Positions 1-34,898 of a stretch of DNA of 34,898 nt are shown piece after piece. A program made the translations under genes and the position numbers. How positions within the stretch are numbered: the stretch's first letter is position 1; each line of letters starts with the position of its first letter. The notes under the pieces were generated by a model. It was not told the origin of the DNA. It saw only the letters and a list, made by a program, of their open reading frames with translations, and ran no database searches. Source of the DNA: Opitutaceae bacterium (GTDB taxonomy: Bacteria > Verrucomicrobiota > Verrucomicrobiia > Opitutales > Opitutaceae); NCBI GenBank assembly GCA_947474995.1, contig CANJNJ010000045.1:1-34898 (forward strand). The letters run 5' to 3'.

Positions 1-234
1 AGTATCGCTGAGGTCTCGGAGAATCCTCAGTCCACTCGTGATCCCACCGTCGTTTTCAGTGCAACGTGCCGTTGATCCGCAATCGTTCCGGGGTGTCGGA
101 ATCACCGAGATTACCGCATTAACTCATTCGCATCGAACCGTATCAAATTAACCACTACCGGAAATCGCGGATTTTAAGATGACGGGAAATCTGGTTTCAA
201 CTCCCACCACCTCCATTTTTTCCCACAGAAAAAA

Positions 235-267
235 TGCCCTCCGTCGCTCGAAGAGCGAAGGAGGGCA
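235..267. repeat. Hairpin, 15-bp arms with one mismatch
   Basis: Left arm TGCCCTCCGTCGCTC (235-249) and right arm GAGCGAAGGAGGGCA (253-267) pair with one mismatch around a 3-base loop. It is not followed by a T run on the plus strand, but the upstream A-rich dyad gives T-rich sequence on the minus strand. It may be a terminator for a gene outside the window or a REP-type element. Confidence 0.45.
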
Positions 268-947
268 CCCGCGCGGACGCGAGTGACGGCGCCGCGCCGA
301 TTCCCGATGGGAGATTTTCACTTTTCAATCTCCAGTTCCGGAGTTGCACCGGCGCCCAAGCCGAGGCCGAGCCGAGACAATCTCTGACTAGGATTGTCCT
401 CGGTCTGTACTCCTGGGCAAAGGGCTTGGCCCTTGAAAATCTGTAATCGAAAATCGGTGAGGGCTCGAACCTGCTCGGCGCATTTCTCTGCAGCTGCCGT
501 GCGATGCAGCCATCTTCCGCGGCACGCTCGTTTCGGGCGCCGTCGTTTCCGGCGGCGTGCTCGTCCTCAATGGCGACGGCGCCCGCGTCACGTTCGGGAC
601 CAAGCTGCTCCCCGCCGCGAGTAACTTCACGATTACCTTTTTTCGCCCAGGTGCCCATCCCTTGGCCTTGGTTTTGGCGAAATTATTTCGCAAGGAGGAA
701 CGGGAGTGGAGGACTCTGGGTCCTATGTCGGATATCACCCTCCGAAACCTGACCCCGCCGAAGGATCTGTAATCTGACTAATTTAAACGCATAAAAATTT
801 ACCCGATTTGGGGGGCTTTCGACTCAGGTTAACGAGGTAGGAACGCACAGGAAGATCCAGACTTGCACTCGGAAAACGGATAGGCTGTATTACCTAGTTC
901 TTATAGCTGATCTTCGACTCGAATTTCCTCGCACAGCCGGAGATGCG

Positions 948-962
948 TTCCGAAATTCGGAA
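948..962. promoter_or_regulatory. Dyad TTCCGAA-A-TTCGGAA just before the response regulator start
   Basis: A perfect 7-bp inverted repeat with a one-base centre ends five bases before the ATG at 968 and covers the place where a ribosome binding site would be. That position suits an operator or a translational control element. Autoregulation by the encoded LuxR-type regulator is possible but is inference only. Confidence 0.35.
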
Positions 963-967
963 ACTAA

Positions 968-1708
968 ATGTACGCCCCTCCCTCCATTCTAGCATGCCCG
1001 CCCGTCAATAAACCTCTTATCCGGGTATTTATCGTCGATGACCATCCGATCGTTTCGGACCTCTTTTCCGACATGCTGAACCGGTCCGGTGATTTCACGG
1101 CGATTGGAACGGCGGCCGACGGCGAGACGGCGTTAAAAAAGTTGGAGAATTTGCCAGTGGATATCGTGATTTTGGACCTGATCCTGCCCGGCATGGGGGG
1201 GCTCGAGTTGGTGGATTTGCTGCGGGCGAATCGACCGAAGGCGAAGTTGGTGATATGCAGCGGCTTGGGGAGCGATAGAGCAATCGTGGAAGCCTATGCG
1301 CGCGGGGTGAATGCGTATGTGGAAAAATCAGGGGACGTGGAGGAACTTTTTTCCACGCTGCGCATCGTGGCTGAGGGAAAATATCTGCTGAACCCACGGA
1401 TTAGCGGACTCCTGGGCGATTTCGTTCGACAGTCCAACATCCTCAAGCCGATCGCGGCAGGGGACATGCATATCCTGCGGCAGCTGGCGGCCGGCCGGAC
1501 GTTGAAGCAAATTGCGAAGGAATTGGAAATTTCGGTGTCGGGAGTTTACAAATCCCGGGCGCGGATCCGGGCACGGATGAATATCAAGGGACCCGGAGGG
1601 TTCTTGGATGTCGCGCTCAGTCTCGGATTGGTTTACCCGACTGTGGCTGGATTGCCCAACGCTGCACGCCCCCCGATCGGGCAAGAAGAGGGCGCGATTT
1701 CGTCATGA
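968..1708 (+). CDS. Response regulator, receiver plus LuxR-type helix-turn-helix
   Basis: Cytoplasmic two-component output protein of 246 residues. The receiver domain starts about residue 18 (IRVFIVDDHP); D24/D25 form the acidic pocket, D70 in VILDLILPGMGG is the phosphoacceptor, S98 and K120 are the conserved Ser/Thr and Lys. A C-terminal helix-turn-helix of the LuxR/NarL kind spans roughly 165-206 (LRQLAAGRTLKQIAKELEISVSG). A further 40 residues follow, Pro-rich near the end. The ATG at 968 leaves about 17 residues before the receiver. Its stop overlaps the start of the next gene as ATGA (1705-1708), so the histidine kinase downstream is its likely partner. Target genes cannot be read from the sequence. 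Confidence 0.9.
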   Translation: MYAPPSILACPPVNKPLIRVFIVDDHPIVSDLFSDMLNRSGDFTAIGTAADGETALKKLENLPVDIVILDLILPGMGGLELVDLLRANRPKAKLVICSGLGSDRAIVEAYARGVNAYVEKSGDVEELFSTLRIVAEGKYLLNPRISGLLGDFVRQSNILKPIAAGDMHILRQLAAGRTLKQIAKELEISVSGVYKSRARIRARMNIKGPGGFLDVALSLGLVYPTVAGLPNAARPPIGQEEGAISS

Positions 1709-3615
1709 CTGGGACGACTCCCGTCATCGTCGCTCACTTGTCTGAACCGAGGGCGGATGACGAGACCTTGGCGCTTGAGGCGCTGAACCGGCTTGAGGCG
1801 GGGGAGGAAAAAGTGGTGTTTGTGTTTGATGGGGTTGCCTGGCGGTTTCTCAAACTCTGCGGACCCTGCGAGAAGTTATTAGGATTGAAGCGGGAGCAGA
1901 TCTTGATCGACCCGCAAGCCGTGCGGGCATCGATTGATGCCTTTGATTGGGCGACGGCGAGCGCTATGCGGGATGATCTCGACCGTTTCGGAAGCATTGT
2001 GCTTTCGATGCACGCGAAAGGGGCAGATGGGCGTAGGCGGCGGCTGCGCGTCTCGCTCATGAAACTGGAGTTTCCGGGGCGAACCTTGATTGCCGGTTCG
2101 GTGGTAGAGGCCGAATCGGGGGTCGAAAAGCATGATAACCCGGGTGCACTCCGGGCCGCGATGGAGGAATCAAACGTAGGGGTCGCGGTGACGGATTCGA
2201 AGGGTTGCTTCCTCTATCTCAATCGCGAGCATGTTGCACTGTTTGGCTACGATTCGATGGAGGAGCTGCTTGGGAAATCATGGCGGATTTTATATCCCGA
2301 AGAGGTTGCGCTCCATATTGAACAAGTCGTATTTCCGAAACTTCAGGCCACCGGGCAGTGGCGGGGTATGTTGCAGGCGAAACGCAAGGATGGCTCGCTT
2401 TTCCATGAGGCGCTCTCGCTTTCGTTTCTGCAGAGCGGTGGCCTCGTATGCAGTTGTCAGGATGTTACCGCACAGGTGAATATGACCGAGCGGATGGAGC
2501 GGAGCGAAGCGATGTTTCGAATTTTTCTGCACACGTTGCCCACGGGTGTTACCGTCCGCAATTCGATGGGTAAGTATGAATTCGTGAATTCGGCGACGTG
2601 GGCGTTTTTGGGATTGGCGCACGAAGACCAGAGCGAGCTCGAGGTCATAAGCGCGTGCCTATCGCAGAATGGAATCTTTGCCCCCTGGGCCGTAGCGGAT
2701 GAGCGCGTCTCGGCTACGGGCATCGAGGAACGTTTTGATTTCCGGCTCAACTGGGGCGGTCGCGATTTCGTGCTCGACGTCCAAAAGCTGCCTTTGCGGC
2801 TTAGTTCCGCAGGCGTCACGCATGTGTGTACTTTGTTTAATGACGTGACGGAAGCCCGGCGGATTGAAGCCGAGTCGGAGGAAACCGCGCGCCGGCGGAG
2901 CGAAATTAATGTGATCCAGCGGGAATTTGTCTCGATGGTGTCGCATGAATTCCGCACCCCGCTGACGGCCATCCAAGGTTTGCAGTATTTGATGAGTAGG
3001 AGGGCCGGCGAACTGGCCGAGTCCATCCCGACGGAATTCAAGCGCTGGCTGGAGCTGCAGAAGCAGGCGCTCGGGACGCTGAAAGAGTTGGTGGACCAGG
3101 TGCTGCTGCTGAATCGGATCGAGCACTTGTCGTCGGTCGTTCCGCAGTTGGTGCCGTTGAAGGCTTTTTTTAAACGAGTTCTGGATGGCCTTTTGGCTTC
3201 GCTGGTAACTCCGCGCATCGCATTTGAGCCGACTCTCCCGGACGAATTCACCGCGTTAATTGACGAGTCCCAGATGCGTGCGTTGGTGGAAAATCTGATC
3301 TCGAACGGATTGAAGTATTCGTCGGATGTTGTGACGTTACGCGTGGGAATCGATGGGCAAGACTGGTGGATGGAAGTTTCCGACCGTGGACGGGGCATTC
3401 CCGCAGCGGATCAAAAGAAACTCTTCCGACCGTTTTACCGGGCGAGCAATGTCGGCAATGTGACAGGCACCGGACTCGGACTGGCCATTGTCCAGCGGTG
3501 CGCGGCGTTTCACAAGGCCTCGGTCGCGGTTGAGAGCCGCGAGGGGGCGGGCACGAGCTTCACGGTTAGATTTCCGCAGAAATTTTCGGGGCCGTCCATG
3601 TCGCGGCCCGACTAA
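1705..3615 (+). CDS. PAS-domain sensor histidine kinase, no membrane segments
   Basis: 636-residue kinase, translationally coupled to the upstream response regulator by ATGA. Domains in order: a degenerate PAS-like region (about 20-145), a clear PAS domain (about 148-265; GVAVTDSKGCFLYLN, then GYDSMEELLGKSW), a second PAS-like domain (about 268-390; NSMGKYEFVNSATWAFLG), HisKA with H414 in VSHEFRTPLTAIQG, and HATPase_c with N box at N530 (ENLISNGLKYSS), G1 box DRGRGIP and G2 box GTGLGLAIV near 590. I see no signal peptide or transmembrane helix, so it probably senses a cytoplasmic or ligand/redox signal through PAS. It should phosphorylate the response regulator upstream and perhaps the receiver domain of the next gene. 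A 170-bp repeat starts 12 bases after its stop. Confidence 0.92.
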   Translation: MTGTTPVIVAHLSEPRADDETLALEALNRLEAGEEKVVFVFDGVAWRFLKLCGPCEKLLGLKREQILIDPQAVRASIDAFDWATASAMRDDLDRFGSIVLSMHAKGADGRRRRLRVSLMKLEFPGRTLIAGSVVEAESGVEKHDNPGALRAAMEESNVGVAVTDSKGCFLYLNREHVALFGYDSMEELLGKSWRILYPEEVALHIEQVVFPKLQATGQWRGMLQAKRKDGSLFHEALSLSFLQSGGLVCSCQDVTAQVNMTERMERSEAMFRIFLHTLPTGVTVRNSMGKYEFVNSATWAFLGLAHEDQSELEVISACLSQNGIFAPWAVADERVSATGIEERFDFRLNWGGRDFVLDVQKLPLRLSSAGVTHVCTLFNDVTEARRIEAESEETARRRSEINVIQREFVSMVSHEFRTPLTAIQGLQYLMSRRAGELAESIPTEFKRWLELQKQALGTLKELVDQVLLLNRIEHLSSVVPQLVPLKAFFKRVLDGLLASLVTPRIAFEPTLPDEFTALIDESQMRALVENLISNGLKYSSDVVTLRVGIDGQDWWMEVSDRGRGIPAADQKKLFRPFYRASNVGNVTGTGLGLAIVQRCAAFHKASVAVESREGAGTSFTVRFPQKFSGPSMSRPD

Positions 3616-3627
3616 GCCGGACTCGTG

Positions 3628-3797
3628 CAGTTGAAAGTTGAGAGGTGAAAGTTGAAAGCGATGAAGGCCGGGGCGAAATCGCTTTTTTTGAGCTGGGTTC
3701 GAGGCAAACTGCTCCGTGACTCCCCTTTCGCGGTCTCCACCGCAGTTAACTTTTTGCCTGCTCTGGCTTTCAACTTGCAACCTTCAACTCTCAACTG
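3628..3797 (-). repeat. Dispersed element with terminal inverted repeats, copy A (170 bp)
   Basis: The ends are imperfect inverted repeats of about 30 bp: CAGTTGAAAGTTGAGAGG at the left and CCTTCAACTCTCAACTG at the right. The interior, read on the minus strand, matches 30239-30393 closely (shared GGCAAAAAGTTAACTGCGG, ACCGCGAAAGGGGA, GTTTGCCTCGAACCCAGC, AGCGATTTCGCCCCGG). The 20 bases around its left end (3614-3633) also recur at 10301-10320 with two changes. Its size and structure suit a non-autonomous MITE-like or REPIN-like element; it carries no gene. Confidence 0.75.
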
Positions 3798-3868
3798 AAT
3801 TTTTCCGGCTTAGAAGCTAATCCCCTCGCCTCACCCATTTGATCGACCGTTGACCTTGCGCTTTTATA

Positions 3869-4990
3869 ATGACCTCGAATGTGCCTAGCAAAATTCTCTT
3901 GGCCGAAGACGATCCGATTATCCGAGAAGTCACGGTAGACACCTTGTGTCGCGAGGGCTACCATGTCGTGGCGGTGTCGGATGGGGAGGAGGCGCTGGCG
4001 GCGTTGTCGACCATGACGCCGGATCTTATTCTAAGCGATGTGCGCATGCCGCGGTGCGATGGATTCGAGTTTCTACGGCGTATCCGGAGCCATCCGGATC
4101 ACGAAATCACGCCGTTCATCATTATGTCTGCCAAAGTCGAAACGAGCGACCAGCGCATGGGTATGTCGCTCGGGGCGGACGACTACGTGACCAAGCCTTA
4201 TCTGCCGGCGGATTTGCTGAAGACCATTGACGTGCGACTCAAGCGCGCCGCGATGATCAATCAGCGCCGGCAGCACCAGCAGCGGTTTTTGTTGCAGGTG
4301 CTGCCCCACGAACTACGCACGCCACTGTCCGGAATCATCGGCTACGCAGATTTGATGATGATGATGGGCGAGGCGGGAGACGTGCTGACCGCAAAGGAGC
4401 TCGTGGACTATGGTCAAAATATTGGGCGCTCGGGGCAGCGCTTGCTGAACATCGCTGAGGACTTCTCGCTCTGGTCATGGTTGGAATGGGCCAAGGGTCA
4501 GGGGAAAGAGGAGAAAGCGGGGAAAGGGGGCTTGCTGAGGCAAACCCAAATCACACCGGCGACGTTGCGGAGTTGGTGCGAAAATTGTGTTTCGGGGTTT
4601 GGTCGCCAAGATGACCTCGCCATTGAAGGTGAGCCAGTGACCGTCATCGTGGCGGCGGAGGGGTTGGAGAGAGTGATCGCGCACTTGGTGAACAATGCCA
4701 TGAAGTTTTCCCTGCCGGGCGAACATGTGCTCGTGAAGATCATTGCCTCTGCGGCGGCCTGTGAAATTCGAGTGATCGATCACGGACGTGGAATACAGGA
4801 ATCGGATCTGCCGCAATTTGGGTTGATGCGGCAATTTGGCCGGGAAAAATTTGAGCAGCAGGGCATCGGCATGGGAGTGGAGCTGGCGCGGAATTTTGCG
4901 CTGTTCGGGGGGGGCGATTTCACGCTGGCGAATAATGTGCCCGGCCCGGGTGTGACGACCTGCCTCAAACTGGTGCGCGCGGTAGGGTAA
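3869..4990 (+). CDS. Receiver-histidine kinase hybrid (REC first, kinase second)
   Basis: 373 residues. The N-terminal receiver (about 8-125) has E13/D14/D15, phosphoacceptor D57 (LILSDVRMPRCDG) and K109 (GADDYVTKPY). It is followed by HisKA with H147 in LPHELRTPLSGIIGY and a HATPase domain with N box HLVNNAMKFS and G1 box DHGRGI; the G2 region reads GIGMGVELARNF rather than the usual GTGLGLAI, so nucleotide binding may be atypical. A short charged low-complexity stretch (about 210-225, KGQGKEEKAGKGG) separates the H and N regions. The receiver-first order suits a phosphorelay in which the PAS kinase upstream signals into this protein. No membrane segment. A repeat element lies between it and that kinase gene, so co-transcription is uncertain. 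Confidence 0.88.
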   Translation: MTSNVPSKILLAEDDPIIREVTVDTLCREGYHVVAVSDGEEALAALSTMTPDLILSDVRMPRCDGFEFLRRIRSHPDHEITPFIIMSAKVETSDQRMGMSLGADDYVTKPYLPADLLKTIDVRLKRAAMINQRRQHQQRFLLQVLPHELRTPLSGIIGYADLMMMMGEAGDVLTAKELVDYGQNIGRSGQRLLNIAEDFSLWSWLEWAKGQGKEEKAGKGGLLRQTQITPATLRSWCENCVSGFGRQDDLAIEGEPVTVIVAAEGLERVIAHLVNNAMKFSLPGEHVLVKIIASAAACEIRVIDHGRGIQESDLPQFGLMRQFGREKFEQQGIGMGVELARNFALFGGGDFTLANNVPGPGVTTCLKLVRAVG

Positions 4991-5056
4991 AAATTACCCG
5001 GGCTTGCGAGGGATAGTCCCGATACCCGGATCGCGGTCCCGGAGTTATGATAAGGG

Positions 5057-5320
5057 ATGTATGATGTATTAGGGGAAGGGCTCGCCCAGTCAAAACACGG
5101 CGGCGCGGCTAAATCGGAGGTGTTCCTAAAGGAAGAACCTTCCGGTCGCCGCCGCGATGCGAGTAACCGAGATTGGTTCCAGATGGCAGCATACGGGAAG
5201 TGGTTGGTCTTGGGTGTGATGGTGCTGCTGTTCGTGATCGGAGTGGCGTTGGTGTTCGCTGGTATCGTCGACGAATCGAACGCCGCACCTTCGGACTGGG
5301 TAAAGTATCGGCAATACTAA
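5057..5320 (+). CDS. Small single-pass membrane protein
   Basis: I do not recognise a family. The 87-residue frame has a charged soluble N-terminal half (about 1-45, with EEPSGRRRDASNRD) and one strong transmembrane segment at about 49-71 (WLVLGVMVLLFVIGVALVF), then a short tail. The start is uncertain: the ATG at 5057 directly abuts AAGGG, which is too close for a normal ribosome binding site, and an in-frame ATG at 5183 would leave a 45-residue protein that is mostly the membrane helix. It lies 66 bases after the hybrid kinase in the same direction and could be co-transcribed with it. The membrane helix argues that the frame is real. Confidence 0.5.
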   Translation: MYDVLGEGLAQSKHGGAAKSEVFLKEEPSGRRRDASNRDWFQMAAYGKWLVLGVMVLLFVIGVALVFAGIVDESNAAPSDWVKYRQY

Positions 5321-5626
5321 CGCTGCCTTCGCCCCGGTTACCGGGCGTTTCATTGTCGGCCGCACTTGTGGATCCCTTCCGGACAGTCGAGAGTGCGCAT
5401 CAAAGGTATTTGATGCGGCGCCAAAAGGGGGGGCGTTGTTGCGCCGCCGGTATTTCACTGGAAGCCGTGCGAATTGCGGGTGCTCCGGTGTCGACGGCGG
5501 CGGCGAACGCCGTGAGACTATCGGAAGGGACTTAACGGACCCGTCCCGCTGGGCCGGCCTTGGTTTTCTCGGATTGCCGACGATGGATGGAGCGGTATTT
5601 CTGCGTTCCCTATGAGGATATGCGGG
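5321..5626. other. Intergenic region between convergent genes
   Basis: No gene is supported. A small G/C hairpin (CCCGG-TTA-CCGGG, 5333-5345) followed by CGTTT lies just downstream of the small membrane protein and may act as a weak terminator. The rest shows no repeat or RNA gene that I can recognise. Confidence 0.4.
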
Positions 5627-6262
5627 CTAGCGCGTGCCGGGAATGAACGCGACGATCCGGTCCAGACCTTTTTCCACTTTCTTGTAGTCGAGCCCGGGGA
5701 CCTGCTTGAGCTCGGCCACGGTCTTGAACGGGCCGTTCTTTTCGCGATACGCGATCACGGCCGCGGCCTCGCGACGCAGCAGGGTCAGGACCGTCTCGAA
5801 ATCGATCTGCACGGCCGTGTTGATGTTGATCGGACGCGGCGCCTCGCCGAGGAAGTTGGCGGCGAGGTAATCCACAATCGCGGCCTTCTCATCGTCGGTG
5901 GCTACCATCCCGCGCTTGGCCATGTCGGCGACGACGCCTTCCCATCCCTCAAGCGTGAGTCGAACGGACGCGGCGCGCTGCGGGTCGTGACACGTGATGC
6001 ACGCCTTGATCAGGACGTCGCGTCCGACACCCGCTGGCAGTCGGTCGTACGTTTCCGTCGCCCCGGGCGGTGTCGCCGGCGAGGCGCCAAAGCTCGCCGT
6101 TCCGGCCAGAACAAACGCTGACAGCACGAGGACCAGGCGCGACCGAAAGGGGGTCAGGTCGTTACTTGTTACATCCCATCCGGGTAGCCGCGCCTTGTAA
6201 CAAGTAACGACCTGACCCCGTTCGGTTACCGCTCGAACTTCAGTGCCGTTACCGCCGTTCAT
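5627..6262 (-). CDS. Cytochrome c / helix-hairpin-helix fusion, 5' end altered by a repeat
   Basis: The exported part has a hydrophobic signal segment (residues 39-60, FRSRLVLVLSAFVLAGTASFGA), one haem motif C88-I-T-C91-H92, a candidate Met ligand (KRGMVATDDE), and a ComEA-type helix-hairpin-helix domain at about 142-205 (ININTA..., AVIAYREKNGPF, LKQVPGLDY). Met at 6262 overlaps the end of the upstream propeller gene by 14 bases. However, residues 15-38 are encoded by the inverted repeat 6150-6219, and typical signal-peptide sequence resumes at residue 39, so the native start was probably lost; an in-frame GTG at 6127 is the only obvious alternative and leaves no basic residue ahead of the hydrophobic core. 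It is the third gene of the PQQ cassette and probably handles electrons from those periplasmic proteins. DNA binding by the hairpin domain outside the cytoplasm is unproven. Confidence 0.75.
   Translation of the reverse strand: MNGGNGTEVRAVTERGQVVTCYKARLPGWDVTSNDLTPFRSRLVLVLSAFVLAGTASFGASPATPPGATETYDRLPAGVGRDVLIKACITCHDPQRAASVRLTLEGWEGVVADMAKRGMVATDDEKAAIVDYLAANFLGEAPRPININTAVQIDFETVLTLLRREAAAVIAYREKNGPFKTVAELKQVPGLDYKKVEKGLDRIVAFIPGTR
6150..6219. repeat. REPIN-like inverted repeat 1 (24-bp perfect arms)
   Basis: Left arm 6150-6173 begins GGGGTCAGGTCGTTAC and ends TTGTTACA; right arm 6196-6219 is its exact reverse complement, ending GACCTGACCCC. The loop is 22 bases. It has the same architecture as 9895-9963 (20 of 24 arm positions agree between left arms) and shares GGGGTC ends with 10478-10623 and 15935-16080. 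Such elements are typically moved by RAYT/Y1 transposases, but no such gene is present here. Confidence 0.85.
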
Positions 6263-8057
6263 CCAGAAATCCGAACGCGTGCACCGTGCCGTCGTTCGTG
6301 CCGACGTAGACCTGGCTCAGCGCGCTCCAGAAGCTGCCCGGCGATCCGAAGGTCGTCATGGCCTTGGCACTGTTCCAAAGGGCCTTGCCCGACACGCCAT
6401 CGTACGCGTAGAGCACGGCCGGAGTTCCGGTTCCACCCGCCGCCGCCGGCCGGCCGGACGAAAGAGCGAACACCACGCCGTTCGCGATGATCGGCGTCGC
6501 GGCGGTCGTCAAGTCATGCGAGGTCCACGCGGGCTCGAGCGACAGTACACCGTTGGTCTCGGCCACTCGCAGGGCCACCACGGCGCCGCTGCGAATGGCG
6601 CCGTTCGTCGCGGGAGCACCAGCAGGGCTGCCCGCAAGCGGCACGAGCACCCAGCGCGTTTCGGAGGCTGGAACCGCGCCCGCCGCCGCCGCGGCGCGCG
6701 CCCAGGTGGAGAGTGCTTCCGCCGCGATGGAACCGCCGCTGGCGACGAGGGGGCGCGAGGCCGCTAGGGGCGTGGCATGGTTCGCGCCACCCAGCGACGC
6801 GACGTCGAGCAGGATCACGCGTCCGTCTTTCGTGGCGGCAGCCACCACATCGCGCGTGCCATAACGGAAGACCGTCGGGCCCGTGACGAACTCCGCGGTG
6901 GGCTGCGTGAACCAGTCCTTCAGTTGCAGAGTCTTCGGATCCAGCGCGACGATGGCGTTCGCCTTGCCGTCGCCGGTAACCAGGCCGGCACCGATTGCCA
7001 CCAGCAGCGTGTTGCCGTCCGACGAGAACGCCACGGGGCCGACGACGCTGCCGCCGTTCGTGCGATACGACACGACCGGCTTGGTGGCGGCATCGAGATC
7101 GATGGCGAACACGCCGTTCGGCGCCCCACCGCAACTGCCCGAGGTTGCCGTGTACATCATCGTCCCGACGGCGACGGCGTTGGTCCAGTTCGAGTTGGCC
7201 GGAACGAAGGGCACGGGCCGTTGCAGGTCTTTGCCCGACTGGAGGCCGACCACGTGGAGTTGGCCATCGCCGGAAACAACGTAGCCGACCATCGGACTGC
7301 CGAGTCCACTCGTTCCGAGGTTGGGTGCACCCGGAATGGCGGCGCCCCGGGCACGACCCGGTTGCGCCGTGCCTGGCGCCGCCGGAGCAGCGGCCGCGCC
7401 GCCGCCGGCAGGGGCAGGGGCACGCGCGAATCCAGCCTCACCAGCGGGAGCCGCCGGCACGGGCGCGGGCGCGGGCCGACCCGCGGCCCGACCAGGGCGA
7501 CCGCCCGGCGCTTCAACCGGAATACCCTGGCCAGGCTCGCCGAGTAGGCTGCGGTAGCCCTGCTGGTTGCCGCGTCCCGTCGGCGCTGCCGCCGCCGCCC
7601 CGGGCGCCGGAGTGGGCGCGGCCGCCGCCGGCACGATGCGCGTCGGCGCCGACGCGATTCCGCCGCTGCAACCTGCGGTTACCGCCGGCAAGGCGCCTTC
7701 GAACGTGCGGGACCACACGACGTAGCCGGTGTCGTTGTCGAGGAGATAGAGGTTGTTGGAACTGCCCGCCACGAGCGTCGCCGGCACGAAAAGCGTCACG
7801 CCGCTGGCCGTGACGCCCTGCGTGAGCCCCGCGAGGCCACGGGTTTGATTGGCGAGCTTCGACGTCCACTGCAGCTCGAAGCCTGGGGCCGACATCGAAT
7901 CGACGGAGATATTCGGATCCGTCCGCAGCCACGACGTGCGCTGAGCGTCAGCGTACGGGGTGGGCCAGTCGGACCAGCCGCGGTTGACCTGGGCAAACGT
8001 CGCACTCCCGGCCACCAGGGAGGCGAGAACAATAAGAGCAGTTCGTTGAGTGTGCAT
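6249..8057 (-). CDS. Secreted PQQ-type beta-propeller protein with Ala/Pro/Gly insert
   Basis: 602 residues from the ATG at 8057, chosen because a good GGAGG site sits at 8064-8068 and the product then begins with a clean signal peptide (MHTQRTALIVLASLVAGSATFAQ). Propeller blades of the PQQ-binding-like kind repeat along the chain (LYLLDNDTGYVVWSRTFEG; NAIVALDPKTLQLKDW; LYAYDGVSGKALWNS; VYVGTNDGTVHAFG). Residues about 165-280 form a low-complexity Ala/Pro/Gly-rich insert between blades. There is no haem motif and I see no clear catalytic signature, so enzymatic PQQ alcohol dehydrogenase activity is not established. It is spaced 13 bases after the upstream paralogue and overlaps the cytochrome gene downstream, so the three form one operon. 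Confidence 0.82.
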   Translation of the reverse strand: MHTQRTALIVLASLVAGSATFAQVNRGWSDWPTPYADAQRTSWLRTDPNISVDSMSAPGFELQWTSKLANQTRGLAGLTQGVTASGVTLFVPATLVAGSSNNLYLLDNDTGYVVWSRTFEGALPAVTAGCSGGIASAPTRIVPAAAAPTPAPGAAAAAPTGRGNQQGYRSLLGEPGQGIPVEAPGGRPGRAAGRPAPAPVPAAPAGEAGFARAPAPAGGGAAAAPAAPGTAQPGRARGAAIPGAPNLGTSGLGSPMVGYVVSGDGQLHVVGLQSGKDLQRPVPFVPANSNWTNAVAVGTMMYTATSGSCGGAPNGVFAIDLDAATKPVVSYRTNGGSVVGPVAFSSDGNTLLVAIGAGLVTGDGKANAIVALDPKTLQLKDWFTQPTAEFVTGPTVFRYGTRDVVAAATKDGRVILLDVASLGGANHATPLAASRPLVASGGSIAAEALSTWARAAAAAGAVPASETRWVLVPLAGSPAGAPATNGAIRSGAVVALRVAETNGVLSLEPAWTSHDLTTAATPIIANGVVFALSSGRPAAAGGTGTPAVLYAYDGVSGKALWNSAKAMTTFGSPGSFWSALSQVYVGTNDGTVHAFGFLDERR

Positions 8058-8070
8058 CGTTATCCTCCGC

Positions 8071-9642
8071 TTAACGGACACCAAAGGCGTAGAGCATCCC
8101 GTCGAACGTCCCGATGTAGGCGCGGCCATTCGCGACGGTCATGCCGCTGAAGTGATTCCATGACTCGATCGTTGTCCCGCTGTTCCAGAGCTCCTTGCCG
8201 GTCTGGCCGTCGAGTGCGTAGAGCATGGCCTTGCGCGCGTTCGGGACGCGACGATCGGCACCGGCCGAGAGGCCGCCGCCGTACCGGGGACCGCCGGGTT
8301 CGTCCCAGGCGACGTCCTGCACCGTCTGCGTGCCGTCGGTGCCGCTCGAGTACGCGAAGATGATGCCGTTGGCGATGACGACCTCTTCGGCCAGATCCAT
8401 GTCGCGCGAGAGCCAGGCGGGCGTGAGCTGCCACTTGCCCCCGATTTCCTCGAGCTTGAAAGCCGCGACGCCGCCGTTCTGCGGCCGGCTGTGCTCGATG
8501 GGCGCCTTGAACTGCGTGCTCACCGGTCCCCAGAAGGGCACGAGCACCCACTGGTTGCCCTGGGGATCCTGCCAGGCGCTGAGCGCGCCCCACACGCCGA
8601 CGCCGGCGAACGCCTGCGAATCGGCGCCGATGAGCGGCGTCGTATAAAGCGTCGTGCGGTGATCCTCGCCGCCGAGGTTGTCGCGATCGAGCAGCCACAG
8701 GCGCGCCTCCTTGCTGGTGCCGACGAGGAACTTCCGGCCGCGGTAGTCGAACGCGACGGGCGTGGTGTTCACGTCGAGGTCGCGGCGCCACAGCCAATTG
8801 GCATTCGGCGCGGCGAAGAAGTCGACAAGCTGCAGTTGTTGGTTCGCGTCGAGCTTGACGCCCACGATGCCGTTGCCCAGCCGACGGTTCGCCGGGTCGA
8901 ACATGGCGTCGCCCGTGCCCAGATAGATTCTGCCTTCGGCGTCGATCGCGGCGCCGCGGCGTCCCCAAAGGCCGCCGCCGGCCGGAATGAACGAGCTCGC
9001 GCGGCGCGACGCCAGGTCGAAGGAGTGGAAGGCGTTGATCAAGCCACCGCAGCCCTGCGCGGTCGCCGTGTAGACGACGCCGTCCTTGTAGTTGAGGGCG
9101 TACGGCTTGCCGTTGCCCGGAAGGAATTTCTGCGGAGGCGCGACATCTTCACCGTCGCCGAGGTTGATCTGGTGCAGCCTGCCGTCCCAGGACACGGCGT
9201 AGACGGTGTACTTTCCCGGCGAGACCTGCACCAGCGCCGGCACGGCGGTCTGTCCGCCGGGGCAGAGCACGTTGTTGACGGGCGCCTGATTGGTGAGGCG
9301 GTTCTCGAATTTCCGACGCCAGAGGACCTGGCCATCGGCCGCGTTGATCGCGAACAGGTCGTCGCTAATGCCGGCGACCAGACCCACCTCGAGCGCGCCT
9401 TGTGGCGTGGTCACGTTTTCGGCGATGAGCGGGGCGAACAGATTGTGCATCGAACGAGGCGTGCTGTTGAGCGGGACGCGCCACAGCAGCTTCGTGGAGG
9501 TGACGTTCGCGGGCGTGAAGACCTTCTCGTCCTTCACCCAGCCGGTTCGTCCGATATCGACGCCTTCCATGAGGGCGTCGGAGGCAGCGAGCGTCGCGCC
9601 CGAGAGCAGGAGCGTGGTCACCAGCAGTTTTCGAATGCGCAT
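8071..9642 (-). CDS. Secreted PQQ-type beta-propeller protein
   Basis: 523 residues from the ATG at 9642; that start gives a signal peptide (MRIRKLLVTTLLLSGATLAA), whereas the open frame extends upstream into repeat-rich, non-conserved sequence. PQQ-like blades recur: LFAINAADGQVLWRRKFEN, YTVYAVSWDGRLHQINLGDG, LWLLDRDNLGGEDH, LYALDGQTGKELWNSG, AYIGTFDGMLYAFGVR. Blade wording and end structure (LYAxDGxxGKxLWNS, then YxGTxDGxxxAFG) match the next gene, so the two are paralogues. Upstream on the minus strand there is only a weak purine run (GAAAGAAA). Probably periplasmic, working with the paralogue and the cytochrome c/HhH protein; substrate unknown. Being first in the operon, its promoter should lie in 9643-9826. 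Confidence 0.82.
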   Translation of the reverse strand: MRIRKLLVTTLLLSGATLAASDALMEGVDIGRTGWVKDEKVFTPANVTSTKLLWRVPLNSTPRSMHNLFAPLIAENVTTPQGALEVGLVAGISDDLFAINAADGQVLWRRKFENRLTNQAPVNNVLCPGGQTAVPALVQVSPGKYTVYAVSWDGRLHQINLGDGEDVAPPQKFLPGNGKPYALNYKDGVVYTATAQGCGGLINAFHSFDLASRRASSFIPAGGGLWGRRGAAIDAEGRIYLGTGDAMFDPANRRLGNGIVGVKLDANQQLQLVDFFAAPNANWLWRRDLDVNTTPVAFDYRGRKFLVGTSKEARLWLLDRDNLGGEDHRTTLYTTPLIGADSQAFAGVGVWGALSAWQDPQGNQWVLVPFWGPVSTQFKAPIEHSRPQNGGVAAFKLEEIGGKWQLTPAWLSRDMDLAEEVVIANGIIFAYSSGTDGTQTVQDVAWDEPGGPRYGGGLSAGADRRVPNARKAMLYALDGQTGKELWNSGTTIESWNHFSGMTVANGRAYIGTFDGMLYAFGVR

Positions 9643-9826
9643 AGGGGTTTCTTTCAGGCGATGCAGACGTGGCCGGTCGGCGAGCCCGCCAAGGGGCTCC
9701 TGCTCGCCAACGGAGGCTGCGTTTTTCGACGACGGCGTGATGGGCGTCAATGCAAACAGGACGGAACGGGGCGGGGGGATCGCAGGGTGGGGGATGTCCA
9801 CAGGGTCACCCGGTGCGAAGCTCGTG

Positions 9827-9856
9827 AAAGGTGGGCCGGGCACTCCGTGCCCGGCC
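9827..9856. repeat. REP-like hairpin arm, GGCCGGGCAC-TCC-GTGCCCGGCC
   Basis: A perfect 10-bp stem with loop TCC (9834-9856), preceded by AAAGGTG and by GAAGCTCGTG. The same block, including the following GATGGAACGTG-like bases, recurs at 16111-16150 (GAAGCTCGGG, AAAGGTGGGCCGGGC, ATGGAACGTG), where it forms one arm of a larger inverted repeat. So this is a single-arm copy of that family. Confidence 0.7.
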
Positions 9857-9866
9857 GATGGAACGT

Positions 9867-9900
9867 GGCCGGTTCACGGGGTCGGCCGGTTCACGGGGTC
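9867..9900. repeat. Tandem duplication, 17 bp x 2
   Basis: The unit GGCCGGTTCACGGGGTC occurs twice back to back with no mismatch (9867-9883, 9884-9900). Its last six bases are the GGGGTC end of inverted repeat 2, so the duplication copies the element's boundary and may be a scar of insertion or slippage there. Confidence 0.8.
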
Positions 9901-9963
9901 GAGTCGTTACACGTTACATGCACCAGAAATGATTGATATTGTAACATGTAACGACTCGACCCC
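9895..9963. repeat. REPIN-like inverted repeat 2 (24-bp arms, one mismatch)
   Basis: Left arm 9895-9918 (GGGGTCGAGTCGTTAC...GTTACA) pairs with right arm 9940-9963 (TGTAACATG...GACTCGACCCC) with one mismatch at 9912; the loop is 21 bases. It is the sister of 6150-6219, and the two lie on either side of the PQQ propeller genes. Its right edge coincides with the point where the HepT-like reading frame becomes conserved. Confidence 0.85.
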
Positions 9964-9969
9964 TTTGGA

Positions 9970-10302
9970 TTGCCCCTGTATGATGTGCTGGACTCCGGCC
10001 GCGCGATCGCCGGTTGGTGCGCGGGCCTGACGTTTGCCGACTACGAGGCGGACCGGCAGTTTCGCCGGGCGGTGGAACGTGAGTTCGAAGTCATCGGCGA
10101 ACCGTTGGGTCGTCTGACTCGCACCGCCCCGGAAATGGCCGGCCGAATCGACGGACTGCCGCGGATTGTCGGGTTCAGAAACCGTATAATTCACGGCTAC
10201 GACGTGATCGATCATGCGGCGGTGTGGGGAGTAATGCAAAGCCATCTGCCCAAGCTCCTCGATGAAATTGAAACACTGCTGGCGGAATCCGATCGAGACT
10301 GA
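9970..10302 (+). CDS. HepT-like (DUF86) protein, N-terminus lost, no MntA partner
   Basis: About 110 residues of the HepT/DUF86 family: the diagnostic RX4HXY motif is present (RNRIIHGY), as are the family blocks DVLDSGRAI, EFEVIGEPLGRL and VWGVMQSHLPKL. HepT proteins are HEPN-type RNase toxins silenced by AMP addition from a MntA nucleotidyltransferase antitoxin. There is no ATG: the frame can start only at TTG 9970 or GTG 9985, and family members usually have about ten more residues ahead of LYDVLDSG. Those residues are replaced by inverted repeat 2, which ends at 9963. No MntA-like gene lies on either side. It is probably a 5'-truncated and perhaps silent remnant; the catalytic motif itself is intact. 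Confidence 0.75.
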   Translation: MPLYDVLDSGRAIAGWCAGLTFADYEADRQFRRAVEREFEVIGEPLGRLTRTAPEMAGRIDGLPRIVGFRNRIIHGYDVIDHAAVWGVMQSHLPKLLDEIETLLAESDRD

Positions 10303-10326
10303 GCCGGACTCATGCAGTTGGATCGA

Positions 10327-10399
10327 GGTGGAACGCGACCTCCGGGCGCGTTCTTCCGGCAGACCGGGGCCAGACGGCGCCCGGAGGTCGCCGTCCACC
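10327..10399. repeat. Inverted repeat, 22-bp arms with two mismatches
   Basis: Left arm GGTGGAACGCGACCTCCGGG.. (10327-10348) pairs with right arm ..CCCGGAGGTCGCCGTCCACC (10378-10399), 20 of 22 positions complementary, loop 29 bases. It differs in sequence from the GGGGTC family but has the same arm-loop-arm plan. Confidence 0.75.
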
Positions 10400-10477
10400 A
10401 TTCAGTGTTCGCCGTTCCGCTCGCGAAAAGGCATTCGACTGCAACGATCCGGCTGAGCCGCCCAGCGCCAGTTCGAA

Positions 10478-10623
10478 GGGGTCACGTCAGGACATAGGAC
10501 AAACCTACGGCCGACCCTCGCCGCCCAAGCGGAAACGAGGCCGGCGTGAGGCCAATCCGCTCGCGGCGCCCAGCTGCAGCCGCTGTGCGATCCAGCCATT
10601 GTCCTATGTCCTGACGTGACCCC
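10478..10623. repeat. 146-bp REPIN-like unit, copy 1
   Basis: Perfect 25-bp inverted arms (10478-10502, starting GGGGTCACGTCAGGAC; 10599-10623, ending GTCCTGACGTGACCCC) surround a 96-base GC-rich core that can fold further. The unit at 15935-16080 differs by one base in the core (T versus C in CCGCTGYGCGATCC), and 10-13 flanking bases on each side are also shared with one mismatch each. The two copies are in the same orientation. Confidence 0.9.
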
Positions 10624-10790
10624 GTCTGGGTGGCTCGGATTGAAAAGTGCCAATTGGAAATCTGTCATTGCTCATCGACGGGCCGCGTAACAAACCGCGG
10701 ATTGCCCCCTCGTCTGGTCCGTCGAAATCGAGGCAAGCGGGTGATCACAAGTAGGGTTGCCATCGCCATCGCCGCTTTCACGCTGGCCGC

Positions 10791-13700
10791 ATGTTCCGGT
10801 GGACTCGACTCGGCCTTGCCCCGCTGATCATCCTCCCGCTGTCGCAGGGCGCTGGCGTCGACTTTTCGCGCGAAGTCCGGCCCATCCTGGCCGAACATTG
10901 TTATCCGTGCCATGGGCCCGACGCCACGGAGCGCAAGTCGGAGCTGCGCCTGGACCAGCGCGACTCCGCCCTCAAGGGCGGCAAATCGAAGTTGCCCGCC
11001 ATCGTTCCGGAACGGCCGGATGACAGCGAGCTGCTTCTCCGGATCATGTCCGCCGATCCGGACGAGGTCATGCCGCCGCCGGACGCGAACAAGCCGCTCA
11101 CCGCCGGGCAAAAGGAAACCCTGCGCCGATGGGTCGCATCCGGCGCGGAGTATGCCCCGCACTGGGCTTTTGTCGCTCCGGTCAAGGTAGCACTACCGGG
11201 GCCGTCGGGTGGGAATCCGATCGACGCCTTTGTCGCCGCCAAGCTCGCGTCCAAGAGCGTGGCGGCGTCGGCGCCAGCGGATGCCCCGGCGCTCTGCCGG
11301 CGGCTGTATCTCGATCTCACCGGGCTGCCGCCGTCGCCGCAGGAGGTCGCCGCTTTTGCCACGGCGGCGCAGGCCGGTCTCGCCCAGGCCGCGGCCGGGA
11401 CCGTCGACCGGCTGCTGGCCAGTGAGGCCTACGGCGAGCGTTGGGCGCGGATCTGGCTCGACGTGGCGCGCTATGCCGACAGCAACGGCTTCGAGAAGGA
11501 TCTGCCGCGGGCGGAGTGGGCGTGGCGCGATTGGGTGATCGACGCGCTCAACCGCGACCAACCCTACGATCAGTTTCTGATCGAACAGATCGCCGGCGAT
11601 CTCCTCCCCAACGCCACGCCCGCTCAGGTCGTGGCCACCGGTTTCCTGCGCAACGGCATGGTCAACGAGGAAGGCGCCGTCGTCGCCGAGCAGTTTCGGA
11701 TCGAGGGCATCGTCGATCGCCTCGACTGCATCGGCAAGGCCGCGCTCGGGCTCACCCTGCAGTGCGCGCAATGCCACACGCACAAGTTCGATCCAATCAC
11801 GCACGACGAGTATTTCGGCGCCTTCGCGTTTCTGAACAACGCCCATGAGGCTCAGTCCTGGGTCTACACTCCGCCACAGCGGAAAGAAATGGAGCAGGTG
11901 CTCTCCGGGCTCCGCGCTGTCGACGAGCGCAGCCGGCAGGCCCAGCCAGCGTGGCGCGAAAAACTCGCGGCCTGGGTCGCCGAATTGCAGCGGCAGCGGA
12001 TCGAGTGGACGCCACTGATCGCAGCCGAAACCGACAGCACTGGCGGGTTGAATCATCCGGTGCAGCTGGCGGATCTTTCCATCCTTACCGTGGGCCATCC
12101 GACGGTTAAGGGCGGCATCTACGTCATCAGCCAGCCGGTCCTGGCCGGCGCGACCGGCCTGCGGGTCGAGGCGCTCACTCACGGCGACCTGCCTTTCGGC
12201 GGCCCGGGTCACAGCCGGTACGGCACCTGGGCCCTGACCGAACTGGAAGTCTTCGTGCAGCCCCCGGGCAGCGAAAAGTGGGAGAAGGTGGGCTTGAAAA
12301 ACGCGACCGCCGATTTTTCCGAACCTACCCGCGGGCTCGAGCCAGAGTGGAAAGCCCTGTCGATCGATCCCGACGGTCGGCGCACCTGCGGGCCGGTGGC
12401 GTTCCTGATCGATGGCAGCGAAGACACGGCATGGCGGGCGGATCGTGGACCCGGCCGCCGCAATCAGGAATCGGTGGCGGTCGTCCAGTTCGAAAGCCCC
12501 TTGACCCACCCGGCCGGCACCAAGCTCAAGGTGCTGTACACCATGAACCACGGCGAGGACACGACGGGACGGGGCAGCACCATGCTGGGGCGAGCCCGGT
12601 TTTCGCTGACCAACGCGCCTGACCCCAAGGCGGCGCCCGTCGATTACGCGGCCATCCTCGCCCTCGAAATCCCGGCGGGCCAGCGCACCGCCGCCCAGGA
12701 GGAACTCATCGATCGAGCCTGGCGCGCCAGCGACCCGGCAGCCGCCAAGTTCAATGACGAGGCCGCCGCGCTTTGGAAAAAATTTCCGACCGCGCAGACC
12801 TCGGTCCTCCATCTGGCGGAATGCCAGCCGCCCTTGGCGCGGGAAACGCATTTGCTGGAACGCGGCGCGTGGGACCGGCCGAGGCAAACGGTCGCTCCCC
12901 ATGTGCCCGCCGCGCTGCACCCGATGGAGACGGACGGGCCGCGCGACCGGCTCGCCTTCGCCCGCTGGATCGCGGACCGGCGTTCGCCGCTGGCCGCCCG
13001 CGTCGCCGTGAACCGCGTCTGGCAGGCCCTTTTTGGACTCGGGCTGGTGGAGACACCCGAGGATTTCGGCACCCGTGCTCCCTCGCCGGAATATGGCGAA
13101 TTGCTCGATTGGCTCGCCGTTGAATTCATGGAGCAGGGCTGGAGCCAGAAGCGGCTGATCCGCGCGATCGTGACGAGCCGCACCTACCAGCAGGATTCGC
13201 GGTTGACGCCCCTGCTGCTCGAACGCGATCCGGGCAACCGCCTGCTGGCGCGGGGCCCACGCTTTCGGGCCGACGCCGAGATGGTGCGCGACATCGCGCT
13301 GGCCGCGGCCGGCGTGCTCACCCGCAAGGTGGGCGGGCCCAGCGTTTTTCCACCGGTGCCGGAAAACGTCCTCTCGTATAATTACGTCAAGCCCGACTAT
13401 TGGCACGTGCCCGACGGACCGGAGCGCTATCGCCGCAGCCTCTACCTTTTTCGCAAGCGCTCGATGCCCGATCCGATGCTGACGGCCTTTGATGCGCCCA
13501 ATGCGGACTTGGCCTGTGCCCGTCGCGCCCGTTCCAATACGCCGATGGCCGCGCTGACCAGCCTCAACGAGCCGATTTTCGTCGAAGCCGCCCAAGGCCT
13601 CGCCCGGCGCATCTGGCGCGAGGGCGGCTCGAGCGATGCGGAAAGAATCGCCTACGGCTACCGCCTCTGCACCGCCCGCTCACCGGCCGGCGCGGAGATG

Positions 13701-13895
13701 GCGAGCGTGCAGCGCCTGCTCGCGGAAACCCGCGAGCGGCTGCGTCGGGGCGAACTCAACGCCACCGCGCTGGCTTTCGCGCCCTCCACCAAACCGGCCG
13801 AACTGCCGGTCGACGCCACGCCGATCGAACTCGCCGCGTGGACGGTCGCCGGCCGCGTGCTGTTGAATCTGGATGAGACGCTGACCAAAAATTGA
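10791..13895 (+). CDS. PSCyt1-DUF1549-DUF1553 planctomycete-type cytochrome protein
   Basis: 1034-residue exported protein of the family abundant in Planctomycetes and Verrucomicrobia. The N-terminal hydrophobic segment (about 4-21) is a signal peptide. A PSCyt1 cytochrome c domain follows, with C37-Y-P-C40-H41 and a probable Met ligand in DEVMPPPDA. DUF1549 spans about 140-360 and includes the second motif C325-A-Q-C328-H329 with its usual context HKFDPITHDEYF. A carbohydrate-binding-like beta region (about 410-610) is inserted, and DUF1553 covers about 715-990. ATG 10791 is chosen because it gives the signal peptide; no clear Shine-Dalgarno precedes it. Its usual partner, DUF1501, is next downstream. 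The pair is commonly seen in organisms degrading complex polysaccharides; the exact reaction is unknown. Confidence 0.92.
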   Translation: MFRWTRLGLAPLIILPLSQGAGVDFSREVRPILAEHCYPCHGPDATERKSELRLDQRDSALKGGKSKLPAIVPERPDDSELLLRIMSADPDEVMPPPDANKPLTAGQKETLRRWVASGAEYAPHWAFVAPVKVALPGPSGGNPIDAFVAAKLASKSVAASAPADAPALCRRLYLDLTGLPPSPQEVAAFATAAQAGLAQAAAGTVDRLLASEAYGERWARIWLDVARYADSNGFEKDLPRAEWAWRDWVIDALNRDQPYDQFLIEQIAGDLLPNATPAQVVATGFLRNGMVNEEGAVVAEQFRIEGIVDRLDCIGKAALGLTLQCAQCHTHKFDPITHDEYFGAFAFLNNAHEAQSWVYTPPQRKEMEQVLSGLRAVDERSRQAQPAWREKLAAWVAELQRQRIEWTPLIAAETDSTGGLNHPVQLADLSILTVGHPTVKGGIYVISQPVLAGATGLRVEALTHGDLPFGGPGHSRYGTWALTELEVFVQPPGSEKWEKVGLKNATADFSEPTRGLEPEWKALSIDPDGRRTCGPVAFLIDGSEDTAWRADRGPGRRNQESVAVVQFESPLTHPAGTKLKVLYTMNHGEDTTGRGSTMLGRARFSLTNAPDPKAAPVDYAAILALEIPAGQRTAAQEELIDRAWRASDPAAAKFNDEAAALWKKFPTAQTSVLHLAECQPPLARETHLLERGAWDRPRQTVAPHVPAALHPMETDGPRDRLAFARWIADRRSPLAARVAVNRVWQALFGLGLVETPEDFGTRAPSPEYGELLDWLAVEFMEQGWSQKRLIRAIVTSRTYQQDSRLTPLLLERDPGNRLLARGPRFRADAEMVRDIALAAAGVLTRKVGGPSVFPPVPENVLSYNYVKPDYWHVPDGPERYRRSLYLFRKRSMPDPMLTAFDAPNADLACARRARSNTPMAALTSLNEPIFVEAAQGLARRIWREGGSSDAERIAYGYRLCTARSPAGAEMASVQRLLAETRERLRRGELNATALAFAPSTKPAELPVDATPIELAAWTVAGRVLLNLDETLTKN

Positions 13896-14066
13896 TCGTG
13901 AACTTCAAGCAAGCAGGAGCAGAAACCGCTAATCCATGCCAATGAACGCTGATGAAAAAACTGGATTCCGATTTCATTTCATTCCCTTTGGGTCCGATAC
14001 CCCGAAGTTTACCCGCCTCTGGCGGCGCCAAAGGCGACCAGGGCTGGCTTCGGCTTGGATGGCGTA

Positions 14067-14116
14067 GCTGCGAGCGCCAGCGAGCGGACGGCAGACCACT
14101 CGCTGGCGCTCGCAGC
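14067..14116. repeat. Perfect 18-bp inverted repeat (GCTGCGAGCGCCAGCGAG)
   Basis: Arms 14067-14084 and 14099-14116 are exact reverse complements with a 14-base loop. One arm type, GTAGCYGCGAGCG..., recurs twice at 22824-22889, so this belongs to a dispersed family rather than being a one-off terminator. Confidence 0.8.
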
Positions 14117-14174
14117 CACCTGAACGCGGCACCTGGGGTGATCGATGTTTGGCATGGGTGGGATTGTTCGAATG

Positions 14175-14194
14175 CCTCGGGGCTTGCCCCGAGG
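14175..14194 (+). terminator. Hairpin CCTCGGGG-CTTG-CCCCGAGG then ATCTTT
   Basis: A perfect 8-bp G/C stem with a 4-base loop is followed by a short T run. This fits a rho-independent terminator, but it lies 280 bases beyond the PSCyt1 stop and 47 bases before the DUF1501 start, so it could equally act as an attenuator for the latter or be a dispersed palindrome. Confidence 0.45.
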
Positions 14195-14240
14195 ATCTTT
14201 ACTAGCGCAAATCAGCGGTTAACCACTTGGAAAATTTAAG

Positions 14241-15671
<1,431 letters not shown>

Positions 15672-15934
15672 GGCGCGGTGGTCGCCCTGGCGAAAACGTC
15701 CACGCGGGCAATTAGCGATTACAGATTTTCAATTACCAATTTGCAATTTTAGTTCGCATCCATCCTGCCGCGGCGTAGCCGCAACCAAACGAGAGGGAGT
15801 TTTTTGGCCACTGATTTCACAGATGGACACAGATGTCGGAGAATGGAATTGGTGTTTATCTGGCGTCGGCGCCACGCGGCGAATCCCAACACGCCGAGGC
15901 CGAGCAGCGTGGCGCAGGTGGCGGCCAGTCCGAA

Positions 15935-16080
15935 GGGGTCACGTCAGGACATAGGACAAACCTACGGCCGACCCTCGCCGCCCAAGCGGAAACGAGGCCG
16001 GCGTGAGGCCAATCCGCTCGCGGCGCCCAGCTGCAGCCGCTGCGCGATCCAGCCATTGTCCTATGTCCTGACGTGACCCC
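15935..16080. repeat. 146-bp REPIN-like unit, copy 2
   Basis: Arms 15935-15959 and 16056-16080 are perfect 25-bp inverted repeats, identical to those of copy 1, with a 96-base core differing by one base. Same orientation as copy 1, 5.46 kb apart, with the PSCyt1 and DUF1501 genes between them. Confidence 0.9.
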
Positions 16081-16110
16081 GTCTGGCTGGCTCCCGGTAC
16101 GAAGCTCGGG

Positions 16111-16198
16111 AAAGGTGGGCCGGGCACTCCGTGCGCGGCCATGGAACGTGAGAGGGAGCCCACCGATTGGCCGCGCGCGGAGCGCCCGGCCCACCTTT
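16111..16198. repeat. Inverted repeat, 31-bp arms, AAAGGTGGGCCGGGC family
   Basis: Left arm 16111-16141 and right arm 16168-16198 are complementary at 29 of 31 positions, loop 26 bases. Within each arm there is a smaller palindrome around CTCCG. A single related arm lies at 9827-9856. It starts 31 bases after the 146-bp unit and may be part of a nested insertion. Confidence 0.8.
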
Positions 16199-16292
16199 AC
16201 GCGGTTTCCTTTTGGCTCTCAGAACGAGAAGCAAGTCGTGCCACGACCAATCCGTGCCATCCGTGGAATCCGTGGTCAAAAATGCCTTGGCC

Positions 16293-17780
16293 TCAATCCG
16301 CGTCTTCCCAGCGCTTCGCGCGCGCGAGCGCCTTGGTCCAGCCGGCGAGGAGGCGCTTCCGGTGCGGCGACTTCATCGCCGGCACGAAGCGGCGATCGGA
16401 CTGCCATTGCGCGGCGATTTCCGTCTGGTCCTTCCAGTAGCCGACCGCCAATCCGGCGAGATACGCTGCGCCCAGCGCGGTAGTTTCGGAAACGCGGGGA
16501 CGTACGACCGGGACGCCGAGCAGGTCGGCTTGAAATTGCATCAGGAGATTGTTGGCGCAGGCCCCGCCGTCGACGCGCAGTTCCTTCAGCCGGATGCCGG
16601 AGTCGGACTGCATCGCGTGCAATACATCGTGGACTTGATACGCGATGCCTTCGAGCGCGGCGCGGGCGATGTGGGCCGCCGTGGTGCCGCGCGTGACGCC
16701 GGCGAGCAGGCCGCGGGCATATTGGTCCCAGTGCGGCGCGCCCAATCCGGCGAACGCCGGTACCAGATAGGTGCCGCCGGTGTCCGCGACCTGGGCGGCC
16801 AGCGACTCGACTTCGCCCGACGTCTTGATGATCCCGAGTCCGTCGCGCAGCCATTGCACCACCGCGCCGGCGATGAAGATGCTGCCCTCGAGCGCGTACT
16901 CCGTGCGACCACCGACGCGCCACGCGACGGTGGTGAGCAGATTGTTTTTCGAGACGATCGGTTTGGTCCCGGTGTTCATCAGCATGAAGCAGCCGGTGCC
17001 GTACGTGTTCTTGACCATGCCGGGCTTGGTGCAAGCCTGGCCGAAGAGCGCGGCCTGCTGGTCACCGGCAATGCCGGCGATCGGAATCGCCGCACCCCAC
17101 AAGGTGCTTTCGCCATACACTTCGCTCGATGCCCGCACCGCTGGCAGCATTGAGCGCGGAATGCCGAAGAGTTTCAGCAGGTCGTCATCCCAATCGCAGG
17201 TCTTCAGGTCGAACAACATCGTGCGCGAGGCATTGCTGACGTCGGTGACGTGCGTGCGGCCACCGGTGAGATTCCAGACGAGCCAGGAATCAACCGTGCC
17301 GAATGCGAGTTGCCCCGCCCGGGCGCGCGCTTTCGCGCCGGGGACGTTTTGCAGAATCCATTGCAGCTTGGTGCCGGAGAAATAGGCGTCCGCCACGAGG
17401 CCGGTCTTGCAGCGGATCATCGCCGCCTTGCCCGCTTTTCTCAGCCGGTCGCAGGCGCCGGCGGTGCGCCGATCCTGCCAGACGATCGCGTGGCAGATGG
17501 GCTGGCCGGTCGCGCGGTCCCACACCACGGTGGTTTCGCGCTGGTTCGTGATGCCGATGGCGGCGATATCGGAGGCGGTGAGGTTGGCCTTGGCGAGGGC
17601 CTCGCCCGCCACGTTGGACTGGGTCGCCCAGATTTCGTTGGCGTCGTGCTCGACCCAACCCGGTCGCGGAAAGATCTGCCGGAATTCCTGCTGCGCCACG
17701 GAAATGATCGTGCCCTGGCGATCGAAGACGATGGCGCGTGAACTGGTCGTTCCCTGATCGAGGGCGAGAATGTATTTCAT
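16293..17780 (-). CDS. glpK: Glycerol kinase
   Basis: 495-residue FGGY-family kinase that converts glycerol and ATP to glycerol-3-phosphate in the cytoplasm. The N-terminus is canonical GlpK ([22 protein letters not shown], then [11 protein letters not shown]), with [15 protein letters not shown], the substrate-domain phrase [20 protein letters not shown], and C-terminal [19 protein letters not shown] and [17 protein letters not shown]. Length matches the family. It begins 15 bases after the glpF stop, giving the usual glpF-glpK order and probable co-transcription; phosphorylation traps the glycerol that GlpF admits. No obvious Shine-Dalgarno precedes the ATG. No glycerol-3-phosphate dehydrogenase is seen in the window. 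Confidence 0.97.
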
Positions 17781-17795
17781 GGGGAGAAGGGGCGA

Positions 17796-18521
17796 TTACC
17801 AGCAGGCCTTGAAGAACAGCGCGCCGAGGACGCCGCCGATAATCGGGCCGATGATCGGCACCCACGCATAGCTCCACTCACTGCTGCCCTTGCCGGCAAT
17901 CGGCAGGAAAGCGTGGGCCAGGCGCGGGCCGAGGTCACGCGCCGGATTGATCGCGTAACCCGTCGGACCGCCGAGCGAGAGACCAATCGCGGCCACGAGC
18001 AGGCCAACGAGGAAGGGCGCGAAGCCTTTTTCGAAGCCGCTGTTGGGCACGAGATTTTCGGGCCGCAAGATGGCCAGAATCCCCGCCACGAGCACGAAGG
18101 TGCCGATGATTTCCGTGAGGAGATTGGCTGCCGGCTGGCGGATGGCTGGTCCGGTGCAAAAGACAGCGAGCTTGCCGCCCTGATCCGGGGTCGCGCCCCA
18201 GTGCGGCAAATAGGCGAGCCACACGACTACGCCGCCGAGGAAGCCTCCGAGCATCTGCGCGGCTATGTAGCCGGGCACGAGTGCCCAGGAAAACTTGCCG
18301 ATGGCCGCGAGGCCGATCGTGACCGCCGGATTGAGATGGGCGCCACTGATCGAGCCGACCATGTAGACGGCGATGGTTACCGCCAGCGCCCATCCGGTGG
18401 TGATGACGATCCAGCCGCTGTTGTGGCCCTTGGATTTTTGGAGGACGACGTTGGCGACGACGCCGTCACCAAAGATAATGAGGACCATGGTGCCGATGAG
18501 CTCGGCGAGAAACGGAGACAT
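17796..18521 (-). CDS. glpF: Glycerol uptake facilitator (aquaporin family)
   Basis: 241-residue inner-membrane channel of the MIP/aquaglyceroporin family. Both pore motifs are present: NPAVT in SGAHLNPAVTIG and NPARD in YAINPARDLGPR; Asp after the second NPA is typical of glycerol facilitators as opposed to water channels. Six hydrophobic helices can be traced. Met at 18521 (MSPFLAELIGTMVL) is chosen over an upstream in-frame start because the family begins at this point; the extra 28 residues would be polar and Cys/His rich. It lies directly upstream of glpK and should supply its substrate. A double hairpin separates it from the UxaA-like gene. Confidence 0.95.
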   Translation of the reverse strand: MSPFLAELIGTMVLIIFGDGVVANVVLQKSKGHNSGWIVITTGWALAVTIAVYMVGSISGAHLNPAVTIGLAAIGKFSWALVPGYIAAQMLGGFLGGVVVWLAYLPHWGATPDQGGKLAVFCTGPAIRQPAANLLTEIIGTFVLVAGILAILRPENLVPNSGFEKGFAPFLVGLLVAAIGLSLGGPTGYAINPARDLGPRLAHAFLPIAGKGSSEWSYAWVPIIGPIIGGVLGALFFKACW

Positions 18522-18602
18522 AGGGCAGTGAGGGGTTGAGGCCGAATGCCGCCAGGAGAGCGGCAAGGCATGCAAGCAATGGCCCGGGGAAAATCGAGCG
18601 TC

Positions 18603-18651
18603 CAATTTTCCGCGGCGGAAAATTGTTAAGGTTTTTGCGGAGCAAAAACCT
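18603..18651. repeat. Two adjacent perfect hairpins at the UxaA-like stop codon
   Basis: Hairpin 1 (18603-18625): CAATTTTCCG-CGG-CGGAAAATTG. Hairpin 2 (18629-18651): AGGTTTTTGC-GGA-GCAAAAACCT. Both have 10-bp perfect stems, 3-base loops and equal length (23), three bases apart, and the second overlaps the TAG of the UxaA-like gene. Each carries a T run in its stem rather than after it. They may be a terminator/attenuator before glpF or dispersed palindromes. Confidence 0.75.
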
Positions 18652-21376
18652 ACGTCGTTACCCCGAGCAGGCCGCGGGTGAACTGGAAGTCGACCGAGCC
18701 TTGTGTCAGCGAAACGGGCGTCAGCTCGCGCTGCGCGACGCGAACGATGGCGCGCACGAGTTCGGTTTCATCCGCGCGGGTATCGCCGCTGAGAAAGAAA
18801 TCGATGTCGTCCGCGGGCAGTTTGCCGCGCTGGCTCGATTCGGCCGCCTGGATGACGGGCAACAGCGGATGCCCCTGTTGCGCGTGGCCGGCGACGATGC
18901 CGAGCACCAGATGCGTCCCGCAGCCGCCGAGGCCGGTGAGATTTTCGACCCAATGATCGGTTTCCGTCGCGACGACGTGCAGGCCCGGTTGTTTGACGAG
19001 CTGGCCGTAAGCGAGCGTGGCATGGGGCGCCTTCGAACCGAGCGTGGCACTGATGAACGTTTTGTTCGCCAGCAGCGAATCGCCTTCGGGGATCAAGACG
19101 GAGCCGCCGGAGCCGACGACGGCGCGGGTGAGGGCCGCCAGCGCGGTGGCGGTCGACGGGCTGACGGGAGCCGCCGTCATGAGACCCAGGGTGAGACTGC
19201 CGAGGTTCGCCGGCGTGGGGGTAACCGAGGGCAGCGTGGCAAATTTGGACGAGAACCACGTCTCGATGTTGCCCAGCGCCTTTTCGATGCCGCCGTCGAG
19301 TTGGACGCTGGCCCAGCCAAAGCGCGCGAGCGGCACCTGGGCCGTGTCGAGCTGGTGGCGCATCACGTCGTTGGGCATTTTTTCGCATCCGTGCTCGAGC
19401 AGGAGTGCGGCGGCCACGTTCGGGTGGGTGATGTAACCCTGATACGAGCGATTCAAGAGTTGGTACATCGCGTCGCCCCCGAAGCCACAGCCCTCGGTGT
19501 GGGTGAGCGCGACAAAGCGCGAGATGCCCTGGGCCCGGCCGAGTTGCTTGGCGTTGAGCCGGTCGGCGGCGAGGCGGGAAATCTGCGCGGCACAAAGGCT
19601 CGTGGGCAGAACCAGGGCCACGCGCTCCGTGGCCCAGCGACTCTCACCCAGCGAGAAAAGCTGGAGCGCGACCGCCGAACTGGCGGGGACATCGCGGGCG
19701 ACGAGCAGCGGCTTGCCGTCCGGGTCCGGCCGCGCGCGCAATTCCGCGAGGTGCGCGCCGTCGGTCTGCCGCCAGTTGCGCCAAAGCGAAACCTGCGAGT
19801 GCCCGGCGTGCTCGCCCTTGGTGCGGCGGCCCGAGGCGGTTTCGATGACGAGATCCAGCGACTCGGCCGTCAGCGACTCCATCGATTCGCCGTCGAGGTA
19901 CCGGCCCGCGTTGATGTCCATCTCGTGGATCAGTAACTGGTGGCGGCGCGTCGTCGTCGTGACCTTCAGGGTCGGGACAAACGGGAAATTGGTGATCGAG
20001 CCGTTGCCCGTGACAAAAATGATCAGGTTGCAGCCGGAGCCCATCTGGCCGGCGATGCCCTCCAGATCGTTGCCCGGGCCATTCATGAAATAGAAACCGG
20101 GTTCGGTCAGCGGCTCGGCGTAGTCGATGACGTGCTCGAGGCGCGTGCGCGGATCTTTCTTGTGCACCGCGCCCAGCGACTTGAGCGAGATGTTGTAGAG
20201 GCCGCGCAGTTTGTTACCGCCCGAAGGATTGCTTTCGGGGGTGACGCCGTGCCAGAGCAGCCGCTCCTTGAAAAACTCGATCTTGCCAAGAAAGGCGCGG
20301 GCGGTGGCGAGGTCGCGGGCGTTCTTGAGCAGGTAAGCCTCGGCGCCGACGGATTCGTCGGTCTCGGTCAGGACGCCGATGCCGCCGTGGCGGATCACCT
20401 CGTGCACGATGGCGCCGGCGAGCGGATTACCGGAGACGCCGGAGAAAGCGTCCGAGCCGCCGCATTGGAGCGCGATGCGCAGACCGCTGATGGGTTCGGG
20501 GGTGCGGGGCAGCGCGGAAACGGTGGGCAGCCAGCCGCGGACAATGCGTTCGCCCTCGGCCAGCCCGCTGGCGATGCCGCCCGTCAGCGAAAGGAAGCGA
20601 TGCGGGACGTCGTCGATCGGATAACCCTTTTCGCGCGCGAAGGCCTCGAGCCGCGCGTTGGTGATCGGTTCGGTGCCGTAGTCGATGGCGAGAACGGCGC
20701 CGACGTTCGGGTGCACCATGAAACCGGCGAGCGCACGAAGGATTTCGAGCGTGTTGTTGGGTTCGCCTGGGCCGCCGCCCTCGGTGTGGGCGATGGCGAC
20801 GATGCCGTCGAGCCCCGGGTGCACGCGCGCCAGGGCCTGCAGCCGCGCGGTGAGCTGGCGGGCAAAACTAGCGGTCTGCGAGGTCGTGCCGAGAATGACG
20901 ATGGTGTTGCGAGTGCCCACGCCACGGCGGCCGGGGCGACGGTAGCCGGCAAAGGTTCGGGGCTGCGCGACCTTGTCGAGGGGTGGTCCCGGGCGGAAAG
21001 TCTTTTCGTCGAGATGCAGCGCCTCGAGGTAGTCGGCAAAATTAGGCTCGGTGGGGAGCGTCATTTTTTCCACGCGGCGGACGGCCAAGGCCTCGAGGAT
21101 CGACTGGTTGGAAACATAATCACCGGATGCAATGGGCCGGGTGGCGGTGGCGAAAGGGAGGCCCCACGAGAGGAGAAATTCGCCCGGGGCGATCGGCTTG
21201 ACGGCGAAGCGGTGTCCCTCGAGGACGGTATGCGCGAGCTCCTTCACGCCGGTCGGCAGCACGATGGCTGTGCCGACATCGAGGCGGCGAATGGCGATGG
21301 CAACATTGTCGCCGGGGGCAGGCAGCCGGGCGACAGCGTCGAAGGCGAGGGGAGTTTGCGGCATTCCCCCATTCAA
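18650..21376 (-). CDS. Two-lobed altronate dehydratase (UxaA/GarD)-like protein
   Basis: 908 residues; family members such as altronate or galactarate dehydratase have about 500. Order: SAF-like domain (about 20-100), first catalytic lobe (about 142-300; GYRRPGRRGVGTRN), second UxaA domain (about 300-510; C305 in QCGGSDAFSGVSGNPLAG, NPSGGNKLRGLYNISLKSLGAV, GPGNDLEGIAG), then an extra C-terminal lobe from about 585 resembling the first lobe again. In the first lobe the usual Gly-Cys-Gly after the His reads H197-TEGGG and the usual GCE reads GTE; in the extra lobe both Cys are present (H626-TEGC630G, HGCEKMP). The function is probably dehydration or another elimination on a sugar acid; substrate unknown. 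The start could be ATG 21376 or 21364; neither has a good ribosome site. Same strand as glpF/glpK. Confidence 0.85.
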   Translation of the reverse strand: MNGGMPQTPLAFDAVARLPAPGDNVAIAIRRLDVGTAIVLPTGVKELAHTVLEGHRFAVKPIAPGEFLLSWGLPFATATRPIASGDYVSNQSILEALAVRRVEKMTLPTEPNFADYLEALHLDEKTFRPGPPLDKVAQPRTFAGYRRPGRRGVGTRNTIVILGTTSQTASFARQLTARLQALARVHPGLDGIVAIAHTEGGGPGEPNNTLEILRALAGFMVHPNVGAVLAIDYGTEPITNARLEAFAREKGYPIDDVPHRFLSLTGGIASGLAEGERIVRGWLPTVSALPRTPEPISGLRIALQCGGSDAFSGVSGNPLAGAIVHEVIRHGGIGVLTETDESVGAEAYLLKNARDLATARAFLGKIEFFKERLLWHGVTPESNPSGGNKLRGLYNISLKSLGAVHKKDPRTRLEHVIDYAEPLTEPGFYFMNGPGNDLEGIAGQMGSGCNLIIFVTGNGSITNFPFVPTLKVTTTTRRHQLLIHEMDINAGRYLDGESMESLTAESLDLVIETASGRRTKGEHAGHSQVSLWRNWRQTDGAHLAELRARPDPDGKPLLVARDVPASSAVALQLFSLGESRWATERVALVLPTSLCAAQISRLAADRLNAKQLGRAQGISRFVALTHTEGCGFGGDAMYQLLNRSYQGYITHPNVAAALLLEHGCEKMPNDVMRHQLDTAQVPLARFGWASVQLDGGIEKALGNIETWFSSKFATLPSVTPTPANLGSLTLGLMTAAPVSPSTATALAALTRAVVGSGGSVLIPEGDSLLANKTFISATLGSKAPHATLAYGQLVKQPGLHVVATETDHWVENLTGLGGCGTHLVLGIVAGHAQQGHPLLPVIQAAESSQRGKLPADDIDFFLSGDTRADETELVRAIVRVAQRELTPVSLTQGSVDFQFTRGLLGVTT

Positions 21377-21481
21377 CGGGGACAGGCGTGTCTGTCCAGC
21401 ACCGCGAAAGTCACTAGCCCCGATATTTAACCCGCTCGACGGATCGTCGTCTCATGGCGCATGGGGCCCATCTCAAAGTTG

Positions 21482-21510
21482 TCGGTCCCGCCTCCCCCGA
21501 GGCGGGCTAC
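21482..21510. repeat. REP-like palindrome TCGGTCCCGCCTC-CCCC-GAGGCGGGCTAC
   Basis: 8-bp perfect stem with CCCC loop (21487-21506) inside a longer motif that recurs, with variation, in both orientations at 27573-27651. It lies upstream of the UxaA-like gene, in the 264-base gap to the Nudix gene. The rest of that gap shows only a small GGACAG/CTGTCC hairpin near 21380. Confidence 0.65.
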
Positions 21511-21640
21511 CAAAGGCGCGCGCCCCCCTGTGGCCCGCTGCGGGAGAAGCGGGATTGAACCGGATATCAGCGACAATTGCGCTTACGCTGTCTGATCGAA
21601 TAGACGGGCTCGAAACGCCCGAAATCAACTGCCGGTGGGC

Positions 21641-22063
21641 TTACCCCTGCCGGTTTCGCCGGACTTTCTTATAGCTGTCCACGACGGGCAGGTCGGCGGC
21701 GGCGAGGTCGATGGACCGCAATTCCTCCGGAGCCACCCACCGGACCGCCACGTGCTCGTGGGGATGCGGACCGGGGCTCGCGGGCGTCAGGTGACAGACA
21801 AACGGGATCATCTCGATCACGACGTCCCCGTAATTGTGGACGGAGCGAGGGAGCGGACGATGGATGGCAATATCGCAGCCGAGCTCCTCTTTGATTTCGC
21901 GGATCAGGGCGGATTCCGGCGATTCACCGCGCTCCACCTTGCCGCCGGCAAACTCCCATTTCAGCCCGAGGTGTTTGTGGGCGGGCCGCTGGGCGATCAG
22001 CACGAGGCCCTGGTTATCCTCGATGACTGCGCAAACAACGGGCAAGGGTGGTGGGTTTGACAT
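21641..22063 (-). CDS. mutT: MutT-type Nudix hydrolase
   Basis: 140 residues with a full Nudix box GGKVERGESPESALIREIKEELGCD (the G-x5-E-x7-REUxEExGU pattern: EFAGGKVERGE, then REIKEELG), which binds Mg2+ and hydrolyses nucleoside diphosphate bonds. The N-terminal PVVCAVIEDNQGLVLIAQRP and the following WEFAGGKVE resemble 8-oxo-dGTP diphosphatases that sanitise the nucleotide pool, so MutT is the best guess, though Nudix substrate assignments from sequence are uncertain. ATG 22063 starts right before the first beta strand. It is 264 bases upstream of the UxaA-like gene on the same strand and may be an independent unit. Confidence 0.9.
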   Translation of the reverse strand: MSNPPPLPVVCAVIEDNQGLVLIAQRPAHKHLGLKWEFAGGKVERGESPESALIREIKEELGCDIAIHRPLPRSVHNYGDVVIEMIPFVCHLTPASPGPHPHEHVAVRWVAPEELRSIDLAAADLPVVDSYKKVRRNRQG

Positions 22064-22548
22064 GAGGCGGTGAGCCGGCGGCAGGGGGGACTAACGCCGA
22101 TCGGCCCCGTTTCTTCCATCCCGGATTGACGGTGGCGCAGAGGCAGGAAATTCAGCCCAGGGCTGGGAGCAGCGTGTCTGGGCCGGAACGTTGCAGCCCC
22201 AGCCGCAAAAGCGACTCCTGCCCGTGACGGAAAGAAACAGATCTGTTTGTAGTTCCGCCTTTAGGCGGAATCCGACCCGTTCAAGCCTTCCGCCTAAAGG
22301 CGGGACGACCAACCAGGCGCTGTTTCTTGAGAGAGTTGGATCTCGTTTCGCCCGCGAAAACGAAATCACTGAAAGGCGGAGCAAGTTGTCCTCAACGCGC
22401 TGCAGTAATTCCGCTCTGAGGTCGGCCGCTTGGGCACAGCGGCTCCACCTCGACTACACAAGTCCGGTTTAGACACCCTCTGAAATTCCGAAAATCGCAA
22501 AAAACGCATTTCGCTGCAACTTTTCAGATCGAGCCGGGTTCTGGAGAC
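22064..22548. other. Intergenic region with a REPIN-like palindrome
   Basis: No supported gene; an apparent frame at 22191-22472 is low-complexity and runs through the repeat. Holds a 14-bp perfect palindrome AAACAGATCTGTTT (22235-22248) and the paired element 22252-22306. A GGAG at 22541-22544 serves as ribosome binding site for the next gene. Confidence 0.55.
22252..22306. repeat. REPIN-like pair of GTTCCGCCTTTAGGCGGAA
   Basis: Left arm 22252-22270 and right arm 22288-22306 are inverted copies (18 of 19 positions), and each arm is itself nearly palindromic (TTCCGCC-TTTA-GGCGGAA). Loop 17 bases. Two inverted palindromes a short distance apart is the defining REPIN plan. Confidence 0.8.
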
Positions 22549-22806
22549 ATGAAAACCTTCTTTAAAATCCTGCTGGCGATTATCGCGGCGGTCCTCGTGG
22601 TGAAACTGCTGCCCGTGACGCTCGCGCTCGGGTGCGCGCTGGCCATTGGCGCCGCGCTGGTGCTGGCGCTGGGCGTATCTGTGCTGGCGGTGAGTGTCGG
22701 CGTGCTGCTCGCCCTCGTCGCGCTGCTGTCGCCGATTTGGCTGCCGGTCATCGCGATCGTGGGCCTTGTGATGCTGATCAAGCGTTGCGGCCGGGCGACG
22801 GCCTAA
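22549..22806 (+). CDS. Small hydrophobic membrane protein
   Basis: 85 residues, almost entirely hydrophobic: helices at about 4-20 (FKILLAIIAAVLVVKLL), 24-45, 46-63 and 65-78, ending in a basic tail (IKRCGRATA). I do not recognise a family; Gly/Ala-rich packing resembles small phage-shock- or envelope-stress-type inner-membrane proteins but no specific motif supports that. ATG 22549 is preceded by GGAG at 22541-22544, good spacing. It stands alone: different strand from both neighbours. A frame with such consistent hydrophobicity and a ribosome site is likely real. Confidence 0.7.
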   Translation: MKTFFKILLAIIAAVLVVKLLPVTLALGCALAIGAALVLALGVSVLAVSVGVLLALVALLSPIWLPVIAIVGLVMLIKRCGRATA

Positions 22807-22823
22807 GCGGTTTAACGAAAAGT

Positions 22824-22889
22824 GTAGCCGCGAGCGCCAAGCGAGTGGACCGGCGTCAGGTCGTAGCTGCGAGCGTGAGCGAGCGAAGG
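22824..22889 (+). repeat. Two direct copies of GTAGCYGCGAGCG-type motif
   Basis: GTAGCCGCGAGCGCCAAGCG (from 22824) and GTAGCTGCGAGCGTGAGCG (from 22863) are degenerate direct copies of the arm found at 14064-14086. Immediately afterwards (near 22902) a GGACGCC/GGCGTCC hairpin follows. Dispersed-repeat debris after the small membrane protein gene. Confidence 0.6.
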
Positions 22890-22991
22890 TTCCACTCGCG
22901 GACGCCTGCGGAGTGGCGTCCCTACCGCGCTACGGCGCGAAAGTCCAAATGCGATCGGTAACTGGGATCAATCGCCGGTCGGCGACCGGCG

Positions 22992-24350
22992 CTACTTCAA
23001 TCCCGCCGGATAGACGCCGCCATTCTGGCCGCTGACGGCCGTCGGGACGCCGTCCCGGAAGTCGATCTCGACGATCTTTTCGCTCAAAGCGATGTCCCGC
23101 GAGATGACTTTGCGCGTGTTGGCGTCGATGATGTGGCCCGGCGTGTAGCAGTACCGTCCGTCGTTGCTGAATTGGACCCAGCGGTCGTGATCGGGGCCTT
23201 CCACTTTCGTGATATCCGTGAAAAGCGGCACGTCCTCGATCCACTTGGGTGGCATGCTCGAGTAGTCGAAGATGTAGAGGTACCCCCAGCCGTCATCGAT
23301 CGTCCAGACTTCCTTCTTGGAGCCCGGGCGTACCGCGATCCCGTGGTGAATCGGCTGGTTGCCGTGCGGCATGGGCTCGGTCTTCGCGTTCGGATATTTT
23401 TCCCGTTCCGCCGGCACCCGGTGCAGCACCTCCCAGATTTTGCCCGTGGCCACTTCGCCGACACCGATGCCTTCGAGCTTGGTGATGTTGGCGAAGAAAT
23501 AACTCTCGGTGGGATCCGCGGTCAGGGGCCGGATGGGTCCGCTGAAGGGCCCGATTTCCTTCACCAGCTGGTGCGTGTGTTGATCAAAAATGTACATGGG
23601 GCCGCCGCTGCGACCGCCGGCAAAGAGATACTTGCCCAATTCCCCGACGAAGGTGTTGTGCGGATTCGTGTGCATGGGGTGGTCCGCGAGCTTGTTGCCG
23701 GTGTGCGAGTCGAGCACGAGCATCCGGTCGCTGTTCTTCACCGGCACATACAGCGCCTTGCCATCGCGCGTGACATTGATCCGGTCGGGAAATTCGGCTC
23801 CCTCGTATTTTCCGAGGTCGATTGTCCACATCATCTTTTCGTGGATGACGTCATAGGCGTAGAGCTTGTTCACTTTGTCCTCGCTGAACCAGAGCCAGCC
23901 GCTGTTGGCGTCGGCGGTGACACCGCGGATCGACGCCTCGACGGGATGACTCAGGTCCGGCCCGCGTCCACCACCGCCCTTGGCCGCTGCGCCGCCACCC
24001 TTGGCCGCCGCCGCGCCGCCCTTGGTACCCACTTTTTCCGTGGCCCCCGCCCCGCCGGGACCGGCCGAGGGATTGGCCATCCGCTTCTTCCGCCAGGCGT
24101 CCAGATCATTGACGAGCTCCGGCAGCTTGAGTGTCCGGACCAGCTTGTGCCCGTTGTCGATGTCGTAGACCTTGATGTCCACTTCGTGGTCGTCAGTGAG
24201 ATAAAGCAGATGCTTTACGCCGGCGCCGAGGTTGGGATTGGCGTCGGCCCCGCGCACGGCCGAGACTACGAAGGGCGCAAGGAAGCCGAGCAGCAGACTG
24301 GCCGCGCGGAAGGTCGACGGGGAGGGAGTACTTGGGGATGATGATTTCAT
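22992..24350 (-). CDS. Secreted YncE-like beta-propeller protein
   Basis: 452 residues with an N-terminal signal (about 15-34, AASLLLGFLAPFVVSAVRGA). The rest is a YncE/YVTN-type propeller: KHLLYLTDDHEVDIKVYDIDNGHKLVRTL, GVTADANSGWLWFSEDKVNKLYAYD, INVTRDGKALYVPVKNSDRMLVLDSHTG, WVQFSNDGRYCYTPG. A Gly/Ala/Lys low-complexity insert (about 92-130, with KGGAAAAKGGG) interrupts blade 1. It starts 96 bases after the TonB-dependent receptor on the same strand, so an operon and a joint role in substrate handling in the periplasm are likely. A paralogue lies at 33239-34420 (shared VYDIDxGHKxVR, DGKxLYxP, VxDxHTGN). No haem motif; function unknown. Confidence 0.82.
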   Translation of the reverse strand: MKSSSPSTPSPSTFRAASLLLGFLAPFVVSAVRGADANPNLGAGVKHLLYLTDDHEVDIKVYDIDNGHKLVRTLKLPELVNDLDAWRKKRMANPSAGPGGAGATEKVGTKGGAAAAKGGGAAAKGGGGRGPDLSHPVEASIRGVTADANSGWLWFSEDKVNKLYAYDVIHEKMMWTIDLGKYEGAEFPDRINVTRDGKALYVPVKNSDRMLVLDSHTGNKLADHPMHTNPHNTFVGELGKYLFAGGRSGGPMYIFDQHTHQLVKEIGPFSGPIRPLTADPTESYFFANITKLEGIGVGEVATGKIWEVLHRVPAEREKYPNAKTEPMPHGNQPIHHGIAVRPGSKKEVWTIDDGWGYLYIFDYSSMPPKWIEDVPLFTDITKVEGPDHDRWVQFSNDGRYCYTPGHIIDANTRKVISRDIALSEKIVEIDFRDGVPTAVSGQNGGVYPAGLK

Positions 24351-24446
24351 GCGGGGAGGGGTCGGGTGAACGGAGGAGAAGCGCGAAAGGATCGGGAGGC
24401 CAAGGCGCGGACGCGGCGGTGGAGGGTGCGGCGCGCGCCGGGAAAC

Positions 24447-27326
24447 TCAAAATTCCATCTTGATGCCGCTGGAGAGGGTCCAGCCGACGAACTCCAATTC
24501 GGTCGGGAGGTCGCGCCGGCCGGCGCCCTGATGGGCATATTTCGAATACACGTTGCCCAGATTCTTGCCCTGGAGATAAAACACCCAGCCTTGGCGCAGC
24601 GTGTAATTGATGGAGGCGTCGTAGGTCTTCAGCTCGCCGGTCCACGTGTCCAGGGCGGCGTTCGTGGCGTTGAAGCCACGGACATAGTCGCCGTTGTAAA
24701 CACACGCCACGCGGGCGCTGAACGGGAATTTCTCGTAGGAAATCTGCACATTGTAGACGTTCTGCGGTTGCTCGATCAGCCGGTCGACGGAACCTCGAAC
24801 GGTGGGCAAAACGGACGTGCCATCGAGTCGCGTGACGTTGCCGGAGAAGCCGAGCCCGTTGAACGGCGCGGGCAGATTTTTGAAGTTCTGCGAATAGGAT
24901 AGCTCGTAACCCGTGAGCGTCGAATGCGGGCCATTCAGGGGCCGGGTGAGCTGCCAGCCGGCATAGGGGGCTTCCGTGACCGTGCTCACCGTCGAGTAGA
25001 TGAAGTTCGTGATGTCCTTGTGGAAGATGCCGGCGGAGAACATGCCCGAGGACGTGAAGTACCATTCGAAGGAGAGATCGTAGTTGGTCGCCTTGAGCGG
25101 CTGCAGCGCGGGATTCCCCTCGATGATGCGATCGACGTCGTCCTGGATGATGCGGCCGCCGAGGATTTGATTATAGTCGGGCCGCGCCGTGGAGCGCGTG
25201 ACACCGCCGCGCAGCATGATCCGATCGGAAAAACGATAGGTCGCCACCGCGCTCGGGAAAAGATCATCATAACTCTTGCTCGAGGTGGTGCGGGTCGAGC
25301 CCAGATAAGCCCCGGTCGGGCCGAAGTTGAGCGTGTGGGACTCTGACTTGGACTGCGTGCGCTCGTACCGGATGCCGCCATTCAGCCGGAGTTGGCCGAC
25401 GTTGGTCGTGGCCATGCCGTAGACCGCGGGCACCGTCTCATCCACCATGTAGCGCGTGGGCAGGTTGGTGTTGTCCCAAGCGGCCTGGTTGAACGTGAAG
25501 CGGGTGGGGTTGGCGTCGAAATCATTCCAGAACTTCGGCACGTCCGTCGAGGGACCGATGCGGTAGCGGCCCTGCCACAAGGCCGTGTTCCGGTTCGAGT
25601 CGAGGTACTGATTCAGCGTCAGTCGCTGCGCGGCCGGCACGTTGTACGTGGCGGCGTTGGGATTCGAATAGCGCTCAATGTTTCTCGCCTTGACGCCGAA
25701 TTTCCACGCGCCCGGATGGCCCCAGAAGGTGGCGGGAATACGAAGGTTGACGACGCCGGTCGTGGCAAATTCGTGGTTCTCGTCCGTGCGCTTGAGGATG
25801 CTGCCCCGGTTGCCGATCTCGGCCCGGCCCAGTTCGGCGAAGGCATTGAGCGGGTCGGTGAAATAGGTGAACGCGGTGTCGCGGGTAAAAGTGAAGTCGG
25901 GCACGCGGTCCGCATTCAGCGCCACCCCGGCGGCGTTCCGGTAATCCGACAGCCGGTATTCCCACGTCGCCTGAATCCGGTTCACCTGGTAGCCGGAGCG
26001 CCCAAACGTGAGCGAGTAGTCGAGGTGATACTTCGGCTTGTCCCACTCGCCGCCGGCGGCCACGTTCCAGACCAGCGTCGATTTCAAGCTCTTCCGGTCG
26101 TCCCGCGTGATGCGCCCGCCGTCCACGCTGCCGCTGGTGCTCGTCGTGCCGGGAAGAAAGACGGCGCCACTGTCGAACCGGGCCCGATGCGTCCAGGTGA
26201 TGTCGGCATCGGCAAAGTCGTTGTAGAGCGCCCGCACATAATGCGTGGAGTCCGCGCCGGTCCGGATGAATCCCTGGGCGCTAATCGCCTTCCTGGTCCG
26301 GTGCAGCCACCGGTAGGTGAACCGAACATTGGTCGGCACATCCGGCACCGTCTGGCCGCCAATCGCCACGTTGGCGTAGCTCTGCTCGGCCCCGTTGACG
26401 TCGCGCTGATTGTCGAGATACGAACCGCTCACCAGCAGCCCGTACTTCCCGTCCTTGTACCGATCGCCATACGTGAAACCGCCGCTGACGGTCGGCTGCC
26501 GCCGTTGATCGAGGGTGTTCATGCCGTACTCGATTTTTCCGTTCACGATCCGCCGCTTGAAATCCAGGGGGCTCTTGGTGATGAGGTTGACGTTGGCGCC
26601 CAGCGAATCCGCGTCCATGTCCGCCGTCGAAGTCTTGGTGACTTCGATCCCGGAGATCATGTCCGAGGGCACGGCATCGAGAGACAGCGTGCGGGTCTGC
26701 CGGCTCTCCGTCGGGTCGGTGGCGGACGCCGCGCGATCGCCGTTGATCGCGATGTTGTTGTACTTGGGCGAGAGCCCGCGCACCGAGATGAACTCGGCCT
26801 CGCCGCGGTCGGACTGAATCGAGATGCTGGGGATGCGGGCCAGCGCCTCGCCCGCGCTCGAATCGGGCAGCCGTCCCATCGAATCGGCGGAAATGATGTT
26901 CTTTATTTGGTCCGAGGAGCGCTGGAGATTGATCGCGCGGGACTGGCCTTCGCGGTCCGAGGAGACCTCGAATTTTCCCAGCATGACCGTGCTGCCGGCC
27001 GAAAGCGTGAGATCCACCGAGGTGCTCCGATCCGCGCCGATCTCGACGCGGGCGGAGACGGGATCCATGCCGAGGTAGCTGGCCGTCACCTGGTGGGGGC
27101 CGACGGGAACTCCGAGGAGCGTGAAATGTCCGGTGCGGTCGGTGCTGGCCGTCGCGTTGGTGCCGTCCACCCGGATCTGGGCGCCGACCACGTAGGCGCC
27201 TTTGGGATCCGTGACCGAACCGGTCAACGCGCCCGTGCCCTGACCGTGCAACGTACAACTTAGCGCGGCGAGGCCGGAGAGGAACAGGAATTTCTGGGCA
27301 AAGCTGACAATATAGGCACGCATCAT
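24447..27326 (-). CDS. TonB-dependent outer-membrane receptor with CarboxypepD_reg-like domain
   Basis: 959 residues from Met 27326 (MMRAYIVSFAQKFLFLSGLAALSCTLHGQ, a signal peptide); the open frame continues 28 residues upstream with no signal-like features, and no clear ribosome site marks either start. After the signal comes a carboxypeptidase-regulatory-like beta-sandwich (about 33-115; LTGSVTDPKGAYVVGAQIRV, TDRTGHFTLLGVPVGPHQV), a plug domain (about 140-265; AGEALARIPSISIQSDRGE, FISVRGLSPKYNNIAINGD, IEVTKTSTADMDADSLGANVNL) and a 22-strand-type barrel ending in aromatic GWTLSSGIKMEF. It imports a bulky substrate across the outer membrane using TonB energy. The neighbouring YncE-like gene is probably its partner. 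Substrate cannot be read from sequence. Confidence 0.93.
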   Translation of the reverse strand: MMRAYIVSFAQKFLFLSGLAALSCTLHGQGTGALTGSVTDPKGAYVVGAQIRVDGTNATASTDRTGHFTLLGVPVGPHQVTASYLGMDPVSARVEIGADRSTSVDLTLSAGSTVMLGKFEVSSDREGQSRAINLQRSSDQIKNIISADSMGRLPDSSAGEALARIPSISIQSDRGEAEFISVRGLSPKYNNIAINGDRAASATDPTESRQTRTLSLDAVPSDMISGIEVTKTSTADMDADSLGANVNLITKSPLDFKRRIVNGKIEYGMNTLDQRRQPTVSGGFTYGDRYKDGKYGLLVSGSYLDNQRDVNGAEQSYANVAIGGQTVPDVPTNVRFTYRWLHRTRKAISAQGFIRTGADSTHYVRALYNDFADADITWTHRARFDSGAVFLPGTTSTSGSVDGGRITRDDRKSLKSTLVWNVAAGGEWDKPKYHLDYSLTFGRSGYQVNRIQATWEYRLSDYRNAAGVALNADRVPDFTFTRDTAFTYFTDPLNAFAELGRAEIGNRGSILKRTDENHEFATTGVVNLRIPATFWGHPGAWKFGVKARNIERYSNPNAATYNVPAAQRLTLNQYLDSNRNTALWQGRYRIGPSTDVPKFWNDFDANPTRFTFNQAAWDNTNLPTRYMVDETVPAVYGMATTNVGQLRLNGGIRYERTQSKSESHTLNFGPTGAYLGSTRTTSSKSYDDLFPSAVATYRFSDRIMLRGGVTRSTARPDYNQILGGRIIQDDVDRIIEGNPALQPLKATNYDLSFEWYFTSSGMFSAGIFHKDITNFIYSTVSTVTEAPYAGWQLTRPLNGPHSTLTGYELSYSQNFKNLPAPFNGLGFSGNVTRLDGTSVLPTVRGSVDRLIEQPQNVYNVQISYEKFPFSARVACVYNGDYVRGFNATNAALDTWTGELKTYDASINYTLRQGWVFYLQGKNLGNVYSKYAHQGAGRRDLPTELEFVGWTLSSGIKMEF

Positions 27327-27733
27327 GGCAGGCAGGGGGCTCACGGGTTTAGGCGCATGGGTCCGGCGGGGAGTAGAACCTGCGAGGCCGGGGAGGTAAC
27401 GCGAATGCATGAAAACTAAATACTAATGTGAGTCCAGCGCAATGTTAGCGGGACAATATTGTAGGCAAAAAACGCGTCGTAGAAGGATTATGGATGCGCG
27501 ACCGCGCGGTAGCCGCTGCAGGCCCATTGGTTCGGCCGGGTCGCGTCTCTGTCGGGTGACGGGCTCAGTCGATCCTGTCCCGCTTCTCTCGAAGCGGGCT
27601 ACGGGGGAGGTGTTCGGGCACTGTAGCTCGCCTTGGGAGAGGCGGGACCGACCACTCGGAAATACCTCTTGGCCGGGTCGCGACCAAAAGAGTTCCTTGT
27701 CGTTTGGGACCGACGGCGTATTTCCATCTGGGC
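27327..27733. other. Divergent promoter region with paired palindromes
   Basis: Lies between the minus-strand TonB receptor and the plus-strand dehydrogenase, so it should hold both promoters. The AT-rich part 27410-27480 contains a 10-bp perfect palindrome ACAATATTGT (27453-27462) that could be an operator. The paired element 27573-27651 sits closer to the dehydrogenase gene. I could not place -35/-10 boxes reliably. Confidence 0.5.
27573..27651. repeat. REPIN-like pair, TCGGTCCCGCCTC family
   Basis: Left copy TCCTGTCCCGCTTC...GAAGCGGGCTAC (27573-27602) and inverted right copy GTAGCTCGCC...GGCGGGACCGA (27623-27651), 20 bases apart. Each copy is a hairpin. Both match the single copy at 21482-21510 in its GTCCCGC...GCGGGCTAC frame. 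Confidence 0.7.
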
Positions 27734-30214
27734 ATGGGCTGCGCGCGTGCCGACATCGGGGCTGGGCTGAGGGGCTGCGGTCGACTGGCCCTCGCGTGCT
27801 GGTTGACGAGCCTGGAATTTCGCGCCGCCCCGGCCGGACCGGCCGGCGAAACGCCACCGCGGCTCACGCCGGGCGAGGAAGCGAACACATTTGTCCTCGC
27901 ACCCGGGCAGAAAATTAGCCTCGTTGCCGATGAGACGACCCTCCACGAACCACTCGCCGTGCAGTTGGCTGCCGATGGACGCCTCTGGGTCCTCGAACTT
28001 GGTACGCCTCCCGGGGCCGGAGCGAAAGAGGACGAGCGCGGGCCGGGCGGGGTGGCGGTGCTCGAGGACACCGATGGCGACGGCCGGATGGATCGGCGGA
28101 CGACGTTTGCGGCGGGGTTTCATGCGCCCGTTGGGCTGGCGCTGGTGGGCGGGGGCGTGATGGTTTTTGATCCGCCGCATTATTGGTTCCTGCGGGACTC
28201 GAATGCCGACTTGGTGACCGACGAGCGGATCTGGATGGCGTCGGAATCTGGCGAAGTTCCGTCGGGTCGCTACGGTTCGAACAGCCTGACCCTCGCGATG
28301 GACAATTGGCTGTACAGTCCGTGGGGCGCGACGCGGCTACGCTACGCCGGTTCCGGCGGCTTTGTGCGCGACGTCACCGCCCGGCGATTTGGACGCAGCA
28401 TAACGCAAGATGAGGCCGGCCGGCTCTACTACGGCGGTAATGGACAAAAGCTCTACGTCGATCGCATCCCTTTGCCCTATGTTCGACGAAACCTCGGTCT
28501 TAAAATCACGGGGACGCCGGAAGCGATCGCGATGGGGAGGCCAGCCGGCTGGACTAACGCGGATGTCGAACGTCCGGCAGTGAACGCGGAGAGCGATGGC
28601 CCAAGCTGGTACGTCGGCGCCGCGATGATCTACCTCGGAAAAGGTCTCGATGGGAATGGAGAAGTCTTCGTGACGGAGCCGGCGGGCGGGAGGATTTGGC
28701 GAAGTTCGCTGGGCGCGTCCGAAACGCGGAAAGCCAGTGCCGTGTTGTCGTCGTCCGATGCGAATTTCCGGCCCGTGAGCCTGGCGCCGGGACCCGATGG
28801 CGCCATTTATGTCGTCGATCGGTACGGCGCGGGAGCGCTTAAGCCCGCCGCCGATCTGAACAACGCCCGCGCCACTGCGGCATCCCGTCGCGGCCGGATT
28901 TGGCAGATCGCGCCGGCGGAAACCGGGAAAGCCGGGCCGAAGTTGACCGACATTCCCTTGGGCAAATTGGTGGAGGCGTTGGGCGCCGACCACGGTTGGA
29001 CGCGGGACACCGCGCAGCGTCTGCTGGTGGAAAAGGCCGATCCCGCGGCGACGCCGTTGCTTCGGGCATTTGCCGTTAAGGCAACGGCGCCGCTCGGCCG
29101 GCTGCACGCCTTGTGGACGCTGGACGGTCTCGACGCCGTTGATCCGGCCACCGCCCTCCGTGCGCTCAGCGACGCCGATCCCCGGGTGAGGGCGGTGGCC
29201 ATCCGGTTGGCGGAAAGATTCTTCTTTGACGAGGAGGACGTGAAAATCTTTCGGAGGCTCGAAGCACTGGTGGTGGATCCTGATCAACACGTGCTCCTGC
29301 AGTTGGCGCTTTCCTTCGGCGAGGTTGGAACCCCCAAGGCCGACGCGATATTGCGTCGTATCCTTGCGCATTCGGGTGACCAGCCGCTTTTCATCAGTGC
29401 GATTCTCAGCGGAATTGGCGGACGAGAGTCGGACTTCATTTCGGCATGGGCGGGACTTTCCATCCCAGGCCCCGGATTGGCGAAAGCGGTGGTCGCGGCC
29501 ACAGAGGCCATGTTAGTCACCTACGATATGCGCTGGATATTGTGGCGGGCCCAAGACCACTCCCGGGTTGATAAGGTATTTGAGATCGCGGCCGCGTCGA
29601 CCACGCCGCCCTGGCTGCGGGTCGCGATCTTTGCAGGAGTGGAAAGGCGCATTACGGGATATGCCGCCGGGAAGCCTGGAGCCGTAAACCTCGGATTCGA
29701 ACCCGGTCCGCTCTTGCGGCTTTCGGCCGATCGCGACCCGGCAATGGCGGCCAGAGCGCAACAGTTGTTGCACCTCATAAACTGGCCGGGGAAACCCCGC
29801 TCCACGGAACCGGCCCCATTGGCCGCCGAACACCAAACCCTGTACGAAAAGGGCCGGGTCGGGTTTGCGGTCATGTGTGCCGGCTGTCACCAGCCCCAGG
29901 GTCAGGGATTCGCCAATTTTGCCCCGGCTTTGGCCGGCTCCCGCTGGGTGCAAGGCGACGAACGCATCCTGGCACGAATCGTACTTTGCGGGAAGGTCCA
30001 GGGGCAGTATTCGATGCCGCCGTTCCGCGCGCCCTTTGACGACGAGGCGCTGGCGGCCGTGCTGACCTTCATCCGGAACACGTGGGGCAATGCGGCCGGG
30101 CCGGTGTCGCCGGCCGTATTGGCGGAAGTGAGGGCGGCCACAGCGGATCGGCAGCCGATGGCGTTTACGGATTTCGAGCTGATCGAACTGGCACAGGAAT
30201 ATGCGCCGCGTTGA
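27734..30214 (+). CDS. PVC-type membrane-bound dehydrogenase with C-terminal cytochrome c
   Basis: 826 residues from ATG 27734; a TTG ten codons earlier is possible, and neither has a clear ribosome site. Signal segment about 12-33 (LRGCGRLALACWLTSLEF). Residues about 55-400 form the six-bladed propeller of the Verrucomicrobia/Planctomycetes dehydrogenase N-terminal family (LWVLELGTPPG, VAVLEDTDGDGRMDRRTTFA, GFHAPVGLALVGGGVMV, WLYSPWGATRLRY, APGPDGAIYVVDRYGAG). A helical HEAT-like region follows (about 430-680), then a cytochrome c domain with C715-A-G-C718-H719 and a likely Met ligand in YSMPPFR. It should oxidise an unknown, perhaps sugar-derived, substrate in the periplasm and pass electrons to its own haem. 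A repeat element starts 25 bases after its stop. Confidence 0.88.
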   Translation: MGCARADIGAGLRGCGRLALACWLTSLEFRAAPAGPAGETPPRLTPGEEANTFVLAPGQKISLVADETTLHEPLAVQLAADGRLWVLELGTPPGAGAKEDERGPGGVAVLEDTDGDGRMDRRTTFAAGFHAPVGLALVGGGVMVFDPPHYWFLRDSNADLVTDERIWMASESGEVPSGRYGSNSLTLAMDNWLYSPWGATRLRYAGSGGFVRDVTARRFGRSITQDEAGRLYYGGNGQKLYVDRIPLPYVRRNLGLKITGTPEAIAMGRPAGWTNADVERPAVNAESDGPSWYVGAAMIYLGKGLDGNGEVFVTEPAGGRIWRSSLGASETRKASAVLSSSDANFRPVSLAPGPDGAIYVVDRYGAGALKPAADLNNARATAASRRGRIWQIAPAETGKAGPKLTDIPLGKLVEALGADHGWTRDTAQRLLVEKADPAATPLLRAFAVKATAPLGRLHALWTLDGLDAVDPATALRALSDADPRVRAVAIRLAERFFFDEEDVKIFRRLEALVVDPDQHVLLQLALSFGEVGTPKADAILRRILAHSGDQPLFISAILSGIGGRESDFISAWAGLSIPGPGLAKAVVAATEAMLVTYDMRWILWRAQDHSRVDKVFEIAAASTTPPWLRVAIFAGVERRITGYAAGKPGAVNLGFEPGPLLRLSADRDPAMAARAQQLLHLINWPGKPRSTEPAPLAAEHQTLYEKGRVGFAVMCAGCHQPQGQGFANFAPALAGSRWVQGDERILARIVLCGKVQGQYSMPPFRAPFDDEALAAVLTFIRNTWGNAAGPVSPAVLAEVRAATADRQPMAFTDFELIELAQEYAPR

Positions 30215-30238
30215 GGGCCGGGCCGGAGACCAGCCGTG

Positions 30239-30393
30239 CAGTTGAAGGTTGAAAGCCAGAGCCGGCAAAAAGTTAACTGCGGTGTAGACCGCGAAAGGGG
30301 AATCACGGATCCGTTTGCCTCGAACCCAGCCCCCAAAGAGCGATTTCGCCCCGGCGTTCATCGCTTTCAACTTCCCCCTTCGAATCTCAACTG
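30239..30393 (+). repeat. Dispersed element with terminal inverted repeats, copy B (155 bp)
   Basis: Begins CAGTTGAAGGTTGAAAGCC and ends TTCGAATCTCAACTG; it is the reverse orientation of copy A at 3628-3797 and keeps most of its interior, with some indels. Like copy A it follows a stop codon almost immediately. Confidence 0.75.
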
Positions 30394-30568
30394 AATTTTT
30401 CAATTAAGTTGCTTCACGGCCGTCGGTTGATTTTTTCCGGCCGGTTCTTTCGCCGATGTCCACCATTTGCCTTTCCAACCCACGTCGCATCCGTTTGGTT
30501 CGACGGCGTTGAGGCCAGCCGCCTCAATTTATTAACCCCTTGAAGCTCCAGCTTCCTCTCCGCAACTG

Positions 30569-30588
30569 GGTCGGTCATCGGACCGACC
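30569..30588. promoter_or_regulatory. Hairpin GGTCGGTC-ATCG-GACCGACC upstream of lactate permease
   Basis: A perfect 8-bp stem with a 4-base loop, 40 bases before the permease ATG. The dyad could be an operator for a lactate-responsive regulator or a leader hairpin; no T run follows, so it is not a terminator. Confidence 0.35.
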
Positions 30589-30628
30589 GCGTGCCGGGCA
30601 GGTTGGAGTCGCGCGAATAAAAAATCCT

Positions 30629-32314
30629 ATGTGGCAGCATAACTATCAACCCGTGGCAGGCAGTCTTGGCCTTTCGGCCCTTTGTGCCGCGGTACCCATC
30701 CTCGTTCTCTTTTATATGTTGGGCGTCTTGCGCAAGCCCACGTGGATGGCGGCGGCGACGGCCCTGGGCTCAGCGCTGCTCGTTGCCCTGCTGGCCTATC
30801 GCATGCCTTTTTCGCTGGCGCTGATGTCCTCGCTCTACGGCGCGGCCTTCGGCATCTTCCCGATCGCTTGGATCGTGTTCGCGTCGATCCTGTTGTACCG
30901 CCTAGCGGTGGACACCGGCAAATTCGAGATCATCAAGGACTCGGTCGGCGGCCTCACGAACGACCGGCGCCTGCAGGCGATGTTCATCGCCTTTTCGTTC
31001 GGCGCCTTCATCGAGGGCGCCGCCGGGTTCGGCGCGCCCGTGGCGGTTTCCGGCGCGATGCTCGCCGGCCTGGGCTTTTCGCCGTTCTATGCGGCCGGCA
31101 TTTGTCTCATGGCCAACACGGCACCCGTGGCGTTTGGGTCGATCGGCATTCCTGTCACGACGCTGGCGAACATCACCGGGCTCCCGGTTCTGCAGCTCAG
31201 CGCGATGGTCGGCCGGCTCTGCGCGATGGTCTCGGTGATCATTCCGGGGTATCTCATCATCGTGATGAGCGGGTGGCGGAAGGCACTCGAGGTGCTTCCC
31301 GCCATTATCGCTTGCGGCGTTTCCTTCGCCGCCGCGCAGTTCTACGTGTCGAACTACATGGGACCCGAGCTCACCGACATCATAAGTTCCCTGACCTGCA
31401 TTATCGTGATGGTATTCGTGCTGAAGTTCTGGAAACCCCCGTCCATCCTGCGGCTGGCGGATGATAAGCCGATCACGGCCGCTCCCCGTCATCACTCCGC
31501 CCGGGAGCTTTTCACCGCCTGGCTCCCTTACATCATGCTCGTCGTGTTCGTCCTACTTTGGGGCAAACCCGAGATCAAATCTGCAATCAACAAGTTTACC
31601 AACAGCCTGCTGCCTGATTTTCTGCCGCGGAGCGCGACGGTTCTCAACGGGATTAAGGTTCCGGGGTTGGACGGGATGATCACGCGCGTGCCCCCGGTGA
31701 CCAAGGTCGCGGCACCCTATGCCGCGGTGTTTGAGTTCAACTGGCTGAGCGCCTCGGGCACGGCCTGCTTCCTCGCGGCCATTGTCACCTCATTCTTCCT
31801 GGGCGTTAAACCCCGTCAGTTTGCCGAAGCCTACAAAGGCACGTTCCGGCAGCTCTCGAAGTCGATGCTCACCATTGCGTGCATGCTCGCGCTGGCCTAC
31901 CTCATGAATTACTCGGGCATGACGTCGACGCTCGGTCTCGCGCTGGCCACGACCGGCAGCGCATTCCCGTTCTTCAGTGCCGTCCTGGGCTGGCTCGGCG
32001 TGTTCCTGACCGGCAGCGATACCTCGGCCAACGCGCTCTTTGGCAATCTTCAGGTGGTCACCGCCAATGCCATCGGGCTCAACCCGATCCTGATGGCGTC
32101 GGTGAATTCCGCGGCCGGCGTGATGGGCAAGATGATTTCGCTGCAGAGCATCGCGGTTGCGGTCGCCGCCACCGGCATGGCGGCCAGCGACGAGAGCAAG
32201 CTCTTCCGTTTTACCATCAAACACAGCATCGGCCTCATGATTGCGATGGGCATCATCTCGATGCTCATTGCCTACGTTTTCCCGGGTTACGTTCCGGTGG
32301 CCGTGCCGAAATAG
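30629..32314 (+). CDS. L-lactate permease (LctP/LldP family)
   Basis: 561-residue inner-membrane symporter of the lactate/glycolate permease family. Twelve or more hydrophobic helices; family blocks include N-terminal MWQHNYQPVAGS, YGAAFGIFPIAWIVF, FSFGAFIEGAAGFGAPVAVSGAML, NTAPVAFGSIGIPVTTLANITGLP, MLALAYLMNYSGMTSTLG, LGVFLTGSDTSANALFGNLQ and SVNSAAGVMGKMISLQSIAVA. It takes up L- or D-lactate (or glycolate) with protons. LldP and GlcA cannot be separated by eye. No lactate dehydrogenase gene is adjacent; the periplasmic dehydrogenase/cytochrome gene upstream is on the same strand but separated by a repeat, so a functional tie is only suggestive. Confidence 0.95.
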   Translation: MWQHNYQPVAGSLGLSALCAAVPILVLFYMLGVLRKPTWMAAATALGSALLVALLAYRMPFSLALMSSLYGAAFGIFPIAWIVFASILLYRLAVDTGKFEIIKDSVGGLTNDRRLQAMFIAFSFGAFIEGAAGFGAPVAVSGAMLAGLGFSPFYAAGICLMANTAPVAFGSIGIPVTTLANITGLPVLQLSAMVGRLCAMVSVIIPGYLIIVMSGWRKALEVLPAIIACGVSFAAAQFYVSNYMGPELTDIISSLTCIIVMVFVLKFWKPPSILRLADDKPITAAPRHHSARELFTAWLPYIMLVVFVLLWGKPEIKSAINKFTNSLLPDFLPRSATVLNGIKVPGLDGMITRVPPVTKVAAPYAAVFEFNWLSASGTACFLAAIVTSFFLGVKPRQFAEAYKGTFRQLSKSMLTIACMLALAYLMNYSGMTSTLGLALATTGSAFPFFSAVLGWLGVFLTGSDTSANALFGNLQVVTANAIGLNPILMASVNSAAGVMGKMISLQSIAVAVAATGMAASDESKLFRFTIKHSIGLMIAMGIISMLIAYVFPGYVPVAVPK

Positions 32315-32397
32315 CCGGCGTTACCTGGAGGCGGCAAGGCGCCTGGGCGCAACGTTCGCTGGAGCCGCGATGCCGCACCGCAGATTTTTCTTACGGA

Positions 32398-32419
32398 GAC
32401 GCGGCGAGGGCGCCGCGTC
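32398..32419. repeat. Hairpin GACGCGGCG-AGGG-CGCCGCGTC
   Basis: Perfect 9-bp stem with a 4-base loop, 83 bases after the permease stop. There is a T run before it (TTTTTC at 32385) rather than after, so it would terminate only on the minus strand; more likely a dispersed palindrome. Confidence 0.55.
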
Positions 32420-32516
32420 CCCAGCTGGACGAATATTTTAGGCAGGCCAGGAGTTCATGACAGCTTCCGCCCGTTTTTGGTGGCTCCATCGGACAAATCA
32501 GGAACCCAGTGAATTT

Positions 32517-32981
32517 ATGAGAAAGAAATCATTTTCGGCCCTCTTGGCCGTGGTCATGTTGCTCTCGTCCGCGTTGCTGGCGGCCGAACCCGCGGTCGAC
32601 GCCGTGATGAAAGCCGACCGCGCGCGGCTGCAGGCCATGATGGCGGGTGACGGGGCGGCGCTCGGGAAGGTTTTATCCGGCGCGTTGGTTTTCGGTCACT
32701 CCGATGGCCGGATCGAGACCAAGGCGGATTACGTGAAGAACCTGATGGCCGGCGACACCGCCTACACGGATGCGAACGTGACCAACCTGAATACCATGCA
32801 GCCGACGGCGGACGTGGTCGTGATCCATGGCCGGCAGAAGATGAAGAAGAAACTGGGTTCTTCCTGGAGCGATCTCGATCTGCGGTTCATGGCGGTGTGG
32901 CGCAATGAGGACGGCACCTGGCGGATGGTGGCGTGGCAGTCGCTGCGGCCCTCGGGCAACAGCACCGTGCCGGGGAAGTAG
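32517..32981 (+). CDS. Secreted SnoaL/DUF4440-like (NTF2-fold) protein
   Basis: 154 residues from ATG 32517, chosen because it yields a signal peptide (MRKKSFSALLAVVMLLSSALLAAEP); the frame opens 20 codons earlier without such features. The mature part fits the NTF2-like/DUF4440 cone fold: VDAVMKADRARLQAMMAGDGAALGKVLS, FGHSDGRIETKADYVKNL, VVVIHGRQKMK, LRFMAVWRNEDGTWRMVAWQS. These proteins bind small ligands or act as polyketide-type cyclases/isomerases, but no catalytic residue set is evident here. Probably periplasmic. Transcribed in the same direction as the permease 200 bases upstream. Confidence 0.8.
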   Translation: MRKKSFSALLAVVMLLSSALLAAEPAVDAVMKADRARLQAMMAGDGAALGKVLSGALVFGHSDGRIETKADYVKNLMAGDTAYTDANVTNLNTMQPTADVVVIHGRQKMKKKLGSSWSDLDLRFMAVWRNEDGTWRMVAWQSLRPSGNSTVPGK

Positions 32982-33072
32982 TATTTCCGTCTTGGCGCCG
33001 GCCAGCGCTCGATTCGTGTCGCCACGATTTACGCGAGTTGGACGAGCCGCCGCGTTCGCGCGCCGAAAAGCG

Positions 33073-33114
33073 CCGACCAATTTGATGTCGCGGCCGCGAC
33101 ATCAAATTGGTCGG
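33073..33114. repeat. Perfect 42-bp palindrome
   Basis: Half-site CCGACCAATTTGATGTCGCG (21st base G) is followed without any spacer by its exact reverse complement; the centre is GCGGCCGC. A transcript would form a stem of about 19 bp. It lies 91 bases after the SnoaL-like gene and 124 before the YncE-like gene. No T run follows, so a classic terminator is not obvious. Confidence 0.9.
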
Positions 33115-33238
33115 GGACGAAGCTGGATTCCTGGGGCGGGTTAGGCGACGGACCCGTCCTTCAGACTTGCGTTCAACTCGGGCTAAACATCATCAACCCG
33201 GTCCCGTTCAGCTTCCCCGGCGCCGGCCTTTTCACCTT

Positions 33239-34420
33239 ATGAGCCACCAACCCCGCTTGTTTTCCTGTCTTCGTTTCTCGTTTCCGCGGCTGCTCGCCGT
33301 GTTTTCTTGCGTCGTGCTGGCCACGGCTCTTCGCGCCGCCGAGCAGGCGCCGTTGAAGCGTTACTTGTACCTCGGTTTTCCGGATGGCGCCCAGGCGGCG
33401 GTTTCACCGCACGCCCCGGGTATTGCCGTCTACGATATCGATGACGGTCACAAGTTCGTCCGCTTCATTTCGATTCCCAATTTCACCCAGGGTGGGGGCA
33501 AAGGGGTCAACGCCCGCGAACTCGGGTTGCGGGGACTTTGTGTCAGCCTCGCCAACCACGCCGCGTATTACACCGCGGAAAACGGCTGGGTCGGCTGCTT
33601 CGATTTGGAGACGGAAAAAGTCGTGTGGGAAAAGCACCTGCCCGAGGGCGGCGATCGGGCCGATATCACGCTCGACGGGAAAAAACTCTACATTCCGACC
33701 GGCTATTGGGACCGCGGCGTGGGCGGCGGCCTGCTGGTCGTCGATGCGCACACCGGCAACGTGCTGAAGCGGCTCGGCGGGCTCGGGGCCGGTGCGCACA
33801 ATTCCTTCGTGACCCTCGACGGCAAATTCGTGCTGGTCACCGGCATCGAGTGGATCGCGATGTTTCGCACTTCGGACGAGGAAAAGGTCATGTATCTAAA
33901 CGATATCGGCGACGGCGGAATGTTTCCGTTCACCGTGGATAGCAAACTGGAGAAAGCCTACATCAGTCGCTACCGCCATGTCGGCGTCGATATCATCGAC
34001 CTGAAATCTGGCGCCAAGATTCACACTTTCCAGGATGGCCGGCCGCCGATTCCGCGCCGGACGCATGGCTCGGCCCTGACGCCGGACGAAAAGGAACTTT
34101 GGTTGAGCGACCAGGCCGGCAAGCGGCTGCTCGTCATGGACAACACGGTGTTCCCGCCGGTGCTGAAGCAGGAAATCCCGTTGATTCGCGATGGTCACGG
34201 CTGGGTCCTCTTCAGCATGGATGGACGTTTTGCGTGGACCCACACGGAAGAGGTCTTCGACGCCCACACCAAGAAACTCGTGGCGACGCTGAAGGATGAA
34301 AACGGCAAGCCGTTGACGGGCTCCAAGTATTTCGAAGTTCATTTCCGGGGAAAAAAGGTAGTGGCGGTCGGCAACCAGTTTCCGCTCGGCCGGGCCACGG
34401 TTCCTGCCAGTTCGGAATGA
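33239..34420 (+). CDS. Secreted YncE-like beta-propeller protein (second paralogue)
   Basis: 393 residues from ATG 33239; the frame extends 44 codons upstream through the palindrome, which is not coding-like. Signal peptide about 9-32 (FSFPRLLAVFSCVVLATALRAA). Propeller blades: IAVYDIDDGHKFVRFISIPN, GWVGCFDLETEKVVWEKHLP, ADITLDGKKLYIPTG, LVVDAHTGNVLKRLGGLG, HGSALTPDEKELWLSDQAGKRLLVMD, HGWVLFSMDGRFAWTHTEEVFDAHTKKLVATL. Paralogue of the protein at 22992-24350 but without its Gly/Ala/Lys insert. Its stop overlaps the start of the cytochrome c lipoprotein gene as ATGA, so the two are translationally coupled and probably interact in the periplasm. Confidence 0.85.
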   Translation: MSHQPRLFSCLRFSFPRLLAVFSCVVLATALRAAEQAPLKRYLYLGFPDGAQAAVSPHAPGIAVYDIDDGHKFVRFISIPNFTQGGGKGVNARELGLRGLCVSLANHAAYYTAENGWVGCFDLETEKVVWEKHLPEGGDRADITLDGKKLYIPTGYWDRGVGGGLLVVDAHTGNVLKRLGGLGAGAHNSFVTLDGKFVLVTGIEWIAMFRTSDEEKVMYLNDIGDGGMFPFTVDSKLEKAYISRYRHVGVDIIDLKSGAKIHTFQDGRPPIPRRTHGSALTPDEKELWLSDQAGKRLLVMDNTVFPPVLKQEIPLIRDGHGWVLFSMDGRFAWTHTEEVFDAHTKKLVATLKDENGKPLTGSKYFEVHFRGKKVVAVGNQFPLGRATVPASSE

Positions 34421-34898
34421 ACCGCGGCTGGTGGTCGCTGGCCGCGCTTGGTTTGCTCGCCGGCGGATGCCGCCTGACGGATTCGCCGGCGCCGTCGCCC
34501 ACGGCCGCGTCCGCTTCGCCGGAGGTTTCGGTTGCGTCGGCTGACCTGCCGACGGATCGCGAACTCTGGCGCCTGAGCCGCGACCTCGCGGTGGTGGAAG
34601 CAGGACGGGCGGCGTTCAGTTCGTCGTCCTGCCGGACGTGCCACGGCTTTTACCTGACCGGCGGCGCCGCCCCCAACCTGATGGACCAGGGCTGGCTGCA
34701 TGGCGGCACGCCGCGGGAGGTGTTTGGCACCATCACGCGAGGTGTGCCCAGCAAAGGGATGCCGACCTGGGGTGTTGTGCTGGGCCCAAAGGTGATCACC
34801 ACACTCGTCGCCTACATCTTCAGTTTTCACCAAGAAGGGGAGCCGATCGAAGCGCAGGCTTCGTTCACCCCGTTTATTCCGAGGTATGACCCGCCGTG
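34417..34898 (+). CDS. Lipoprotein cytochrome c, 3' end beyond the window
   Basis: My own reading from ATG 34417, open to the last base (160 codons). The start MNRGWWSLAALGLLAGGC is a lipoprotein signal with lipobox LAGGC (Cys at residue 18), followed by a Pro/Ser/Ala linker. The haem motif is CRTCH (about residues 70-74, in FSSSSCRTCHGFYLTGGAAPNL), and GMPTW supplies the distal Met, so this is a class I c-type cytochrome anchored to a membrane facing the periplasm. A region like a conserved helix follows (VITTLVAYIFSF). ATGA overlap with the YncE-like gene places it in the same operon. The true length is unknown. Confidence 0.85.
   Translation, partial: MNRGWWSLAALGLLAGGCRLTDSPAPSPTAASASPEVSVASADLPTDRELWRLSRDLAVVEAGRAAFSSSSCRTCHGFYLTGGAAPNLMDQGWLHGGTPREVFGTITRGVPSKGMPTWGVVLGPKVITTLVAYIFSFHQEGEPIEAQASFTPFIPRYDPP

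What the first reader, a model, noticed from the sequence alone, without database searches (positions are those of the whole stretch)
6150..9963. Sister inverted repeats bracket the PQQ propeller genes and cut into the genes at both edges
6150-6219 and 9895-9963 share arm length (24 bp), loop length (22 and 21) and most arm bases. The first replaces the natural 5' end of the cytochrome c/HhH gene: repeat-encoded residues 15-38 are directly followed by signal-peptide sequence. The second ends seven bases before the conserved HepT frame, which has lost its start codon. So both elements sit exactly where a gene's beginning should be, and the two propeller genes lie between them. Either the elements insert preferentially near starts or the boundaries are recombination junctions of an imported block.
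Basis: partly seen in the sequence, partly recalled or inferred. Interest (0 to 1): 0.7.

Follow-up and report, generated by a model that had tools for sequence, protein, structure and literature searches.

The report
Two transposase-linked hairpin repeats at gene starts
Two short hairpin repeats, of a type probably moved by a tyrosine transposase that the same genome encodes, lie against two genes that have lost their original start codons; the kind is known, and the two repeats do not bound an imported block.

Summary
6150-6219 and 9895-9963 are hairpin doublets with 24-nt arms (GGGGTC-NN-GTCGTTAC-NN-GTTACA). They are non-autonomous REP/TIR dimers (REPIN-like) of a Y1/HUH tyrosine transposase: the same genome encodes one (contig C175) flanked by inverted copies of this motif, and 22 of 30 fetched homologous loci (one of them own) carry GGGGTC-type inverted flanks. 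This matches the published TIRYT/TIRtron kind.

Both genes have lost their starts. An 86%-identical HepT in a relative begins six codons earlier, overlapping mntA; no mntA was found in the window, and homology begins at 9972, where the element ends. The cytochrome c gene keeps its signal-peptide core, but its native start is gone; the only common start left before that core (ATG 6262) reads in frame through the element.

"Bracketing an imported block" fails: the left element lies inside the operon, whose order is found in 4 of 14 acidobacterial loci. "Preference for starts" is not supported: 14 of 19 gene sides next to 13 other elements are 3' ends. The three genes themselves look imported.

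Least expected: in 8 of 22 half-sites the outer ~11-nt tail plus 2-10 nt of arm is tandemly repeated (2.7% at random positions).

The parts
6139..6230 (.). Left element: hairpin doublet with tails. Arms 6150-6173 and 6196-6219; the outer tails (6139-6149 and 6220-6230) pair with each other over 6 bp in the predicted fold
   Evidence: the 11-nt tail length is carried over from the C86 family, so the outer limits are inferred
9868..9972 (.). Right element: arms 9895-9918 and 9940-9963; left tail GGCCGGTTCAC present twice (17-nt period), right tail TTTGGATTG to 9972
   Evidence: the C13 copy (L008) has a similar loop and shares tail sequence on both sides
5627..6262 (-). Cytochrome c / helix-hairpin-helix frame; native start lost. 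ATG 6262 reads in frame through the element; the next common start, GTG 6127, lies inside the signal-peptide core
6249..8057 (-). PQQ-type propeller gene 2; its stop lies 18 bp from the left element's inferred end
8074..9657 (-). PQQ-type propeller gene 1 (frame stretch used in the searches), nested among acidobacterial homologues
9970..10302 (+). HepT-like frame without its first six codons and without mntA upstream; TTG 9970 is element-tail sequence
10467..10636 (.). 170-bp element of a second family (arms GGGGTCACGTCAGGACATAGGACA), arms as flank the C86 transposase gene
15924..16093 (.). Second copy of that 170-bp element, 98% identical
9809..9856 (.). Repeat of a third family (core GGTGGGCCGGGCACTCCGTGC at 9830-9850), as flanks the C171 transposase gene; also as an inverted pair at 16111-16198

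Best explanation
Both repeats are non-autonomous REP/TIR doublets (REPIN- or MITE-like) of a long Y1/HUH tyrosine transposase of the TIRYT type. Most likely the transposase (for the right element, the one on contig C175) recognises the GGGGTC hairpin and its ~11-nt outer tail as single-stranded DNA and moves the doublet to new sites. One copy landed between propeller gene 2 and the cytochrome c gene and replaced the latter's start codon; the frame stays open from ATG 6262 through the element, so a protein with an element-encoded N-terminus is possible. The other lies at a junction where mntA and the first six codons of hepT were lost, which probably silences an orphan toxin frame. Shown: the motif, the cognate flanks, the missing starts, the gene order in relatives. 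Inferred: mobilisation by this enzyme, the single-strand route, and that insertion rather than a later deletion removed the starts.
For: Consensus arm at 20 half-sites (up to 3 mismatches) in the own genome, 0 for the reversed control. C175 transposase frame (L028:2-1033, Y1_Tnp E 4.3e-12) with the motif at 25-48 (-) and 1037-1060 (+). Three further long Y1 genes have their own GGGGTC- or GGGTC-type inverted flanks: C203, C21, C86. 22 of 30 fetched homologous loci show such flanks, 8 do not. Protein and arm distances correlate over 23 loci, Mantel r 0.49, 0 of 5000 permutations as high. HepT against G051. Cytochrome N-termini and gene order in relatives. Folding. Published TIRYT description with GGGGWSAS flanks.
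Against: No strain pair with and without a given insertion was found, so movement is not observed. The left element's exact arm type was not found beside a transposase gene. The Mantel correlation is also expected from linkage of arms and gene. The 2018 classification reported no REP-like sequences near subclass 2.1 genes. Pfam shows no C-terminal HTH in the three proteins tested. The genome is a draft, and some contigs end near these repeats.
Confidence: 0.8

Rival explanations
1. The two elements are recombination junctions at the two ends of an imported propeller block.
For: The genes look foreign: cytochrome c at E<=1e-15 in 1 of 115 genomes (own only), propeller 1 at E<=1e-40 in 1 of 142 (own only), the 5 relatives found among named genomes all acidobacterial, GC 0.678 against 0.628 for the rest. 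The right element lies where mntA was lost.
Against: The left element is inside the operon: propeller 2 and cytochrome c are adjacent and co-directional in 4 of 14 acidobacterial loci. The left arm type has no match (up to 2 mismatches) in 162 genomes of one acidobacterial order but near matches in congeners, so it probably arrived after import.
Confidence: 0.12
2. Recombination between the two inverted elements flipped the propeller pair relative to the cytochrome gene.
For: In 4 of 14 loci, including the one nearest by identity (L071, 74%), the cytochrome gene is divergent from propeller 1, and the window order is what an inversion would give. The window's nearest tree neighbour, L077, has no cytochrome gene next to the pair, so it does not settle the ancestral order.
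Against: The co-directional order also exists in 4 of 14 loci, among them the outgroup L076 and deeper branches. The divergent loci form one supported clade without the window in both trees (96/95, 99/98). Arms agree within each element, whereas a crossover inside the hairpins would leave mixed arms.
Confidence: 0.07
3. The hairpins are ordinary transcription terminators or regulatory hairpins of the genes.
For: Strong hairpins between genes; most other copies lie at 3' ends.
Against: The same sequence is dispersed at other loci and beside a transposase gene, and sister copies share tails outside the hairpin.
Confidence: 0.05

Closest known systems
TIRYT / TIRtron (TIR-associated tyrosine transposases; PMC3733652: section 16 and passages seen; subclass 2.1 of PMC6006769: section 13, section 15 part 1 and passages seen)
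   Same: Long Y1/HUH protein with NH[FY]H and Y[IV]HLNP motifs, flanking inverted repeats beginning GGGG, related dimers elsewhere in the genome.
   Different: C175/right-hand arms begin GGGGTCGA and do not fit GGGGWSAS; the left element's GGGGTCAG does. No HTH domain hit in three proteins. Tandemly repeated outer tails are not mentioned in the parts seen.
REPINs / BIMEs of RAYT groups 2 and 3 (PMC8266576: passages seen; PMC3116915: search listing only)
   Same: Inverted REP doublet forming a long hairpin, non-autonomous, with a Y1 transposase gene flanked by the same repeat.
   Different: No constant GTAG foot, 24-nt arms, few copies (20 half-sites), longer transposase.
Intragenic REP dimers of Opitutus terrae (PMC3733652 passages)
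   Same: REP dimers inside coding regions, the inserts encoding 20 to 30 residues.
   Different: Those are GTAG repeats.

Membership tests
TIRYT / TIRtron | Y1/HUH transposase gene flanked by terminal inverted repeats | tested here: met
   C175 gene with motif copies on both sides; 22 of 30 homologous loci
TIRYT / TIRtron | Flank motif GGGGWSAS (shared by some TIRs in PMC3733652) | tested here: inconclusive
   Left element GGGGTCAG fits; C175/right element GGGGTCGA shares only GGGGTC
TIRYT / TIRtron | Dimers of the repeat dispersed in the genome | tested here: met
TnpA-Y1 subclass 2.1 | NHVH or NH[YF]H, and YIELNP or Y[IV]HLNP motifs | tested here: met
   NH[FY]H in 23 of 23 and Y[IV]HLNP in 20 of 23 proteins
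TnpA-Y1 subclass 2.1 | C-terminal helix-turn-helix-like domain | tested here: inconclusive
   Long C-terminal extension present, but no HTH family in Pfam for three proteins at E up to 5
REPIN (RAYT groups 2/3) | GTAG or GTGG tetranucleotide foot | tested here: not met
   The bases before GGGG vary: GTAA, GTAG, CCAA, TCAC, CAAA and others
REPIN (RAYT groups 2/3) | Two inverted REPs with a short spacer | tested here: met
TIRYT / REPIN | Binding and strand-specific cutting by the cognate transposase | not testable with these tools
   needs purified protein

The most novel reading that the evidence does not exclude
The outer tail, not just the hairpin, is a working part of these elements: the transposase nicks about 11 nt outside GGGG, and repeated nicking with abortive copying leaves tandem copies of the tail plus the first 2-10 nt of the arm. 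Those iterated tails would be a footprint, readable in sequence, of how TIRYT-type transposases act.
Probability: 0.25. Interest if true: 0.55.

Novelty: new member of a known kind. Interest (0 to 1): 0.35.

Why it matters
It gives a genome in which four long Y1 transposase genes each have their own GGGGTC- or GGGTC-type flanks, two of them (C175, C86) with dispersed doublets shown here. [quoted passage not shown] The element boundaries and repeated tails suggest a concrete cutting site to test. It also shows how such elements can take over gene starts and mislead start calling: the TTG at 9970 is element sequence.

Tried and rejected
Inversion of the propeller pair between the two elements looked attractive after two relatives showed the divergent order (the same two places are L071 and L078). 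The wider set and two trees spoke against it. In one search the window row of the cytochrome tree was taken in the wrong frame and left out by the program; one search repeats the tree with the right frame, where the window's own place is unsupported (45/18) although outside the starred divergent clade (99/98).

Import as a bounded block: rejected for the left edge, kept open for the right. DNA upstream of propeller 1 (9658-9895) has no match at E<=0.1 in six acidobacterial loci, so the donor-side end was not located. A search of part of MntA against the window gave a best E of 0.005 at 11652-11750, which I take as chance.

Literature: none of the papers listed was seen to describe repeated tails, but only PMC3733652, PMC6006769 and PMC8266576 were opened, in part, so absence from print is not shown.

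The tail-repeat count was made after I had noticed the pattern in the same half-sites, so its p-value (6e-8) is post hoc. Positions 40-200 nt further out gave 0 or 1 of 21 at six offsets. In the relatives' set, some of whose sequences I had already seen, 8 of 63 paired GGGGTC sites show it, but these lie in only 6 loci (3 in L090). Rates to compare: 1.8% at random positions there (674 of 38,000), 5.1% of 490 GGGGT positions (which include those sites) and 3.1% of 959 GGGG positions in acidobacterial loci; against the GGGGT rate the excess is modest. The C86 family shows 0 of 13.

Full report
Observation. The arm motif occurs four times in the window against a mean of 0 in 100 shuffles, and both strands of both elements fold far below shuffled energies.

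What they are. In the own genome (5.24 Mb, 261 contigs) the motif GGGGTCNNGTCNNTACNNGTTACA has 15 exact matches, and the consensus has 20 within 3 mismatches, with none for the reversed control. A relaxed scan of ten stretches (up to 5 mismatches) gives 22 half-sites (sequences). Seven Y1_Tnp matches were found at E<=0.001. The gene on contig C175 lies between inverted copies of this motif. The C86 gene is flanked by GGGGTCATGTCAGGACATAGGACA, nearly the arm of the window's two 170-bp elements. The C171 gene is flanked by the GGTGGGCCGGGCACTCCGTGC repeat that also lies at 9809-9856 and 16111-16198. C203 and C21 have their own GGGGTC- or GGGTC-type arms. So the window holds repeats of three families that flank transposase genes in this genome.

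Wider family. A search with the C175 protein finds matches at E<=1e-40 in 59 of 115 genomes, own included. Of the 30 loci fetched (one of them own), 22 show flanking inverted repeats of the GGGGTC type, three of them altered at this hexamer on at least one side (L096, L104, L107); 8 show none by the crude test used. Over 23 loci (20 of those 22 plus C203, C21 and C86; L096 and L104 dropped for lack of a full GGGG) protein and arm distances correlate, Mantel r 0.49, 0 of 5000 permutations as high; linkage alone could give this. The window motif itself, with one mismatch allowed, is in 7 of 115 genomes, own included, so these exact arms are narrow while the kind is broad.

Where the elements end. 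In the C86 family, 10 of 13 half-sites share an outer tail beginning GCCA(G/C), about 11 nt before GGGG, and diverge beyond it; the solo site and the two beside the transposase gene do not. In the C175 family, the C13 copy has a similar loop to the window's right element and shares the left tail CCGGTTCAC and the right tail TTTGGATTG. The left element's tails pair with each other. I therefore put the elements at about 6139-6230 and 9868-9972; for the left one this is inference.

HepT. Matches at E<=1e-12 occur in 15 of 115 genomes, own included. In G051 (86% identical) HepT starts at an ATG six codons upstream of the window's homology and overlaps the end of the mntA frame, whose stop is at L115:1351. 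Nucleotide homology covers window 9972-10305 at 80%. No convincing mntA match was found in the window. The TTG at 9970 belongs to the element's tail.

Cytochrome c. Its HhH and haem-binding domains are recognised. In the relatives looked at, a short signal peptide follows an ATG of their own; in L073, L074 and L076 that ATG lies 2, 4 and 32 nt behind the in-frame stop of propeller 2, in L070 much further. In the window this place is taken by the element. The signal-peptide core survives. No ATG, GTG or TTG lies in frame within the element; the starts on either side are ATG 6262, overlapping the end of propeller 2, and GTG 6127, inside the core. Whether the longer protein is made and exported is unknown.

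Origin of the three genes. Cytochrome c is found at E<=1e-15 in 1 of 115 genomes (own), propeller 1 at E<=1e-40 in 1 of 142 (own, which also holds a weaker second match). The named-genome scan found 5 relatives, all acidobacterial (it finds close relatives only). In 14 acidobacterial stretches fetched around cytochrome matches, the trio is co-directional in 4, divergent in 4, otherwise placed in 3, and only the cytochrome gene is seen in 3. Propeller 1 of the window groups with L077 (87/88) beside a clade that holds the divergent loci (96/95 starred); the divergent loci form a clade without the window in the cytochrome tree also (99/98). The co-directional order is thus best read as ancestral, though L077, which has no cytochrome gene next to the pair, leaves room for doubt. 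The left element is then an insertion into a standing operon. The left arm type has no match in 162 genomes of one acidobacterial order and near matches in congeners, which points to insertion after import.

Preference. Around 13 other elements of the two families (the window's own, the C244 site, the C86 sites and the other C175 sites were not included), 19 gene sides lie within 400 bp without overlap: 14 are 3' ends and 5 are 5' ends (stop-to-stop frames chosen by codon-position GC). Two elements overlap an open frame and those frames were not counted. This agrees with the published location of REPs downstream of coding regions.

Tails. In 8 of 22 half-sites the 8 nt before GGGG recur, with at most one mismatch, 9-26 nt further out, against 531 of 20,000 random positions; in relatives 8 of 63 (6 loci), in the C86 family 0 of 13 (further controls). 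The repeated unit begins near the outer end of the tail and ends 2-10 nt into the arm (read). Slippage at a hairpin is the plain explanation; repeated nicking by the transposase is the bolder one.

Known kind. The best fit is the TIRYT/TIRtron kind (PMC3733652 section 16) and subclass 2.1 (PMC6006769 section 15 part 1).

Noticed in passing
window 3612-3817 and L028:2217-2423: An element of about 206 bp (91% identical copies, inverted ends). On C175 it is inserted in the loop of a hairpin doublet, with CTCAG on both sides: one mobile element nested in another.
   Followed up: partly
window 10467-10636 and 15924-16093: Two 98%-identical 170-bp elements of the C86 family; the family has 13 half-sites in the genome, most with the same 11-nt tail.
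   Followed up: partly
window 14064-14119 and 22245-22313: Further hairpins (GTAGCTGCGAGCGCCAGCGAGCGG; TTCCGCCTTTAGGCGGAA), possibly REPs of other families.
   Followed up: no
window 9970-10302: Orphan HepT frame with the RNRIIHGYD stretch present but without mntA or a native start: a toxin frame stranded by the loss of its partner.
   Followed up: yes
G000 contigs C82, C175, C244: These contigs end within 19 to 133 bases of a half-site, so the copy number may be an underestimate.
   Followed up: no
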